Below, piece by piece: positions 1 to 64,000 of a DNA stretch of 64,000 bases; the stretch's first letter is position 1; every line of letters begins with the position of its first letter. Source of the DNA: Polyangium mundeleinium (GTDB lineage Bacteria; Myxococcota_A; Polyangia; Polyangiales; Polyangiaceae); contig NZ_JAQNDO010000001.1 in NCBI RefSeq assembly GCF_028369105.1, positions 3,998,501 to 4,062,500 on the forward strand. The letters run 5' to 3'. The position numbers were made by a program, and so were the translations under genes. A model generated the notes under the pieces. It searched no databases and had not been told where the DNA came from. It saw only the letters and a program-made list of their open reading frames with translations.

Positions 1-1
1 A

Positions 2-601
2 ACGTGCAGGAGACCTTATGGAACGCAGTACATCAGCAGCGTGACGGTCCCGGGCGAGTACGACAATACGTCCATCACCGTCGACAACAAGGCCTGGGAT
101 TACGCGGTGGTGATCCTGAACGCCGCGCCTGTGGACGCGGAGCCGATGCCCTACGGGTACACCGATTGGAGCTATCTCCAGACCGAGGAGTCGCAGTCCA
201 TCGGCTATCCAGGCGTCGACAAGGTCTCCGGGACCCTCTGGGACACCGGCCGCAAGAGCTTCCTCGGGCGCTGGCTGAACCCGACCGACGCGAACCTGAG
301 CGGCGTGCTCTACGTCGACAACGACGGCGAGGGAGGGCAGAGCGGATCCCCCGTGTTCTACGATTACCTGCAAATCTCGGCGGGGGGCGCGGTCACGCTC
401 GAACACAAGCTCACCGGCGTCCTCATCGGCAGCCCGGTCGCGGAGTGCCAGGCCGGCCGGAGCTGGGCGGCGCGGATCCTGCCGAAGACGGTGGACCGCA
501 TCGACACCTGGAAGGTCGACCCCGACAGCCTGACCTATTCGCGCAAGTTCAAGGCCTTCACCGGCACGCAGATCCTGCCTGCCGATCAGGACGGCTGCTG
601 A
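2..601 (+). CDS. V8/trypsin-like serine peptidase, 5'-truncated by window edge
   Basis: The frame is open from the first bases, so the gene starts upstream. A GTG at 41 is an unlikely start because the codons before it (reading CRRPYGTQYISS) look like ordinary protein. About 199 residues remain. They contain WDYAVVIL near nt 95-120, which fits the Asp segment of a chymotrypsin fold, and GQSGSPV near nt 337-357, the nucleophile loop of glutamyl-endopeptidase-like S1 peptidases. The catalytic His and any signal peptide lie outside the window. It ends 24 bp before the convergent NmrA gene. The fold is fairly sure; substrate and secretion are inferred from the family. Confidence 0.8.
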   Translation, partial: TCRRPYGTQYISSVTVPGEYDNTSITVDNKAWDYAVVILNAAPVDAEPMPYGYTDWSYLQTEESQSIGYPGVDKVSGTLWDTGRKSFLGRWLNPTDANLSGVLYVDNDGEGGQSGSPVFYDYLQISAGGAVTLEHKLTGVLIGSPVAECQAGRSWAARILPKTVDRIDTWKVDPDSLTYSRKFKAFTGTQILPADQDGC

Positions 602-625
602 CGCCCGGCGACGAGGACGGGACGC

Positions 626-1606
626 TCACGCGTTCGCGCCCGCTGCTTTCGTGGCCTCGCGGCGCCCCAGATGCGCCTTCGCCCAGGTCCTGAAGTCCGT
701 GGTCGCGAGTCCGTGCGCGCGCGCGTGCTCCGGTCGGGCGGGGCTGTCGACGACGTTCATCCGCTGCTGCGAGACGACGAAGGCCGGCCAGAGCCCCTGG
801 GCGAGCGCCTCCTCCGCGGTGAGCGAGGGCGCCTCGATGGGCGTGCGGAGCACCTCCGAGAGGACCGCCGCGATCTCCCGCATCGACCGCCTGTCTCCCG
901 CAAGCTCCAGCTCGACCCCCTTCCACGCCACCGGGTCCGTGAAGGCCGCCGCGGCCGCCGCCCCGATGTCCTGCATCGCCACCAGCGAGAGCACCGTGTC
1001 CGGCGCGAGCATCGTCAGGAGCCGGTCCTCCACCCAGTTCGCGAACAGGAACGACGGCCGCACGAAGTTCTCCATGAAGAACGCCGGCTTCAGCAAGGTG
1101 AACGAGCGGAAGCCCCCGGCGCGCGCGAGATCCTCGATGTACTCCTTGCTCTCCCAGTAGTGGACGTTCGACTCCGGCGAGCCCCACCCCGGCTGCCGGC
1201 GCTGGTACTCCCCCGAGCCAGAGACCGACGTATGCACGAACTGCGGCACGCCCGCCGCCCGTGCCGCCTCCACGAGGTTCTTCCCCTGCCGCTGCTCGTC
1301 GTCGCCTTCGAGGTTCTTCAGGTTCGGCATTTGCACCGAGAACACCCCGCGGGCCCCGGCGCAGGCCGCCCGCAGCGATGCGGGATCGTCGAAGTCGCCG
1401 CGCACCAGCGTCGCGCCGAGCTCGCCGAGCGCCCGCGCCCCTGCCGCCTCCACGTCGCGCACCAGCACGTGCACCGGCGCCCCGCGCGCGAGCAGCGCCC
1501 GCGCGACCGCGCCCCCCTGCCTGCCCGTCGCGCCCGTCACGAGGATCGGATCGGACGCCTTCACACCCATTGCGAGAATCGAATCGGATGTCGTTGCATT
1601 CGTCAT
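626..1606 (-). CDS. NmrA-family NAD(P)-binding protein
   Basis: A 326-aa Rossmann-fold protein. VTGATGRQGGAVARALL near residues 24-40 is the dinucleotide-binding loop of the NmrA / atypical SDR group, followed by VHVLVRDVE, where the nucleotide ribose is read. The active-site Tyr-x3-Lys of classical SDRs is not evident, as usual in NmrA-like redox sensors and quinone-reductase-like members. The start at 1606 (MTNATTSD) is preferred over one 63 nt upstream because a -35/-10 pair ends 6 nt before it and no Shine-Dalgarno is present. It is divergent from an AraC regulator, a common arrangement in which the regulator controls the oxidoreductase. The substrate is unknown. Confidence 0.85.
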   Translation of the reverse strand: MTNATTSDSILAMGVKASDPILVTGATGRQGGAVARALLARGAPVHVLVRDVEAAGARALGELGATLVRGDFDDPASLRAACAGARGVFSVQMPNLKNLEGDDEQRQGKNLVEAARAAGVPQFVHTSVSGSGEYQRRQPGWGSPESNVHYWESKEYIEDLARAGGFRSFTLLKPAFFMENFVRPSFLFANWVEDRLLTMLAPDTVLSLVAMQDIGAAAAAAFTDPVAWKGVELELAGDRRSMREIAAVLSEVLRTPIEAPSLTAEEALAQGLWPAFVVSQQRMNVVDSPARPEHARAHGLATTDFRTWAKAHLGRREATKAAGANA

Positions 1607-1612
1607 GGCAAA

Positions 1613-1641
1613 GTCATACGCCCCGCGGTATGGACGATCAA
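1613..1641. promoter_or_regulatory. Overlapping divergent promoters between the NmrA and AraC genes
   Basis: Only 34 bp separate the two start codons. On the minus strand TTGATC (1636-1641), a 17-nt spacer and TATGAC (1613-1618) end 6 nt before the NmrA ATG. On the plus strand TATGGA (1629-1634) ends 6 nt before the AraC ATG at 1641; its -35 is weak. The two -10 boxes are the arms of an inverted repeat, CATAC-N8-GTATG (1615-1632). Both transcripts would be leaderless and the promoters should exclude one another. Based on sequence match only. Confidence 0.45.
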
Positions 1642-2603
1642 TGCCTCGCCGTCCAAACGTCATATCCAAGACGCCAGAACTGCTGGACCTTCAGGACCCC
1701 CGCGGCGACGCCCTCGCCGACGTGCTGAGCGTGTCCCTGCTCCCGAACGCCCTCTTCAAGTGCATCGAAGCCCGTTCCCCCTGGGGCCTGCGCGTCCCGA
1801 CCCGTGACCGCGCCGTCTTCTACCTGATCGCACGTGGCCACGCCCTCCTGGAAATCGACGGCGAGCCTCCGCGCCCCCTCGCCACCGGCGACGTCGTCTT
1901 CATCCCGCACGGCACGGCGCACACCCTCCGCGACGAAACGGCCCGTCACCTGTTCACGGTCCACGACGGCCCGAGCTGCGCGGGCACCGGTCCTGCCCGC
2001 ATCGGCGGCGACGGTGCCCTCACCACCCTGCTCGCGGGCTTCTTCGCCTACACAGGCGGCGTGAGGCCCCTCCTGCTCGCGCGCATCCCCCAGGCCGTGG
2101 TCGTGTCCACCTCCGGCGGCGCGCCGCGGCCGTGGCGCTCCAGCATCGACCTCATGCTCGCCGAAATCGCCTCCCCCGGCCCCGCCAGCACCCTCGTCCT
2201 CCAGCGCCTCGCCGACGTCCTGTTCGTCCAGGTGCTCCGGGACCTCCCCACCCACAAGGGCAGCGGCCTGGTCGAGGCCCTCTCCGACCCCCCCGTGCAC
2301 CACGCCTTGAACCTCATGCATACCCGCGTGAACGAGCCCTGGACCGTCGCCAGGCTCGCCGCGCTCGTCGGCCTCTCCCGCTCCGGCTTCGCCCAGCGCT
2401 TCACGGAGGTCGTCGGCGACCCGCCGCTCCAGTACCTCGCACGCTGGCGGATGGCCCGCGCCGCCGAGCTCCTGCGCGAGACCGACGACACCATCGCTCA
2501 GATCGCCGAGCGCGTCGGCTACGAGAGTGTCCCGTCCTTCAGCAAGGCCTTCAAGCGCTGGCAGGGCAGGAGCCCGTCGCATCACCGCGCCATCCAGGGC
2601 TAG
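1641..2603 (+). CDS. AraC-family regulator with N-terminal cupin sensor domain
   Basis: 320 aa. The N-terminal half (LADVLSVSLLPNALFKCIEA, then GHALLEIDGEPPRPLATGD) matches the AraC-associated cupin-like ligand domain. The C-terminal 100 residues hold the two helix-turn-helix motifs: TVARLAALVGLSRSGFAQRF and, further on, TIAQIAERVGYESVPSFSKA, followed by FKRWQGRSPSHHR, typical of AraC/XylS proteins. ATG 1641 is chosen over ATG 1605, which overlaps the start codon of the divergent gene, because a -10 box lies 6 nt upstream of 1641. It probably controls the divergent NmrA gene; the effector is unknown. Confidence 0.87.
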   Translation: MPRRPNVISKTPELLDLQDPRGDALADVLSVSLLPNALFKCIEARSPWGLRVPTRDRAVFYLIARGHALLEIDGEPPRPLATGDVVFIPHGTAHTLRDETARHLFTVHDGPSCAGTGPARIGGDGALTTLLAGFFAYTGGVRPLLLARIPQAVVVSTSGGAPRPWRSSIDLMLAEIASPGPASTLVLQRLADVLFVQVLRDLPTHKGSGLVEALSDPPVHHALNLMHTRVNEPWTVARLAALVGLSRSGFAQRFTEVVGDPPLQYLARWRMARAAELLRETDDTIAQIAERVGYESVPSFSKAFKRWQGRSPSHHRAIQG

Positions 2604-2683
2604 CTTTCACAGATTTGCGAGTCCCCTTGGCGGAAACGCTACTCGCGCATGCTTTGGGGTTGGGTACGGTTTGCGCCATTCAA

Positions 2684-2704
2684 ATGACGAAAACGTTTCG
2701 TCAT
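2684..2704. promoter_or_regulatory. Palindromic operator-like site upstream of the S37-like peptidase
   Basis: Perfect 9-bp inverted arms, ATGACGAAA and TTTCGTCAT, flank ACG. The symmetry continues imperfectly outward: GTTTGCGCCAT before it mirrors ATGGTGCGAAC after it. It lies in the 273-bp gap between the AraC gene and the peptidase gene and looks like a regulator-binding site. The rest of that gap shows no gene. Confidence 0.45.
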
Positions 2705-2876
2705 GGTGCGAACGACAGGCAGAAAAAGAATGAGACCTCCTCGCGCCCCGTTTTCTGAGGGCTCCTGGAGATCGGGGCTGCCTGCCGTCGCTGTCCTCCT
2801 TGCGTCTCTCATCCCGCCGCGTGCGCGCGGGGTGGAGATCCTTGTTTCCTTACTCCCCACCGAAGGACACATCCCC

Positions 2877-4364
2877 ATGAAATCGCTTGTACGGCTTGTT
2901 CCGCTGCTTCTTCTCCCCTTCGCTGCCGGCTGCCCCGACGACGCCCCCGTGCCGCCGCCGCCGGAGTGGACCTGCGACGCCCAGCGCTTCAACGGCTCCG
3001 ACGGCTGCGACTGCGGCTGCGGCGCGCCCGATCCGGACTGCAACGGCGCCGGCTCGGCCGACCCGGGCACCGGCGTCGACAACCCCGCCTGCAACGCCTG
3101 CGTAGGCGCCGACGGCAAAGCGCAGTCGTGCATCAGCGTGACCGCGGCGCTCGAGGCGGCCGGCTTCCTCGTCAAACCGGCCGGCACCACCGACGACGGC
3201 GCCGAGCTCTACGACCTCACGCTCCTGCAGGTGAATGATCACGAGGACGCGACGTCGGGCACCCACGAGCAGTACCTCACGCTCATCCATCGCGGGTTCG
3301 ACCTGCCGATGAACCTGATCTCCACGGGATACAGCAATTACCTCGGGTTCGATCAGGACGAGTTGACGACGCTTCTCAAGGGCAATCAGCTCGTTCTGGA
3401 CAAGCGCTTCCACAACGGCAACGGCGACGACTTCTCCCACTTCACGCGCAAGCAGGTCGCCGACGACGCCCACGACGTCGTGGTGCGCCTGCACGACCTG
3501 TACACGAGCGCGTGGATCAGCTCGGGCTTCAGCAACGGCGGCGTCGACATGGTGAGCTTCCGCCGGCATTACCCCGATGACGTCGACGCCACCGTCGCCT
3601 TCGGCGCCCCGTTCATGGGGCCCGAGGACGCGCGTTTCCTTTCGTTCTTCGACACCGTCGACGCCACCTGCCAGGACCGCCTCGAGGCCATCCAGCGCGC
3701 CGTGCTCGGCGCACAACGCCCGGCCGTCGAGCCCGCGGTGCAGGCGCTCGCCGCCGACGAGCTCGGCGACACCTTTACCCGCGTCGAGCCCGCGCGCGCC
3801 TTCGAGGCCGCCGCGCTCTCCTACCCGTGGCTGTTCTGGCAGTACTTCGGCACCCCCGACGACTGCACCGATCTGCCGGATCCGGCGACGGCGACGGCGG
3901 AGGACCTGACGTCGGCGTTCTTCGGCGTCACCAGCATCTTCGGCACCTACCCGATGTCCGACGGGTACCTGTCGTTCTTCGGCGCGTATTTCTACGAGGT
4001 GCAGCAGAGCGGCGGCTGGCCCGCCCTGCCGCGCGCCGCGCTCGTCGCGGAGGGCCTCATCCCCGAAGACCTCGTCGACATGGAGCGCGGGCTCGTGCCC
4101 GAGGGCGTGACCGCGCCGATGTTCGACGCCGCCGAGAACAGCGCGCTCGAGGAGTTTGCCCGCCTCGGCAACGGCGTCGCCTTCGTCTACTCCGACCAGG
4201 ACCCGTGGGCCGCCGGCGCCGTCACCCCGGCGGCGATGAGCGGCAACCTCCGTTTCACCGTCACGAGCGGCAACCACCTCGCGACGTTCTCGTCGCTCTC
4301 GGCGCCCGATCAGGCCGCGCTCTCCGCCTTCCTCGAGGAGAAGCTCGGCATCGAGCTGCCCTGA
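2877..4364 (+). CDS. Secreted lipoprotein, S37-like prolyl/tripeptidyl aminopeptidase
   Basis: 495 aa. The start at 2877 has AAGGA 9 nt upstream and gives a lipoprotein signal, MKSLVRLVPLLLLPFAAGC. A Cys-rich segment (about residues 30-80) comes next, then a peptidase domain with features of family S37 (Streptomyces PS-10 type) in the S28/S37 alpha/beta-hydrolase group: the HRGFDLPMN strand, nucleophile elbow SGFSNGGVD (Ser about residue 219), HYPDDVDATVAFGAPF, an Asp in YSDQDPWAAG (about 440-442) and a His in SGNHLATF (about 467). The product is predicted to sit on the outer membrane and release peptides from the N terminus of substrates. A longer frame opening at 2703 lacks a signal peptide in the right place. 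Confidence 0.8.
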   Translation: MKSLVRLVPLLLLPFAAGCPDDAPVPPPPEWTCDAQRFNGSDGCDCGCGAPDPDCNGAGSADPGTGVDNPACNACVGADGKAQSCISVTAALEAAGFLVKPAGTTDDGAELYDLTLLQVNDHEDATSGTHEQYLTLIHRGFDLPMNLISTGYSNYLGFDQDELTTLLKGNQLVLDKRFHNGNGDDFSHFTRKQVADDAHDVVVRLHDLYTSAWISSGFSNGGVDMVSFRRHYPDDVDATVAFGAPFMGPEDARFLSFFDTVDATCQDRLEAIQRAVLGAQRPAVEPAVQALAADELGDTFTRVEPARAFEAAALSYPWLFWQYFGTPDDCTDLPDPATATAEDLTSAFFGVTSIFGTYPMSDGYLSFFGAYFYEVQQSGGWPALPRAALVAEGLIPEDLVDMERGLVPEGVTAPMFDAAENSALEEFARLGNGVAFVYSDQDPWAAGAVTPAAMSGNLRFTVTSGNHLATFSSLSAPDQAALSAFLEEKLGIELP

Positions 4365-4420
4365 GTATCGACGACGTCGAAGCCGCAGACGGAAGACCCC
4401 TTGTACAAGCGTTCGCGCCT

Positions 4421-5299
4421 TCAGCTGCCACGGCGGAGGCGTTCGAGGATCGCCTCTGCCCGCGCGAGCGCATCGCCGTAGGCGTTCGGCGGAAGTGCGC
4501 CGTCGATCTTCCAACGCGGTCCGCGGCCGCGAGCGCGGTCGACCTGCTTCTTCACGCCACGACCGCCGACCGAGGCCGCGTCGCACATCGCATTCCAGTG
4601 CTGAAGGCTCTCGGCCATGAAGAAGAAACCCTCTTCGTGCGAGAAGTAGAGGACGACGGCGTCGTCGTCCGGAGCCTCGAGGAAGACGAGCACGCCGACG
4701 TAGTCGCCATCCAATCCGGCGATGGGGAAAAACGGCGCGTCGAATCGGGAGCCGACGAGATCGTCCCAGTCGGGATCGGCGCTCAGCCAATCGAAGTTCG
4801 ACATGTCGAGCGACGTGTTGCCCTTGGGCGTCAGCGCTTTCCCGTACCCGGCGAAGAAGTCCTCGGAACGTACGCCCTGGGGGTTCTGCAGCGCGGCCGC
4901 GAGCGACGGAGAGACCGCGGCGACCGCATCGAGCGGTCGTGGCAGCACGCTCAATGCGTCGCGCTTCGCGGATTCGTGCGCCTCGTTGGCCGCGCGTTCT
5001 TGGCGTACGAGCTCGGGCTCGGGGAGGTCGATCAGGTGCTCGAGTCGGTGGTAGAGCCGTGCCTGCTCTTTCGCATCGCCAATCTCGGCGAAGTGATCGA
5101 ACCATTCGCGAAGCGCGTCGCGCGCCTCCTCGACGAGCGCGCTCGGCTCTTCGAACGCGTCGGGCGTCGTCTTCATGCCGAACAAGAGCGTCCGGTGCCC
5201 GTCGAAGAAGCCGCGTAACGCGAGCAAGTCGTCGATGGCAGTGATCGCCGGCGACGGCGGGCGAGCCTCTTCGATCATTCGCATCGCCCAGCTCTGCAT
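4421..5299 (-). CDS. Conserved-looking cytoplasmic protein of unknown function
   Basis: About 292 aa from ATG 5299 (MQSWAMRMIEEARP); a GTG at 5320 is an alternative and neither has a strong ribosome site. There is no signal peptide or membrane segment. The N-terminal half is helical and rich in charged residues. The C-terminal half has beta-type segments, APFFPIAGLDGDYVGVLVFL and DAVVLYFSHEEGFFFMAESL, faintly like SMI1/KNR4 (SUKH) proteins, but I would not assign that family. It lies in the same direction as the next uncharacterised gene with a 209-bp gap in which I see no gene. Confidence 0.6.
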   Translation of the reverse strand: MQSWAMRMIEEARPPSPAITAIDDLLALRGFFDGHRTLLFGMKTTPDAFEEPSALVEEARDALREWFDHFAEIGDAKEQARLYHRLEHLIDLPEPELVRQERAANEAHESAKRDALSVLPRPLDAVAAVSPSLAAALQNPQGVRSEDFFAGYGKALTPKGNTSLDMSNFDWLSADPDWDDLVGSRFDAPFFPIAGLDGDYVGVLVFLEAPDDDAVVLYFSHEEGFFFMAESLQHWNAMCDAASVGGRGVKKQVDRARGRGPRWKIDGALPPNAYGDALARAEAILERLRRGS

Positions 5300-5529
5300 T
5301 TTTTCTTTTGAGGTGGCCACGCGGAGAATGTTCCACCGCAACGCCAATCGTGCACGCGCGAGGGTCGAAATTCGTCGTGGAGGATGTCTGGGAGCGAGGA
5401 ACGACAGGTTCACTCGCCCGCGGGCGATCTCTCCAGCACGGTGATCACGCCCGGCGGCAGGCCGGTCTTCGTCGCGCGGACCGCTTGCGTCGCGCGGCGC
5501 CGTCACGAACTTCGTCCCCCTCTCCCCTC

Positions 5530-6912
5530 TTAGCTCGGCCATATCACGACGAGGACGCCGTCGTCGACGGCGGTCTGAATGGCCCGCGCTGGCGCCGCGA
5601 GCACGCACGCGTCTTGCGAGCCGGTCGGAAGCTCGACGAAGCGGAGGTCCGACCCGCGCGCCTCGCACAGCGTGTTCAGGAGGGCCAGCACCGGCTCCAC
5701 CGCGATCCAATCCGTGGTGTCGCCGGCGACGATCTCGTAGGCGCAATCCGGCAAGAACGCGCGCAGCCTGTACACATCGCGCAACTGATCGGAGTCGTTC
5801 ACCGGCCGATACGCGTCCTCGTCCTCGTCCTCGTCCTTGTCGGACACATCATCGAAGAACTCATGGTGTGGCACCTCCTCGAAGAGGACGTCGTCGAGCA
5901 CCGGCGACACGAGTCGCGCCAGGCGAGTGAGCACGTCGTCGTAGTGATTCGGGTACGCGTCGGTCTCCTTCGCGAAAAGGGCCGTACGCGACCCGAGGAC
6001 GCTAGCGATCGTGACCGCACGAAGCTCCCCGTCGGTGAGCTCGGGGAGAAGCCCGACGTCGTGCGCGTAGCGCGCAAGCGCGCCGGGCTCCGGAAACTTC
6101 ACGAGCGGCGCGACCAGCGGGGCCATTCCGGGGTCCTCCACCATCTCGGCGATGGCGACCGCGTACGCGCGATCGAGCTCCGCGAGCTGCTCGAGCGCGT
6201 GAAAGCGGACGTCGTGCTGCTCGGTCTCGTCCGTGACCGCGACCGTGAGAGCGGCGAGCACGTCCCCGCGAAGCTCGGGGTGAGCCGCGAGCACCTCGCG
6301 CGCGCCATCCCTCAGCTCACGCACCGCGAGGAACGGATTCGCGAGCAGCGCGCGCCGCGCATCGTCGGGCTCCGGCTCGGAGGGCTCGGTGCGTGCGCCT
6401 TGCCCCGCACTGCGCAGCGCAGCATACATCTCTCGTGCTTCGTCGTCGACGACGGCCGACACGAAGAGTGCGTCGAGCGTGGGCGAAGCGCATCGCGGAT
6501 CGGAGGCGATCGTTCGAGCCAGCGCCGCGCGCGCCGCGCGGGGAATGGACGCGTCGGCAAGGCAGCTCTGCAGCCAAGAGACGACCTTCGGCCCGATCGA
6601 ATCGTCGCAAAACAAAGCGCGCACGCGATACCCATAGACCGTGCCGGCATCGCTGCCTTCCGCTGCAGGCGCACGCGAGAGGGCGCGCGTCACGTCCTCG
6701 AGGACCGCCACGTCCCCCCGACGCAGACGATACGCGATGAGCCCCTGCGGCGCGTGCTGCGACGAGTATTGATCGATCGCGGGGCCCTCGCTGGCCAGCG
6801 GGAGACCGAGACGCGGCGAGCGGCCGGGGATGGGTGAAACGTCCGCAAACACGAAGGGTTCGCCGTCGATGCACGCGAGCGGAGTGCGTGGCGTCTCGTC
6901 GGTTGAATTCAT
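5530..6912 (-). CDS. Alpha-helical, HEAT-like repeat protein of unknown function
   Basis: 460 aa. ATG 6912 is chosen because GAGAGGA lies 3-4 nt upstream. The central 300 residues look like stacked helical pairs, for example ANPFLAVRELRDGAREVLAA and FHALEQLAELDRAYAVAIAE, suggesting an Armadillo/HEAT-type scaffold. An acidic run, DKDEDEDEDA, lies near residue 365, and the last 70 residues form a separate small alpha/beta segment. There is no signal peptide. It is followed after 209 bp by another uncharacterised gene on the same strand. Its role cannot be told from sequence. Confidence 0.6.
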   Translation of the reverse strand: MNSTDETPRTPLACIDGEPFVFADVSPIPGRSPRLGLPLASEGPAIDQYSSQHAPQGLIAYRLRRGDVAVLEDVTRALSRAPAAEGSDAGTVYGYRVRALFCDDSIGPKVVSWLQSCLADASIPRAARAALARTIASDPRCASPTLDALFVSAVVDDEAREMYAALRSAGQGARTEPSEPEPDDARRALLANPFLAVRELRDGAREVLAAHPELRGDVLAALTVAVTDETEQHDVRFHALEQLAELDRAYAVAIAEMVEDPGMAPLVAPLVKFPEPGALARYAHDVGLLPELTDGELRAVTIASVLGSRTALFAKETDAYPNHYDDVLTRLARLVSPVLDDVLFEEVPHHEFFDDVSDKDEDEDEDAYRPVNDSDQLRDVYRLRAFLPDCAYEIVAGDTTDWIAVEPVLALLNTLCEARGSDLRFVELPTGSQDACVLAAPARAIQTAVDDGVLVVIWPS

Positions 6913-7072
6913 CGGTCCTCTCGTCGGTTCGTTCACGAACGGCTCGTTCCGCGCCCAGGCGCGGGAGGTCCATTCTGCACGAAACTACGAGCTGGCCAAC
7001 GATTCTCCCTGCCGCCGCGTGACGCAAGGACCTTGGCAAAGATCGGAAGCGAGCCTTGCTTCCGGTTGCACA

Positions 7073-7380
7073 GGCCGCGCCGAGCTCCAAGGCAACCTCG
7101 GAGGTAGGAGTCGAGGTCTGCGCAGAGCGTGAAGGCAACTCCGAGGTCGGCTCCGAGGTCCGCGCCGAGCTCGAAGGCAACCTCGGAGGTAGGAGTCGAG
7201 GTCCGCGCCGAGCTCGAAGGAACCTCCGGGCTGGGCTCCGAGGTCCGCGCCGAGCTCGAAGGCAACCGCCGAGGTCGGCTCGAGGTCTGCGCAGAGCGTG
7301 AAGGCAACCTCCGAGGTCGGCTCCGAGGTCCGCGCCGAGCTCCAAGGCAACCTCCGAGGTCCGATCCGAGGTCCGCGCAG
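7073..7380. repeat. Tandem repeat, 42/43-bp unit, about 7.25 copies
   Basis: Units start at 7073, 7115, 7157, 7200, 7242, 7284 and 7327, with a partial unit from 7370. Each begins GGTCYGCGC (GGCCGCGC in the first) and contains GAAGGCAAC or CAAGGCAAC. Lengths alternate between 42 and 43 bp, so no frame stays open through the array, which argues that it is not coding. Two sub-types alternate (CGCCGAGCTC and CGCAGAGCGT). It fills the middle of the 608-bp gap (6913-7520) between divergent genes; the flanks of the gap show no gene. Confidence 0.85.
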
Positions 7381-7520
7381 CGCCACGATGTGATGTCGCT
7401 TGCTTCTGACAAGGCAACTCGTCGGCGTGGTGCGAGCGATCCTGCGGCGCAGAGCATGCCGCCCGCGGTTGACGCCCCACGCAAGCTGTTGTTCCTTCGT
7501 TCTGCGCCCCCGCCTTGCCC

Positions 7521-8432
7521 ATGCCCATGTCGAGATCCCTCTCCGCACCGCGCGTCCTCCCCGCCGCCTTCTTCGCGCTCGCGGCGCTCTCCGCCCCGCC
7601 ATCGCACGCCGCCCCGCCCGATCCGGCGCGCAAGGCCCAGTGCGCGGCCGCGTTCGAGGAGGGGCAGGAGCTCGAAAAAGCCGGCCGCCTGGTCGAGGCG
7701 CGCGGGAAATTCGTCTCGTGCAGCGATCAGGCCTGCCCCGCCGTCGTGCGCGACGAATGCGCCACCATGCTCCCGCGCGTCGAGTCGAGCCTGCCGACGA
7801 TCGTGCCCGGCCTGCGCGACGCGCAGGGCAACGACGTCGTTTCGGCCGAGGTGACGCTCGACGGCACCGTCCTCACGAAGACGCTCGACGGCCAGCCCAT
7901 CGCGGTGAACCCCGGCCCGCACACGCTGCGGTTCGTCGCGCCGAACGCCGCGCCGGTCGAGCGGCAAGTCGTCGTGCGCGTCGGCGAGAAGAATCGCGTG
8001 ATCACCGTGGATCTGGAGGCGAAGGGCGCGGCGGAGCAAGCGTCGCCGGACGGGGGCCCGGACAAACCCGCGGCGTCGGGCACGTCGGGGAAACGCGTGG
8101 CCTCGTACGTGCTCGGCGGGCTCGGGGTCGTGTCGCTCGGGGCGTTTGCTTATCTCGGGATCACGGGAAAGGCCGATCTCGCGGGGCTCCGGGACGGCTG
8201 TGGCCGGACGCAGAGCTGCGCCGAGGCGGACGTCGACGCCGTGAAGACCAAGCTGCTCCTCGCGGACGTGTCGCTCGGCGTGGGGGTCGTCTCGCTCGGC
8301 GTGGCGACGGCGCTGTTTTTCACGAGCGGCGGCGATGAAAAGAAGCCGGCGGCCGCCGCGCGCGCGGCCGTGATCCCCGTCGTCGCGCCCCTGCCGGGCG
8401 GCGGCGCGGCGATGCTCGTCGGCACGTTCTGA
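7521..8432 (+). CDS. Secreted PEGA-like protein with C-terminal membrane helices
   Basis: About 303 aa from ATG 7521 (or 7527); no clear ribosome site. A signal peptide (about residues 1-28, ending SHAAPPD) leads to a Cys-containing helical pair (RKAQCAAAFEEGQELEKAGR ... CSDQACPAVVRDEC) like half of a TPR. A beta segment then fits a PEGA-type fold (VTLDGTVLTKTLDGQPIAVN, PGPHTLRFVA). Two hydrophobic segments follow (VLGGLGVVSLGAFAYLGITG and SLGVGVVSLGVATALFFTSG). Proteins of this make-up are frequent in Polyangiales. It ends 6 bp from a convergent lipoprotein gene. Function unknown; probably cell-envelope anchored. Confidence 0.7.
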   Translation: MPMSRSLSAPRVLPAAFFALAALSAPPSHAAPPDPARKAQCAAAFEEGQELEKAGRLVEARGKFVSCSDQACPAVVRDECATMLPRVESSLPTIVPGLRDAQGNDVVSAEVTLDGTVLTKTLDGQPIAVNPGPHTLRFVAPNAAPVERQVVVRVGEKNRVITVDLEAKGAAEQASPDGGPDKPAASGTSGKRVASYVLGGLGVVSLGAFAYLGITGKADLAGLRDGCGRTQSCAEADVDAVKTKLLLADVSLGVGVVSLGVATALFFTSGGDEKKPAAAARAAVIPVVAPLPGGGAAMLVGTF

Positions 8433-8438
8433 GCGCGC

Positions 8439-9221
8439 TCAGAAAGAGCCGCCGCCGAAATCCTCGAAGCGGACCTTGTCCGGAATGCCATAGGTGTACA
8501 CGCCGATCCGGCCGCCCGATTTCCCCATCGGCGCCTCCGAGACGTCCCACGTCCCGACGAGCTTACCGTTCACGTACGCCTCGATGTGGCCATCCTCGAA
8601 GCCACGCGCCCATATCGTGTCGCCTTCCACGAGCACGGATGGGATCGGCTCGTCCACCGTGGTCCACTCCCCGTTCGTGCAATACGCGACGTGGACCGCG
8701 GGAAATGCATTGAAGCGGTTCCAGCTCACGACGACCGACTCGCATTCGCTCGGGTCCCCCTGGTTGCGCATGACGAGCTCGATCTCCGTCTCGTCCCCGT
8801 CCATCGACTCGATCGTGACGTACGCCTCCTGGCGAGGACCGAAGACCTCATCCCATAACGCCGCGTCGGGATGCATCCCGACCGTCTGGAGCCGCTCGCC
8901 GTCAATCGTGTACGCCCCCGGGTACCGGAGCTTCCACAAGCTTCCAGGCACACCGTCGGCGCGGTCAAACTTGTCGAGGATCCCCGTCGCCGGTGCGTTG
9001 ACGCTGCCGCCCGCGCCCCCGTCGCCGCCCGTGCCCCCGGCGCCCCCGTCGCCGCCCGTGCCCCCGACGCCGCCCATGCCGCTGCCGGCGCTCGACGCGC
9101 TCGCCGTTTCCCCCTCCGGAGCGCCGGTCAGGCCGTCGAACGACGAGGTCAGGTAACAGGCAGGGGCGAGGAGGGCGCCGGACGCAGCGAGCACGAAGGC
9201 GAGCAGGTTCTTCGAAGCCAT
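8439..9221 (-). CDS. Lipoprotein with LamG/concanavalin-like domain
   Basis: 260 aa. ATG 9221 gives a signal peptide with lipobox LLAPAC; a start 33 nt upstream would only add a charged tail. A Gly-rich linker (GGVGGTGGDGGAGGTGGDGG, about residues 49-70) leads to a beta-rich domain beginning ILDKFDRADGVPGSLWKLR, a common start of LamG-like or family-16-glycosidase-like jelly-roll domains. No catalytic Glu pair is evident, so binding to carbohydrate or a surface is more likely than hydrolysis. A TATCCT hexamer ends 6 nt before the ATG (9228-9233 on the minus strand), so it may be transcribed leaderless. Confidence 0.7.
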   Translation of the reverse strand: MASKNLLAFVLAASGALLAPACYLTSSFDGLTGAPEGETASASSAGSGMGGVGGTGGDGGAGGTGGDGGAGGSVNAPATGILDKFDRADGVPGSLWKLRYPGAYTIDGERLQTVGMHPDAALWDEVFGPRQEAYVTIESMDGDETEIELVMRNQGDPSECESVVVSWNRFNAFPAVHVAYCTNGEWTTVDEPIPSVLVEGDTIWARGFEDGHIEAYVNGKLVGTWDVSEAPMGKSGGRIGVYTYGIPDKVRFEDFGGGSF

Positions 9222-9258
9222 GGCCCGAGGATACCCCGGATCCCGGCGTTTCATCTAC

Positions 9259-9423
9259 GCCTAGAACATCGAGCGGTTTGACAACCGCTCGACGTTCTAG
9301 GCTTCTTTCGTCCCGAGGGGGACGCCTCGCGTCCCCCTCTCGTCCGGGCAAAGCCCGGCCGATTCACCCCCCGAGGCGAGCTCGCTTCGCGATCTCGCAG
9401 AGCGCCGAACGGGTCGGCGCTCT
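9259..9423. terminator. Run of four hairpins downstream of the alpha/beta-hydrolase gene
   Basis: Four inverted repeats follow one another: 20-bp arms with one mismatch and loop TGAC (9259-9302); GAGGGGGACGC/GCGTCCCCCTC with loop CTC (9315-9339); CCGGGC/GCCCGG with loop AAA (9344-9358); and AGAGCGCCGA/TCGGCGCTCT with loop ACGGG (9399-9423), which contains the stop codon of the reverse-strand gene. A terminator or transcript-end stabiliser is the simplest reading; there is no U-run. Confidence 0.55.
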
Positions 9424-10171
9424 AGGGCCGGCGAGGAAGCGCGTTCTTTTCGAGCCAGGCGAACGCCTGTCCGAAGACCCGCTCGGCGTCGCCCATCTGC
9501 CCGTGCTTGGCGCCCGGCATTTCGAGGTACGTGGAAGGAATCCCGGCAGCCTGGAGTTCCGCGGCGGCCTGCTTCATGCGCGTCGTCACGTCGTACTGGC
9601 CGCTCACCATGACCGCGCCGCGCACGTGCCGGAGCCGCGCCGCGGAGGGCTCCGTGGGCGCGCCGATCAAGATGAGCCGCGAATACCGCTCGGGCCATTG
9701 CTCGGCGAGCCGCTCGCCGAGGAATGCGCCCTGCGAGTGGCCGACCAGCACGAGATCCTTCGCCACGCCGCCGCTCACCTCGAACGCGGCCCGGATGCGG
9801 GCGTCGAGTTTGTCGAGGTCGAGCGAATGTTTGCGCAGGAGGCCGCCGCCGTCGCAGGGCGTGTCGCCGCGGACCGCGAGGATGCCCCCGTGCTCGCTCG
9901 CCGCGAACTGGAAGGCCTGTACGTCCCCGACGCCGGCCGAGCACATTCCGTGCAAAAAGAGCATTTTCGGCTTCGCGCCGTTCGGGCCGGGCACGGCGAA
10001 TCCGGGCAAATCGTCCGGGATGTTCAGCGTGTAGACTTCGATCGGGAGCGCGAGGCGCCTCTGCGTGGCGACGGGACGGAGGGCGGCGAGGGCCTGTTCG
10101 TCCCGGCCGCACCCCGAGGCGGCAGCGGCGAGCCCTGCGAGGAGGCCGAGGCGGCGGAGCATCTGCTGCAT
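9422..10171 (-). CDS. Alpha/beta-hydrolase lipoprotein
   Basis: 249 aa. The signal peptide has lipobox AAASGC (about residues 16-21). The hydrolase core shows LFLHGMCS (oxyanion strand), the nucleophile elbow VGHSQGAF (Ser about residue 145), an Asp in SGQYDVTTRMK and a His in PGAKHGQMG near the C terminus, completing a Ser-Asp-His triad. The nearest look is to dienelactone-hydrolase or esterase-type enzymes. It should face the periplasm or outer surface. Substrate unknown. Downstream, on its own strand, is the run of hairpins at 9259-9423. Confidence 0.8.
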   Translation of the reverse strand: MQQMLRRLGLLAGLAAAASGCGRDEQALAALRPVATQRRLALPIEVYTLNIPDDLPGFAVPGPNGAKPKMLFLHGMCSAGVGDVQAFQFAASEHGGILAVRGDTPCDGGGLLRKHSLDLDKLDARIRAAFEVSGGVAKDLVLVGHSQGAFLGERLAEQWPERYSRLILIGAPTEPSAARLRHVRGAVMVSGQYDVTTRMKQAAAELQAAGIPSTYLEMPGAKHGQMGDAERVFGQAFAWLEKNALPRRP

Positions 10172-10267
10172 GCCCGCTTCGTGGGGGAGGCGCTCGGTCG
10201 TCGCAATCGGGGAACGACGGGGTTCACCGGCGGGGCGTTGTTCGGGATTTCCAGGCGCGGCGAAGGA

Positions 10268-11731
10268 TCAGGGGCCGTCCACGCGGGTCTGGAAGAGGCC
10301 GTTCATGTATTCGACGAGCAGCCGCTCGCGCAGCGGGGGCGGCAGGTGGTTCAGGACCTCGCTCACCGCGGCCATGCGATCGGGCAGGTTCGCGCCGGCC
10401 ACGCCCGTGGCCGCCATCGCCTCGCGCAGGATGCCGCCGAGCACCGCCGGATCGAGCTTCGTGAGGTCGAGCGAGGCGAGTGCGCCGCGGAGCGCCGAGA
10501 GATCCCCGCCGGGCGGCGGGAGCGTCCGGGCGGTCGCCACGCAGGCGCGCAGATCCCGGAGCAGCTCGTCGGCGAGCCCGAGCGCCTTCGGGTTGAGCGA
10601 GAGGTGAATGTTCTCTTTCGACGAACCAAAGCCGAGCTGCGGCTGGACGAACCAGCCGCGGGCCTTCATCTCGTCGATGACGTGAAAGACGCTGACCTCG
10701 TCGGACGTGAAGGCGACGAGGTTCATCTCGGGCCGCGCGAGGAGCCGGAGGCCCGGGATCTCCGCGATCCCGTCGACGATCTTGCGCGTCGCGGCCAGCA
10801 TGCGGTGTGCGATTTCGAGGTAGCCGGCGTCGCCGAAGTGGTGGAGCACGGCCCAGCAGGCGGCGAGCGGCCCGGCCGATTTCGTGCTCTGCACGGTCGA
10901 GTTGATCACGGTGTAACCCGACCAGCCCGCGCAGGCATAAAACTGGTGGCGCCGGAGATCCTTCGTCTTGTGGAGGATCACGGACGCGCCCTTCGCGGCG
11001 AAGGCATACTTGTGGAAGTCCATGGAGATGCTGGTGACGCCCGGGACCCGGAAGTCGAAATCGGCGACAGGGGCGCCGAGCCGCCGGAAGTAGGGCAGGA
11101 GAAACCCGCCGATGCACGCGTCGACGTGGAGGAGGAGGTTCTTTTCGAGCGCGAGCGCGCCGAGCTCGTTTATCGGATCGACGACGCCGTGGGCGTAGGA
11201 GACGGCCGATCCAACGAGCAGGATCGTGCTCGGGCCGATGGCCTCGCGCATGGCCGCGACGTCGGCCTTGAAGGTCGAGCGATCGACGGGCACGGAGACG
11301 AGCTTCACGTCGAGGTAATGGGCGGCCTTGTGAAACGCGGCGTGCGCCGTCTCGGGGACGATGATCTCGGGCTCGCGAATGCCGCGCGCCTCGCGGGCGT
11401 GGTCACGCGCGGTCTTCACCGCGAGCAGGATGCTCTCGGTGCCGCCGCTCGTGAACGAGCCCGCGACCTCGTCGTCGCCGCCGAGGTGCGCGGCGGCCAT
11501 GGAGACGACGTCGTTTTCGAGCACGAGCGTGCTCGGAAAGACCGTCGGATCGAGCGCGTTTTCCCCGAGGTACAGGGTGTACGCACGGTGAATGACGGCC
11601 TCGGCCTCGGGCCCGGCATCGTAGACGTACGCGAAGGTGCGTCCGTCGCGCCAGGGCATGTCGTGGGCGCGGAACGCGGTGAGTTTTCCGAACAGCTCGT
11701 CCGTTCCGAGACCCTTCGCGGGGATCTTCAT
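10268..11731 (-). CDS. Sphingosine-1-phosphate-lyase-like PLP-dependent decarboxylase/lyase
   Basis: 487 aa. ATG 11731 has GAGGAGG 5 nt upstream. The group-II decarboxylase fold is clear: GSFTSGGTESILLAVKTARD (phosphate-binding region), HVDACIGGFLLPY, and SISMDFHKYAFAAKGASVIL with the PLP lysine at about residue 240. FYACAGWSGYTVINSTVQST follows as in sphingosine-phosphate lyases rather than glutamate decarboxylases. Expected reaction: retro-aldol cleavage of phosphorylated long-chain bases, or a related amine decarboxylation. Some myxobacteria make sphingolipids, so a sphingolipid role is plausible but inferred. Confidence 0.82.
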   Translation of the reverse strand: MKIPAKGLGTDELFGKLTAFRAHDMPWRDGRTFAYVYDAGPEAEAVIHRAYTLYLGENALDPTVFPSTLVLENDVVSMAAAHLGGDDEVAGSFTSGGTESILLAVKTARDHAREARGIREPEIIVPETAHAAFHKAAHYLDVKLVSVPVDRSTFKADVAAMREAIGPSTILLVGSAVSYAHGVVDPINELGALALEKNLLLHVDACIGGFLLPYFRRLGAPVADFDFRVPGVTSISMDFHKYAFAAKGASVILHKTKDLRRHQFYACAGWSGYTVINSTVQSTKSAGPLAACWAVLHHFGDAGYLEIAHRMLAATRKIVDGIAEIPGLRLLARPEMNLVAFTSDEVSVFHVIDEMKARGWFVQPQLGFGSSKENIHLSLNPKALGLADELLRDLRACVATARTLPPPGGDLSALRGALASLDLTKLDPAVLGGILREAMAATGVAGANLPDRMAAVSEVLNHLPPPLRERLLVEYMNGLFQTRVDGP

Positions 11732-11782
11732 CGTGCCTCCTCGGTCGTTTTCAGGGGCCATGAGGCACGCGGCGGCCCCCCC

Positions 11783-11811
11783 GTGTCAAGCGGGCCGCGC
11801 CGGGCTAGGAT
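11783..11811 (+). promoter_or_regulatory. Candidate promoter, leaderless, for the B3/B4 protein gene
   Basis: GTGTCA (11783-11788), a 17-nt spacer and TAGGAT (11806-11811) precede ATG 11821 by 9 nt. No Shine-Dalgarno fits in that space. Confidence 0.4.
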
Positions 11812-11820
11812 GCGCCTCCC

Positions 11821-12450
11821 ATGTTGACGATCGATCCCCACCCGCTGCTCGAGGCCGCCGCTTTCACGACCACGTTTCCCGCGCCGCTCGGCGAAATCGC
11901 CGTCCCCGCGAGCGTCCGCGCGCTGCTCATGCCGGGCGCCGCGGCGCCGTTCGCGGCCGACGAGGCGGTCCGCGCGGCCGTGCGGGATCTCTTGCGGCAT
12001 GGCGGGTACAAGCCGACGGGGCGGGGCAAGCCCTCGTCCGAGTACCTCGTCCGCGCGGTGACCGAGGGCACGCTCGGATCGATCAACACGGCCGTGGATA
12101 CGTGCAACGCGGTCTCACTGCACAGCGGCCTGCCCATCAGCGTGATCGACCTCGACCGCGCGACGCCGCCGTTCCGGCTCGGGATCGCGAAGCCGGGCGA
12201 GAAATATGTTTTTAATGCCTCGGGGCAGGAGATCGATCTCGGCGGGCTGCTTTGCCTGTTCGACGCGGAGGGGCCGTCGGCGAACGGGGTGAAGGACGCG
12301 CAGCGCACGAAGACCCACGCGGGGACGCGGCGCACGTTGAGCGTGCTGTGGGGCACGCGCGCGTTGCCTGGCCGCGCACGAGAGGCCGCGGCGTGGTATC
12401 GGCGATTGCTGGAGGAGGCCGGGGCGACGGTGGAGGTCGTGGCGGAGTGA
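11821..12450 (+). CDS. Solo B3/B4 (Phe-tRNA synthetase beta-like) domain protein
   Basis: 209 aa. The pattern AVSLHSGLPISVIDLDRA, with the downstream KPGEKYVFNASGQEIDLGGL and AQRTKTHAG, matches the B3/B4 domain of phenylalanyl-tRNA synthetase beta chain found as a free protein. In the synthetase this domain edits mischarged tRNA; free versions are thought to bind or deacylate aminoacyl-tRNA or aminoacyl compounds. It is cytoplasmic with no extra domains. It is divergent from the PLP lyase, and its stop codon abuts the stop codon of the next, convergent gene (TGATCA at 12448-12453). Confidence 0.8.
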   Translation: MLTIDPHPLLEAAAFTTTFPAPLGEIAVPASVRALLMPGAAAPFAADEAVRAAVRDLLRHGGYKPTGRGKPSSEYLVRAVTEGTLGSINTAVDTCNAVSLHSGLPISVIDLDRATPPFRLGIAKPGEKYVFNASGQEIDLGGLLCLFDAEGPSANGVKDAQRTKTHAGTRRTLSVLWGTRALPGRAREAAAWYRRLLEEAGATVEVVAE

Positions 12451-13713
12451 TCAGCGCGGCGTCTCGCTGGCCGGGATCCAGAAGCCGCCGCTCTCGTCGG
12501 GCAGGGCAAACACCGATTTCGGCAGCACGTTCGTCCAGCCGGCGATGGTCTCCAGCACGAGGAGCTCGGCGCCGGCCTCGATGACGCCGATCGGCCTTTC
12601 TTTTTCGTCGCGCCGGAAGCGAATCGGGATGTCCTTCGAGGCCCGGGCGACGCGGGGCGGCGGATCCATGACGAGCTGCGCGCCCGCGACGCTCGTCTCG
12701 GGGGGAATGTATTGATCCATCATCTCACCCTTCGGTAAGGCCGTGAGATCCGATCCGCGCATCCACCCGTCGATCGCGAGATCGGAGCGGAGCTTTCCGT
12801 GGACGAACGCTCCGCTCGTCTCGGTGCTCCAGAAGAGCTTGATGTCGGCGACGTTCATGCGGAGCGTGTAGACGACGTTGCCGGCGGGGCCGTCGAGGAT
12901 GTCGATGTCCTGGCCCTTGGCGAGGTAGCCGCGGCCATTGCCGGGCACCTCCACGGGCACGGGCGTGCCGCGTTGCAAGGCGAGCGCGTCGCAAGGCGCG
13001 CTGACGGTGGCGTTCTGGCCATTCGTACCGGCAATGGGCATCTCGACCGTGACGAACCCGAGCTTCGCCCCGGTGATCTTGAGCTTCTGCGCGGTCGCGA
13101 TCCACACGTTGCCCGAGACGATCGGGATGTCGCGGCCGCTCCAGACCGGAATGACATTCGTCGCGACGTACCCTTCGAGCCGGAAGGAAGGCTCGTTCGT
13201 GCGCGTGGTGATCTTCGAGCGCTGAATGGCCGGATCTGGCGGGATGTCGCTCATCGACAGGGGGACGTAGCCGCCCTGGAAGCTCGCAAGGATCCGGCCG
13301 CCCACGGGTGCGTCGTAAAGCAACGTGCCCTTCGCGAGCGGGGACGTGCCTTTGATGATGCAGTTCGGACCGGTCACGCCAATCGTCGCGGTGGGCGGCG
13401 GGGGCGGGGGCGGAGGCGGAGGCGGAGGCGGGGGCGGAGGCGGCGGAGGCGGCGGAGGCGGGGGCGGCGGGGGCGGAGGCGGAGGCGGCGGCGGCTTGTT
13501 CGCGGTCGGCTTCGTCGTGGGCTCCGACGTGGCCTTCGTGGTGCCCTCCGGCCGCGTGTCTCCGAAGGTTCCATCGGTTGGCTGCCATTGCCCCGTTCGC
13601 GGCTCGGTCGGGGTGCAGGCGGCGGCAAGGCCGAGCGTGACGCAGGCCGCAGCGAGGACGGCGGCGGTGACCGACGAGCGCGCGAGACCGGGGCGGCGAG
13701 GGCAGGGAACCAT
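12451..13713 (-). CDS. Lipoprotein with a 34-residue polyproline linker
   Basis: 420 aa. The signal peptide ends at lipobox GLAAAC (Cys about residue 33). A Thr/Pro-rich stretch leads to 34 consecutive prolines encoded at 13393-13494, using only CCG, CCC and CCT. About 310 residues of beta-rich sequence follow, with no family I recognise; an SH3-like stretch near the C terminus (AGAELLVLETIAGWTNVLPK) is possible. The proline rod could hold the domain away from the outer membrane. Translation of 34 prolines should depend on elongation factor P. A TATAGC hexamer ends 7 nt before the ATG. Confidence 0.72.
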   Translation of the reverse strand: MVPCPRRPGLARSSVTAAVLAAACVTLGLAAACTPTEPRTGQWQPTDGTFGDTRPEGTTKATSEPTTKPTANKPPPPPPPPPPPPPPPPPPPPPPPPPPPPPPPPPPTATIGVTGPNCIIKGTSPLAKGTLLYDAPVGGRILASFQGGYVPLSMSDIPPDPAIQRSKITTRTNEPSFRLEGYVATNVIPVWSGRDIPIVSGNVWIATAQKLKITGAKLGFVTVEMPIAGTNGQNATVSAPCDALALQRGTPVPVEVPGNGRGYLAKGQDIDILDGPAGNVVYTLRMNVADIKLFWSTETSGAFVHGKLRSDLAIDGWMRGSDLTALPKGEMMDQYIPPETSVAGAQLVMDPPPRVARASKDIPIRFRRDEKERPIGVIEAGAELLVLETIAGWTNVLPKSVFALPDESGGFWIPASETPR

Positions 13714-13762
13714 GGGCGTAGCTATAACACGTTCCGGGCGTAGCTTGCGTACCTCCGCGTGC

Positions 13763-13792
13763 TTGACGCCTCGGGGCTGCGGTCCTTAGGCT
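13763..13792 (+). promoter_or_regulatory. Candidate leaderless promoter for the temptin-like gene
   Basis: TTGACG (13763-13768), an 18-nt spacer and TAGGCT (13787-13792) lie 6 nt before ATG 13799, so the predicted first transcribed base is the start codon. Confidence 0.5.
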
Positions 13793-13798
13793 CGGCGA

Positions 13799-14475
13799 AT
13801 GACGTTCTCTTCGCGATCTTTGGGTCTGCTCCTCGGTCTCGCCTCGCTCACCTCGGCCATGGCCGCATCGGCACGTCCATTCCGGGTGAACGACATTCCG
13901 AACGGCACCAAATACGGCTGCCTGAACTGCCACGGCGACACGAAGGCCACTACAACACGGATTTCGGCGGTGACGCACGCCTTTATCTCGTCGGCGCCGT
14001 ACCCGTGCAAGAGCAAAACGTGAACTGGGCGGCGCTCTGCCCGCTCGATTCGGATCGGGACGGCTGGACGAACGGGCAGGAGCTCGGCGACCCGAATTGC
14101 ACCTGGACGAAGGGTGACGCGAATCCGAAGGGGTTCGTGTACAACCCGGGAGACTCCGACATCCATCCGCCGCCCGTCTGCGGCAGCGGGAAGCTCGAAG
14201 CCGGCGAGACGTGCGACGGTGATCTTTTCCTGGTGAACGATTGCGCCGAGGCAGGCGCGGGGGAAGGGCAGCTCGCCTGCACGGAGGATTGCAAGCTCGA
14301 CTTTTCGCAATGCAGCGAGCCGCCCGGCTCGGTGCCGGACCTGGGCGGGGACGGAAACGTGACCCAGCCCGGAACGTGCGCCGCGGCGCCGGGATCGGCC
14401 CGGAGCCTCGGAGGAATGGGCGCGGTGATCGGGATGCTCGTCGCGGTGGCGGTGATGCGGCGGAAACGGCGGTAG
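13799..14475 (+). pseudogene. Temptin-like secreted Cys protein with a -1 frameshift
   Basis: The first frame (13799 to about 13945) encodes a signal peptide and RPFRVNDIPNGTKYGCLNCH, the start of a temptin-type Cys/Cys domain. After AAG at 13943-13945 it runs into nonsense and stops at 14023. The -1 frame continues the same protein from 13945: GHYNTDFGGDARLY, VNWAALCPLDSDRDGWTNGQ, a Cys-rich tail, and a C-terminal PGTCAAAPGS, membrane helix and RRKRR, as in MYXO-CTERM sorting signals. One extra G in the GG at 13945-13946 would restore one frame of about 225 aa. Sequencing error, recent mutation and programmed shifting remain possible; I see no slippery heptamer. Confidence 0.72.
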
Positions 14476-14484
14476 GCGGGCGAA

Positions 14485-15720
14485 TCAGAAGCGCGCGCCG
14501 AACGAGAGGCCCACGACGCCGGGGCCGACGGCGGGCACGACCGCGATCTCGCGCAGACGCGAGGGATTCGGGCCTTGGGGCTTCTTGTCGTCTTTTTTGC
14601 GCGGCGGGGTGAGCCGGGGTTCGTCGAAGTAATACAACAAGAACGCGAGGGCCCCCAAGCCCGCGGCCACGTTCAGCGCCGCCGTCGCGCCGTTGCGAAG
14701 TGCGGTCTGCCCGTCCCGATAGGTCAGGTACTCGTCGAGCTCCGTATCGGAGATCGTGTCTTTGATGCGCTTGTCGTTGAGCAGCTTCGCCTCGTAGCCC
14801 GCATCGGCCGCGAAGAACGCCATGACGATGCCCCCGGCGACGGAGGTCGCCGCACCGCCGATGAGGACGAACGAGGTAATCCTTTGTCGCGTGCGGTCGA
14901 GCGTGGCCTTCACGTCCTCCGATTTGCCGCGCCCGAGATCGAGCTCCGTGGTGAACGTGTTGAAGCCGTTCAGGCTCACGCTGAGGGTGCGGACGCCCGC
15001 CTCGATCTGGAGCGGCGCGAGGAGCGGCAAGGCGCCCTTGGGCAAACCGTCCACCGTCACCGAGGCGCCCGCCGGGCCCGTGACCGAGACGAACGCGGGC
15101 ATCTCGCGCAGCGGCACGTCGAGCGCCGTCATCTGGCCTTGTTTGGCCGGCACTTCGCGCTCCTCGGGGAAATACCCGGGCGCCTGCACCAGGACCTTGT
15201 GTTTGCCCGGCGTGACGTCGATCGCCTCGAGCGGCCGCGGCGTGCCGCCGTCGATCGAAATGGTCGCGTCCTCGACCTGCGTCGTGATGGAGATCTGGGT
15301 CGAGGGCGCCTCCTCGGGCGCGGGCGTGCTCTGCACCTCGGGGGGCAAACGCGAGAGGATCTCCTCGATGTCCTTGATGCCCGCGTCGGCCTCGCCGCGG
15401 CGCTTGCCCGTCGTGTCCGTGGCCAGGTACCGGCGATAATAATCCACGGCCTGGCGCAGGTTCTGCGGCTTGCCGTCGTTGCCGTATTGCTTGCGGTACG
15501 CCTGCGCGATGGAGAAGAGGAGGCCGGGGCGCGTCGTGAGCGCGTAGGCCTGCTCGAAGGCGCGGACGGCGTTCGCGTAATTGCCCTTCTCGTATTCACG
15601 CGCGCCGGTTTCGAAGTAGGCGCGTGCCTCGGGGGAATCGACGTCCGCAGGGCCCGCGAGCGAAGGCCCCGCCCCGGTCGCGAGCGCGAGCGCCACGAGC
15701 GCCGCGAAGAGGCGCCTCAT
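14485..15720 (-). CDS. TPR and PEGA domain secreted/membrane protein
   Basis: 411 aa. Signal peptide (cleaved near GPSLAGPAD), TPR-type helices at about residues 30-100 (ARAYFETGAREYEKGNYANA, AFEQAYALTTRPGLLFSIAQ), a linker, then two PEGA-like beta repeats (ISIDGGTPRPLEAIDVTPGK and VTVDGLPKGALPLLAPLQIE). Two hydrophobic segments follow (SFVLIGGAATSVAGGIVMAF and AALNVAAGLGALAFLLYYF). Its ATG overlaps the stop of the FG-GAP gene (ATGA at 15717-15720), so it is the third gene of an operon headed by a Ser/Thr kinase that also carries a PEGA-like domain. Likely an envelope structural or sensing component. Confidence 0.78.
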   Translation of the reverse strand: MRRLFAALVALALATGAGPSLAGPADVDSPEARAYFETGAREYEKGNYANAVRAFEQAYALTTRPGLLFSIAQAYRKQYGNDGKPQNLRQAVDYYRRYLATDTTGKRRGEADAGIKDIEEILSRLPPEVQSTPAPEEAPSTQISITTQVEDATISIDGGTPRPLEAIDVTPGKHKVLVQAPGYFPEEREVPAKQGQMTALDVPLREMPAFVSVTGPAGASVTVDGLPKGALPLLAPLQIEAGVRTLSVSLNGFNTFTTELDLGRGKSEDVKATLDRTRQRITSFVLIGGAATSVAGGIVMAFFAADAGYEAKLLNDKRIKDTISDTELDEYLTYRDGQTALRNGATAALNVAAGLGALAFLLYYFDEPRLTPPRKKDDKKPQGPNPSRLREIAVVPAVGPGVVGLSFGARF

Positions 15721-18584
15721 CGGGCGATCTCCTTGCCGAGGAAGAGGAGCAGCTTCTGGCCCTCGGCGACCAGCAGATCGTCGACGCCGTCGCTGTTCGC
15801 GTCGATCGCGAGCAGCGCTTGGCCGCCGAGGAGCCGGGAGAACGGCGCCGGCGGCAGTTGTCCAGGCAATCTCGCGGGGACGACGAACTTGCGGGTCTTC
15901 GCGTCGAACGAGAACACGTAGAGTCCATTCCGCGTGAGCACCGCGAGCTCCCTGTCCGCTGTCGCATTGGTGTTCAGCAATGCGATGTCGATGATCCCCC
16001 GCAGCCCCTCGGTGTCTTCGTTGCTCGCCGTCATGTCGGGGCCGAAATAATCGTCCGACAGATCGGCGGCGAGGGTCATTGTATTCGCGTTGACGGGATC
16101 CGCGCCCGAGCCATCGTTCCAGAAGATCGCGACGGTGGACCGGACCGTGATCGGATTCCCGCTTGGCTGGGCCACGCGCTTCTGCACGAGGACGACAACG
16201 TCGCGCTGGCCATTGCCGTCGACGTCGACGACGAGCGACGGCACGTCGAACGGCTCGGGGTCCGGCAAGACGAGGTCGAGCTTTACGGGGGGGATGGGGT
16301 TCGGGAGCTTATCGAACTGACCGGCCCGGTAATCGTTGACCCAGAGGCCCAGGCTTTCGTCCGAGGCGTGCATGAAGAGCGCGAGCGCGTCGTGCTCCGC
16401 GTCGTAGACCTCGTGGTAATTCAGGGGTGCGATCAGCATGCTGTCGTCCACCGTATTGAAGCCTTCGAGGATCCGCAGGGACGAGCCATCCGGACGGCAA
16501 CCCGCGATCCAGACCTCGTCTCCCGTCCGCGCCACGATCGTCGATGGGGTCACGGTCTCCTCGGTCTCGTCCGGCGGCGTAGGCGCCTTGCATTCCTCGA
16601 CGCCGAAGCGCGACACCACGATCTGCGTCGGTCCTTTCTCGGCATCGACGATGTCCGGATCCCCCATTTCCTGCACCGACGTGCCCTTGATCGTGAGCGG
16701 CGCGAGGAGCCTTCGGCCGACGTTTCCTTCGACGATGGTGAAATGCTTGGTGGGCGAGGACATGCCCGGCATGCCTGGCATGTCCGACGTGCGCACGGAG
16801 AGGACCACGAGATCGTCGAGCTGATCGGGGGCACCGACGGCGTTTTTCCCTTTCACGCGGCCCGCGGCGATGTGCTCGAGGCCCTCGAAGACGCCGAGGG
16901 AGAGGGGGGCCTCGGGCACGGCCAGCGGGCGGCCGAAGAGCATGAGGAGTTCGCTCGGGCCCGAGAACATCTGGCCATTCGGCGCGGCGGGCGGCACGAG
17001 CCGGAGGACGGCGTCGTCCACGGAGTCGCCGTCGAAATCACCAACGGCGAACTCGCCGACGATCTCCTCCACCGGAATCGTGAACGTCTTGAGTTCGCCC
17101 CCTTCGACGCGACTCCACACGTCGAGGAGCGTCTGCTTTTCGCGCGCCGCGAGGAGATCCGGAAGCTTGTCGCCATTGAAGTCTCCGAACACGGCGCGCC
17201 CCCACTTCACGCCTGCCGGGATCTTCATGCAATCCCGCGTGTACGTGTCATCGGGAATGGGCTGGAACGGGTTGTAGAGGACTCCACGAGCATCGACCAC
17301 GTCGAGCGCCCCATTGCCATCAAAGTCACCCACGGCGAGGGGCGGGCCGCCGAGGGTACGCCCGAGGCAACTCTCGGGATCGAAGACGCTGAGCGGCTCG
17401 AGGTACGTCGGCGCGGGCATGGGCGCGAGGAACGTACCATTGCCCTCGTTCCGGTAGAGATGCAGGCCCTCGGTCTTCGTCGAATCCACGAGCCCGACGA
17501 GCAGATCGTCGTCGCCGTCGCCGTCGGCGTCCGCGAAGAAGACGCCGGTCCACAGGGAGGCGCCTGCGGGGAGCGAAATGGGGATGAACGTCGGCTCCTC
17601 GGCGAGCTTTTCCGGAGCCTGGCACGTGAGAACGTACATCGCAGGTGTCGGGGCCGCGAGCGCGAAGGCGATGAGGGGGCACGCGGTGGGGGTCTTCGCC
17701 GGGGCGAAGGCGACGTCGCCGGCGAGCGTCCCCGAGATCGCGGAGCCGACCTTCTTGGGGGGAGGCGTGGAATCTGCTTCGTCGCTTTCTCGGATGACCC
17801 GCACTTCGAGCGTGGTTTGTCCCGCATTCGTGATGAATGCGAGCAGCATATTGTCCTTATCGAGCCGGCCGAGGGGCAAGAGCCGCACCGTGCCGAGGTC
17901 CACGTCTCCCGAAGGATAACTCCTCGGCAGGAGCGTGCGGTTGTCCTGCCCCGTCAGGACGCCGAGCGCGTCGCCGAGGTTCAGGATGAGATCGGAGGTG
18001 CCGTCCCCGTCGATATCGCCGATTCCAGGCAAACGTCGATCGTTTGGCACATTGAGCGATTGGTCGATGAGGCCGTTCGTCTCAAAAAACAGGATGTCGA
18101 GCGAGCTGTTGCCGAGCGCCACGGCGTCCTGCCGGCCGTCGCCGTCGAAATCGCCGGAAAGCAAGCGCCGCACGCCGCCGCCTGCGATGGAAAGCGGAGA
18201 GGCGGAGAGCCCGCCGGGCTTGCGGCATGTGCCGTCAATCCCGCAGCCGAACTCGGCCGGGCACGCCACGGTCGGATCGTCGGCGAGGTTGCAGACGTAG
18301 CGGCAGGCCGAGCCGCAGCGGGTCTTGCGCTTCGCGCCCGTGGCCCCCGCGTCCCCCGCGTCCCCCGCGTCCCCCGCGTCCCCCGCGTCAACCGTGTCGA
18401 CGGGATCGGTTTCCGGGTTGCCATCACAATCTTCGCCCGTGTCGGGTTCGAAGACGCGGTTGCCACAGACGTTCTTGTCGACGTTGTCGAGGGGCTCGCA
18501 GCTCGCGACCGCCACAGCCCCAAGGAATGCAGCGAGGCCGCTCAGCGCCGCGCGACGCCGGAAGCTAGTACTCGAGGTCCCCAC
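15717..18584 (-). CDS. FG-GAP/VCBS repeat lipoprotein
   Basis: 955 aa. Signal peptide with lipobox VAVASC, then a Cys-rich stretch with NVCGNRVFEPDTGEDCDGNP, a linker of five DAG units (from five 9-bp repeats at 18344-18388), a second Cys cluster, then repeated DxDxDG calcium-type loops: SGDFDGDGRQDAVALG, IGDIDGDGTSDLI, DADGDGDDDLLVGL, VGDFDGNGALDVVDA, GDFNGDKLPDLLAA, and a last one near the C terminus (IDANSDGVDDLLVAEG). This is a beta-propeller of integrin/FG-GAP type. Its start lies inside the last codons of the upstream kinase gene and its end overlaps the TPR/PEGA gene, so the three are co-translated. A cell-surface ligand-binding role is inferred. Confidence 0.82.
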   Translation of the reverse strand: MGTSSTSFRRRAALSGLAAFLGAVAVASCEPLDNVDKNVCGNRVFEPDTGEDCDGNPETDPVDTVDAGDAGDAGDAGDAGATGAKRKTRCGSACRYVCNLADDPTVACPAEFGCGIDGTCRKPGGLSASPLSIAGGGVRRLLSGDFDGDGRQDAVALGNSSLDILFFETNGLIDQSLNVPNDRRLPGIGDIDGDGTSDLILNLGDALGVLTGQDNRTLLPRSYPSGDVDLGTVRLLPLGRLDKDNMLLAFITNAGQTTLEVRVIRESDEADSTPPPKKVGSAISGTLAGDVAFAPAKTPTACPLIAFALAAPTPAMYVLTCQAPEKLAEEPTFIPISLPAGASLWTGVFFADADGDGDDDLLVGLVDSTKTEGLHLYRNEGNGTFLAPMPAPTYLEPLSVFDPESCLGRTLGGPPLAVGDFDGNGALDVVDARGVLYNPFQPIPDDTYTRDCMKIPAGVKWGRAVFGDFNGDKLPDLLAAREKQTLLDVWSRVEGGELKTFTIPVEEIVGEFAVGDFDGDSVDDAVLRLVPPAAPNGQMFSGPSELLMLFGRPLAVPEAPLSLGVFEGLEHIAAGRVKGKNAVGAPDQLDDLVVLSVRTSDMPGMPGMSSPTKHFTIVEGNVGRRLLAPLTIKGTSVQEMGDPDIVDAEKGPTQIVVSRFGVEECKAPTPPDETEETVTPSTIVARTGDEVWIAGCRPDGSSLRILEGFNTVDDSMLIAPLNYHEVYDAEHDALALFMHASDESLGLWVNDYRAGQFDKLPNPIPPVKLDLVLPDPEPFDVPSLVVDVDGNGQRDVVVLVQKRVAQPSGNPITVRSTVAIFWNDGSGADPVNANTMTLAADLSDDYFGPDMTASNEDTEGLRGIIDIALLNTNATADRELAVLTRNGLYVFSFDAKTRKFVVPARLPGQLPPAPFSRLLGGQALLAIDANSDGVDDLLVAEGQKLLLFLGKEIAR

Positions 18585-20214
18585 GATTCTTCACCGTCTT
18601 CGCCGTTCCGCTCGTCCGCGGCTGGGAGGTCGCCTTCTCCTTCTCCAGCGTGATCGGGATCAGGAGGTTGTGGTTGGGCTCGACGGTGACCGCTTTTGAT
18701 TGATGGCCCTTCGCCGAGAAGGTGAGCTCGACCGGCGCATCGCCGCGCGGGATCTTGATGGGGCCGGGCGCGACGCCGAGCTTGCGCTCGCCGAGGTGGA
18801 TTTCGACGTTCTCCGGGGTCGCCTGCACGCGGAGCTCGATTTCGAGCGGCACGTCCGGCACGACTGTAGGCTCCGGCGTGGCCGTTTTCTCCGGGGGGAG
18901 CGCGGGGAGCGTGGGCGGCGGCGGGGGAGGCGGCGGCGGGTGCGCGGCCACGGCGTCCGGCCCGCCTCGCGAAGCATAAAGCGTCGCCACGACGATCCCC
19001 GCGACGAAGAGGGCCGCGCCGAGGGCCACAAAGAGAACATTGGAGCGGCGGCTCGGCGTGGCGTCCGGCGTGGACATCAGCGTGGACTTCGGCTGCTCCC
19101 CCGAGGACGAGGAAGAGCTCGTGGTCGCCGGCGCCGCGTCCGGCTGCATCATCGTCGTCGCTTGCCCGAAGACGGCTTGCTCGGCGGGCGTGAGGCCCGC
19201 CGGTACGTCGAGGCGCGGGAGTTTTTCGCTCGAGCGCGTGGCGACGGCGGGCACTTCGATCCCCGCCGCGCGCGCAGCATCCACGACCGCGTCGATCGCG
19301 CCCGTCACCGAGGCCGGTCGTTCGGCCGGATCCTTCGCGAGCATCCGGAGCACGGGCGCGTCGAGGATCGTCCCGAGGTCCGGACAAACCGACGACAAGG
19401 GCGGCGCGGGGGACTGGACCTGCTGCATGAGCACGTCCATCACGTCGTCGCCCAGGAACGGCGGCTGGCCCGTGAGGACCGCGTGGGTCATCACGCCGAA
19501 CGAATAAATGTCCGTCCGGTGATCGACCTGCTTGCCGCGGCATTGCTCGGGCGACATGTAGAGCGGCGTGCCCATGGGCGTGCCGGTGCGCGTCTTGTGG
19601 CTCTGCGAGTCGCCGAGGAGCTTCGCGATGCCGAAATCGAGGAGCTTCGGGAAGACCGTGCGGTCCTCGTCGAAGACCAGGTAGACGTTTTCCGGCTTGA
19701 GATCACGGTGCGCGATGCCGGCGGCGTGCGCCGCGTCGAGGGCGCGGGCGATCTGCCGCAGGATGGGCAATGCCTCGGAGGGGCGGAGCCGGCCGCGTTC
19801 GCGCAGGTATGCTTCGAGGGTCATGCCCTCGAGCAGCTCCATGATGTAATACTGCCGCCCGTCGTCGAGCTTGCCGAACGAGAAGATGTCGATGATGCCG
19901 CGGTGGCGGATCTGATTGACCGCGCGGGCCTCGGCGATGAACCGCGAGACCATCACCGGGTTGTGCGAGTATTGCGGGTTCAGGATCTTGATCGCCGCGG
20001 ATTTGCCGATGACGGGGTGGACCGCGGCGTACACCGCGCCGAACCCGCCCTCGCCGATCTTGCGTTCGATGCGGTATTCCCCGACGATCCGGCCGGGCTC
20101 GAGCTGGAGCGCTGCAGCCGGGATCGCGTCGTCCGGGACGAGAGACGTGCCGTCGCTGGGGCAGGTGGCGACGTCGCCCGAGTAGGTGGCAAGGCAAGTA
20201 GGACAGGTGGCCAT
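18565..20214 (-). CDS. Membrane Ser/Thr protein kinase with zinc ribbon and extracytoplasmic PEGA-like domain
   Basis: 549 aa. An N-terminal Cys segment (CPTC at 4-7, CPSDG at 18-22) resembles a zinc ribbon. The kinase domain covers about 44-320: GEGGFGAVY (54-62), Lys76, HRDLKPEN (169-176), DFGIAK (193-198) and MSPEQ. All catalytic residues are present. A Ser/Thr-rich juxtamembrane region leads to one membrane helix (about 394-416), a proline run and a C-terminal PEGA-like beta domain. It heads an operon with the FG-GAP lipoprotein (20-nt overlap) and the TPR/PEGA protein, suggesting a signalling unit whose sensor side faces the envelope. Confidence 0.87.
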   Translation of the reverse strand: MATCPTCLATYSGDVATCPSDGTSLVPDDAIPAAALQLEPGRIVGEYRIERKIGEGGFGAVYAAVHPVIGKSAAIKILNPQYSHNPVMVSRFIAEARAVNQIRHRGIIDIFSFGKLDDGRQYYIMELLEGMTLEAYLRERGRLRPSEALPILRQIARALDAAHAAGIAHRDLKPENVYLVFDEDRTVFPKLLDFGIAKLLGDSQSHKTRTGTPMGTPLYMSPEQCRGKQVDHRTDIYSFGVMTHAVLTGQPPFLGDDVMDVLMQQVQSPAPPLSSVCPDLGTILDAPVLRMLAKDPAERPASVTGAIDAVVDAARAAGIEVPAVATRSSEKLPRLDVPAGLTPAEQAVFGQATTMMQPDAAPATTSSSSSSGEQPKSTLMSTPDATPSRRSNVLFVALGAALFVAGIVVATLYASRGGPDAVAAHPPPPPPPPPTLPALPPEKTATPEPTVVPDVPLEIELRVQATPENVEIHLGERKLGVAPGPIKIPRGDAPVELTFSAKGHQSKAVTVEPNHNLLIPITLEKEKATSQPRTSGTAKTVKNRGDLEY

Positions 20215-20297
20215 GCGGCGCTCGGCGGCAGCCTACACCACGCAGGGGCGCGAGTAGAAGCCCGAAGGCACGAAACGTACACCTTGACAGGAGGCAT

Positions 20298-21542
20298 GTG
20301 GGGTCGTTCGCTTCGCCGGCGATGGAAGCCGCGTCCCGGTTCGTCTCGGAGAGGCTCGCGCGGGCGCTCGCGCTCGTCGTGCCGGCGCTCGACATCTTGC
20401 GCGAGCGGCCGGATTCCAAGGAGGCGCCCGACTTTTGCGAGGCGCGCGGCTATGCGGCCTTCCTGCGCGCGCTTCCCGACGACGAGCTCGCTCGTTGCGA
20501 GGCCGAGGGGCTCGCTTCGCGTTTGCCGATGCTCGCGGGCGCGCCGCCGTCGCTCGTGGAGCTCGGGCGCGTGGCGCGCGAGGTGTCGGCGCTGCCCGAG
20601 CGGCTCGCGGCGACGCCGGGGACGCGGCTCGATCGGCCGCGATCGGTCTCGGAGCGCAAGACGCGGCAGCTCGAAGCGCTGCTCGACGCGGTCGAGCCCA
20701 TGGCGCGGAAGGCGCGGCAGATCGTGGACGTGGGCGCGGGGCGAGGGCACTTCACGCGCCTCGCGGCCGAGATGTTCGATCGCGACGCAGTGGGGATCGA
20801 GCGCGAGCCGCGGCGCGTGGAGGCGGCTTCGATCCTCGGGCGGGGCACGCGCGCGCGGTTCGTCGTGCTCGACGCGTTCCGCGATCCGATCGTGCTCTCG
20901 CCCGACGATCTCGCGGTCGGGCTGCACGCGTGTGGCTCGCTCGGCGATCGGTTGGTGCTCGAAGCATCGAGGGCGCCGTGCGACGTGGCGCTCGTTTCGT
21001 GTTGCCTGCAGAAGATCGACGGACCGCTGCGCGAGCCGCTCTCGGCCGCGGCGCGGGCGGCGGGGCTCGTGCTTCCGCGCGAGGCGCTCGGGCTTTCGAA
21101 CCTGACGTCGCGGCTCGTGGGCGTGGAGGCGAGCCTCGCGGAGATGCTTTCGGCGCGGAAACACCGGCACGCGCTCGCGCGGCTCTTGCGGGCGCGGGGT
21201 GTTGCGATCGCGCCGGGCGAGGAGATGCGCGGCATCAACCGGCGGCGGGCGCGTGAAGGGCTCGGCGAGCTCGCGGCGCGTGCGCTCGCGCTCCGCGGGC
21301 TCGCGCCGGCGACCGCGGCGGAGATCCGGGAGCACGAGGCGGAAGGGGCGATCGAGTTTGCCCGGATTCGACGCTGGACGCTGCCGCGCGCGATGCTCGC
21401 GCGGCCGCTGGAGATCACGGTCGTGCTGGACCGTGCGGCGGCGCTCGAAGAGCGAGGGTATACGGCGCGCGTCGCGGAGGTGTTCGAGGCGGATGCGACG
21501 CCGCGAAACCTCGCCATTCTTGGTGAGGCGCCGCGGCCGTAG
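20298..21542 (+). CDS. SAM-dependent methyltransferase, METTL25/RRNAD1-like
   Basis: 414 aa from GTG 20298, which has AGGAGG just upstream (20289-20294); ATG 20322 is an alternative. QIVDVGAGRGHFTRLAAE (about residue 140) is the SAM-binding motif I, followed by GIERE (motif II) and DDLAVGLHACGSLGDRLVLE ... CDVALVSCCLQKI, the pattern of the Methyltransf_32 group that includes METTL25. Relatives methylate proteins or RNA; the bacterial substrate is unknown. Divergent from the kinase operon (83 bp). The C-terminal third (ARALALRGLAPATAAEIREH) is helical. Confidence 0.78.
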   Translation: MGSFASPAMEAASRFVSERLARALALVVPALDILRERPDSKEAPDFCEARGYAAFLRALPDDELARCEAEGLASRLPMLAGAPPSLVELGRVAREVSALPERLAATPGTRLDRPRSVSERKTRQLEALLDAVEPMARKARQIVDVGAGRGHFTRLAAEMFDRDAVGIEREPRRVEAASILGRGTRARFVVLDAFRDPIVLSPDDLAVGLHACGSLGDRLVLEASRAPCDVALVSCCLQKIDGPLREPLSAAARAAGLVLPREALGLSNLTSRLVGVEASLAEMLSARKHRHALARLLRARGVAIAPGEEMRGINRRRAREGLGELAARALALRGLAPATAAEIREHEAEGAIEFARIRRWTLPRAMLARPLEITVVLDRAAALEERGYTARVAEVFEADATPRNLAILGEAPRP

Positions 21543-21552
21543 GACAAACGTT

Positions 21553-23043
21553 TTACTTGGGCGGAGGCAGCACGCACGTCCCGTTCGGGGTGCAGACGAG
21601 CGGCGGGCAACAATCCTTGTCCGTGCTGCACAGGCCGCATTGGCCGCCGGGCCCGCAGGCGGGGGTCGGGTTCGCGCAATCGTGGCAATCGGTGCATGTG
21701 CTGCCCGGCGGCTGGCAGCCGTCGATCGTGATGATCGTCTCGTCGTAATGGACCTTGAACTGGTGGGCCGTGGCGATGCTCTTCGCGAAGACGGCGCCGA
21801 AGATCTCGAGCGCGTTGCTCGCCTGGAGCGCCGCGTTCGGCATGTAGAGGTTCGCCCCGAGCACGAACGAGCCGGCGAGCGCCACCTGCGTGCCGCCGAT
21901 GTAGACACGCGTGGCCGCGGGGCGCGTGATCGCGCCGATTGCCGCCTGGTTCGTCAGGGCCACGTTGCCTTTCACGAAGAGATCGAGCTCGGCCGCGTCG
22001 GCGAGGTCGATCGTGAGCTTGCCGGCGACCGCGATGTCGCCGTCGATCGCGAGCACCGTGCGACCCGTGAGGTGCACGGTGACGGTGCTGTCGGACTTGA
22101 TGCCCGTGAGGAAATACCGGCCGCAGGGCAGGGTGATTTCGGTGGGCATGCTGGGGGTCGACACGAGCACGTCCGGGGCGACGCCATTCTCGTCGTTGTC
22201 GTTCGTCCCGCCGAACGCCTGGACGATGCCGGCGATGTCGACGGGATCGTCGCAGTTGCAGGGCGTCTCGATGTCGACCGGGCCGACGACGGAGCCGCCG
22301 AGCGCGTTCACCTTCGCCGTGTTCTCGGCGATCGGGGTGAAGAGCTTGCCCTGGATCGTGAGCTCCTTGTTGTTGCTGTTCACGACGCCGCCGATCGTCG
22401 TATTGCTCTGGGCGGAGGCCACATGCGAGATCGTGGCATTGCCGCCGCATTGCATGTCCTGCACGACGTCGTGCTGGTTCGTCGTGCTCATCGAGCCTTT
22501 CACGAGCAGCGCGCCCTTGATGCTCGTCGCTGCCTGCGCGCTGTAATTGCCATTGACGCCGATCGAGCCGCCCGCGAGCGGTTTGTTCGGGTCGATCGAG
22601 GAGAACGAGTCGGTCAGGATGGTGTTGTTCGCGTCGAAGCCCGTGCAGGAGCAGGCGGCGAAGAGGAACGTCTTCTTGCCGATGTCGCCCGTGCATTCCC
22701 CGGATCCCGGGATCGGGATCGCGCCCTTGCTCATGCAGAAATCCTCGAGCCCCGCGTCGAGCGGGTTTCCGCCCGTGCCCGAGGAGGACGATGACGGCGC
22801 GCCGCCCGCGCCGCCCATCCCACCCGCGCCGCCGGATCCGCCGGAGCCCACGAATTCGCCGCCCACGCCCGCGCCGGCCTGCCCGCCTACGCCGCCCGCG
22901 CCGGCCTGCCCACCCGAGCCTCCGGGGCCCGACGCGGATCCCGCGCCCGTGCCTTCCGATCCGCCCGATCCGCAAGCGGCAGCGAGGGCCGTAGGCAATG
23001 CCACCAGGACGAGGAGAGAAAAAAGATGCTTGTGTCCCATCAT
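21553..23043 (-). CDS. Lipoprotein with polymer-forming beta-helix-like domain and Cys-rich tail
   Basis: 496 aa (ATG 23043; ATG 23040 fits the promoter better). Lipobox LAAAC, a Gly/Ser-rich linker (about 25-95), then a long repetitive beta segment with strands such as LAGGSIGVNGNYSAQAATSI, KGALLVKGSMST and TVHLTGRTVLAIDGDIAVAG, like the bactofilin/pilus-adhesin type right-handed beta-helix domains of myxobacterial surface proteins. The last 50 residues hold many Cys (CTDCHDCANPTPACGPGG ... CCPPLVCTPNGTC). Probably an outer-surface structural or adhesive protein. Confidence 0.68.
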   Translation of the reverse strand: MMGHKHLFSLLVLVALPTALAAACGSGGSEGTGAGSASGPGGSGGQAGAGGVGGQAGAGVGGEFVGSGGSGGAGGMGGAGGAPSSSSSGTGGNPLDAGLEDFCMSKGAIPIPGSGECTGDIGKKTFLFAACSCTGFDANNTILTDSFSSIDPNKPLAGGSIGVNGNYSAQAATSIKGALLVKGSMSTTNQHDVVQDMQCGGNATISHVASAQSNTTIGGVVNSNNKELTIQGKLFTPIAENTAKVNALGGSVVGPVDIETPCNCDDPVDIAGIVQAFGGTNDNDENGVAPDVLVSTPSMPTEITLPCGRYFLTGIKSDSTVTVHLTGRTVLAIDGDIAVAGKLTIDLADAAELDLFVKGNVALTNQAAIGAITRPAATRVYIGGTQVALAGSFVLGANLYMPNAALQASNALEIFGAVFAKSIATAHQFKVHYDETIITIDGCQPPGSTCTDCHDCANPTPACGPGGQCGLCSTDKDCCPPLVCTPNGTCVLPPPK

Positions 23044-23046
23044 GAC

Positions 23047-23077
23047 CGGATACCACGATGGGGTCGCGGCACGTCAA
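23047..23077 (-). promoter_or_regulatory. Candidate leaderless promoter for the 21553-23043 lipoprotein gene
   Basis: On the minus strand TTGACG (23072-23077), a 19-nt spacer and TATCCG (23047-23052) end 6 nt before the second ATG (23040), which would then be the true start. Confidence 0.4.
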
Positions 23078-23131
23078 GCCCCTTCCCTTGACGTTTCTCG
23101 CGCGCGCCGCTAGCCCTGTGGGGGAAACGCC

Positions 23132-23734
23132 GTGTCCACATCGTATGATCTCGCCGCCATCGCCGCCCGGCTCGCCATTCTCGATCTCGTGTCCGAGGCC
23201 GCCACGACGGAGCGACAAGCGGCCGTCGCCGCGATCCTGCGCACACCACGGGAGGGGAACGAGGCCGAGGTTCTTTTGATCCGGCGCTCCGAGCGCCAGG
23301 GAGATCCGTGGTCCGGGCAGATGGCGTTCCCGGGCGGGCGGCGGGAGCCCGCGGATCCGAGCCTCTATTACACGGCCTTGCGCGAGACGGAGGAGGAGAT
23401 CGGGCTCGATCTCGCCCAGCACGGCCGCTTTCTGGCGCGGCTCGCGGATCTTCCCGCCGTGGCCCGGGCGCGGCGCGTCGGAATGAGCATCACGCCGTTC
23501 GTCTTCGCCCTCGACGATCCCGATCCGCCGCCGTTCACGTTGAGCGCCGAGGTGGCCGAGGTGGTATGGGCGCCGATCGGCCCGATGGCGCGTGGCCAGA
23601 GCGCATCGAAGTATGCTTACGACCACGAGGGAAACGTGCTCGATATGCCGGCGTTCGCCGTCGAGCAACGAATCGTGTGGGGATTGACGTACCGCATGCT
23701 CGAAATGCTGTTCGAGGTCCTCCACCAGCGTTGA
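23132..23734 (+). CDS. Nudix hydrolase, CoA-pyrophosphatase type
   Basis: 200 aa from GTG 23132, with GGGGGA about 6 nt upstream. The Nudix box is intact: GGRREPADPSLYYTALRETE followed by EEIGL, including the catalytic REtxEE glutamates. The preceding RRSERQGDPWSGQMAFPGG matches the NuCoA region of YeaB/NUDT7-type enzymes, which split CoA and acyl-CoA into 3',5'-ADP and phosphopantetheine, or related nucleotide substrates. Soluble. A TTGACG-N17-TAGCCC pair (23088-23116) may be its promoter. It lies alone between lipoprotein genes. Confidence 0.85.
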   Translation: MSTSYDLAAIAARLAILDLVSEAATTERQAAVAAILRTPREGNEAEVLLIRRSERQGDPWSGQMAFPGGRREPADPSLYYTALRETEEEIGLDLAQHGRFLARLADLPAVARARRVGMSITPFVFALDDPDPPPFTLSAEVAEVVWAPIGPMARGQSASKYAYDHEGNVLDMPAFAVEQRIVWGLTYRMLEMLFEVLHQR

Positions 23735-23811
23735 ACCCCCGACGGGGCTTGACAGGCGGCTGCCATTCTGATGGTGTCTTCGCCTTCCTTTTTGCGCGAG
23801 GTGGAGGCGTC

Positions 23812-25257
23812 ATGAGGGCATTCCGGGGATCGTTTGTCGGGGCCATGTTCGTCGGGATCGTGCACGTCGCGGCGGGCTGCGGCGGGTCCGACGAGCTGCC
23901 GGGCACGGGCGGGGGAGGGGCGGGCGGAGGCGGCGGATCCGGCGGCGATCCCATCACGTGTTCGTTCGAGGTGGCCTCGCACGACGTGGGCTGCCCCGCC
24001 GCGAACTGCCCCATCACGGCCGACGTGGAGGTGCGCTGCACCGAACGCGAATTCGGCGCGGCTGGGGTGCGCGTCGCGCCGGGGCCCACGGGGACGTTCC
24101 TCGGCACGTCGAGCCACGACGGGACCTATCTCTTCGAGATCACGCCCACGGGCGGCAGCCGGTTCGACGCATTCCCGATGCGGCTCGACGCGACCACGAT
24201 GGTGCTCGCGCAGGGGCCGACCGGCGAGGTGTACGCGGTCGGCGACGAGACGACGATCGACGGCAGCACCTCACCGGTCGGATACCCGAACGGCCTCGTG
24301 CTCGTGCGCCCGGAGGGGAGCGGGTTCGTGAAAGAGACGGTCGCCGACCGGGACGACCGATACGTGCCCGTCCACGATTTCGAGATCGATCCGGCGGGCG
24401 TCGCGCACGTGTGGTATTCGAGCGAGCCGCCGAACGGCGTTTCGGTCGCCAAGCGCACGGTGGACGGGAGCTTTTCGTCGTCGCCCGTGCAGACCGTCGG
24501 CGAGGGGAGTCGATTCACGATTGATGCCTCGGGCGCGCCCGTCTCGCTCGGGTTCATTCCCAACGGCTCCTTTTACGACCTCGCGTACGGCGATCCGCCG
24601 GAGGTCCTGACCGGCGTCTCCGTGCCCTCGGGGATCACGAAATACCGCGTGACACAGGCCCCGGCGAGCGTGCTCGGCGCGAGCGTCGAGCCGTTCGTCG
24701 CCGTCCTCCAGCACGACGTCGGCCTGCACGTGGTGTGGCCGGAGGGCCAGGCGTCCGACGAGATCGAGATTCCCGACACGAACGTCCCGCCTTACGTTTG
24801 TCCCGCCACGACCGAGTACGATTCGCAAAACGGGACATGCCCGGTTCCTTGCCACGAGACCGCGACCGGCATCGAGAACGGAGCCTTCGCGATCACGCGG
24901 ACCGCGGATGGCAAGGTCTGGCTCGCCTGGATCGTGAGTCACCTCGATTACATGCGCGTCTACCAGAAGCAATGCTTCGACAGCGAATTCATGTGCATCT
25001 GCAGCGGTGTGGCCGAGGACGTGAAGACGAAAAACGAGCTCGTGATCGCGCGATACGAGCCCGGAAACCTTGTCGTTGATCCCTTGCTCACGCTCCCGAT
25101 CGACGCGCCGGCGGCCTATGACCTCTTCTCCGACCTGTGGACGGACGTGCGGCTCCTCGACATCCGCGCGTTCGGGGCCGACGTCGCCGTGGGCGTGCGG
25201 CTCGAAGACGAAAAAGGAATCAAGGTGCGCGTGCTGCGCATCCTGAACACGCCCTGA
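23812..25257 (+). CDS. Secreted lipoprotein of unknown function
   Basis: 481 aa. ATG 23812 has GGAGG 4 nt upstream and yields a lipoprotein signal ending HVAAGC, followed by [13 protein letters not shown]. The body is beta-rich with a repeat-like texture ([49 protein letters not shown]), as in bladed beta-propeller proteins. Two Cys-rich points ([11 protein letters not shown] and [12 protein letters not shown]) lie in the second half. No catalytic motif is recognised. Confidence 0.65.
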
Positions 25258-25273
25258 ATCCAGTGCTGGGCGC

Positions 25274-26053
25274 TCAGGCCGTATACCCGCCGTCGACCAC
25301 GATCTCGGCGCCCGTCACATACGAGCTCTCGTCCGAAGCGCACATCAAAATGGCCGCCGCGACCTCCCGCGCCGTGGCGAAGCGCTCGAACGGCGAGGTC
25401 TTCGCGAGCGCCGCGTAGGCGTCCCGCACGTCGCCGAGCTCCTTCACGAGCGCCTGGAAAAACGGCTGCTTCTCCCACATCGGCGTCTCCACGCCCGCGG
25501 GCAGCACGGCGTTCACCCGGATCCGGTGCGGCGCGCCTTCGAGCGCCGCCACCTTCGTCAGCATCACCACGGCGGCCTTGCTCGCGCAATACGCGCCCGC
25601 GCCCGCGCTCGCCTTCTTGCCGGAGGCGCTCGCCACATTGACGATGCTGCCGCCGCCGCCGCGCATCACGCGGATCCCCCGCTGCGTGCCAAGGAAAACG
25701 CTGTCGAGGTTCACCGAGACGACGCGCCGGAAATCGGCGAGCGTGCTCTCGGCGAGCGTGCTGCTCGACGCGACGCCCGCGTTGTTCACCAGGATATCGA
25801 TCCTGCCCCAGCCCGCGAGCACGCGGTCCGTGACCGACTCCCAATCCGCCTCGTCTGTCGCGTCGAGCTCCAGCGCGAGCGCCTGGCCGCCGCGCGTCGC
25901 GATGCGCGTGGCCGCCGCCTCCGCCGCGGCGACGTCGATATCGGTGACGACCACCCGCGCGCCCTCCTCCGCGAAGAGCTCCGCCGTCGCCTGCCCGATG
26001 CCCGACCCCGCGCCCGTCACGAGCGCCACCTTGCCTGCGATGCGTCCTGCCAT
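25274..26053 (-). CDS. Short-chain dehydrogenase/reductase
   Basis: 259 aa from ATG 26053. Classical SDR with TGAGSGIG (cofactor), NNAG, the catalytic Ser in NVASASG, YCASK (Tyr-x3-Lys) and a C-terminal [19 protein letters not shown], as in FabG-like and sugar/alcohol dehydrogenases. Asp in VVVTDID suggests NAD rather than NADP. It is divergent (144 bp) from an acyl-CoA synthetase, so a lipid-metabolism role is reasonable. Substrate not determinable. Confidence 0.87.
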
Positions 26054-26197
26054 GGTGCCCCGAGCCATCATCCGCGGCCGGGCGCGTCTCGTCAACCGCC
26101 GAGCACCCCGGGCACCCTCGCGAGACGCCCAGGACGCACGTTTCGTGCGTGCGTTTCATCTCCCGGGCGCGCCCGCCTCGTGCCACCATGCCGCGTC

Positions 26198-27841
26198 ATG
26201 ACCGCCGTTCTCTCCTACACGCACGGCACGAGCGCGACGCCGCTGCTCGGCGAGACCATCGGGGAAAACCTGCGCCGCACGGCGTCGCGGTACCCGGACC
26301 GAGAGGCCCTCGTCGTCCGCTCGCAGGGCGTGCGGTGGACGTACGCCGAGCTGTGGGAGGCGACGACGCGGGTCGCGCGGGGCCTCGTCGCGTTCGGCGT
26401 GAAGCGGGGCGATCGTGTGGGGCTCTGGTCGCCGAACCGATTCGAATGGGTGGTCCTCCAGTACGCCGCGGCGCGCGTCGGCGCCATTCTCGTGAACGTC
26501 AATCCCGCATACAAGACGGCGGAGCTCGAATACGCATTGCGGAAATCGGGCGTGTCGGTGCTGTTCGCAGCGCGCAGGTTCCGGACGACGAGTTACGTGG
26601 AGATGATCGCCGAGGTCCGCCCGCGCCTCGCGGAGCTCAGGCTCGTGCTGATCCTCGACGACGACTGGAAGATGATCGTGGAGGCAGGCGGGCACGTGAG
26701 CGACGACGCGCTCGCCGAGCGCGAGGCGGAGCTCTCGTTCGACGACCCGATCAACATCCAGTACACGTCGGGCACGACGGGTTTTCCCAAGGGCGCGACG
26801 CTCTCGCACCACAACGTGCTGAACAACGGGTTTTTCGTGGGCGAGGCCCTCGGCTACGGCCCGGACGATCGGGTCTGCATTCCCGTGCCGTTTTACCATT
26901 GCTTTGGCATGGTGATGGGAAACCTCGCGTGTACGTCGCACGGGTCGACGATGGTGATCCCGGGCGAGGCGTTTGATCCGCTCGCCGTACTGGAGGCGGT
27001 CGAGGCCGAGAAGTGCACGTCGCTCTACGGCGTGCCGACGATGTTCATCGCGGAGCTCGATCACCCGCGGTTCAAGGAGTTCGACCTGCGCTCGCTCCGC
27101 ACCGGGATCATGGCGGGATCGCCGTGCCCGGTGGAGGTCATGCGGCGTGTGGTCTCGCAGATGCACATGCGCGAGGTGACGATCTGTTACGGGATGACCG
27201 AGACCTCGCCCGTCTCCACGCAAAGCGCGATGGTCGATCCCGAGGACAAACGCGTCGGCACTGTGGGCCGCGTGCACCCGCACGTGGAGGTCAAGATCGT
27301 CGACCCGAAGACGGGCACGGTGCTGCCGCGTGGCGCCGCCGGCGAACTCTGCACGCGCGGCTACAGCGTGATGCTCGGCTACTGGGGCGACGAGGAGGCC
27401 ACGCGCGTGTCGATCGACGCGGGCCGGTGGATGCATACCGGGGATCTCGCGACGATCGACGCGGCGGGATACGTGAACATCGTCGGCCGCATCAAGGACA
27501 TGATCATCCGCGGCGGCGAGAACGTGTATCCGCGCGAGATCGAGGAGTATTTGCACCTCCACCCGCGCGTGAGCGAGGCCCAGGTGATCGGGGTGCCGAG
27601 CGCGAAATACGGCGAGGAGATCATGGCCTGGGTCCGGCCGAAGCCGGGTGAGGCGGTGACCGAGGCCGAGCTCGTCGAGTTTTGCAAAGGAAAGATCGCG
27701 ACCTTCAAGATCCCCCGTTACTGGAAGATCGTGGACGAATTCCCCATGACGGTGACGGGGAAGGTGCAAAAGTTCCGGATGCGCGAGGTGGCGGTGGGTG
27801 AGCTCGGGCTCGAACTCGCGTCGCGGATGGAGACCGCCTGA
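26198..27841 (+). CDS. Acyl-CoA synthetase (AMP-forming)
   Basis: 547 aa. ATG 26198 starts the family's usual N-terminal segment ([20 protein letters not shown]). Adenylation motifs are intact: [18 protein letters not shown] (P-loop), [27 protein letters not shown] and, near the C terminus, the catalytic Lys in [13 protein letters not shown]. The order and length match medium/long-chain fatty acyl-CoA ligases of the FadD/ACSF2 type. It converts a carboxylate, ATP and CoA to acyl-CoA, AMP and PPi. Probably feeds beta-oxidation or lipid synthesis together with the divergent SDR. Confidence 0.88.
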
Positions 27842-27850
27842 GCCGCGGAA

Positions 27851-29728
27851 TCAGCCGCCGAGCTTCGCCCGGAGCTTGCTGATCGCGTCCTTGAGCTCCG
27901 TGTCCTCACGATAACAACACGGATCACGTTTGGCCGAGCAGGGGGCGTCCTTCACGATCAAGAGCTCATCGAGGGCAAGCCCGTCGCCCTCCTCGACCGC
28001 GCGGGCGAAGAGCGCGCGCTTGTCGGGACAAGCGGCCTTGCGCAGCTCGTACGCGACGCGCAGCGCGGGTGTGGCGCGGTCCAGGATGCCCGGCTTTCCG
28101 AGGATGTCCTGGGCGCGGCGGCTCGCCTTCGTGCCGCCGCGGGTGCGCACCACGTGGAAGAGGACGTCGAGGCCGCCGCTGCCAAGCTCATTTTCGAGCG
28201 CGTCGAAGACCTGATCCGACTCGGTGAAGCTCGTCTCGAAGCCGATGCCGGCGACGACCGCGCCGACGTCGCCGCGGAGCTCGCTTCCGGTGAGGCGCGA
28301 GGGATCGAGCTTCGCGAGCGCGAGAAAAGCCTTGGCCCCCGGCCGCCATTCCTTGCGGGAAGCCGCCCGCCGGAGCCGCTCGGTCCATTCCGTGGCGTCC
28401 GCGCCTTCGATGTCGGTCGGCACGTTCGCCGGGGCTGCTGCGGTCGACGTCGGCTCGGCGCTCGCCGTGGGCCCCGGGGTTTCTTTGGTTTCGGACGATC
28501 CCCCGCGGAGGAGGACCACGGCGAGCAGGAGTACCGCGAGCGCCGAGAGGCCCGAGGCGATCAAGATGAGCGAGCGCTTCGGGAGCTTGGGCGCAGGCGA
28601 GGCGGCGGCGTTTGCGGGCGTGGCCTCGGGGGCCTTCTCGGGCGCCTTGTCGAGCTCGCTCCCGAGCGCCTTTTCCGGGGCCTTCTCGGGCGCCACGGCC
28701 GCCTCGTCGAGCGCCGCGAGCACCTCGTTCGCCGAGGCGAACCTTTGATCCGGCTGCCGCGCGAGGAGCCGCATCACGACAGCCTCGATCCGCGGCGGCA
28801 CCTGGATCTCCGGCACGCGCGCCCGCATCGGCGGCGGATCCTCGCTGCGGATCTTCTTCAGGTGGAGCCCCGGATCGTGCTCCTCGAACGGGCGTTTGCC
28901 CGTGAACATCTCGTACATCACGACGCCGAGCGCATACAGATCCGAGCGCGCGTCGACGCCTTCCATGCCGCGCGCCGCCTCGGGCGCCATGTACGCGAAC
29001 GTCCCCATGACCATGCCCACGCCCGTCAGCGCCGGGCTCGGCTTCGCGTTCCGCCCCTGATCCGAGAGCAGCTCGACGCGCACCTTGGCGAGGCCAAAAT
29101 CGAGGAGTTTGACGGTGCCTTTTGCGTCGACGAGGATGTTCTGCGGCTTGACGTCGCGGTGCACGATGCTCTTTTCGTGCACGGCCCCGAGGGCCATGGC
29201 GAGCTGCCGGCTGATGGAGAGGGCACGATCGAAGGCGAGCGGACCCTCGTCGATGATGTCTTTCAGCGCCGTCCCCTCGACGAACTCCAGGATCAGAAAC
29301 TGCGAGCCGTCGTCGAGCTTGCCGAAATCGGTGGCGGCGACGACGTTCGGGTGGCTCACGTGCGCGCCCGCGATGGCCTCGCGCTCGAACCGCACCGAGA
29401 GCTCGACCATGCGGGCCATGTCCGGCCGGAGGACCTTGATGGCCACGCGCTTGCGCAGATGGACCTGCTCGCCGCGGTAGACCGCCCCCATGCCGCCATG
29501 CCCGATGAGCTCGTGCACGACGTACCGATCCGAGATGAGCTTTCCCACGAGCGACGCGAGCTCGTCCTGGAGCAGCGAGCCTGGCCCCCGCTCCTCAAGC
29601 ACCGAGCTCGAGATCAGCAGGGCGCTCGGCTCGCCGTCCGCGGCCGCCGCCGGCTGCGCGCGCGGTACGGTGACGGCGTCGTCGATGACCGAAGGGGACG
29701 GCCCGTCCGGCGGCGTGGATTTCGACAT
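27851..29728 (-). CDS. Membrane Ser/Thr protein kinase (PknB-type kinase domain)
   Basis: 625 aa. Kinase domain at about 67-330 with GHGGMGAVY (76-84), Lys98, HRDVKPQN (190-197), DFGLAK (210-215) and MAPEAARG. An Ala/Pro/Glu-rich segment with EKAPEKA repeats leads to one membrane helix (about 383-406). The C-terminal 190 residues are helical, with a Cys-rich end (CSAKRDPCCYRED), and would face the periplasm. It is monocistronic by layout. A clear TTGTCC-N18-TAGTCT pair ends 6 nt before the ATG, predicting a leaderless mRNA. Substrates unknown. Confidence 0.87.
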   Translation of the reverse strand: MSKSTPPDGPSPSVIDDAVTVPRAQPAAAADGEPSALLISSSVLEERGPGSLLQDELASLVGKLISDRYVVHELIGHGGMGAVYRGEQVHLRKRVAIKVLRPDMARMVELSVRFEREAIAGAHVSHPNVVAATDFGKLDDGSQFLILEFVEGTALKDIIDEGPLAFDRALSISRQLAMALGAVHEKSIVHRDVKPQNILVDAKGTVKLLDFGLAKVRVELLSDQGRNAKPSPALTGVGMVMGTFAYMAPEAARGMEGVDARSDLYALGVVMYEMFTGKRPFEEHDPGLHLKKIRSEDPPPMRARVPEIQVPPRIEAVVMRLLARQPDQRFASANEVLAALDEAAVAPEKAPEKALGSELDKAPEKAPEATPANAAASPAPKLPKRSLILIASGLSALAVLLLAVVLLRGGSSETKETPGPTASAEPTSTAAAPANVPTDIEGADATEWTERLRRAASRKEWRPGAKAFLALAKLDPSRLTGSELRGDVGAVVAGIGFETSFTESDQVFDALENELGSGGLDVLFHVVRTRGGTKASRRAQDILGKPGILDRATPALRVAYELRKAACPDKRALFARAVEEGDGLALDELLIVKDAPCSAKRDPCCYREDTELKDAISKLRAKLGG

Positions 29729-29734
29729 GCGCCG

Positions 29735-29764
29735 AGACTACCCGAGGTCGAGCGGTCCGGACAA
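29735..29764 (-). promoter_or_regulatory. Candidate leaderless promoter for the 27851-29728 kinase
   Basis: On the minus strand TTGTCC (29759-29764), 18 nt, TAGTCT (29735-29740), then CGGCGC and the ATG. No Shine-Dalgarno is present. Confidence 0.5.
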
Positions 29765-29805
29765 TGGACGCAAGCGGTCGGGATTCGTACGGCGCCGGAG
29801 TGATT

Positions 29806-30492
29806 TCAGGATCCGTACTTGACGCTGCAGCCGTAGGCGCGGGTGTCGGGCGTGGCCACGGGCTTGCCGGCGGCGAGGTCTTCGAGGGCCGCGTCGACGT
29901 GGTTCACGAGCTTGCCGTCCTTCGGCGACTCACCCTCGCCGTCGGGCGAGTTGTCGATGGCGCCGCGGTAGACGAGCGTGCCCTTCGCGTCGATCACGAA
30001 CATGTGGGGGGTGTTCGTCGCGCCATACAGGTGCCCGACCTTGCCCGTCTCGTCGGCGAGCACGGGGTTTTCCATGCCAAACGCCTTTCGCCCCTCGGCG
30101 ACGCGCTCCGCTCCGTGCCCCTGCTTGCCGGGCGCGCCCGAGTTGATCCCGAGCCAGACGACGCCCTTCTCGACGGCGCGCTTTGAATACCCCTTGAGCG
30201 AGCCCTTCGTGTGAGAGGCCTTGACGAACGGGCACTCGGGGTTGAACCACTCGAGGACCACGATCTTGCCGCGGTAGTCGGCGAGGTGGTGCGTCTTGCC
30301 CTCGTAGTCGGTGAGCGTGAAATCGGGGGCGGGCTTGCCGATCTCGGCGGCCGCAGCCGGTTTGTCCGAGGCAGCCGCCGCCGCCGCGGAGGTTTTTCCT
30401 TCGGGGGCCTTCGCCTCCGGCGCCGGGGCAGGGGCTTCCTTGTTGCAGGCGAGGAGGAGGAGCGGAAGGAGCAGGACGTGACGTAGGGTCAT
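29806..30492 (-). CDS. Thioredoxin-fold (peroxiredoxin-like) lipoprotein
   Basis: 228 aa from ATG 30492. Lipobox LLLAC, an Ala/Pro/Glu linker to about residue 52, then a redoxin domain: GKPAPDFTLTDYEGKTHHLA, VVLEWFNPECPFVKASHTKG, TPHMFVIDAKGTLVYRGAID. The usual active-site CxxC is replaced by PECPFVK with one Cys, as in AhpC/TSA-like and YneN-type proteins. The cis-Pro is present (NTPHMF). It probably reduces or senses peroxide or thiol state in the periplasm. Divergent from the MscS channel gene. Confidence 0.83.
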   Translation of the reverse strand: MTLRHVLLLPLLLLACNKEAPAPAPEAKAPEGKTSAAAAAASDKPAAAAEIGKPAPDFTLTDYEGKTHHLADYRGKIVVLEWFNPECPFVKASHTKGSLKGYSKRAVEKGVVWLGINSGAPGKQGHGAERVAEGRKAFGMENPVLADETGKVGHLYGATNTPHMFVIDAKGTLVYRGAIDNSPDGEGESPKDGKLVNHVDAALEDLAAGKPVATPDTRAYGCSVKYGS

Positions 30493-30578
30493 GCGGGCCA
30501 TCTTTCCACGCCCGGACGGGGGGGCAAGGATGTCCGGGCGATCTCGCTCCCGCAGAGCGCCATTTCTTCAGGGGTCTG

Positions 30579-32294
30579 GTGTACAGTGACGATGACAACA
30601 TGCCCTTGCCCCGGTTTTTTCCCGATCCAGTACCGAACAACGTAGCGCTGACCGCTGCGGCCACTGCCATCCTGCTCCTCGCGCCGCTCGCCCTGACCGC
30701 GTTCTTGCGGTGGGTCGTGCGCCAGGCGACGCAGTCGGTTCGCTCGAAGTCTGTCGAGAGTGCTGCCGAGCAGGTCCAGAAGTCGCTTCGCCTCGTGGCG
30801 ACGGTCCTTTCGCTGCTCGTCGTGGTGGGAGGCTGCGCGACGCTCGCCATTGCCATCATTCGGGACATCGATCTTCACCCGTGGGCGAACCGGTTCGTCG
30901 CGTACGCGAGCGTCCGCACGGGCCAGGATCTCCTCCACGGCGTGACGATCGTGGTCGCGGTCGCGGTCGGCTGGCTCGCGCTGCGGATTTTCTTCAAGTC
31001 GCTGCTCGACCGCATCCAAGCGAAGCTGCTCTCCGTCGCGGCGCTCGAGGGCCAGAAAGAGGAAATCCCGGTCCTGCGGCAGCGGGCCGCGAGCCTGGGG
31101 AACGTCGCGTTCCTCTACGGGCTGCACCGCCTCGGCAGCGAATCGCTGGGACTGCCGCAGAGCGTCCACTGGCTGCTCGACACGATTCTCTACGTGCTCC
31201 TCGTGGTGTGCGCGGCGCGGACGGTCTCGGGGATCGGCGTCCTGAGCCTCGAAGGAATCGACAACGTGGGCGCGGCCCGCCTCGAGAAATCGGCGCTGCA
31301 CATCTACTACACCGGCATCCGCAAGCTGCTCCCGCTCGCCAAGCGTATCCTGGAGGCGATCACCCACCTCGCGGCGGCGACGCTCGTCGTGCGGCAGTTC
31401 CAGACGCTCGAGGCCTTCGCGCCTTATGGTCCGCGCATCATCCGGCTCCTCGGGACCTTCCTCGCGGCCCGCGTCTTCGTCGAGCTCGCGCGCGTGGTCC
31501 TGGTCGAGGCATTCGTCGGCGAGAAGCGCGCGGAGGACGAGACCTCGAAGCACCGCGTGACGCTGGTCTATCTCCTCCAAAGCATCGTCACGTACGTCAT
31601 TCATTTCGGCGCGGCGCTGATCATGCTGGATCAGCTCGGCATCGACACGAAGCCATTCCTGGCCGGCGCGGGCATCGTGGGGCTGGCGGTGGGGCTCGGC
31701 GCGCAGAAGCTCGTCAACGACATGGTGAGCGGCTTCTTCATTCTGTTCGAGGGGCACCTGCTCAAGGACGATTACGTGCGCATCGGGGACTGCGAGGGGA
31801 CGGTCGACTCGGTTCAGCTCCGGGTCACGATGATCCGCGATGGCTTCGGCCGGATGTTCACGTTCCGGAATGGTGACATCGGAACGATCATCAACTTTTC
31901 ACGTGACTACGTGCACGCGGTCGTGGACGTGGTCGTGGATCTCCACGTGAATTTGAACCAGGTGTTCGAAGCGCTGGTGGAGGCCGGCAGGCGCCTCGGG
32001 GAGGCGCATCCCGATCGCGTCCTCGACAAGCTGGTCGTTCGTGGCGTGACGCAGATCGCGCAGAACGGCATCGTGGTTCGCGTCGCCGTCAAGCTCACGC
32101 CCGGGGATCCGGATCCGATGCCCCGGATCCTGCGCAAGTTCATCAAGGAGGTGTTTGACGAGCGCCAAATCCACCTCGCGAACGCGGCGCAGATCGCCGT
32201 CGTGCTGACGAACGACGCCGCCGAGGCCGGTCGAGCGCCCGGAAAGCCGCGCCGCGCGGGGATCGAATTCGAGGCACTGCCGCCCGCGCCCTGA
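30579..32294 (+). CDS. MscS-family mechanosensitive ion channel
   Basis: 571 aa from GTG 30579, which has AGGGG 4 nt upstream; ATG 30600 is an alternative. Several membrane helices at about 20-45, 68-90, 112-130, 195-215 and 280-310 precede the MscS core at about 335-540. The pore-lining helix and following loop are recognisable: LAGAGIVGLAVGLGAQKLVN, then GFFILFEGHLLKDDYVRIGD and a beta domain (VTMIRDGFGRMFTFRNGDIG). Such channels open on membrane tension during osmotic downshock. The N-terminal half is longer than in E. coli MscS, as in YnaI/YbdG-type channels. Confidence 0.87.
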   Translation: MYSDDDNMPLPRFFPDPVPNNVALTAAATAILLLAPLALTAFLRWVVRQATQSVRSKSVESAAEQVQKSLRLVATVLSLLVVVGGCATLAIAIIRDIDLHPWANRFVAYASVRTGQDLLHGVTIVVAVAVGWLALRIFFKSLLDRIQAKLLSVAALEGQKEEIPVLRQRAASLGNVAFLYGLHRLGSESLGLPQSVHWLLDTILYVLLVVCAARTVSGIGVLSLEGIDNVGAARLEKSALHIYYTGIRKLLPLAKRILEAITHLAAATLVVRQFQTLEAFAPYGPRIIRLLGTFLAARVFVELARVVLVEAFVGEKRAEDETSKHRVTLVYLLQSIVTYVIHFGAALIMLDQLGIDTKPFLAGAGIVGLAVGLGAQKLVNDMVSGFFILFEGHLLKDDYVRIGDCEGTVDSVQLRVTMIRDGFGRMFTFRNGDIGTIINFSRDYVHAVVDVVVDLHVNLNQVFEALVEAGRRLGEAHPDRVLDKLVVRGVTQIAQNGIVVRVAVKLTPGDPDPMPRILRKFIKEVFDERQIHLANAAQIAVVLTNDAAEAGRAPGKPRRAGIEFEALPPAP

Positions 32295-32330
32295 CGAACG
32301 GGCCGCGCCGAGCACGTGCGCCTCGCCGTT

Positions 32331-32792
32331 TCAGGTCCCGGTGGGCAAGAGCTCGCCGGGGCCGGTGCGCTCGGAGTCCGCCGGGCGGTGGGAGGCGAGC
32401 CACGCGCGGGCCTCCGCCTCGGTCGCGACGAACGTCACGGGGAAGGAGAAGCGGCTCGGCAGGATGTGGGTGCCGGCGGTGAGGACCATCGACATCGCAA
32501 TGCGGATCGGGAACGACGCGCCGAAAATGGCGCCGGCGACGACCGGAATACGCTCGGTGGAGCCCCGCAAGAAGACCTGGCGCACGCGCTCGCCCGAGGT
32601 GGCGTACCGCGAGACGTCGAGCATCGAGAGCAGGGGGCCGTGCCTGCGGCCGATGTCGTAGATCCGGTCGATGATCCTCTGGGCCTCTTCGACGGAGAGG
32701 GAGCCATCGAGCACGGTGCAGATCTGGTTCGGGGCCTCGAAACGCAAGCGGTGCAGCCCGAACCGCTCTTCGAATGACGACGATGTGCTCAT
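32331..32792 (-). CDS. Small STAS/SpoIIAA-like protein of unknown function
   Basis: 153 aa. ATG 32792 has GGGGAGG 6 nt upstream, so longer frames are rejected. The fold pattern (ICTVLDGSLSVEEAQRIIDR, HGPLLSMLDVSRYATSGER, VAGAIFGASFPIRIAMSMVL, PVTFVATEAEARAWLASHR) resembles STAS or SpoIIAA-like proteins, common and mostly uncharacterised in myxobacteria. Cytoplasmic. No phosphorylation-site Ser can be assigned with confidence. The 240 bp to the next, divergent gene show no gene. Confidence 0.65.
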   Translation of the reverse strand: MSTSSSFEERFGLHRLRFEAPNQICTVLDGSLSVEEAQRIIDRIYDIGRRHGPLLSMLDVSRYATSGERVRQVFLRGSTERIPVVAGAIFGASFPIRIAMSMVLTAGTHILPSRFSFPVTFVATEAEARAWLASHRPADSERTGPGELLPTGT

Positions 32793-33032
32793 GACGCGCC
32801 TCCCCGGTTCGACCGACTCCGCGATCCCCTTTGCAACGACCGATCCAGCCCCCTTCAGCCGCGATGAATCGAATCCTTTCATGGAGTTGTGGTGTCGGCC
32901 TTCGCGTGGGCGCCGTTGCACCGGGGAAAGGGGGCCCCGCCGCTCTTGCGAGGATGCAATTCTCGGTATGACGCGATGCGTTGTCCTGGACGGTGGAAAT
33001 CGGATGACAGGCGCGGGGGCGGCGGCTTAGAC

Positions 33033-33620
33033 ATGCGTTCCATGCGAACGGTCTTTGGGTTGAGCGTCATCTTTTTGTGTCTCGCCGGATCAGCCTGTGG
33101 GGCGAAGGTCGTCGTGGATACACCCGGCGAGGGCGGGGGCAGCGGCGTCGGCGGCGGGAGTTCGTCGAGCTCGGGGCCCTCGACGTGCACGTCCGGCGAG
33201 GTGGAGTCGTGTTATTCGGGTCCCGCGGGCGTGATCGACGTGGGGGTCTGCCAGAGCGGCATCCGTATCTGCTCGGCGACCGGCACGTTCGGCGCATGCC
33301 AGGGTGAGACGCTCCCGTCCACCGAGCTCTGCGGCAATGGCCTCGACGAGGATTGCAACGGCGTCGTGGACGACCCTGCGCTCTGCAATGGCAATTGCGT
33401 GGGCTGCGCCGAGTACATCTCGGCTCCCTCCCTCGTCCTTTGCCCCAATTCCCAGCTCTTGTACAAGGAGCTCTTTGGGTGCCTCTGCGCCGGGAACTGC
33501 GCCGTCTCCTGCAGCGCAAACCTCTGCGTCGGTAGCGAGCCCGGGCAGTCGTGCCTCAATTGCGCGACCGACGTGAACGGCTGTGGCAACGAGTTCTCCG
33601 CATGCGCGAACGATATCTGA
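33033..33620 (+). CDS. Small Cys-rich lipoprotein with one MopE-type repeat
   Basis: 195 aa. ATG 33033 (or 33042) gives a signal with lipobox LAGSAC, a Gly/Ser linker, then one motif of the MopE copper-binding type: ACQGETLPSTELCGNGLDED followed by CNGVVDD. The rest holds about 15 further Cys in regularly spaced pairs. Likely an extracellular disulfide-bonded surface protein. A second protein of this kind lies at 60087. Metal binding is inferred from the family. Confidence 0.72.
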   Translation: MRSMRTVFGLSVIFLCLAGSACGAKVVVDTPGEGGGSGVGGGSSSSSGPSTCTSGEVESCYSGPAGVIDVGVCQSGIRICSATGTFGACQGETLPSTELCGNGLDEDCNGVVDDPALCNGNCVGCAEYISAPSLVLCPNSQLLYKELFGCLCAGNCAVSCSANLCVGSEPGQSCLNCATDVNGCGNEFSACANDI

Positions 33621-33633
33621 TCCCGGCGCGCGC

Positions 33634-34809
33634 TCACGCTTCCGGTGTGAAGACGACGCGCATGCAACCGTCCCGTTTTTTCTTGAACGTGTCGTACGCC
33701 TCTTGCCCATCCGCGAGGCGGGCGCGGTGGGTGATGAGGTAACTCGGGTCGATCTCGCCTTTTCGGATGTGCTCGAGCAGGCGCGGGATGTACCGCTGGC
33801 CGTGCTGCTGGCCCATCTTCAGCGTGAGCCCCTTGTTCATCGCGGCGCCCATGGGGAATTTGTCCACGAATCCGCCGTAGACGCCCATGATCGAGACGGT
33901 GCCGCCCTTGCGGCACGCGAGGATGGCCTGGCGCAGGACCGTCGGCCGGTCGGTCTCCAGGCGAACGGCCTGCTTGACCCGGTCGTAGGCGTAGTCAATC
34001 CCCGTCCCGTGCGCCTCCATGCCGACGCAATCGATGCACGCGTCGGGGCCGCGGCCGCCGGTCATCTCGCGGAGGGCCTCGCGCACGTCGACCTGCTCGT
34101 AATCGAGGATCTCCGCGCCCGCACGGTCCCGGGCCATGGCCAGCCGCTCGGGGAAGCGGTCGATCGCGATGACGCGCTCGGCGCCGAGCAGGTAGGCGCT
34201 GAGGATGGCCATTTGCCCGACGCCGCCGCAGCCCCATACGGCCACGACGTCACCGCGCTGGATGTTGCAGAGGTCGGCGCCCATGTACCCCGTGGGCAGG
34301 GCGTCCGAGGCGAAGAGGACGCGCTCGTCGGGCAGGCCCTCGGGCACCTCGAATGCATTCGTGTCGGCGAACGGCACGCGCACGTAGGTCGCGTGGCTGC
34401 CTGCGAAGCCGCCGAAGGCGTGCGAGTAGCCATAGATGCCCGCGGTCGGGTAGCCATAGAGTTTGTCGAGGAACTCGGGCTTCGGGTTCGTGTTGTCGCA
34501 GAGCGAGTACTGCTCGGTCTGGCAGAAGTAGCAATGGCCGCAGCCGATGATCGAGTCGACGACGACGCGCATGCCGGGGCGGAGTTTTTTCACTTCGGTC
34601 GCGACCTCGACGACCTCGCCGATGAACTCGTGGCCGATGATGTCGCCTTGCCGCATCGTGGGCACGTATCCATCGAGCAGGTGCAGATCCGAGCCGCATA
34701 CGCTCGACATGGTGACGCGCAGGAGGGCGTCGTGCGGGCCGAGGATCTCGGGATCGGGGACGGTCTCGACCCCGACGCGGTTCACGCCTTGATAACAGAG
34801 CGCCTGCAT
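33634..34809 (-). CDS. Zinc-dependent alcohol dehydrogenase, formaldehyde-dehydrogenase-like
   Basis: 391 aa. ATG 34809 (MQALCYQG) is chosen because AAGGAG lies 8 nt upstream; ATG 34815 would leave only 2 nt. The medium-chain dehydrogenase pattern is complete: VCGSDLH and GHEFIGEV (catalytic zinc), GCGHCYFCQTEQYSLC (structural zinc), VWGCGGVGQMAI (cofactor) and IAIDR. The insertion around CIDCVGMEAHG and the GHAFGGFAGSHATYVRVP-like region point to glutathione-independent formaldehyde dehydrogenases and relatives. It follows the SRPBCC gene by 35 bp and is probably in one transcript with it. Confidence 0.86.
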   Translation of the reverse strand: MQALCYQGVNRVGVETVPDPEILGPHDALLRVTMSSVCGSDLHLLDGYVPTMRQGDIIGHEFIGEVVEVATEVKKLRPGMRVVVDSIIGCGHCYFCQTEQYSLCDNTNPKPEFLDKLYGYPTAGIYGYSHAFGGFAGSHATYVRVPFADTNAFEVPEGLPDERVLFASDALPTGYMGADLCNIQRGDVVAVWGCGGVGQMAILSAYLLGAERVIAIDRFPERLAMARDRAGAEILDYEQVDVREALREMTGGRGPDACIDCVGMEAHGTGIDYAYDRVKQAVRLETDRPTVLRQAILACRKGGTVSIMGVYGGFVDKFPMGAAMNKGLTLKMGQQHGQRYIPRLLEHIRKGEIDPSYLITHRARLADGQEAYDTFKKKRDGCMRVVFTPEA

Positions 34810-34844
34810 GATCATGTCTCCTTCGTCGTCCGTGGGTCCCGGCG

Positions 34845-35621
34845 CTAGGCCGCGTGGATCCCGGGGATGAGCCGCCCGGAGGGTTGTCCCTCGGTCGTGA
34901 CGATTTCGTCGGCTTCGAGCAGCATCTTGAGGCGGCGCAGGCCGGCGCGGGCCCATGCGTCCGGATCCGCGCCCGCCACGGCGGCGAGGGCACGGAGCAA
35001 GAGGCCGCGCGTCTTCGAGAGCTCGAGCACGAGCCGGATCTCCGTCCCGCGACCGCCGGGGGCGTTGCCGAGGAGAATGGCGAGCCGCTCCGGCGGCCCC
35101 TCCGTGTGGCCGAGCACGATGGCACGGGCCTCGTGGTCGAGATCGATATGGGCCTCCCACGAAGAGCGCTCGCCATCGACGGACGTCCATACCCGGATCT
35201 GTCCCTCGCCGAGGTCCTCCACGCGCTCGACGTGCGGCGCGAAATGGGGGACGTGGGACGGATCCCGCAAAAAGGCGTAGACCTCGTTTGCAGGGCGGGC
35301 GACGGTGACGGTGCGCTCGATGCGCGTGAGTTTTTCCTGGAGCAAGGGCATGGGCGTGGGCTTTGGCGCGTTGCGGGAGCTCATGTCGAGGGCCGCATAG
35401 GCTGGGCAATGGCCACGGACGCCGCGATGGGCGAGCGCGCCGCCGACCGCGCCCGCGAGGAGGCCGAGCGCGCCCCTGCGCCAGAGGCCCCAGGCGACGA
35501 GGCCACCGCCGAGCGCCGCGGAGAGGACGCGCTCGCTCGGGCCCACGTTCAGCGGGTTCATCCTGCGCGCGCGCGCGGGAATGCCGTGGATGTCGTCGAG
35601 CCTGGGTGTTTTCGAGGGCAT
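34845..35621 (-). CDS. Membrane protein: YgaP-like (DUF2892) plus SRPBCC domain
   Basis: 258 aa. ATG 35621 has AAAGGAGA about 5 nt upstream. Residues about 20-65 (NVGPSERVLSAALGGGLVAW, LGLLAGAVGGALAHRGVRGH) form the two-helix DUF2892 membrane unit; about 90-240 form an SRPBCC/cyclase-dehydrase fold (VTVARPANEVYAFLRDPSHV, PHFAPHVERVEDLGEGQIRV). This combination is known in bacteria, usually beside redox or stress genes, and here precedes an alcohol dehydrogenase by 35 bp. Ligand unknown. Confidence 0.8.
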   Translation of the reverse strand: MPSKTPRLDDIHGIPARARRMNPLNVGPSERVLSAALGGGLVAWGLWRRGALGLLAGAVGGALAHRGVRGHCPAYAALDMSSRNAPKPTPMPLLQEKLTRIERTVTVARPANEVYAFLRDPSHVPHFAPHVERVEDLGEGQIRVWTSVDGERSSWEAHIDLDHEARAIVLGHTEGPPERLAILLGNAPGGRGTEIRLVLELSKTRGLLLRALAAVAGADPDAWARAGLRRLKMLLEADEIVTTEGQPSGRLIPGIHAA

Positions 35622-35803
35622 GTGGTCTCCTTTGGGGCGTCGGGACCAAGATGGAGAATGCAAGGAAGAGACCTCCCCGCAGTCGAGCGTGTTCGGCGAA
35701 CGGAGGACCCTCGGGATCGGGACTTGCAGCGAAATGGGGGCGGCGTCCTCGGCGGAAAATCGAGGGCGAGAGGAGCTCTGCAATGAACGACGGGAGGAGC
35801 GCG

Positions 35804-36403
35804 ATGCGCAGATCTTTTCGTTTGGTGAGCGTGGCCGGCCTCTTCGCGGCGCTCGCCGTGGCGGGATGCCAGGAGCGCGACCGCGGCGGGCAGGCCGGGG
35901 CCGAGGTACGGAAGGGCGGCGAAGGCGCGGCGGTCCAGCAGCCGGCGGCGCCTCCCCCCGGGGGGCAGCAGCTCGCGCAGCCCACGCCGGAGCCCATTCG
36001 TGATTTGACGATCGTGCTCGTGACGCCCGACCGCCCGACGCTCTTCAATCGGCAGTTCGACCTCGTCGGGGCGCAGGTGCAGCGCGTTTCGAACGATCGG
36101 GTCTTCTGGATCGGCCCGAACGCCGAGCGGATCGTGCCGGTCTACCTGGACGACCAGGCCCGGAGCGCGCTGCAGCAGGGCCAGCACAAGCTGCAAAAGG
36201 GGGATCAGGTGGCGCTGGTGGGCGAACTCCGGCAGGCGCCGAACGTGCAGCTCTTGCAGCAGCAGTGGGCGTTGTCCTCCCAGGAAGCCAATGAGCTGAG
36301 CGGCGGGCAGGTCTATCTGCTCGCGAATCGGATCCTCATTGGCGAGCAGCCAGGACCGAAGAGCGGCCAGCCGCAGGGTACGCAGGGCGGCCAGGGCCGC
36401 TGA
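35804..36403 (+). CDS. Lipoprotein of unknown function, possible OB-like fold
   Basis: 199 aa. ATG 35804 has GGGAGGAG 4 nt upstream and gives a signal MRRSFRLVSVAGLFAALAVA with lipobox VAGC; ATG 35783 also has AGGAG but adds a tail before the signal. A Gln/Pro/Gly-rich linker to about residue 55 precedes a small beta-rich domain (VGAQVQRVSNDRVFWIGPNA, LQKGDQVALVGELRQAPNVQ) that could be an OB-like barrel. The tail is Gln/Gly rich. No catalytic motif. Divergent from the SRPBCC/dehydrogenase operon. Confidence 0.65.
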   Translation: MRRSFRLVSVAGLFAALAVAGCQERDRGGQAGAEVRKGGEGAAVQQPAAPPPGGQQLAQPTPEPIRDLTIVLVTPDRPTLFNRQFDLVGAQVQRVSNDRVFWIGPNAERIVPVYLDDQARSALQQGQHKLQKGDQVALVGELRQAPNVQLLQQQWALSSQEANELSGGQVYLLANRILIGEQPGPKSGQPQGTQGGQGR

Positions 36404-36593
36404 GACCGTCGCGGATCGAATCCCATGGACGCGCAGCGTGGGGCCTCCCGGAACTCCACGTTGCGCGCCGTTTTCGTTTGTCGCGCCATTTCCCATTTCC
36501 CCGCGATGACGAGCGCACGCGGCGCTGGCACGTCCGTGGCGAGAGCCAAGGACGAGACCGCGCGAGCGCCTCGCCTGGTTTCGCGGGGGAAAC

Positions 36594-37592
36594 GTGGAGC
36601 GACACGAAAGGCTGGAGCGGACGGCGGTGCTCTCCGCGCTCCGCTGGGGCGTGCGCCTCGCGTTCGCGGCCCTCGGGATCGGGATCGTGGTCGCGCTCGT
36701 GCGGCAGGTGGGCGCGGAGACGCTCTGCCTGATTCTGCGCGACGCGGCGCCGTGGCTGCCGCTCGTCGTGGTGCTCGAAGCGGCGCGCGTCGGGACGGAC
36801 GCGCTCGCGACGTACGCGGCCTATGGCCCGGACGCAGGGAAACTCCTGCCCATTCGGGTCCTCGCGCGCGCGGCGCTCGTGGCGCGGGCCGTCTCGTCGA
36901 TCGCGCCCGCTGGGCGGACGGCGGCCGAGGCCACGAAGGCGGCATTCCTCGCGCCGTGGGCAGGCGCGGCGGCGGCGACGGCAGCGGCCGCGACGGGGCA
37001 AGCCGTGACCCTCGTGAGCGGCGGGATCCTCTCGGTGCCTTGTGCGGCCGCGGCCTACGTGATTTCGGGGGCCTCGCCGATCACGATGGCGCTCGTCCTC
37101 CACGCCGCGCTGCTCGTGACGGCTGGGACGGGAATCCGGGTGGCGATGCGCGCGCCGTGGCTCGGCGCGCTCGCCGGGCGTTTGTCGCGGCGAGCGGGCG
37201 CGCATGTCCATGCCATGCAGGCGCGGTCTCGCGAGACGAGCCTCCTGCCGCCCGGGCCGATCGCCGCGACGCTCCTCGGACGGGCGATCCAGGTCGCGCA
37301 ATATGCAATCCTGGCCCGCGCGGTGGGCGCGGCGACGGGCGTTTCGCGCGCGCTCGTGGCCGAGGGGGCGAGCATGGTCGCGCTCGCCGTGGGCGCGTTC
37401 GTCCCGGCGCAGGTGGGCGTGAGCGAGGGGGCGTTCGCGTGGAGCGCCGACGTGCTCGGAGCGACGGTGCCCCAGGCCCTCGCCATCGCGCTGCTCGGGC
37501 ACGCGCTCGAGGCCTTTTTCGTGGCGGTGGGCGCGCTCGTGCCACTTCTATGGAGAGCACCCGCGCCGCCGGACGAGCGGCCCGAGCATTGA
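36594..37592 (+). CDS. Flippase-like integral membrane protein (LPG-synthase TM family)
   Basis: 332 aa from GTG 36594, with GGGGGAA 2-3 nt upstream. About eight hydrophobic segments, starting at about 20-35, 45-62 and 85-105, and motifs such as RAVSSIAPAGRTAAEATKAA and VAVGAFVPAQVGVSEGAFAW, resemble the lysylphosphatidylglycerol-synthase membrane domain family of lipid or isoprenoid-linked flippase-like proteins. No soluble synthetase domain is attached. The likely job is lipid transport or modification in the inner membrane. The 190-bp gap upstream shows no gene. Confidence 0.7.
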   Translation: MERHERLERTAVLSALRWGVRLAFAALGIGIVVALVRQVGAETLCLILRDAAPWLPLVVVLEAARVGTDALATYAAYGPDAGKLLPIRVLARAALVARAVSSIAPAGRTAAEATKAAFLAPWAGAAAATAAAATGQAVTLVSGGILSVPCAAAAYVISGASPITMALVLHAALLVTAGTGIRVAMRAPWLGALAGRLSRRAGAHVHAMQARSRETSLLPPGPIAATLLGRAIQVAQYAILARAVGAATGVSRALVAEGASMVALAVGAFVPAQVGVSEGAFAWSADVLGATVPQALAIALLGHALEAFFVAVGALVPLLWRAPAPPDERPEH

Positions 37593-37675
37593 AATCAAAA
37601 CGTGCAATCCATTCGCGATAACGTCCAGGCCGGTCTTGCGACGAGGGGGAGGTGCGTGCAAAGGTTGCCCGCCTC

Positions 37676-38650
37676 ATGCCGTTCGTCCCGCTCGTTTTCT
37701 CGCCCCGGAGGGCGCGCCGCCATCCCCGGCTCGCGGCCGTGTCCGTCCTTTTTCTCGCCCTCGCCGGCTGCGAGCTCGGCAGCGGGCGCGCGCGTGATTT
37801 GCGCGAGACGTGGATGGATCCGGTCTACGCGGCCGTCGGCACGCCGCCCGCGCCGCTCGCGTCGGGCGATCGTGACGGTGATGGGCTCTCGGACGAGCGG
37901 GAGGCTGAGCTCGCCCGTACGTTTGCCCCGATTGTCCTCCTCGATCGCGAGGATCACGCGCGCCCGGCGTCGGTGCCGTGGGTCATGGAAAGGTCCGATT
38001 TCGTGGAGGGCGCCGCGCGCGTGCGCCGCGCGCGCAGGGCGTTCGACGACGACGTGCGCAAAGGGAGCGAGCGCCCCGAGGACTGGGTGACCTACGTCGA
38101 CGTCTACCCGCGGGCGAGCGGCGGGATTCACGTCGAATACTGGTTTTATTACCCCTACAACGAAGGACCGCTGATTTTCCAGCATGAGAGCGACTGGGAG
38201 CACATGACCGTGCGCCTCGACGAGGCGGGCCGCCCGCTCGGCGCGTACCTCGCCCGGCACGAGGACAACAATCCCGGGCCTTATTTCGCATGGTCCCGGC
38301 TCCGCAAGGAAGGGGAGCATCCCGTCGTCCTGTCCGCGCGCGGGACCCACGCGACGTATGCCGATCGCTCGGACCTCGCGTGGTTCGAATCCGCCGCCTC
38401 GTCGTGCGATGATCTCGCTGCGTGCGCCGATCGGCCGTGGCGGACGTGGGAAGGCGGCGGGCTCTCACGGCTCGACGACGTGCCCGAGAGCGCGCTCGCG
38501 GGGCGGGCGTTCCGTTTCGACGGACGATGGGGCGCGGCAGGTTTTTGGCCGGGCACGAGCGCGCCGCGGGGCCCCATGTTTCAGTCGGGGCATTGCGCGG
38601 GCGGATTCGCCACGTGCCGCAAGCCGATTGAAATGGCAAGCCTGCTGTAA
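37676..38650 (+). CDS. Lipoprotein with Vps62/DUF946-like domain
   Basis: 324 aa from ATG 37676; GTG 37652 is possible but its purine run is too close. Signal peptide with lipobox LALAGC. The motif SGDRDGDGLSDEREAELART is a calcium-type loop. The main domain has HVEYWFYYPYN, HESDWEHMTV, DNNPGPYFAW and HPVVLSARGTHATYADRS, matching Vps62-related (DUF946) proteins of fungi and bacteria. The conserved His/Asp/Glu residues suggest a metal site; function is unknown even in relatives. Confidence 0.72.
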   Translation: MPFVPLVFSPRRARRHPRLAAVSVLFLALAGCELGSGRARDLRETWMDPVYAAVGTPPAPLASGDRDGDGLSDEREAELARTFAPIVLLDREDHARPASVPWVMERSDFVEGAARVRRARRAFDDDVRKGSERPEDWVTYVDVYPRASGGIHVEYWFYYPYNEGPLIFQHESDWEHMTVRLDEAGRPLGAYLARHEDNNPGPYFAWSRLRKEGEHPVVLSARGTHATYADRSDLAWFESAASSCDDLAACADRPWRTWEGGGLSRLDDVPESALAGRAFRFDGRWGAAGFWPGTSAPRGPMFQSGHCAGGFATCRKPIEMASLL

Positions 38651-38733
38651 ACGTCCCGGTCGCGCGGCCGCCTCCCGACGGGAAAACAAATCGAATGTGA
38701 ACGATACTTTGTTCGTCCGCTCCGCGAGCGAAC

Positions 38734-38762
38734 TTGTATACGCCGGTTCTCCAGGGTATCCT
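38734..38762 (+). promoter_or_regulatory. Candidate promoter for the 1280-aa kinase/ATPase gene
   Basis: TTGTAT (38734-38739), 17 nt, TATCCT (38757-38762), then 8 nt to ATG 38771. An imperfect inverted repeat, GTTCG...CGAAC, lies just upstream (38711-38733). Confidence 0.45.
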
Positions 38763-38770
38763 GAATCCCA

Positions 38771-41700
38771 ATGCGATCCGGTGAGGTGCTGGACGATCGG
38801 TTCGTGCTCGGGAGGCGGGCCGGATCTGGAGGGATGGGGACGGTGTGGCGCGCCGTCGACCGGATCACGGGCGAGCCCGTGGCGCTCAAGCTCCTGCGTG
38901 ACCCCGAGGGGGAGTCGGGCCCGCGTTTCCTGAAGGAGGCACGTATTCTCTCGACGTTCGAGCACCCGCACGTCGTGCGTTACGTGGCCCATGGCATTGC
39001 CGCGTCGGGCGAACCTTACCTCGCGATGGAATGGCTCGAAGGCGAGAGCCTGCTCGCGCGCCTCGAGCGGGGCGCGCTCGGCATCGAGGAGAGTTTGTCC
39101 CTCGCCCGCCACGTCGCCGATGCGCTCGGCGCGGCGCATGCGCGGCGGATCGTCCACCGGGACGTCAAGCCGAGCAACCTGTTCCTCGTGGGCGGCGCGC
39201 CCGATCGCGTGAAGATCCTCGATTTCGGCATCGCGCAGAGCGGCGGGACGGACGCGCTCACCCGGACGGGCTCGATCCTGGGGACGCCGGGATACATGGC
39301 CCCGGAGCAGGCGCGCGGCGACCGCGAAGCCGACGCGCGGGCCGACGTGTTCGCCCTCGGGTGTGTCCTGTTCGAGTGTTTGTCGGGGAAACCCGCGTTC
39401 CAGGGCGCGCACCCGATGGCCCTGCTCGCGAAGCTCCTGCTCGAAGAGCCGCCGCGCCTCCGGGATCTGCGCCCCGACGCGCCCGAGCCGCTCGCGGCGC
39501 TCGTTCATCGTTTGCTGTCCAAGGATCCGGAGGTGCGCCCCGAGGACGGCGCGGCGGTGCGTGAGATCCTCGACCGCATCGACGCGACCGCGAGGCTGCC
39601 CGTCTCGACCGGCGAGCCTTCGCGGGCATCCCTCACGGGCACGGAGCGGCGGCTCGTCTCGATCGTGGCGGTCTCGCCGCCGCTCGATCGCGAAGCGCCG
39701 CGGGACCTCGTGGCGGCGGTGCGGCGCGTGGCGATCCCGCTCGGCGCGCGGGTCGAGGAGCTTTCCTCCGGCGCGGTCGTGGCCGTGCTGCTCGGTGAGG
39801 GAAGCGTCGTGGATCAGGCGGCGAACGCGGCGCGTTGCGCGACGTGGACGAAGCTCGCGGCGCCCGAGGCGGCCGTCGTCCTGGTGACGGGGCGCGGCGA
39901 GTCGACGAACCGCCTGCCCGTGGGCGAGGCGCTCGAACGCGCAGCGGCGCTGCTCGACGAGGCGCTCTCGGAGCAGCAGGAGGGCGCGCCCGTCCGGATC
40001 GACGACAACACGCGCGCGCTGCTCGACGCGCATTTCGATCTGGTCGAGCAGGAGGGGCGGATCGCGCTGCGCGGCGAGCGCCGGACGGGGCAGGAGAGCC
40101 GCACGTTGCTCGGCCGGCCGAGCCCCTTCGTGGGCCGCGACCGCGAGCTCCGGAACGTCGTCGACCTCGTGGACGAGAGCTTCGACGAGCGGCGCCCCTC
40201 GGCCGTGCTGGTGACGGCGCCGCCGGGGATGGGCAAATCGCGCCTCCGGCAGGAGCTCTTGCGGGTGGTCAAGGAGCGCCACACGAACGTCGCCTGCACC
40301 ATCGCGCGGCCGGATGCGATCGGCGCCGGCTCGGCCTTCTCGCTGCTCTCGGGCGCGCTGCGCGACATCCTGCAGATCTCGGCGGGCGAACCGATCGAGG
40401 CGCAGCGTCGCAAGATCGAGCTCCTCACGTCGGTCTTTGCCGACGAGGCGGAGCGACGCACGATCATGGAGTTCCTCGGCGAGCTCGCGGGCGCGCCGTT
40501 CCCCGACGAGGGCAGGCCGCGCCTGCGCGCGGCGCGTCAGAACCCGCAGCTCATGGCCGACCAGATCGAGGCGGCCTACCGCGCGCTCACGGCGGCGGTC
40601 GGGGCCACGCGGCCGATCCTCGTGGTGCTCGAGGATCTGCACTGGGGAGACGCGCCGTCGCTCAAGATCCTCGACGCCGCGCTGCGTGATCTCTCCGATG
40701 TGCCGTTCGTCGTGCTCGCGTTCGCGCGGCCCGCGGTGCACGAGGTCTTCCCGCGCCTGTGGGCGGGCCGGAACGTGCAGGAGATCCGGCTCGGGCCGCT
40801 GCCGCGGCGCGCCGCGACGGAGCTCGTGTCGGCCGTGCTCGGCGGCGACGTCGCGGCGGAGCGCGGCGCGGCGCTCGTGGAGCGCGCGGAAGGGAATGCG
40901 TTTTTCCTGGAGGAGCTCATCCGCGCGGTCGCGGACGGTCGGGGCGGAGAGCTGCCGGACACCGTGCTCGGCATGGTGGAGGCGCGCCTCTCCGCGCTCG
41001 CGCCCGAGTCGCGGCGGCTGCTCCGGGCCGCGAGCATTTTTGGGGAGGTGTTCTGGGAGAACGGCCTCCGCGAGCTGCTCGGCGACGGCGAGCCGCTCGC
41101 CGGTTCGCTCTCGGAGCTTTGCGCGCGCGAGCTCGTCACGCGGCGGCTGCATTCGAGGTTCGCCGGACAGGAGGAGTACACGTTCCGCCACGCGATCATC
41201 CGCGAGGGCGCGTACGCCATGCTCACCGATCAGGACCGGCACCTCGGCCACAGGCTCGCCGGGGCGTGGTTGAAGCGCGCCGGCGAGCCCGACGCGCTCG
41301 TCCTCGCCGAGCATTTCCAGCGCGGCCGCGACCCCGAGAACGCCGCAGCCCATTACCTCCGCGCCGGCGGCCAGTCGTTCGACCGCGACGATTTTTCCGG
41401 CGCGCTCCTCTGCGCGCAGCGCGGGATCGCGTGTGGCGCCTCGGGCGAGGTCCTCGGCAACTTGCAGACGCTCTGCGCGATGGCGCATTGCTGGCGGTCG
41501 GAGCTCGACGCCGCGCACCGGGCGAGCGTCTCGGCGCTGCCGCTCGTCGCGCGCGGCGGCCGCTGGGCGTGTTTGCTCCTCTTCCACGGCACCTGGGCCT
41601 CGCTCGTCGTCGGCGCGGAGGAGGATTTTCTCCGCATGGCCGGCCGTTTCGTCCACTTCGATCCCGAGCCCGACGCGCGCCGCGATTACCTGTTATGGGC

Positions 41701-42613
41701 CCCGCTCGCCGCCTCCTTGCTCACGTCGTACGGGCGTCGCGAGCTCTGCCGCGCCTTGCTCGACCGGGCCGAGCGGCTCGCCGCGTCGATGCCCGCGCTC
41801 GACCTCGACCTCGCCGGCTCCTTGGCGATCGGGCAGAGCGACGAGCTCCGCGCCTTCGAGCGCGCCCCGTTCCGCCAGCTCGAGCTCACGCGTCGGGCCG
41901 TCTCCGCGTTTGAAGCCATCGGCGACGCGCGCAACCACATCACCGCGCTGAACCGGCTCGGCCAGGCCCTCGGCGAGATCGGCGAGCGCGAGGCCGGCGA
42001 GCGCGCGCTGCGGGCCGCCGTCGAGCATGCGCGCCGCATCCGTGGACCGTTTGCGCTCCTGCAATCGGAGCTCCACCTCGCGGCGCTGCTCGTCGGCTTC
42101 GGCGAGTCAGCGAAATGGGCCGAGGCGGAGAGCATCGCCGAGCGTGTGCTCGGGGCCGCGGGTGTGAGCGACGGGTATCGCGGCTGGGCGCGTGGCCTCC
42201 GGGCGCAGATCCTGCTCCACCGCGGCGTTTACGAGGACGCTGCCCGCGAGGCGCGCGTGGCCCTCGCCCTTTGCCAGCGGGTCCCGCTGCGCAAGCTCTG
42301 GATCACCACGCTCCTCGTGCGTTGCCTCGTCCTTTTGCGAAAGGCGGACGAGGCGCGCGCGCTCGCCCGGGAGATCGGCGCGGCGCTCGGCAAGGACGGC
42401 GGTGGTTACGTCGAGATCGAGGCGCGGCTCGTCATGGCCGAGGCGTGCGCCGAGGAGGGCGAGATGGAAGAAGCCTCGCGGGCCCTGCGCGACGTGGTGC
42501 ACCGGATCGAGGCGCGCGCCGCGGAGATCCCGGACGAGGCGCTGCGCTCGCATTACCTCCAGGCCGTGCCCGAGAACGTCCGCGCCCGCTCGCTCGCGAC
42601 CGCGTGGCTCTGA
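38771..42613 (+). CDS. Ser/Thr kinase fused to cyclase-like remnant, AAA/STAND ATPase and TPR region
   Basis: 1280 aa. Kinase at about 8-270: GSGGMGTVW (18-26), Lys40, HRDVKPSN (129-136), DFGIAQ (151-156), MAPEQARGD. Next, about 290-440 starts TERRLVSIVAVSPP, reminiscent of a nucleotide-cyclase homology domain but without visible metal-binding Asp pairs. From about 450: FVGRDREL, Walker A APPGMGKSRLRQEL (about 482) and Walker B ILVVLEDLHWGD (about 616), as in PknK/MalT-type STAND ATPases. The last 400 residues are TPR-like helices. It is a cytoplasmic signalling hub; partners and phosphorylation sites are unknown. Its stop abuts the convergent TetR gene's stop. Confidence 0.85.
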   Translation: MRSGEVLDDRFVLGRRAGSGGMGTVWRAVDRITGEPVALKLLRDPEGESGPRFLKEARILSTFEHPHVVRYVAHGIAASGEPYLAMEWLEGESLLARLERGALGIEESLSLARHVADALGAAHARRIVHRDVKPSNLFLVGGAPDRVKILDFGIAQSGGTDALTRTGSILGTPGYMAPEQARGDREADARADVFALGCVLFECLSGKPAFQGAHPMALLAKLLLEEPPRLRDLRPDAPEPLAALVHRLLSKDPEVRPEDGAAVREILDRIDATARLPVSTGEPSRASLTGTERRLVSIVAVSPPLDREAPRDLVAAVRRVAIPLGARVEELSSGAVVAVLLGEGSVVDQAANAARCATWTKLAAPEAAVVLVTGRGESTNRLPVGEALERAAALLDEALSEQQEGAPVRIDDNTRALLDAHFDLVEQEGRIALRGERRTGQESRTLLGRPSPFVGRDRELRNVVDLVDESFDERRPSAVLVTAPPGMGKSRLRQELLRVVKERHTNVACTIARPDAIGAGSAFSLLSGALRDILQISAGEPIEAQRRKIELLTSVFADEAERRTIMEFLGELAGAPFPDEGRPRLRAARQNPQLMADQIEAAYRALTAAVGATRPILVVLEDLHWGDAPSLKILDAALRDLSDVPFVVLAFARPAVHEVFPRLWAGRNVQEIRLGPLPRRAATELVSAVLGGDVAAERGAALVERAEGNAFFLEELIRAVADGRGGELPDTVLGMVEARLSALAPESRRLLRAASIFGEVFWENGLRELLGDGEPLAGSLSELCARELVTRRLHSRFAGQEEYTFRHAIIREGAYAMLTDQDRHLGHRLAGAWLKRAGEPDALVLAEHFQRGRDPENAAAHYLRAGGQSFDRDDFSGALLCAQRGIACGASGEVLGNLQTLCAMAHCWRSELDAAHRASVSALPLVARGGRWACLLLFHGTWASLVVGAEEDFLRMAGRFVHFDPEPDARRDYLLWAPLAASLLTSYGRRELCRALLDRAERLAASMPALDLDLAGSLAIGQSDELRAFERAPFRQLELTRRAVSAFEAIGDARNHITALNRLGQALGEIGEREAGERALRAAVEHARRIRGPFALLQSELHLAALLVGFGESAKWAEAESIAERVLGAAGVSDGYRGWARGLRAQILLHRGVYEDAAREARVALALCQRVPLRKLWITTLLVRCLVLLRKADEARALAREIGAALGKDGGGYVEIEARLVMAEACAEEGEMEEASRALRDVVHRIEARAAEIPDEALRSHYLQAVPENVRARSLATAWL

Positions 42614-43312
42614 TCAGCGCGCCTTCGCAGGCCGCTTTTTCTTGGGCAGGGCGGGCTCGCTTGGCAGGGAAAACGCCGTCGCGGCGCGGAGCGCGTCGAA
42701 GAGCAGCACCTTCGCGAGCGCGACGATCTGCTCGATCGGCACGGCTCTCCGCGCCACCCAGTCGATCGAAGCGGCCTCCACGAAGCCGATCCACCCGCGC
42801 ATCGTCGTGTGGATGAGCGGGCCCGTGGCTTCGGGGGGCAGACCCGCGACGATGCGGCCGAGGAACGTCGCGCGGGTCTCCTCCAGCACCGCGGCGACCT
42901 CCGGATCCGAGCCGATTCCGCCCCGCATGAGGGCGACGTACGCGGCGCCGCGGCGCTCCACGTACGCGAGGTACGTCCGGACGCCCTCTTCGACTTTCTC
43001 CTCGGGCGACGCGTCCGGCGCCGTGCCGAGGGTCTCGTCGAGCAGCTCCTTCGACGCCGCGCGCAGGGCTGCCACGTAAAAATCGCGCTTCGTCGGGAAG
43101 TAATGATAAAGCAGCCCCTTCGAGATGCCGGCGGCGCGCGCGATGTCGTCGATCGAGATCTCGTCGTAGGAGCGCTCGCTGAAGATCGACAGGCCGAGCG
43201 CGAGGAGCTGGGCGCGGCGCTCGTCGACCTCGAGCCGCGCGCGCGGGGCGGGCCCTCGTGCGGCATCCGCTGCGGGCCGCGCCGCCGGCCTCGGCCTTGC
43301 TCGGCTTTTCAT
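42614..43312 (-). CDS. TetR/AcrR-family repressor
   Basis: 232 aa. After a basic, Pro/Ala-rich N terminus of about 28 residues, the HTH is ISIDDIARAAGISKGLLYHY followed by FPTKRDFY, diagnostic of TetR proteins. The ligand domain is helical (about 75-215) with a basic C-terminal tail (KKKRPAKAR). It is divergent from the flavin monooxygenase gene, with matching sites in the shared 111-bp region, so it probably represses that gene and itself. Its stop codon abuts the kinase stop (TGATCA at 42611-42616). Confidence 0.88.
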   Translation of the reverse strand: MKSRARPRPAARPAADAARGPAPRARLEVDERRAQLLALGLSIFSERSYDEISIDDIARAAGISKGLLYHYFPTKRDFYVAALRAASKELLDETLGTAPDASPEEKVEEGVRTYLAYVERRGAAYVALMRGGIGSDPEVAAVLEETRATFLGRIVAGLPPEATGPLIHTTMRGWIGFVEAASIDWVARRAVPIEQIVALAKVLLFDALRAATAFSLPSEPALPKKKRPAKAR

Positions 43313-43363
43313 GAGGCGAGCCTATACCTCCGGCGCCTCGGATGTTCAATCGTCGGGTTTCTT

Positions 43364-43419
43364 GTTGACTTCAGTTCAACAGGCGGTATCCTCGGATGCA
43401 CTACTGAACCGGAGTCAAC
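43364..43419. promoter_or_regulatory. Promoter and paired TetR operator candidates upstream of the monooxygenase
   Basis: A 16-nt word occurs twice in opposite orientation: GTTGACTTCAGTTCAA at 43364-43379 (plus) and GTTGACTCCGGTTCAG at 43404-43419 (minus), 13 of 16 identical. Each is itself partly palindromic (GTTGA...TCAAC-like). The first overlaps a -35 TTGACT (43365-43370) which, with TATCCT at 43387-43392 (16-nt spacer), forms a promoter for ATG 43424. The second lies in the leader. Binding by the divergent TetR protein is inferred. Confidence 0.55.
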
Positions 43420-43423
43420 AGCC

Positions 43424-44905
43424 ATGCAGCGCGCGCGCGTTTCGGGCTCGGTCGCCCCCATCGTCATCGTCGGCAGCGGCTTCGCGGGCCTGGCCATGGC
43501 GATCCGGCTCAAGCAGGCCGGCATCCACGACTTCACCCTCTTCGAGCAGGCGGGGCGTGTCGGCGGCACCTGGCGCGACAACCATTACCCCGGCGCGGCG
43601 TGCGACGTCGAATCGCACCTCTACTCGTTCTCGTTCGAGCCGAACCCGCGCTGGACGCGCAGCTTTGCGCCGCAGGCCGAGATCCTGGACTACCTCGAGT
43701 CCTGCGCCCGCAAGTACGGCTTGCTCCCCCACATTCGCCTGAACACCGAGGTCCGACGCGCCACGTTCGACGAGCGGTCAGGGGTTTGGCGGGTCGAGAC
43801 GAGCGACGGCTGCACGACGACGGCGCGCGTGCTCGTCTCGGCCTGCGGCGGCCTCAACCGCCCCGCGCTCCCCGACATCCCCGGCCTCGGCGTGTTCGGC
43901 GGGAAAACCTTTCATTCGGCGCGCTGGGACCAGCACGCGGATCTCGAAGGCAAGACGGTGGCGGTCATCGGCACCGGGGCGAGCGCGATCCAGATCGTGC
44001 CGGCCATCGCGCCGAAGGTCGGGCGCCTCCACCTCTTTCAGCGCACGCCGCCGTGGATCGTGCCAAAACAAGACCGGGCGATCTCGCCGAACGAGCGCGC
44101 CCGGTTCGCCCGCGTGCCGCTCCTCCAGCGGATGGCCCGCCTCCGGCAATACTGGTGGCACGAGCTCTTCGCCCTCGGGTTCGTCGCCGAGCCGCGCATC
44201 ATGAAGATCGCCGAGCGGCTCGCGCGGATGTACCTCGCGAAGAGCGTGCCCGATCCGGTATTGCGGGAAAAACTCACGCCGCGTTATACGATGGGCTGCA
44301 AGCGAGTCCTGCTCTCGAACGATTATTACCCGGCGCTCCTCCGATCGAACGTCGAGCTCGTCACCGATTCCATCGAGGCGATCGAGGCGGAGGGCGTGCG
44401 GACGAGCGACGGGGTTGTCCGAGAGGTCGATACGCTGATCCTCGCGACCGGGTTCCAGGCGGCGGAGGCCGTCGCGCCGTTCGAGATTCGCGGGCGGGGC
44501 GGGCGTGATTTGAACGACGCGTGGCGCGACGGGCCCGAGGCCTACCTCGGGACGACGATCGCGGGGTTTCCCAATTTCTTCCTGATCGTCGGGCCGAACG
44601 TCGGCCTCGGCCACAGCTCGATGGTCTTCATGATCGAGTCGCAGGCGGCCTATGTGATGAGCTGCATCGAGGCGATGCGGGCGCGTCGGTGGAAGTTCGT
44701 CGACGTGCGGCCGGAGGCGCAGGCCGAGGAGAACCGCAAGCTCCAGGCGCGTTTTCCGCGCACGGTCTGGTCGACCGGATGCGTGAGCTGGTACCAGACC
44801 CGGAGCGGCAAGAACACCACACTTTGGCCGGGCTTTACCTTCGAGTATCGCCTGAAGACGCGGCGCTTCGATCCCGCGCCCTACGAGGTGGTCCCGATGG
44901 CGTGA
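43424..44905 (+). CDS. Flavin-containing Baeyer-Villiger-type monooxygenase
   Basis: 493 aa. FAD site VGSGFAGLAMAIRLKQAG, second site VAVIGTGASAIQIVPAI for NADPH, and between them FGGKTFHSARWD, the Baeyer-Villiger fingerprint FxGxxxHxxxW. ILATGF also fits. Length fits type I BVMOs. It should insert one oxygen into a ketone to give an ester or lactone using NADPH and O2. It is followed by an SDR 76 bp downstream and preceded by a divergent TetR gene, a layout typical of inducible ketone or xenobiotic catabolism. Confidence 0.88.
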   Translation: MQRARVSGSVAPIVIVGSGFAGLAMAIRLKQAGIHDFTLFEQAGRVGGTWRDNHYPGAACDVESHLYSFSFEPNPRWTRSFAPQAEILDYLESCARKYGLLPHIRLNTEVRRATFDERSGVWRVETSDGCTTTARVLVSACGGLNRPALPDIPGLGVFGGKTFHSARWDQHADLEGKTVAVIGTGASAIQIVPAIAPKVGRLHLFQRTPPWIVPKQDRAISPNERARFARVPLLQRMARLRQYWWHELFALGFVAEPRIMKIAERLARMYLAKSVPDPVLREKLTPRYTMGCKRVLLSNDYYPALLRSNVELVTDSIEAIEAEGVRTSDGVVREVDTLILATGFQAAEAVAPFEIRGRGGRDLNDAWRDGPEAYLGTTIAGFPNFFLIVGPNVGLGHSSMVFMIESQAAYVMSCIEAMRARRWKFVDVRPEAQAEENRKLQARFPRTVWSTGCVSWYQTRSGKNTTLWPGFTFEYRLKTRRFDPAPYEVVPMA

Positions 44906-44981
44906 GCGCCATTGACGGAGCGGCGCGGGTCGGGCTCTCATGCCGGCCAGGAGATCACGAGACGAGGACGAGGAGAACTTC

Positions 44982-45785
44982 ATGGGACTTCGATCATCGG
45001 GATGCAGCGTCATCACCGGGGCAGGGGGCGGCTTCGGCCGTGCGCTCGCGCTCGAGCTCGCGGCGCGCGGCGGGCGGCTCGTGCTTTCCGACATCCACCC
45101 CGGCGCGGCGGAAGAGACGGCCCGCCTCGCCCGCGCCCGCGGCGCCGCCTCGGCCACGGCGCTCGGTTGCGACGTGACGAAAATCGAGGAGGTGGAGGCG
45201 CTCGCGAACGCTTGCGGGGGCCCCGTCGACCTCCTGGTCAACAACGCCGGCGTCAGCAGCGGCGGGCTCGTCGGGGACCTCTCGCTCGCGGATTGGCGCT
45301 GGACGATCGAGGTCGATCTCTTCGGCGTGATCCACGGCTGCCACGCCTTCGTTCCCCGCATGAAAAAGCAGGGATCCGGACACATCCTCAATGTCGCCTC
45401 CGCCGCGGGCCTCTTGTGCGCGCCACGCATGGCCGCCTACAACGCCGCGAAGGCGGGCGTCATCGCGATCTCGGAGACCTTGGCCGTGGAGCTCGACGGC
45501 ACGGGCGTGGGCGTGACCGTTCTCTGTCCGACGTTTTTCAAGACAGACATCGTGAATTCGGGTCGCTTCGCGGATCAAGAGACCCGCGACATGGCGGACG
45601 AACTCATGGCGGGCGGGCGCCCGGTCGAGGAGGTGGTCCTCGCGGCGCTCGCGGCCGTGGAGCAAGACGAGCTTTATGCGGTGCCGATGGCCGACGCGCG
45701 CTGGCTCTGGAGGATGAAGCGCGCGCTGCCGAGCTCGTTCCGCAAGCTCATCAGCTTCGGCGTGAATCTGCGGGCGAAGCGCTGA
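44982..45785 (+). CDS. Short-chain dehydrogenase/reductase next to the monooxygenase
   Basis: 267 aa. ATG 44982 has AGGAG 6 nt upstream. Motifs: TGAGGGFG, LSDIH (NAD-type Asp), NNAGVSS, NVASAAG with the catalytic Ser, and YNAAK (Tyr-x3-Lys). It lacks the usual FabG C-terminal end and finishes with KLISFGVNLRAKR, like the SDRs often paired with flavin monooxygenases, where they oxidise an alcohol to the ketone the monooxygenase then attacks. Probably in one operon with the monooxygenase. Confidence 0.85.
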   Translation: MGLRSSGCSVITGAGGGFGRALALELAARGGRLVLSDIHPGAAEETARLARARGAASATALGCDVTKIEEVEALANACGGPVDLLVNNAGVSSGGLVGDLSLADWRWTIEVDLFGVIHGCHAFVPRMKKQGSGHILNVASAAGLLCAPRMAAYNAAKAGVIAISETLAVELDGTGVGVTVLCPTFFKTDIVNSGRFADQETRDMADELMAGGRPVEEVVLAALAAVEQDELYAVPMADARWLWRMKRALPSSFRKLISFGVNLRAKR

Positions 45786-45815
45786 GGGCCCACCATCGAT
45801 GGAGGAGCTCGGCCT

Positions 45816-47120
45816 TCAGCGCAGACCTTCGAGATAAGAACCGAGCCCTCGCTCCTCGGACCAGGTGCGGAGTTTTTCCAGCGCCTTCGATTCGATCTGC
45901 CGAATTCGCTCGCGGCTCAGCGAGAACGAGCGGCCGATCTGCTCCAAGGTATGGTCGTCCTCGCCCGTCAGCCCATATCGGAGCCGCAGGACCTCACGCT
46001 CGCGGGGCGTGAGCGTCTCCAGCATCTCGCTTGCGGCCTCACGCATGCGCGTTCGCGCGAGCGCCTCGTCGGGCGCGTCGGTTTCGCTCGCCAGGGTGTC
46101 GCCGAAGCGGAAATCGCCCTCCTCGCCCATCGGCGCGTCGAGGCTGACCGGCATGAGCGAGAGCGCGCGGACTGCCTGGACTTTGTCGAGCGGCACGCCC
46201 GAGCTCTCCGCGATCTCCTCTTGCGAGGGGGATCGAGCGTTCTTCTGCGAGAGCGCCCGCTCCGCGCCGAGGACCCGCCGCCGGCTCGCCGTGAGGTGCA
46301 CCGGCATGCGCACGTCCTTGCCTTGGTAGAGGAGCGCCCGCTCGATCGATTGCCGGATCCACCACGCCGCATACGTGCCGAATCGATAGCCGCGCGAATA
46401 GTCGAACTTGTCGGCGGCCCGGATGAGGCCGAGGTTGCCCTCCTGCACGAGGTCGAGCAGGGGGACGCCGCGATTCGAATAATGGCGCGCCGTCGCCACC
46501 ACGAGGCGCAGGTTTGCCCGGACGAGCTCGCTCTTCTCGTGCGCCGCCCGCGCCCGCGCCTTGGCGGAGCGATCACGCGCCTCTTCGATGCGCGCCTGCT
46601 CCTCGGCGTGGGTGGCCTTCGCGCGGGCCGCGAGCGCCTGATCGAGGCGCTCGACGAGCGTCGGGTCGACCCGCAGCGTGTCGAATGCATCCGCGAGATC
46701 CGCGGGCAGCGCGGCGTCGCTCTCCGGCCCTTCGGCGAGCGCGCGCGCTCGTTCGAGCGCGTCGACGAGGCGGCTCGTGGTGTCCGCCGCGTCCGGGGCC
46801 TCTCCGTTGAGGAGGAGATCCCGCGGGTTTGTCTGGCCAGACGTGATTTCCGCCGCCATCGCGGCGAGCGCGTGCACGCTCGCGGAGGAGCGGACGAGCG
46901 CGGACAGCGCGTCACGCTCGGCGTCCACGATACGACGCCCGAGCTCGGCTTCGGCCTCGCGCGTGAGCGGCTGGCTCGCTTCGAGCCCCCGCAGATAGAG
47001 ATCGGTCGCGTCCTGGATCGGAGCCGTGCGAGGCGCCGGAGGCGCGGGGGCCTTGCGCGTGCGCGGATGACGCGTGCGTGCGGGCTCCTTCGCGGGGCCC
47101 GCGATCCTGAGTTTGTTCAA
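45816..47120 (-). CDS. Sigma-70 family RNA polymerase sigma factor (group 2, RpoD-like)
   Basis: 434 aa from TTG 47120, with GGAG 6 nt upstream and no better ATG. Region 1.1 is absent; the N terminus is a short basic Pro/Arg tail. Region 1.2 (DLYLRGLEASQPLTREAEAE, about 39-58), a non-conserved acidic insert, region 2 (RANLRLVVATARHYSNRGVP, LLDLVQEGNLGLIRAADKFD, YRFGTYAAWWIRQSIERAL), region 3, and region 4 (LTPREREVLRLRYGLTGEDD, IGRSFSLSRERIRQIESKAL) are all intact. It should recognise a housekeeping-like -10/-35 promoter and act as an alternative or stationary-phase sigma factor. Confidence 0.88.
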   Translation of the reverse strand: MNKLRIAGPAKEPARTRHPRTRKAPAPPAPRTAPIQDATDLYLRGLEASQPLTREAEAELGRRIVDAERDALSALVRSSASVHALAAMAAEITSGQTNPRDLLLNGEAPDAADTTSRLVDALERARALAEGPESDAALPADLADAFDTLRVDPTLVERLDQALAARAKATHAEEQARIEEARDRSAKARARAAHEKSELVRANLRLVVATARHYSNRGVPLLDLVQEGNLGLIRAADKFDYSRGYRFGTYAAWWIRQSIERALLYQGKDVRMPVHLTASRRRVLGAERALSQKNARSPSQEEIAESSGVPLDKVQAVRALSLMPVSLDAPMGEEGDFRFGDTLASETDAPDEALARTRMREAASEMLETLTPREREVLRLRYGLTGEDDHTLEQIGRSFSLSRERIRQIESKALEKLRTWSEERGLGSYLEGLR

Positions 47121-47286
47121 TGTGGTCTCCAGGCCCGCGTCCTGCCCGGCGAAGACGCGGCGGAGGGTGGTGCTCGCCGGGATTATGGAACATAAGCATC
47201 CCTCGCGCCTCCGAAAGGGGGGCGCACAAAAGAATTGCGGGCGAGGGAGCCATCCCAGCCGTCGAATACGAATGATGTGCGTGCGC

Positions 47287-47871
47287 TCAGCCAGTCAGGA
47301 GCATGGCCACCATCGCGGCCGAGGCGGTCTCGCCCCAGCCGGAGAACGTCTCGGGGATCCGGACGCTCACGAGCTCCATCGAACCCCCACAACGTAGCGA
47401 CCCTTCGTAAATGTGCCCGCGCCGCGCGAGATCGAACCCGCAGAGGCCGACGGTCCCGGTGAGCGCCTCGGGCCCGATCCAGAGATCGGTGATGCGCCCG
47501 CGGAGCAGCCCCTCGACGTGCTGCCGCTTCTCCACGCGCGTCACGCGGAGCCGCAGCGGCTCGGCGCCCCACAGCCCTTCGACCTCGGCGCCGCGGACGG
47601 AGGCGCTCAGCGTCTTGCCGAGCACGAGGCCGCGCAGGACCTTGCCGTCGTCCTCGGCGTAGAGGCCGACGTTCACGACCGGCCCGATCGCCGTCCCCTC
47701 GCCGATCGTCGCGTTGATGACGTGCCCGCCCGAGCCCTGCAGGAAGAAGTCGTTCGGCCTCCCGGGCTCGTCGTAGAGCGCCTCCTGGGAGGGCATGTTG
47801 GGCTCCTCGTACCCGCAAGAGGCCGGCGCGAGGAGGGCGAGCGCGACGAAGGAGAGGGAGAGCCTGGGCAT
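47287..47871 (-). CDS. Small lipoprotein, unknown function
   Basis: 194 aa. ATG 47871 (GTG 47874 directly before it) has GAGGT 6 nt upstream. The signal ends in lipobox APASC. The mature part is beta-rich (HVINATIGEGTAIGPVVNVG, GLVLGKTLSASVRGAEVEGL) with two Cys late in the chain (GLCGFDLARRG, GSLRCGGSME). It is third in a row on the minus strand after the LOG and UbiB-like genes (53-bp gap), so co-transcription is possible. The 166 bp between it and the sigma factor gene hold no gene. Confidence 0.66.
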   Translation of the reverse strand: MPRLSLSFVALALLAPASCGYEEPNMPSQEALYDEPGRPNDFFLQGSGGHVINATIGEGTAIGPVVNVGLYAEDDGKVLRGLVLGKTLSASVRGAEVEGLWGAEPLRLRVTRVEKRQHVEGLLRGRITDLWIGPEALTGTVGLCGFDLARRGHIYEGSLRCGGSMELVSVRIPETFSGWGETASAAMVAMLLTG

Positions 47872-47924
47872 CACGGACCTCGGCGGAGTATAAGCCGAAG
47901 GGCGCGTTTCACAACGGCCCGGCA

Positions 47925-49211
47925 TCAGACGAACCCCGCCTCGCGCAGGAACGTCTCTTCCACGGCCGCATAATCGAGGCTCACGTCGAGGCGCGCGAGC
48001 ACCGAATAAAAGCCGAATTGCAGCCGGTTCATGAAGAGCATGCCGGGCGGGAGCTGCACGAAGTTGCCGTCCTTCTTGGACAGCACCTCGTTTTTCATCT
48101 CCTTGATGCCCTCGACCAGGCTCGCCGCGTACGTCCGCGTGATCCGGAACGGCGAGCCGAAGATCGGCTCGAAGCAGCGGCGCGAGTATGCGACCGCCAT
48201 TCGCTCGTAGACCCCGCCCTCCGTGAGCAGGATCTTCGTGGCGATCTCGCCGAACGCCTCTTCGTCCCGGCGCAAGGCCGCGAGGTGGAGGTTTCGCGCG
48301 AGTGTGAGCCGCTCGCCTTCGATGGGCTGCACGCAGCCGAAATCGAGGAAGATGATCGAGCCGTCGTCCTGGAACAGGTAATTGCCCGGGTGCGGGTCGG
48401 CGTTGAACATGCCGCCGACGAGGTTGCCCTTGAAGACGAACCGCCAGAGCGTGTCGGCATAACGCTCCCGGATCACGAGGTCCGCCTCGCACGCCTCTTC
48501 CAGGGTTTTTCCGTGCACGAGCTCGCTCGTGAGCACGCGCTTGCTCGATCGTTCTGCGATGACCTCGGGAATGCGGATCGCCGGATCGCCTTCGTGGAGC
48601 GCCGTGAACGCGCGCTGCCTCCGGGCTTCGAGCTCGTAATCGAGCTCTTCCATGAAGCGTGCCCGGAGCTCGGCGAGCACGGCCTTGGGCTCCAGGCGCT
48701 TCGGCCCGAGCACCGCGACCATGCCGCCGAGGACGTCGGCATTTTCGAGGTCGCTCTCCACGGCCTTTTCGATGCCCGGGTGCTGCACCTTCACGGCGAC
48801 CTCGCGCCCGTTGTCGAGCCGCGCGCGGTGCACCTGGCCGATCGAGGCGCTCGCGAACGGCTGCTCTTCCCATTCGGTGAAGAGTTTGTCGATGGGCGCC
48901 CCGAGATCCTCCTCGACCCGCGCGCGGATGGCGGCGGGAGACGAGGTCGGCGCGGCGTTCCGGAGCTTGCGCATGGCCGTCTCGTAGGCCTCGCGTTGCC
49001 CCTCGGGGACCATGCCGTCCACGTAGCTCGCCATCTGGCCGGCCTTGGCGGCGAGGCCGCGCAGCGTGCCGAGCATCTCCGCGGCTTTGCTCGCGGCGGC
49101 GTCGGCGGCCGACGTCCCGCGGATCAGGCTCGCGCCCGTGCGCGCACCGACCGCGGCGAGCCGCGCGAGCCTTCCCAGGCGTCCTTCCGGGATCTTTCGT
49201 TCGTCGGTCAT
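47925..49211 (-). CDS. ABC1/UbiB-family atypical kinase
   Basis: 428 aa. The family's N-terminal KxGQ motif is present in LRGLAAKAGQMASYVDG, the Ala-rich nucleotide loop in FASASIGQVHRARL, the Lys in VAVKVQHPG, and the catalytic NADPHPGNYLFQDDGSI followed by FLDFGCVQ. These proteins (UbiB, ADCK) have weak ATPase activity and support quinone and isoprenoid-lipid metabolism at the membrane. No C-terminal membrane helix pair is clear. The LOG gene lies 34 bp upstream on the same strand. Confidence 0.87.
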   Translation of the reverse strand: MTDERKIPEGRLGRLARLAAVGARTGASLIRGTSAADAAASKAAEMLGTLRGLAAKAGQMASYVDGMVPEGQREAYETAMRKLRNAAPTSSPAAIRARVEEDLGAPIDKLFTEWEEQPFASASIGQVHRARLDNGREVAVKVQHPGIEKAVESDLENADVLGGMVAVLGPKRLEPKAVLAELRARFMEELDYELEARRQRAFTALHEGDPAIRIPEVIAERSSKRVLTSELVHGKTLEEACEADLVIRERYADTLWRFVFKGNLVGGMFNADPHPGNYLFQDDGSIIFLDFGCVQPIEGERLTLARNLHLAALRRDEEAFGEIATKILLTEGGVYERMAVAYSRRCFEPIFGSPFRITRTYAASLVEGIKEMKNEVLSKKDGNFVQLPPGMLFMNRLQFGFYSVLARLDVSLDYAAVEETFLREAGFV

Positions 49212-49245
49212 CGGGGCGGAGGTGTGGGGCGCGGGCGGGGGTGGT

Positions 49246-49842
49246 TCAAGGTTTGTCGATCCACCGACCGATATCGGGGACCTGGAGCTTCGAGAGGCGG
49301 TCGAGCAGCGTGTCCATCGTATCGGCCGACGCGCAGAGCGGGCGGTGAATGGGACGGATGAAGCCCTCGGTCATCGCGTGATCGAGGAACGCGACGAGGT
49401 GGTCGTAGTAGCCGCGCACGTTGAGCAGGCCGACCGGCTTCTTGTGGTAGTTGAGCTGCGACCAGGTCACGACCTCGAACACCTCTTCGAGCGTGCCCCA
49501 GCCGCCGGGCAGGGCGACGAAGGCGTCGGCCATAGAGGCCATCATAGTCTTGCGGGCGTGCATGCTGTCGACGATGAAGAGCTCCGTCAGCCCCTCGTGC
49601 GCGAGCTCGCGGGCTTTGAGCTTCTCGGGGATCACGCCGTAGACCTTGCCGCCCTTCATGAGCGCGCCCTCGGCGACGGCGCCCATCATGCCGACGCGGC
49701 CGCCGCCGTAGACGAGGTCGATGCCGCGCTCGGCGAGGAAGGCGCCGGCTGCGCGGGCGGCGTCGAGGTAATGGGCCCCGACGCCGCCGGAGGCCCCGCA
49801 GTAGACCGCGACGCGGCGGAAATGGGTGCGCGTGCTGTTCAT
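49246..49842 (-). CDS. LOG-family Rossmann protein (cytokinin riboside phosphoribohydrolase-like)
   Basis: 198 aa from ATG 49842. VAVYCGASGGV, DLVYGGGRVGMMG and the signature LPGGWGTLEEVFEV (PGGxGTxxE) are those of LONELY GUY proteins, which split AMP-type nucleotides to base and ribose 5-phosphate, also called PpnN/YvdD-like in bacteria. MHARKTMM just before the signature is conserved too. A TATGTT hexamer ends 7 nt before the ATG. It heads a likely three-gene unit with the UbiB-like and lipoprotein genes. Confidence 0.87.
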   Translation of the reverse strand: MNSTRTHFRRVAVYCGASGGVGAHYLDAARAAGAFLAERGIDLVYGGGRVGMMGAVAEGALMKGGKVYGVIPEKLKARELAHEGLTELFIVDSMHARKTMMASMADAFVALPGGWGTLEEVFEVVTWSQLNYHKKPVGLLNVRGYYDHLVAFLDHAMTEGFIRPIHRPLCASADTMDTLLDRLSKLQVPDIGRWIDKP

Positions 49843-49857
49843 GCCGCGGAACATAGT

Positions 49858-49875
49858 CCAGGGCGTCGGCCCTGG
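49858..49875 (-). terminator. Hairpin between the pectinacetylesterase-like and LOG genes
   Basis: CCAGGGC and GCCCTGG flank GTCG, 50 bp after the stop codon of the upstream minus-strand gene and just before the -10 of the LOG gene. No U-run, so termination is only probable. Confidence 0.35.
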
Positions 49876-49924
49876 CATCCGGAAAATTCGGTAAGAGCGG
49901 AATGTTGCTCCGCGTGCCGTTTCG

Positions 49925-51286
49925 TTACGGCCCGATGTGGGTGGCCGCGGCGCCGTCGACGATGCCCTTCACCCACTCGGACAAGGGCGTTCCATCCACG
50001 TTGGTGTTGTAATAGCCGTTGCCGCCGAGATAGGTGTGGGTCGTGGCGCTCACGAAATAGCTGCTCCACGCGGGCGATTGCTCGAGGAAGTTCTTGCGGA
50101 TCTCCTCGAGTCCCGCGGTGTATTCGGCGCCGGAGAGCGCCGTCGGGAAGATTCCGTCGATGTTCTGGCAGTCGTTTTTCCCGTAGCCGTAGAACTGCGA
50201 GATCGTGTTGTCCTTGTCGGACGAGATGAGCCCCAGCGAGGCCTCGGGGTATTTCTGCCCGAGGAGCTTCCAGGCATTGGCGAGGCCACCGCCGTTCGGG
50301 AGCGAGCATTCGACGCAGTCGGCGGGGAGCGTGTCCGCGAAGTTGTAGAGATCGCGCCAGCGCTTCTGGAGGCAGGGCGCCATGTAGGTGTCGCCCATCG
50401 GGGGGCCCGAGTCGTCGATCAGCGCGACGGGCGTGGGGCAGAAGGCCTGCGCCACGCGGTCGTAATTGTAGAACGCGCCGAACCCGCCCGCGCTCACGCC
50501 GGTGAGCAGGACCTCGGTCACGTTCTTGAACGTGGGGATGATGCGCTTCAAGTAATGGCCGATGTTCGCGTACCCGACGAACTGCTGGTTCTTCGGGGAG
50601 GTCAAGCCCGGCACGTCGGCGCCCGGGGCATTGCCGGCGTGCACGTCGCCTGTGCAATAGGGGACGTAGACGAAGCTCCAGTCCTTCACGGAGTTCGCGG
50701 CGTTCGACGTGCTGAAGAGGCCGTTCTTCCCGCCGTTGTTTTTCCAGTTGTCGAAGTTGTTCTGCCCGTAGGAGCCCGTGTTCAGGTTGCACGTCGTGCC
50801 GTTGAAGCACGCGCCGCCGCCCTCGAGGTAAATGACGAGCTTCGTCGATTGCGGGTTGATGCGGACGCCGAACCCGGTGGAGCTGCCGCTCCGGCATTTC
50901 GCCTCGGGGACCGGCACCCACGTCCATTGCTCGGCCTGCGCCTCGACGGGCGCGCCGTCGAACGGCCCCTCGGGCGCGCACGCGGGCCCGCCGCCGCCGG
51001 AGCCGCCCGTTCCACCGGAGCCGCCCATTCCACCGGCGCCCGCGCCGGCGTCCCCGCCGGAGCCGCCGCTCCCGCCGTCCCCGCCCGTGCCGCCCATTCC
51101 GCCGGCGCTTCCGCCGCCGTCCCCGCCGGCGCCGCCCGAGCCGCCCACGGACGTGCCGCCGCTCGAGCTCGACGTGCTCGTGAAAAGTCCATCGGTATCG
51201 CCGTCTCCGCCGCCGCAGCCGGCCGCGGCGAGGAGCGAGACGAGGGGAATGGCAAGCGTGCTAGGTGAGAATCGAAGCGCTCTCAT
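49925..51286 (-). CDS. Pectinacetylesterase-family (NOTUM-like) lipoprotein
   Basis: 453 aa. Lipobox LLAAAGC, a long Gly/Ser/Ala-rich linker (about 38-100), then an alpha/beta-hydrolase domain with LVIYLEGGGACFN (oxyanion strand), the nucleophile elbow LLTGVSAGGFGAFYNYDRV, IDDSGPPM and a late His (ATTHTYLGGNG). This combination marks the pectinacetylesterase/NOTUM family, which removes acetyl or other acyl groups from sugars or proteins. Conserved Cys pairs (CVECS, CQNID) suggest disulfides. It acts outside the cell. Promoter leaderless (see 51293). Confidence 0.85.
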   Translation of the reverse strand: MRALRFSPSTLAIPLVSLLAAAGCGGGDGDTDGLFTSTSSSSGGTSVGGSGGAGGDGGGSAGGMGGTGGDGGSGGSGGDAGAGAGGMGGSGGTGGSGGGGPACAPEGPFDGAPVEAQAEQWTWVPVPEAKCRSGSSTGFGVRINPQSTKLVIYLEGGGACFNGTTCNLNTGSYGQNNFDNWKNNGGKNGLFSTSNAANSVKDWSFVYVPYCTGDVHAGNAPGADVPGLTSPKNQQFVGYANIGHYLKRIIPTFKNVTEVLLTGVSAGGFGAFYNYDRVAQAFCPTPVALIDDSGPPMGDTYMAPCLQKRWRDLYNFADTLPADCVECSLPNGGGLANAWKLLGQKYPEASLGLISSDKDNTISQFYGYGKNDCQNIDGIFPTALSGAEYTAGLEEIRKNFLEQSPAWSSYFVSATTHTYLGGNGYYNTNVDGTPLSEWVKGIVDGAAATHIGP

Positions 51287-51292
51287 GGGGCC

Positions 51293-51321
51293 ACGGTAAA
51301 GGATCGGTCGCGCGCGCTCAA
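51293..51321 (-). promoter_or_regulatory. Candidate leaderless promoter for the 49925-51286 gene
   Basis: On the minus strand TTGAGC (51316-51321), 17 nt, TACCGT (51293-51298), then GGCCCC and ATG 51286. Confidence 0.45.
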
Positions 51322-51419
51322 CGCGGATCGTGGACGAACCGTTCAGGTGGAAGATTGGAAGCGGGGGTGGAAATGGTCGGGGCGGCGTTGGTGGTGTGGA
51401 AGCCCGAAGGACGTGCCCC

Positions 51420-51449
51420 TTGACCTCGCGCGCCTGACTTGCCTATCGT
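51420..51449 (+). promoter_or_regulatory. Candidate promoter of the retron operon
   Basis: TTGACC (51420-51425), 18 nt, TATCGT (51444-51449), then 12 nt to ATG 51462 with no Shine-Dalgarno. It is the only good match in the 175-bp divergent region shared with the pectinacetylesterase-like gene. Confidence 0.45.
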
Positions 51450-51461
51450 CTCGGCCTTCGC

Positions 51462-53168
51462 ATGGCGAACGCGCGCACGCGGGCCGGATCGAACCTGCTC
51501 CTCGACGAATACTGGGAGTCGGGGGACGACCGTTTCGTCGACGAGGTCCTCTCGCTCACGGCCGGCAAGAAGCTCAAATCCCTCGCCGAACGGTGGCTCA
51601 AGGACAGCCGGCCCTTCGCGCGCCGCACGCTGCTCGCGTACATCGCCGACGGCTGCGACAGGCCGCACCACCGGCCGCTCGTGAAGAGCCTCTTCAAGCT
51701 CGCCGAGAAGGCGCACGACGACGAGCTCGTCGGCCACTTCATGGTCGCCTTCGACAGGCTCGTGGAGCGCAAGCTCGTGGAGAAGTCGCGCTACGACTGG
51801 GCGGGCCGGAGGTCGCTCAAGGTGCGCGTCCTCGTGGGCACGGGCAAACACCCGGTCCGCTTCTGGGGCCGCAACGACAGCGCGCCGCACTTCTCGAAGG
51901 CCACGCGCAACTACCTGCGCCGCCGCGTCCTGCGCTACTTCCGCGACATCGGGCGCAAGGATCCCGTCCGGTACGGCAAGGCGATCCGCAAGGCGCTCGT
52001 GCTCTACCGCGACGATCACCTGGACAAACCCGAGCGCCTGCTCGACGCGTGGAGCTTGCTCCACATGCTCTACCACGGCGCGGCGGCGCTCGATCGGCAC
52101 CCCGATGGCATCCGCGTGGCGAAGGATCGATCCCTCGCCGAGCTCGAACCCGCGCCGCTCTGGCCCGAGGCGTGGCAGGGTTGCTTCGAGGACGTGCTCG
52201 CGCTCGTGACGACCGCGAAGAGCCGCACGGTGCGCGTGTTTGCGGTGGAGATCCTCAAGGCCGGCTACCCGCGTGAGCTCGGCACGCTGACGATGGCGCG
52301 CCTGCGCCCGCTCATCGCGAACCCGAACGAAGAGGTGCAGATCTTCGCGGCCGATCTCCTGCGCACGGCCGAGGGCATTTCGAGCCTCACGGTGGCCGAG
52401 TGGCTGGAGCTGCTCCAGATCGACAACCCGACGGCGCTCGGCTTCCTTTGCGAGGCCATCAAGAAGCACGTCTCGCCCGGGCGGCTCACGCTCGATCAGT
52501 GCGTGGACCTCGCGTGCTCGCCGGTCGCGCCCGTCGCCGAGCTCGGGCTCGACTGGGCCATGACCAAGAAGGCGGCCGGGGTCAAGGCGATCGAGGCGAT
52601 CTTGCGCCTCGGCACGGCGCGGGCGCCGCGCGTGCGCGAGGCCGCGGCGAAGTGGGTCGTGTCGATCCTTTCGACCTCCAAGGAAGCGCGTATGACGCAC
52701 GTCCGCGATCTCGTGGACGCGCGCTACGACGACGTGCGCCGCGAGGCCCTGCAGCTCTTCGAGCGCGACGTGCGTTTCAAGGACGATCCGGCGCTCTGGT
52801 CGGCGCTCTCGGAGAGCCCGTACGATGACGTGCGCGCGTTCTTGCTCGCGCACCTCGTGCAGCGTGAGAAGGCGCTCGGTCCGGCGACGCTCGAGCGGAT
52901 CTGGGCGACGACGATTCTCGCGGTGCACCGCGGCTCGAAGCAGAAGCGTACGGCGCTCTCGCAGATCGCGGCGCGCATCGTGGCGCATCCAGGCGAGGCG
53001 GAGCCGCTCGTGGGCCTGCTCGGGTATGCGCTGCGCAGCGTGCGTCCGCCGGAGCGGCGCGCGGCGCTCGCGGCCGTCTCGCGCGCGGCGTTCCAGGCGC
53101 CGGCGCTTCGCAGCGCGATCGGGCGCAAGTTGCCGGAGCTCTCGCTTTTCCAGGAGGAGAGGGCGTGA
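51462..53168 (+). CDS. HEAT-like repeat protein, first gene of the retron operon
   Basis: 568 aa, cytoplasmic. The N-terminal 180 residues are basic and helical (WLKDSRPFARRTLLAYIADG, DWAGRRSLKVRVLVGTGKHP, RNYLRRRVLRYFRDIGRKDP). From about residue 230 on, helix pairs repeat with a period near 35-40 residues: VRVFAVEILKAGYPRELGTL, VQIFAADLLRTAEGISSLTV, VRREALQLFERDVRFKDDPA, VRAFLLAHLVQREKALGPAT, a HEAT-type solenoid. No nuclease or ATPase motif is seen, so it could be a sensor or scaffold, perhaps binding nucleic acid. Its stop overlaps the start of the SWIM gene (GTGA), so both are co-translated. Confidence 0.8.
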   Translation: MANARTRAGSNLLLDEYWESGDDRFVDEVLSLTAGKKLKSLAERWLKDSRPFARRTLLAYIADGCDRPHHRPLVKSLFKLAEKAHDDELVGHFMVAFDRLVERKLVEKSRYDWAGRRSLKVRVLVGTGKHPVRFWGRNDSAPHFSKATRNYLRRRVLRYFRDIGRKDPVRYGKAIRKALVLYRDDHLDKPERLLDAWSLLHMLYHGAAALDRHPDGIRVAKDRSLAELEPAPLWPEAWQGCFEDVLALVTTAKSRTVRVFAVEILKAGYPRELGTLTMARLRPLIANPNEEVQIFAADLLRTAEGISSLTVAEWLELLQIDNPTALGFLCEAIKKHVSPGRLTLDQCVDLACSPVAPVAELGLDWAMTKKAAGVKAIEAILRLGTARAPRVREAAAKWVVSILSTSKEARMTHVRDLVDARYDDVRREALQLFERDVRFKDDPALWSALSESPYDDVRAFLLAHLVQREKALGPATLERIWATTILAVHRGSKQKRTALSQIAARIVAHPGEAEPLVGLLGYALRSVRPPERRAALAAVSRAAFQAPALRSAIGRKLPELSLFQEERA

Positions 53169-55273
53169 ACGTCGATCTCCGTTATCTGGGCAAGAGCGGC
53201 GTGCTCGGGGCGGCGCAGAGCCTGCTCGTGCGTTTTTCCCCGAACCTCGCGCGGCCGAAGACCTTCTTCGACGCCGAGCTCAAGGATGCGATCCGCTTCC
53301 GCGAGGCCATGAGCGCGCTGCACGACGTGGTCGTCGGCGACCTCAAGTTCCGGAAGAAAGACAAGACCGCGTACCAGGCGTGGAAGAAGGCGGAAGAAGA
53401 GCGCGAGGAACAGCTCAAGGCGCAGCTCTTCGATCAGGCGAAGCGCACCGAGCTCGCGCGGCTCGCGAAGGAGCCGATCCCGCCGAACCTCGACCGCGAC
53501 TTCCGCAAGATGCATCGCCTCTACTGGGATGCGCGCGTCAAGTGGGCGAACGAGCTCGCGCGGCACGATCCGGAGCTCTTCCGCCACCTCGTGCCGTGCG
53601 ACCCGGTCGTGACCGTCGCGCCTGACGTGGTCTTCTTCGAGTGTTTCTCCAAGGACGAGTCGAGCTACGGCTGTTTGTCCGTGGACCGCGACTCGTTCGT
53701 GGGTTCGCAGGAGGCGGGGCTCGGCACGACGAACGTCGACTACTCGATCGCGCTCTACGAACATTTCCAGACGCTGCGGAGCTACCGGAAGACGCGCCTC
53801 TCCGTGGACCCGGCCGGCTTCGACGTGAAGGTCGAGGGGCTCTCGGATTACCGCGAGGAGAAGATCGATCTGCCGCCCTCGTGGCTGCGCGGATTTGGTC
53901 AGATCCAGGCCTCGACGTGCCTGCCGAGCCGCCGCGTGGATCTGCCGGTCGAGGTCGTGTACGCGATCCTCGCGCACTTGAAGCGCCACCGCGAGAAGAC
54001 GGGGCCGCGCAGCATCCGGTTCGTGCTGACGCCGGGCAAGGCGCCGAAGATCATCCTCGACCCGTGGGGGATCGAGATCCAGTCGCGCGGGCCGGTCTAC
54101 GATGGTGGGCTCGAGATCGGCGGGAGCGGCGCGGGCGGCAAGCTGGGCCCGTATCGGTCGGCGCCCACGGGCCGCGAGATCACCGAGGAGGTCAAGATCT
54201 GGGGCCGGCGGCGGCTCTTCGCGCTCGCCCGCGTCCTGCCGCTCACGGAGCGCGTCGAGGTGCGGCTGCTCGGATCGGGCCTGCCGAGCATCTGGATCGC
54301 GCACATGGGCGACATGCGGCTCGTGCTCGCGCTGAGCGGTTGGACCACCAACGATTGGACGAGCGGCTCGGGGCTCGACCTGCTCGCGGGCGCCTACGAG
54401 CCGGATGCGCGCACGATGCAGCAGGCGGATCGGTTCCTCCAGAACGAGCAACGCGCGACGCTGCCCGCGATCGCCGCGGCGACGGGCGCGTCCGAGGAGA
54501 GCCTCGTGCCCGCGCTGCACCAGCTCGCCAAGCGCGGGCAGCTCATCTACGACCACGCCGATCAGGTGTATCGCTACCGGCAGGTGATGCCCGCCGTGCT
54601 GAGCGAGGCCTTTATCGGGCCGGAGCACCCGGAGCTCGTCGAGGGCCGCGCGATGGCCCGGAGCAACGCGGTGACGATCGATCGGGACGAGCTTCTCTCC
54701 GACGGCCGGCGCGCGGTCGTCGGCAAGGCGAAGGGCACGGCGTGCGAGGCGATCTTCGACGAGGACCTCGCGATCAAGAAGGCGAAGTGCTCGTGCTCGT
54801 ACTTCCACAAGAGTGGCCTTCGGGCCGGGCCTTGCCGGCATTTGCTCGCGCTCAAGATGGTGCTCTCGAGCCGCGCCCTGCCGCAGGCGCCGAAGCCCGA
54901 GCCCGCGCCCGAGGCGCCGAAGGCGTCGAAGTGGTCGTCCGGCGAGAGCTTCCCGATCCCGCGCCAGATCCTCGACGACATCCGCAAGGTGGCGAACCGG
55001 AAGAACACCACGGTGTCGCGGGTGCTGGAGCAGGCGTGGGACGTGGCGATGCCGCGGATCCAGGCGGAGCGATCGTGGACCACGGCGCTTGCGCTCGCGG
55101 ACGTCACGCTCGCGCGTTCGCTCGCCACGCGTGTGCCGGCGGACGCCGTGGAGGAGCGGCTCGCGCTCCCGCCCGACGTACTCGCCGAGGTGAAGCGTGT
55201 CGCGGATCGGTTCCGCGCCGAGCGTGCTTCCGTCCTCTGTCTGGCCTGGCTTCTGGGTAGGAAGTCGTTGTAG
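53165..55273 (+). CDS. SWIM zinc-finger protein with winged-helix and tandem ribbon-helix-helix-like segments, retron accessory
   Basis: 702 aa from GTG 53165, with GGAGGAG upstream and a 4-nt overlap with the previous gene. Residues 1-420 form an unrecognised domain with a charged coiled segment at about 75-115. RATLPAIAAATGASEESLVP (about 430-450) and QLIYDHADQVYRYRQ suggest a winged helix. The SWIM motif CxCx(n)CxH is intact at about 541-560 (CSCSYFHKSGLRAGPCRH). The C terminus holds two similar segments, FPIPRQILDDIRKVANRKNT (about 595) and LALPPDVLAEVKRVADRFRA (about 667), like CopG-type ribbon-helix-helix units. This is a DNA- or msDNA-binding look. It lies directly upstream of the msr-msd RNA; a sensor/effector role is inferred. 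Confidence 0.8.
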   Translation: MNVDLRYLGKSGVLGAAQSLLVRFSPNLARPKTFFDAELKDAIRFREAMSALHDVVVGDLKFRKKDKTAYQAWKKAEEEREEQLKAQLFDQAKRTELARLAKEPIPPNLDRDFRKMHRLYWDARVKWANELARHDPELFRHLVPCDPVVTVAPDVVFFECFSKDESSYGCLSVDRDSFVGSQEAGLGTTNVDYSIALYEHFQTLRSYRKTRLSVDPAGFDVKVEGLSDYREEKIDLPPSWLRGFGQIQASTCLPSRRVDLPVEVVYAILAHLKRHREKTGPRSIRFVLTPGKAPKIILDPWGIEIQSRGPVYDGGLEIGGSGAGGKLGPYRSAPTGREITEEVKIWGRRRLFALARVLPLTERVEVRLLGSGLPSIWIAHMGDMRLVLALSGWTTNDWTSGSGLDLLAGAYEPDARTMQQADRFLQNEQRATLPAIAAATGASEESLVPALHQLAKRGQLIYDHADQVYRYRQVMPAVLSEAFIGPEHPELVEGRAMARSNAVTIDRDELLSDGRRAVVGKAKGTACEAIFDEDLAIKKAKCSCSYFHKSGLRAGPCRHLLALKMVLSSRALPQAPKPEPAPEAPKASKWSSGESFPIPRQILDDIRKVANRKNTTVSRVLEQAWDVAMPRIQAERSWTTALALADVTLARSLATRVPADAVEERLALPPDVLAEVKRVADRFRAERASVLCLAWLLGRKSL

Positions 55274-55290
55274 GAATGGTCTTGTCGTCT

Positions 55291-55558
55291 CGTTCGACGC
55301 GCTCGCGTCCAGCCTTGCAAGGAGGTCCGTCCGCCCGAGCCCACCATGCTGCGGCGTTCCGCCGTGGCGGAGTTCGTTCCCCCATGCGTCCCCGCGCCCG
55401 ATTTTCTTTGGGCCCTAAAGCCCCCTACCAGCATCCACTCAGCGGACCCTTGGGTCTGGATGCCGGTAGGGGGCCTAGGGCCTCGGTGATCGGACGTGGT
55501 CCTAGGCGAGTAGTCGGGCGGACGGGCTTCCTTGGAGGGCTGGACGGCGCGTCGAACG
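55291..55558 (+). ncRNA. Retron msr-msd non-coding RNA
   Basis: Long inverted repeats a1 (55291-55338) and a2 (55514-55558) pair over 45 positions: 41 Watson-Crick, 3 G-U, 1 mismatch, plus a 3-nt bulge in a1. Directly after a1 comes AGC, with the candidate branching G at 55339. The msr part has a hairpin with CGGCG/CGCCG (55349-55367) and a GGAG-TTCG-TTCC hairpin (55369-55380). The msd part is a long stem: 55411-55436 with 55458-55482, about 22 bp, one mismatch and a small bulge, closed by a loop with GACC/GGTC. Order a1-msr-msd-a2 and the downstream RT match retrons. The msDNA would start near 55513; its length (about 120 nt) is only an estimate. Confidence 0.9.
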
Positions 55559-55574
55559 GTGCATCAGGGATCGC

Positions 55575-55594
55575 TCGCCCGAGCTCTCGGGCGA
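55575..55594 (+). other. Hairpin in the leader of the reverse transcriptase gene
   Basis: Perfect arms TCGCCCGA and TCGGGCGA with loop GCTC, between a2 and the RT start. Its left arm repeats nine bases of the a1 end including the branch-site AGC (CGCCCGAGC, also at 55332-55340), so it could compete for a2. Confidence 0.6.
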
Positions 55595-55628
55595 TGCGCA
55601 TCGCAACCTCGATCTAGCGGGAGTTGCC

Positions 55629-57341
55629 GTGGGCTTCTGGGACAAAGTCAAGTCCTTCATCGGCACCGGCAAGTCCGGCGAGGGCGAGCCCGAGAAAAAC
55701 GAGCCGGGCGACAAACCGAAGGCGGCATCGGCTTCGACGTCCCCATCGTCGTCGTCGACAAAGTCGACGACGACGGGAGCTGCGACGGCCGCGGTCGCGA
55801 CGTTTACCTCGACGAGCTCCGCGTCTGCGGCGACGCCCGCCAAGAAGAAGGACAAACCGAAGCCGAAGGACCCGTACGACACGTCGGGGATCCTCGGTTT
55901 GTCGGCGGACGAGATGCGCAAGCGCGCGCTCAAGATCAACCCGTACCAGACGGCGTGGATCGGGCGCGTGGACACGATCCCGCCGCAGAGTGACGAGCGC
56001 ACGGCGCTGATCGATCGGGGCCTCATCCTGCGAGGCTTGCTCACGGAAGAGCAGATCGAGGAGATCCACCGCGTCGGTGATCTCTGGCTCAAGCACAACG
56101 AGGCCGCGAGCCTGGCGACCACGGTGGCCCGGAAGAAGGCCGACGAGGCGATCGAGGAGCTGCGTCGCCAGAAGGCCGAGCGCAAGGCGGAGAAGAAGCG
56201 CCTCGCGGCCGAGCGCAAGAAGAACCACGCGGAGGCTGTCGCCAAGCGTCGCGCCGAGGACATCATCTTCCTCGGCCGCGGCGTGTCCGGCAGCCTCGGC
56301 GATCGGCGCGCGAACGTCGAGTCGCTGCAAAAGCAGGGTTTGCCCTTGCTCTCGACGCCGGCGGAGGTCGCGAAGGCGCTTGGTCTGCCGATCCCGCGGC
56401 TGCGCTGGCTTTGCTACCACAACGACGCGGTCGAGAAGCCGCATTACGTGTACTTCGAGGTGCCCAAGCGCTCGGGCGGGATGCGCCTGCTCTCGGCGCC
56501 GCACGAGGCGCTCTCGAAGGCGCAGCAGTGGATCCTCCAGAACGTGCTCGCGAAGCTCTCGGTCGAGGGCGAGGCGCATGGGTTCGTGAAGGGCCGCTCG
56601 ACGGTGACGAACGCGCGGGCGCACCTCGGCCGTGGGACCGTGGTGAACCTCGATCTCTCGGACTTCTTCCCGACGATCACGTTCGGCCGCGTGCGCGGAC
56701 TCTTCGAGTCGATCGGATATTCGCCCGCCGTGGCCACGATCTTCGCGCTGCTCTGCACGGAGTCGCCGCGCCGCAAGGTCGTGTACGACGGGACGACGTA
56801 CTGGGTGGCCGTGGGCGAGCGAGGTTTGCCGCAGGGCGCGTGCACAAGCCCGGCGATCTCGAACCTGGTCACGCGCAAGCTCGATCGGCGCCTCACGGGC
56901 ATGACGCGCAAAATGGGCTGGACGTACACGCGGTACGCAGACGACCTCACGTTTTCCGCGGCGAACGAGCTCGTGGACGATGGCAAAGGCGGCCAGAAGA
57001 AGGGCCGGGGCGACCTTGGGATCCTGCTCGCGCGGGTCCGGCACATCGTGCAGGAGGAGGGGTTCGCCATCAACCCGAAGAAGGGGCGCGTGCAGCACGC
57101 GGGCGGGCGGCAAGAGGTCACCGGAATCGTGGTGAACGACAAGCTCGGGATGCCGCGCGAGGAGGTCCGCAAGCTCCGCGCAATCCTGCACGCCGCAAAG
57201 AAGACCGGGCTCGCCGCGCAAAACCGCGAGAACATCCCCCATTTCGAGGCGTATCTGCAGGGGAAGATCGCCTACCTGAACATGGTCGACCCCGAGCGGG
57301 CGATGCAACTCGCGAAGGCATTCCTCGAAATTCCACGCTGA
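55629..57341 (+). CDS. Retron reverse transcriptase
   Basis: 570 aa from GTG 55629, with GGGAG 5 nt upstream. A Ser/Thr/Ala/Lys low-complexity segment (about 20-80) and a charged coiled coil (about 167-215) precede the RT domain (about 235-550). Retron hallmarks: region X NAxxH (NARAH, about 328-332), GLPQGACTSPAISN (about 399), catalytic RYADDLTFS (YADD about 435-438) and region Y QEVTGIVVND (VTG about 497). No intron-maturase, endonuclease or primase domain is present. It should prime from the 2'-OH of the branching G in the upstream RNA and make branched msDNA. It is the last gene of the operon; a structured repeat begins 29 bp after its stop. Confidence 0.93.
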   Translation: MGFWDKVKSFIGTGKSGEGEPEKNEPGDKPKAASASTSPSSSSTKSTTTGAATAAVATFTSTSSASAATPAKKKDKPKPKDPYDTSGILGLSADEMRKRALKINPYQTAWIGRVDTIPPQSDERTALIDRGLILRGLLTEEQIEEIHRVGDLWLKHNEAASLATTVARKKADEAIEELRRQKAERKAEKKRLAAERKKNHAEAVAKRRAEDIIFLGRGVSGSLGDRRANVESLQKQGLPLLSTPAEVAKALGLPIPRLRWLCYHNDAVEKPHYVYFEVPKRSGGMRLLSAPHEALSKAQQWILQNVLAKLSVEGEAHGFVKGRSTVTNARAHLGRGTVVNLDLSDFFPTITFGRVRGLFESIGYSPAVATIFALLCTESPRRKVVYDGTTYWVAVGERGLPQGACTSPAISNLVTRKLDRRLTGMTRKMGWTYTRYADDLTFSAANELVDDGKGGQKKGRGDLGILLARVRHIVQEEGFAINPKKGRVQHAGGRQEVTGIVVNDKLGMPREEVRKLRAILHAAKKTGLAAQNRENIPHFEAYLQGKIAYLNMVDPERAMQLAKAFLEIPR

Positions 57342-57370
57342 CGCACCGGTCTCAGCGGGGAAGCGCCGCG

Positions 57371-57672
57371 CCGGGGCGCCGCCCCGGACCCCGCGGGGGG
57401 CTGTCCGCCCCCTCGACCCCGGACCAGCCAGGGGCTGGACCCAGGGTTGAAAAACTGCGCTCCGCGCAGTTTTTCAAACAGGCCGACGAAGAAGCCGGGT
57501 CGCCAGCAGAACCCGCAGCGCGGCTGTCTCGGTTGGCAGGGTCGTTGCCGGTCTTGACCGGGCCTGTTCGATGAACTGCGCATCGCGCAGTTCATCGAGC
57601 TTGGGTCCAGCCCCTGGCTGGTCCGGGTGCAGGGGCGGACAGCCCCTGCTGGGGCCTGGGGCAAAGCCCCAG
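57371..57672. repeat. Multi-hairpin structured repeat, copy 1
   Basis: Consecutive stem-loops: CCGGGGC/GCCCCGG (57371-57387); GGGGGC/GCCCCC (57396-57412); CCAGCC/GGCTGG (57424-57438); a perfect 14-bp stem with loop TCC (57447-57477); a 13-bp stem with loop ATC (57569-57597); CCAGCC/GGCTGG (57607-57621); GCAGGGGC/GCCCCTGC (57629-57649); CTGGGGC/GCCCCAG (57656-57672). The two longest stems share the core AACTGCGC-NNN-GCGCAGTT. Outside the stems, AACAGGCC (57475) and GGCCTGTT (57561) can also pair. It begins 29 bp after the RT stop; no coding frame is believable. Confidence 0.85.
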
Positions 57673-57973
57673 CGAGGCGGCTTCGAGAGGAGACCCATGC
57701 GCAGGGCCGTGATCCACCCCCGCTCCGCGACCCAAAGCGGCCAGGTGACCCCGTCCCTCTCCCGCTCCGCGTCCATCCCACGCGAAGGACGCTTCGATCC
57801 TCCCCCGCGCTGCCACCGTACACACCAAGCCGAGCCGTGATCCTCCGGTGGTCACGCCATGTTCCCCGGTGGGACGTCCCGTCCCTCCCGTGGTCACGAC
57901 GCGCGCGGGGGCAGGCGAGCCGTGATCCAAGCCCTTCGACGAAGCGCGCGGGGCCAGGCGAGCCCCGCCGCGC
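57673..57973. other. Spacer between the two structured repeats
   Basis: About 300 bp without a gene I can support. The word GCCGTGATCC occurs three times (57706, 57834, 57917) and GTGGTCACG twice, so it may be degenerate repeat material. Confidence 0.5.
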
Positions 57974-58277
57974 CCGGGGCGCTGCCCCGGACCCCGCGGG
58001 GGGCTGTCCGCCCCCTCGACCCCGGACCAGCGAGGCGCTGGACCCAGGGTTGAAAAACTGCGCGGTGCGCAGTTTTTCAAACAGGCCGACGAACAACCCT
58101 GGTCGCCAGCAGAACCCGCAGCGCGGCGGTCTCGGTTGGCAACGCCGCTGCTGGTCTTGACCGGGGCCTGTTCGATGAACTGCGCGGAGCGCAGTTCATC
58201 GAGCCTGGGTCCAGCCCCTGGCTGGTCCGGGTCCAGGGGTGGACAACCCCTGGTCGGGGTCCGGGGTGAAACCCCGG
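57974..58277. repeat. Multi-hairpin structured repeat, copy 2
   Basis: Direct repeat of copy 1 at an offset of 603-604 bp, same order of stems: 57974-57990, the GGGGGC/GCCCCC stem, 58027-58041, 58050-58080 (loop GGT), 58173-58201 (loop GGA), 58211-58225, 58233-58253 and 58261-58277. Several stems differ from copy 1 by paired changes that keep pairing: CCAGCG/CGCTGG, CCAGGGGT/ACCCCTGG and CCGGGGT/ACCCCGG. The last stem ends 19 bp before the end of the convergent L,D-transpeptidase gene. Confidence 0.85.
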
Positions 58278-58296
58278 CGCAATGCTGTGGCTGGCT

Positions 58297-59928
58297 CTAC
58301 CGCCGGATCCGCACGATCGTGCTCTGGCCGAAGGCCTGCACGGCGCGCATGCCGTGCCAACCTTCGGGCACGGTGGGGTCGGTCCAGTCGAAGACCCATT
58401 TGGCGTCGATGGGCGCGAGGTTCACGCAGCCGCCGCTCTTCGGCTCGCCCCAGGCGTCGTGCCAGTAGGCGCCGTGCAGCGCGTGCGGGCCGCTGAAGTT
58501 CAGGACCCAGTTCACCTCGGCATGCACGAGGTTCTCGTCCGAGCTCGACACCATCGACGCTGTGCGGAACTTGCCGTCGACGCGGAAGAGGCCGACGGGC
58601 GTGGAGGCGGTCTTGAGCGGTTCGATGCCTGGGTACGGGACGCCGCCGCGGCCCGGCGAGATCATCGTCGCATAGACCGGGCGCAGGCCCTCGTAGGCGA
58701 CGAGCGTGCCATTCAGGACGCGCACGTCGACCCATTTGCTCTTCGTCGGATCCTTGTCGGCGAGCCAGGGCGCCTCGGTGACGGCTTCGACGATCTGCGC
58801 GTCTTCGGCGAGGACGTAGACGTCGCTCTCCTTCGTCTCGACGAACGCCTTGCCGTCTTGCTCGATCCGTGTGCCGGTGAGGCCGACCCAGCCGAGCCGC
58901 GGGAACGTCTCGTCGGTCTGCACGAGCTTGCCGCCGGCTTCGCGTTTCCATTTCGGGCGCGGCTTCTGGCGGAAGAAGGCGAGCGGCAGCTTCACGTCAT
59001 CGCCCAGCGAGACGCCGTGGAACGTGGAGCGCGGGTAGGGCTTGAGGCGATCCTTCGGGAGGATCGCCTGGTCTGCCGTGAGGACGAACGTGCGGCCGCC
59101 GGACTCGAAGGCGCGCACGAAGGCGATCGTCGAGCCGAGCTGGACGAACTTGCGGTTTTCCCGGACGAGCGGGCCAAATGGCACGAGCTCGGGCGGGCCC
59201 TCGCCGGACGGGGCGAGGTCGACGCCGACGAGGGCCTTGTCGATCGCGGCGATCGCGGCCGTGTCTCCTGCGGCGGCGCGCGCTTTTTCGACCTTGGCCT
59301 CGTGTTTTTCGAGGTCCCATTCCGCCTCGCGTTGCTCGGCGCGCGTGGGGATGTGGTCATAACGCGGAGCGCCAATGGATTCGCCGTACTGGTACGGCCA
59401 GGGCGAGCTCACATCGGCTGCGTCACGCCGCAGGATGACGATCGCGGGGTCCTTTTCGTCGAGGGTCGCGGTGGCGCCTGCGCAGACATAACCGCGCGGT
59501 TCGACCGCGTACCAGGCGTCGCAGCCGCCATACCCCTTGATGTGGGCGGCCTCGACGCTGCCGCCTTTGAGCGGCACGGAGCTGCCGAGCGCGAGGTATC
59601 CGATCCAGGCGCGGCTCGCCCCGGGCTCGGGGTGGATCCAGGCAAACCGCCCTTTCGACCAGATACGCGGCGCGGCGGGCGCTGCGGCGGGCGCAGAAGC
59701 GGCGGCGGGCGCGGAGGTGGGTGCGGCGGTGGACGCGGTCGCGGGAGCAGCGGGCGCGGTCGCGGGGGGCGCCGGGGGCATCACTTCGGCCGCGGGGCTC
59801 GGGCCGGGCGCGGCCTCGGTTTTTGCGCTCGAGCAACCCGCGAGCATGCCGAGGGCGAGGGCGGCGAGGCCCGTACATGACGCACCGTGGACGAACGCGG
59901 AGGGCCTGGGAGCAGAGGCGCGAGGCAT
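58297..59928 (-). CDS. L,D-transpeptidase (YkuD) lipoprotein
   Basis: 543 aa from ATG 59928; GTG 59943 is an alternative. Lipobox LGMLAGC, an Ala/Pro linker of about 60 residues, an unassigned middle region, and a C-terminal YkuD domain (about 390-535) with the catalytic signature HGAYWHDAWGEPKSGGCVNL (His ... SGGC). Such enzymes form 3-3 cross-links in peptidoglycan or attach proteins to it. The middle region has several exposed loops and could bind glycan. Acts in the periplasm. Confidence 0.86.
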   Translation of the reverse strand: MPRASAPRPSAFVHGASCTGLAALALGMLAGCSSAKTEAAPGPSPAAEVMPPAPPATAPAAPATASTAAPTSAPAAASAPAAAPAAPRIWSKGRFAWIHPEPGASRAWIGYLALGSSVPLKGGSVEAAHIKGYGGCDAWYAVEPRGYVCAGATATLDEKDPAIVILRRDAADVSSPWPYQYGESIGAPRYDHIPTRAEQREAEWDLEKHEAKVEKARAAAGDTAAIAAIDKALVGVDLAPSGEGPPELVPFGPLVRENRKFVQLGSTIAFVRAFESGGRTFVLTADQAILPKDRLKPYPRSTFHGVSLGDDVKLPLAFFRQKPRPKWKREAGGKLVQTDETFPRLGWVGLTGTRIEQDGKAFVETKESDVYVLAEDAQIVEAVTEAPWLADKDPTKSKWVDVRVLNGTLVAYEGLRPVYATMISPGRGGVPYPGIEPLKTASTPVGLFRVDGKFRTASMVSSSDENLVHAEVNWVLNFSGPHALHGAYWHDAWGEPKSGGCVNLAPIDAKWVFDWTDPTVPEGWHGMRAVQAFGQSTIVRIRR

Positions 59929-59972
59929 GGCGGGGAGCGGCACGGGCCGTTAATGACTCCCCAGTTACGCGT

Positions 59973-60000
59973 TTGACGCCCGGTCTGCAAAACATTTAAC
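59973..60000 (+). promoter_or_regulatory. Candidate promoter for the 60087 lipoprotein
   Basis: TTGACG (59973-59978), 16 nt, TTTAAC (59995-60000), in an AT-richer stretch shared with the divergent L,D-transpeptidase gene. A CTCTCC/GGAGAG hairpin lies in the predicted leader. Confidence 0.35.
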
Positions 60001-60086
60001 ATGCCAAGGCCTCTCCACGGGAAGGGAGAGCCATTTGGGGCTGCCCGCGCGCGGGGCGGTTCGTGTCGTCGAGGAGGCGCCGTCCG

Positions 60087-61565
60087 ATGAGCTTGGGGCA
60101 CCGTTACCATGGGCGGATCGTCTTGATCGGATCGTTCGTCGCGGCGTTGTTCGCGGCGTGCGCGCAGGGCAATCACATCGATCAAACCGGCGGCGCAGGC
60201 GGCGGAGGCGGCGCGGGCGGCGGGGGCATTCCGCCGGGCCAGATCGGCGGCCCGTGCAGCGACGACACGCCTTGCGAGCAGGGCGAGTGTACGGTCGTCG
60301 GCGCGAACAAGTTCTGCACCGTGCCGTGTCCGCCCGGCTGCCCCGAGGGGACGTACTGCGCGCTCATCAACGGCGACTCGATCTGCGTGCCCGATCTCGG
60401 CAGCCAGTGCCTGCCATGCACGACGGTGCTGCAATGCCTGATCCCCTCGGATGCGTGCTTGACCGCGCCCGCGGGAGATCGCTTCTGCGCGCGGGATTGC
60501 ACGACGGACGGCCAGTGCCCGAACGGCTTCACGTGCCTTGAAGGCGCGAAGTATCCGCCGAAGCAGGGAGGCGAGATGCCGGACGCGGGGCCGCCGGACG
60601 ACGCGGGCACCTCGGGCGACGCGGGGGATGGCGGGCCGGAGGACGGCGGCGTCGACGGGGGGCCGCCGAAGCCTCCGCAGGGGCAAGCCCACAAGTTCTG
60701 CGTGCCCAACGTGCCGTTCTCGTGTCCGTGCAACGAGAAGCGGGACGGGGTCGAGAAGGATTGCTCGAACTCGAACCAGTACGGCACGTGCACGGGCGTC
60801 GAGGCGTGCAACGCCGCGTCGAGCTCCTTCGAAGGATGCACGGCGAAGGTCCCCGCGGCCGAGACGTGCAACGCAGAGGACGACGACTGCGACGGGATGA
60901 CCGACGAGGGCGAGCCGAACGTGCTCTGCAGCGAGGAAGGGCCGGTGCCGCCGCACGCGTCGTGGACCTGCTCGCCGCAAGGCACGTGTGGGCTCGGGCC
61001 GTGCGAAGTGGGGTGGGCGGCCTATCCGCCCGGCCCGATCGCGAACGGCTGCACGTGCCCGGTCGAGATGGGCGAGCCGAACGACCTCTGCGCGAACGCG
61101 ACGCCCGCGGGCAGCGTGAGCGATACCGACGGGAGCAGCATCACGATCACGGGCACGCTCGGCGGCGCGACGGACGTGGACGTGTGGTCGTTCGACACGG
61201 TGGACACGAACGAGCTCACGACGAACGCGTACCACGTGAGCATCGATTTCGTGGTCCCGATGCCGAACAACGAGTTCGTGATCGACGTGATCCGCGGCGA
61301 GGCGTGCACGGACACGCCCTCGGGCGGCTCCGCGGGGATCACGTCGTACGACTGGTGCGTCGACGGGAAGTCGGCGGATGGCCTTTCGGGCGAGGTGCCG
61401 TGCGCGAACGACGGCTCGCAGACCGTGCACTGCAACAACAACTCCACGAAGTACTTCGTGCGCGTCTACCGCAGGCTCGGCGCCCCGGGGACGTGCACGC
61501 AGTACAGCCTCCTCGTGACCGCGAAGGGCGGCGATCCTTGCGATTTCACGCAGAAGTGCCAGTAA
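60087..61565 (+). CDS. Cys-rich MopE-like surface lipoprotein
   Basis: 492 aa. ATG 60087 has GAGGAGG 9 nt upstream. Signal with lipobox LFAAC, a Gly linker, then many Cys in small repeats (CSDDTPCEQGEC, CTVPCPPGCPEGTYC), an Asp/Gly-rich linker with DAG units, a MopE-type motif (PAAETCNAEDDDCDGMTDEG) and a C-terminal beta domain (about 340-490, GSSITITGTLGGATDVDVWS), perhaps a pre-peptidase-type domain. Outer-surface, disulfide-rich. Eleven bp before an acyl-CoA dehydrogenase gene on the same strand. Confidence 0.76.
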   Translation: MSLGHRYHGRIVLIGSFVAALFAACAQGNHIDQTGGAGGGGGAGGGGIPPGQIGGPCSDDTPCEQGECTVVGANKFCTVPCPPGCPEGTYCALINGDSICVPDLGSQCLPCTTVLQCLIPSDACLTAPAGDRFCARDCTTDGQCPNGFTCLEGAKYPPKQGGEMPDAGPPDDAGTSGDAGDGGPEDGGVDGGPPKPPQGQAHKFCVPNVPFSCPCNEKRDGVEKDCSNSNQYGTCTGVEACNAASSSFEGCTAKVPAAETCNAEDDDCDGMTDEGEPNVLCSEEGPVPPHASWTCSPQGTCGLGPCEVGWAAYPPGPIANGCTCPVEMGEPNDLCANATPAGSVSDTDGSSITITGTLGGATDVDVWSFDTVDTNELTTNAYHVSIDFVVPMPNNEFVIDVIRGEACTDTPSGGSAGITSYDWCVDGKSADGLSGEVPCANDGSQTVHCNNNSTKYFVRVYRRLGAPGTCTQYSLLVTAKGGDPCDFTQKCQ

Positions 61566-61575
61566 CGGCCTGACC

Positions 61576-62712
61576 ATGGACCTCGAGCCGAACGAGACCG
61601 AGGCGCTCGTCCAGCGCACGGCCCGCGACTACGCCGAGCGGGTGATCCGGCCCGTCGCGGCCGATCTCGACCGTGACAAGGACATCCCGCGCGACATCCT
61701 GCGAGGGCTCGCCGATCTCGGCCTGATGGGCGTGAACGTGCCCGCGGCGCTCGGCGGGGCCGAGGCGGGCGTCGTGGCGTACGCGCTGGCGATGATGGAG
61801 ATCGCGCGTGCGTGCGCCTCCACGGCCGTGACGATGAGCGTGACGAACATGGTCGCGGAGGTGATCGCGCGGTTCGGCACGGAGGCGCAGCGCGCGACGT
61901 ACGTGCCGCGGATCTGCGCGGGCGAGTACGCGGCCGGGTCGTTCGCCCTGAGCGAGCCGGAGGCAGGCAGTGATCCCGGCTCGATGCGGACCGTGGCCGA
62001 GCGGACCGAGGATGGCTGGGTGCTGCGCGGGCAAAAGCAGTGGATCACGAACGGCGCGTGGGCGGGCGTGTTCGTGGTCTGGGCGCGCACGGGCGGGCCG
62101 GGGACGCGTGGTCTGTCGGCGTTCCTCGTGGAGGGCGGGACGCCGGGGCTCCGGTGCGGCCGGCCCGAGGACAAACTGGGGCTGCGCGCGTCGAACACGG
62201 TGCCGATCGAGCTCGACGACTGCAAGGTGCCGGCGGACGCGCTGCTCGGCAGCGAGGGCGAGGGCTTCAAGATCGCGATGATGGCGCTCGACGGCGGGCG
62301 CATCGGGATCGCGTCGCAGGCCGTGGGCATCGCGACGGCGGCGCTCGAGGAGGCCACGCAGTACGCGCGCGAGCGCAAGCAGTTCGGCCGGTCGATCGGC
62401 GACTACGAGGCGATCCAGTGGTCGCTCGCCGATGGCCGGACGGAGCTCGACGCGGCGCGGGCGCTCACGCTGCGCGCGGCGTGGCTCAAGGAGAAGGGGC
62501 GGCCGTTCTCGGCCGAGGCGGCGATGGCGAAGCTCTACGCGAGCGAGGCGTCGAACCGGATCTGCCAGCGGGCGCTGCAGATCCACGGCGGCTACGGCTA
62601 CGTGCGTGACTTCGCGGTGGAGCGTCACCTGCGCGACGCGCGCGTGACGACGATCTACGAGGGGACGAGCGAGATCCAGCGGATCGTGATCGCCCGGAGC
62701 GCGACGCGCTGA
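61576..62712 (+). CDS. Acyl-CoA dehydrogenase
   Basis: 378 aa, full family length. FALSEPEAGSDPGSM and WITNGAWAGVFVVWART are the two classical signatures; RQFG-like ERKQFGRSIGDYEAIQ, QIHGGYGYVRDF and the catalytic Glu in TIYEGTSEIQRIVIA complete the fold. It oxidises acyl-CoA to enoyl-CoA with FAD, passing electrons to ETF. The Glu position is that of short/medium-chain and glutaryl-type enzymes. The chain length preference is unknown. Confidence 0.9.
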   Translation: MDLEPNETEALVQRTARDYAERVIRPVAADLDRDKDIPRDILRGLADLGLMGVNVPAALGGAEAGVVAYALAMMEIARACASTAVTMSVTNMVAEVIARFGTEAQRATYVPRICAGEYAAGSFALSEPEAGSDPGSMRTVAERTEDGWVLRGQKQWITNGAWAGVFVVWARTGGPGTRGLSAFLVEGGTPGLRCGRPEDKLGLRASNTVPIELDDCKVPADALLGSEGEGFKIAMMALDGGRIGIASQAVGIATAALEEATQYARERKQFGRSIGDYEAIQWSLADGRTELDAARALTLRAAWLKEKGRPFSAEAAMAKLYASEASNRICQRALQIHGGYGYVRDFAVERHLRDARVTTIYEGTSEIQRIVIARSATR

Positions 62713-62724
62713 AGGCGTGAGCGC

Positions 62725-62748
62725 AACCCGTTGGGGATCCAACGGGTT
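62725..62748. terminator. Bidirectional hairpin between convergent genes
   Basis: AACCCGTTGG and CCAACGGGTT, 10-bp perfect arms with loop GGAT, lie between the stop codons at 62712 (plus) and 62755 (minus). A short T-run follows on the plus strand, so Rho-independent termination is plausible in both directions. Confidence 0.65.
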
Positions 62749-62754
62749 TGTCCG

Positions 62755-62919
62755 TCAGACGAAGATCCGCGTCAGGACGAAGATGACGACCGCGATCACG
62801 GCCCCGAAGAGGAGCGTGTAGAGCAGGACGCGCTTCAGGATGACGCGGAGCTTGTTCTTGAGGAGCGTCTTGACGAGCTTCCAGAGGAGGCCGAGGACTT
62901 CACGGATGAGCTTCCACAC
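62755..62919 (-). CDS. 54-aa membrane protein
   Basis: GTG 62919 to TGA 62755, with AGGA 8 nt upstream. The product starts MWKLIREVLGLLWKLVKTLL, an amphipathic basic helix, and ends with one hydrophobic helix (LLYTLLFGAVIAVVIFVLTR). Codon-position base bias matches the neighbours (strong G/C in third positions), supporting a real gene. It could be an inner-membrane small protein; no function can be given. It lies opposite the end of the acyl-CoA dehydrogenase, sharing its terminator. Confidence 0.55.
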   Translation of the reverse strand: MWKLIREVLGLLWKLVKTLLKNKLRVILKRVLLYTLLFGAVIAVVIFVLTRIFV

Positions 62920-62990
62920 GCGGAGATCCTAGCGCGGCTCGGCGCGCCGTGCCTCAAGGCCGAACACTTCTTCACGGGGCCGGCGAGGGC

Positions 62991-63746
62991 TCACTCCGCG
63001 ACGAGGGACACCTTGCCTGCGTAACTTCCAGGCGACGGGAAGCTCATGCCGCGCAGCGCTTCGACGATGCACGTGGCCGCGGCATCGCCCTTGGGATCGG
63101 CGCTCGACACGCCCACGGCGAGGGGCTTGCCGTCGGTGTCGAGGTACATCGTGGCCTTGATCGGGCCCGCGCCCTGGCCCGCGCGGCACGTGGCGAGGGC
63201 TTGCTGGGCCTTGGGGAGCTCCTTGCCCAGGCGACCCGGGTCGAGCGAGACGGGCGGACGCTCGTCGGCGCTCGGGTCGAAGGAGAAGCCGCCCTCGGCG
63301 AGGCCTTCCTTTCCACCCACGGGAGAAGGCCAGCTCGCGCCGCGCAGCGCGCCCAGCATGCACGACTCGGTGTCGCGATCGCCGAGCGTCGACTCCTTGA
63401 GATACGCGACGGTGGCCGTTCCGCCCTGCGCGATCCGCAAGGCGAAGCGGATCTCGCCGCCCATGAAGGGGATGCGGCGCACGCCGTTGTGGAAACACGC
63501 GCTGAGTTTGTCCGAGGTGCGCTGCAGCGTCGATTGCACCTTGTCTTGATCGAGCGCGCCGATCTCGGCTTCGAAGTTGGCGCCGCCGCTCCCGCCGCTC
63601 GTCGAGGTATCCGTGCCGCCCGTGTCCGGCGGCTTGTTCACCGCCACCTCGCCCCCGCAACCCGCGAGCGAGGCGAGCGCCGCGAGCGCGGCGATTCGGG
63701 CCCGAAGAGAACCAATACCCAGGCTTCTTTCGTTGCTCTTCATCAT
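62991..63746 (-). CDS. Lipoprotein with two AgmX/PglI-like C-terminal repeats
   Basis: 251 aa. Lipobox ASLAGC, a Thr/Ser/Gly linker, then two similar segments of about 85 residues: SACFHNGVRRIPFMGGEIRF ... ESCMLGALRGASWPSP and ATCRAGQGAGPIKATMYLDT ... ATCIVEALRGMSFPSP. This Cys-pair and W/F-PSP pattern is the AgmX/PglI (TonB-like) family of myxobacterial motility and envelope proteins. Its ATG overlaps the TGA of the upstream acyl-CoA dehydrogenase (ATGA), so the two are co-translated. Confidence 0.8.
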   Translation of the reverse strand: MMKSNERSLGIGSLRARIAALAALASLAGCGGEVAVNKPPDTGGTDTSTSGGSGGANFEAEIGALDQDKVQSTLQRTSDKLSACFHNGVRRIPFMGGEIRFALRIAQGGTATVAYLKESTLGDRDTESCMLGALRGASWPSPVGGKEGLAEGGFSFDPSADERPPVSLDPGRLGKELPKAQQALATCRAGQGAGPIKATMYLDTDGKPLAVGVSSADPKGDAAATCIVEALRGMSFPSPGSYAGKVSLVAE

Positions 63747-64000
63747 GCCTTCAACATGGTTTGCGCGATGATCGATCGCTGCGTTCCGCTGCTCTCCTCG
63801 ACGAGCTCGGTGGTGCGCGCGTCGCGGAAATGACGTCCGAGGCCCTCGCTCGCGCCTCCGCCGCGCGCGCCGAGGATGTCCATGGCTCGGTGCGCGACGC
63901 GGGTCGACATCTCGGAGGCGAAGAGCTTTCCGATGGATCGCTCGGCCGAGGAAGGCGCGCCGCGATCCGCGAGGTGCGCGGCGCGCAGCACGAGCAGGCG
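63743..64000 (-). CDS. Acyl-CoA dehydrogenase C-terminal part, truncated by window edge
   Basis: The last 85 residues of a protein whose start lies beyond 64000. RSIGKLFASEMSTRVAHRAM, DILGARG and HFRDARTTELVEESSGTQRS follow the C-terminal helices of acyl-CoA dehydrogenases: the DARTTELVEESSGTQR stretch aligns with the catalytic-loop region where the usual xYEGTSEI has become VEESSGTQ. Its stop overlaps the lipoprotein start by 4 nt. Confidence 0.82.
   Translation of the reverse strand, partial: RLLVLRAAHLADRGAPSSAERSIGKLFASEMSTRVAHRAMDILGARGGGASEGLGRHFRDARTTELVEESSGTQRSIIAQTMLKA

Follow-up and report, generated by a model that had tools for sequence, protein, structure and literature searches.

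Retron types have reportedly been classified by Mestre et al. in 2020, and type XIII is said to be one of them. Retrons of this type combine a reverse transcriptase (RT) of their own clade with SWIM and HEAT partner proteins, in the order HEAT, SWIM, ncRNA and RT. Among the papers listed in the open literature no published mechanism for type XIII was found, nor any report of a retron with a sliding clamp, SWIM, WGR or PCNA-like partner, subscription papers and most preprints being outside the scope of the search. The term 'XIII' is absent from the main text of PMC12548924, PMC12948488 and PMC8989520, and in those parts of the open literature that were accessible a type XIII retron appears only as a PADLOC prediction. 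In the retrons reviewed in the available part of PMC12948488, msDNA serves to hold an effector or to switch it.

Among myxobacteria, msDNA has been reported in 27 of 28 strains, with vertical inheritance proposed, and the branch context is CAGC in Mx162 and GAGC in Mx65 of Myxococcus xanthus (PMC6868368, accessible portion). The window analysed here, a 64,000-nucleotide stretch of the genome of the soil bacterium Polyangium mundeleinium, contains a locus that has the GAGC context of Mx65 and, like both Mx162 and Mx65 as that portion of the paper describes them, an N-terminally extended RT; its a1-a2 interval is 175 nt, as against 213 nt in the Mx162/Mx65 comparison. In the genus of Myxococcus sp. 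RHSTA-1-4, each of the 27 genomes examined has an RT_XIII match scoring 494 bits or more in an open frame of 500–527 codons. The single one of these genomes that was opened has its RT after a SWIM protein whose tail is WGR-like, whereas the SWIM protein of the window has a putative ribbon-helix-helix (RHH) tail, and the a1 arm of the opened locus ends in CA followed by GC, giving CAGC. Upstream of this locus lies an ORF of 1850 codons, open to the edge, which is HEAT-like by eye and is not matched by our own HEAT profile. The opened locus likely belongs to the Mx162 lineage, which has not been shown, and the type XIII lineage probably includes the first retron found.

The initial annotation of the Polyangium locus, made from the sequence alone, had described a complete retron at 55291–57341 and had pointed to SWIM- and HEAT-type partners for myxobacterial retrons, so that the class might be known and the locus new. 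The parts are present at those coordinates, and the arms, branch-G context, hairpins, msd stem and RT are all conserved in relatives with compensatory changes, so the retron is complete as described; the interval, however, omits the two partner genes upstream, and the full unit extends from 51462 to 57341, all on the + strand, in the order HEAT, SWIM, msr-msd and RT (Table 1). The GTG start of the SWIM gene overlaps the HEAT stop by 4 bases, the ncRNA begins 17 bases past the SWIM stop and the RT begins 70 bases past a2. All three proteins match the PADLOC models for type XIII, the RT with an E-value of 5.3e-156 for RT_XIII and 1.4e-106 for the runner-up, RT_other, and the partners with the values given in Table 1; on this evidence the element is, with near certainty, a type XIII retron. 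Because all three models match, the type is judged to be one already known and the locus a new member of it, and the expected partners and the guess about novelty both proved sound. Retron identity is supported in every sequence test that was made, while the production of msDNA itself is inferred; what the sequence establishes is that the four parts are present, conserved and found together.

Table 1. Positions in the window of the features assigned to the predicted type XIII retron unit
Feature	Position	Strand	Basis
HEAT/ARM partner, 568 aa, predicted alpha-solenoid	51462..53168	+	PADLOC HEAT-ARM_XIII, E 2e-191
SWIM partner protein, 702 aa, GTG start	53165..55273	+	PADLOC SWIM_XIII, E 6.5e-170
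Predicted sliding-clamp (PCNA) fold, SWIM residues ~34-395	53264..54349	+	AF2, Foldseek, VIA-align
SWIM zinc finger CxC..CxH, residues 536-564	54770..54856	+	Pfam SWIM, 2.9e-5
Putative CdbA-like ribbon-helix-helix repeat 1, SWIM residues 593-633	54941..55063	+	9-tail profile vs CdbA 6sbw, 2.5e-9
Putative CdbA-like ribbon-helix-helix repeat 2, SWIM residues 662-702	55148..55270	+	Homology to repeat 1
a1 arm of msr-msd transcript	55291..55338	+	Arm complementarity, ncRNA alignment, covariation
Candidate branch guanosine in GAGC	55339	+	Sequence context
msr hairpin 1, strongly conserved	55348..55368	+	ncRNA alignment, covariation
msr hairpin 2, short, 3 pairs	55375..55388	+	93.3% of cells paired
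msd template with long stem-loop	55392..55513	+	Folding; ends inferred
a2 arm	55514..55558	+	Arm complementarity, ncRNA alignment, covariation
Retron RT, 570 aa, NAxxH + YADD + VTG	55629..57341	+	Pfam/PADLOC profiles, motif positions

The three RT motifs named at the outset are all present, with their codons at 56610 (NARAH), 56934 (YADD) and 57117 (VTG). Comparison with retron RTs and with those of group II introns favors the former, since the best solved relatives of the protein are the retron RTs Ec86, Ec67 and Ec78 and the group II intron RT model reaches only 51.6 bits against a cut-off of 300. Some RTs of the same clade (those of L049, L050 and L071) are longer than the window RT at the N-terminus, by some 80 residues. 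A second retron-like RT is encoded elsewhere in the same genome (L058, G000:C1:13226803-13227804), scoring 373 bits with RT_XIII and 324 with RT_other, without SWIM or HEAT neighbours within the stretch examined; it has counterparts in relatives (L059–L062), and Myxococcus genomes too encode RTs whose partial matches are similar.

The a1/a2 inverted repeat, put at about 45 bp in the initial annotation, consists of main arms of 33 nt (55306–55338 and 55514–55546, 88% complementary) and outer arms of 12 nt (55291–55302 and 55547–55558, 100% complementary), which together do make a stem of 45 positions. GAGC occupies 55337–55340 and the guanine of AGC therefore falls at 55339, the candidate branch position named before, and the base immediately before a2 is G55513. 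The msDNA is predicted to be about 115–125 nt long, its ends being inferred and its 3′ end undetermined. Both msr hairpins are supported by the ncRNA alignment. The msd hairpin is likewise present, with 18 nt per arm at 94% complementarity, and lengthens in the computed fold to come close to, without exactly reproducing, the 22 bp first given. Folding of a 291-nt region yields −193.1 kcal/mol, far below the shuffled sequences (−131.9, sd 5.3; z −11.6; 0 of 200 as low).

Since Rfam gave no match at gathering scores anywhere in the window, the ncRNA was demonstrated through an alignment of our own, comprising ten loci with the window included; two of the others are near-identical and from the same genus, and the ncRNAs of L071 and L072, found later, are omitted. 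In this alignment 95.5% of the cells pair. Two-sided changes occur in 20 of the 63 pairs, against a mean of 10.1 for shuffled alignments (0 of 500 as high) and 1–4 for slid structures, and a further 25 pairs never vary and are uninformative either way. A profile search finds the msr core also in loci of Planctomycetota and Verrucomicrobiota, and the 5′ core of msr hairpin 1 is found in loci of Myxococcus and both these phyla. The msd stem varies in sequence between loci and folds into a long hairpin in 21 of 27 by our count; the cut sequences of L073, L081 and L112 were too short for a verdict, and L057, L086 and L091 fold differently. Varied sequence with a retained long hairpin is the pattern that selection on msDNA shape would produce. 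Adjoining the msd tip is a short, largely unpaired motif, CACTCAG (55436–55442), which by eye seems to be kept within the variable stems of relatives and has a counterpart resembling CTGAGTCAAC in some Planctomycetota.

Among named relatives, Polyangium sp. 6x1 (L072) is the nearest. Three Polyangium loci hold the cassette in the same flanks at 87–92% DNA identity; ten genes of the window, searched for by tblastn, are all present in two of these loci, and seven in L072, which is shorter. G+C-rich stretches that follow the RT in the window (57337–57704) also match other near-cassette places in congeners and look like dispersed repeats. Outside the genus 18 loci were compared: of the ten genes, HEAT, SWIM and RT alone are present in all of them (18/18), and none of the seven flanking genes tested is shared, although two of the loci (L046 and L083) carry little flank. 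Across 60 genomes of the family, including that of the window, RT_XIII (at least 450 bits) and SWIM_XIII (at least 400 bits) each match in 26 places and pair one-to-one, 24 pairs lying within 3 kb, one about 10 kb apart and one on two contigs; in one further genome the SWIM match is broken and no type XIII RT accompanies it. SWIM_XIII matches of any kind occur in 23 of the 60 genomes, two of them weak and one broken. Cassette relatives occur in Myxococcus, Planctomycetota and Verrucomicrobiota, with more distant ones in Bacteroidota, Cyanobacteriota, Pseudomonadota and Bacillota; a single-sequence query found none in viral contigs. Four type XIII-like RTs (L086, L111, L116 and L117) have no SWIM gene in the upstream stretch examined.

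In L071 (G039:C1:15278000-15297500) HEAT, SWIM and msr-msd lie together and the RT lies downstream, separated from the ncRNA by some 8 kb that include other ORFs; this is a natural retron with its RT apart from the rest. The split has been counted as a point for regarding the retron of the window as decayed or inactive. We find that reading barely credible, because the ORFs are open, YADD and the ncRNA are intact, and in two congeners the proteins are 89.5–95.7% identical to those of the window.

The HEAT protein was modeled by AF2 with a mean pLDDT of 92.7 from an alignment of 46 of the 51 eligible relatives. A fold search returned only generic solenoids among the matches listed, the best with Z 11.7 at an rmsd of 18.5, and for this reason no function is read from the fold. 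The protein is short and without a WGR match, in contrast to the long HEAT proteins of other type XIII retrons, which mostly carry an N-terminal WGR domain: Pfam detects it in four of five tested, two of them above its cut-off, whereas our profile of 16 WGR-like SWIM tails misses it. No convincing catalytic domain was seen in either HEAT or SWIM among the matches listed.

More can be said of the SWIM protein. An AF2 model built on 53 rows (52 of the 61 eligible relatives being used) has a mean pLDDT of 75, with values mostly of 72–95 over residues 151–390; confidence dips at 320–340 and is lower in a helical insertion that precedes residue 150. Foldseek against the PDB gives an E-value of 1.6e-9, and the best 50 rows are all clamp chains by title. 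VIA-align superimposes the model on a clamp with Z 19.4 and an rmsd of 2.8 over 232 residues, with a model range of 34–395 across rows; of 997 aligned chains, 534 are at Z 8 or above and a single further one lies between 5 and 8, and it is this clean gap that sets the clamp match clear of other folds. With the same model, PCNA leads in a viral structure library, where the matches are mostly PCNA and other clamps. The SWIM protein is therefore predicted to be a divergent clamp-fold protein with an added winged-helix-like part and a SWIM zinc finger, whose residues Cys 542, Cys 544, Cys 557 and His 559 are invariant across the 53 rows. We consider it very likely that it holds a sliding-clamp (PCNA) fold, a well-supported prediction from one single-chain model that is new here, with ring formation unproven.

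That the resemblance is an artefact of modelling or fold searching has to be considered, as there is a single predicted model and no sequence support. A profile of the 53 SWIM rows finds no clamp chain among PDB sequences at E≤10, and Pfam gives no clamp family on the 53 members among the 25 of 44 families listed. In this lack of detectable sequence similarity, and in the inserted helical segment, winged-helix-like part and SWIM finger, the protein differs from PCNA, 9-1-1 and beta sliding clamps, with which it shares only the predicted fold. The confidence of the model over most of residues 151–390, the exclusively clamp chains among the PDB matches listed, the gap to other folds and the second library, searched with the same model, speak against an artefact, and we give it very little weight. 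The shared fold does not by itself establish ring formation or clamp function. Two simple patterns found no PIP-box-like motif in RT, SWIM or HEAT, and no archaeal virus PCNA was annotated in the stretches examined for a profile comparison, two candidates there lacking a Pfam clamp match. Weak Pfam matches to nuclease families, in only one or two SWIM members (E 0.035 and 0.19), were set aside.

The C-terminal tail of the SWIM protein, modeled at pLDDT under 65, is assigned with high confidence, from sequence comparison, to the CdbA type of RHH. Its two repeats align with each other in hhalign (probability 96.6, E 5.1e-10) and TIGR04563 matches repeat 1 at 0.00063, below its cut-off; the tail gave nothing useful against Pfam and, searched against its own genome, matched only its own gene. 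The accessible part of PMC7156744 describes CdbA as an RHH nucleoid protein of Myxococcus xanthus that binds DNA and c-di-GMP, and whose K8A/S10A and R27A/R30A mutants lose c-di-GMP. On our reading of the alignment repeat 1 keeps only S10 and R27 of these four residues, which vary among the other RHH tails, so a role as a c-di-GMP sensor is weakened and DNA binding is the safer guess. Unlike CdbA, the putative repeats of the window stand in tandem and are fused to a clamp-like protein; this predicted tail, by which the window and its clade differ from other type XIII retrons, is new here.

SWIM proteins were found in 89 of 116 loci, 61 of them tail-less, 17 with a WGR-like tail, 10 with an RHH tail (the window plus nine others, all from its family) and one with another tail, the counts not being fully independent since L035/L110, L038/L143 and L050/L075 are each the same place twice. 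The label 'WGR-like' rests on our profile from 16 such tails and on visual inspection; with Pfam WGR, just 2 of the 53 SWIM proteins gave a match (best E 0.011), and the two WGR-like-tailed SWIM proteins tested alongside the long HEAT proteins gave none. In an RT tree of 105 of the 116 loci, from which L043 (identical in RT to L071) and all rows under 330 aa were left out, the window, the nine other RHH-tailed loci and six tail-less ones form a supported set of 16 (SH-aLRT 97, a quick method without bootstrap). The RHH tail needs two changes on this tree, and a single origin with loss in L050/L075 is not excluded. The change between WGR-like tails, RHH tails and tail-less forms suggests a modular evolution of DNA targeting.

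We propose, with a probability of roughly 0.4, that this is a retron of type XIII in which msDNA controls how a clamp-like DNA-binding protein acts on replicating DNA, both msDNA and phage defence being inferred. The RT would make a branched msDNA primed at G55339 and would form one complex with it, the clamp-like SWIM protein and the HEAT solenoid, the msDNA hairpin occupying or guarding the DNA-binding surface of the clamp-like protein. An infecting phage that altered or removed the msDNA would free this protein or switch it, so that it engages DNA with the aid of the RHH tail (elsewhere a WGR domain), and once engaged it may stop replication or mark the cell for arrest. Every step beyond the anatomy is inferred, with no experiment behind it, and defence directed at replication is itself tentative. 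The clamp-like DNA protein and the solenoid are the effector candidates, no enzyme being visible, and the extra domains (SWIM, WGR, RHH and winged helix) all belong to classes capable of nucleic acid binding. That some related RTs lack a SWIM gene in the stretch examined counts against the proposal.

The same complex may instead serve the host chromosome, in nucleoid organisation, replication restart or repair, with the CdbA-like tail as a nucleoid anchor. The presence of a type XIII-family RT throughout the 27 genomes of the Myxococcus group is unusual for a defence system, fits a housekeeping role and counts against defence; the near-universal msDNA and proposed vertical inheritance in the accessible part of PMC6868368, the constant position of the cassette in Polyangium and the nucleoid function of CdbA (PMC7156744, in part) point the same way. 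The patchy occurrence in the family of the window, the absence of any tested flanking gene common to the 18 outside loci and the scatter over Planctomycetota, Bacteroidota, Cyanobacteriota and Pseudomonadota, as is often seen for defence systems, do not, and we regard a purely chromosomal role as unlikely. Alternatively the clamp fold might be only a scaffold, with SWIM and HEAT as structural or adaptor proteins around the msDNA and the toxic activity residing in an undetected enzyme or a host protein. Clamp-type folds can act as scaffolds, a SWIM finger may bind protein and HEAT is a generic solenoid, but no fourth gene among the ten tested is shared by the outside loci, and a mere scaffold seems unlikely. 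Control of a clamp-like DNA-binding protein by msDNA remains our preferred reading. In its strongest form, the type XIII retron would supply a ring-forming PCNA-like clamp of its own, msDNA would govern where this clamp is placed on DNA, and in Polyangiaceae the clamp would have acquired a domain from a host nucleoid protein as well. This form is unlikely on present evidence; if true, reverse-transcribed DNA would gate a replication clamp.

Type XIII-like retrons are widespread in myxobacteria, as the 27 of 27 genomes of one Myxococcus group and the 26 RT/SWIM pairs in 60 family genomes attest, and are present in several other phyla. The predicted clamp fold offers a first concrete idea of how they might act, and recasts two partners without a known role as a biochemical question, namely whether the clamp-like SWIM protein binds or encircles DNA and whether msDNA controls this. 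If the Mx162-like locus of Myxococcus is as it seems, the finding would bear on the forty-year-old question of the purpose of msDNA in myxobacteria.
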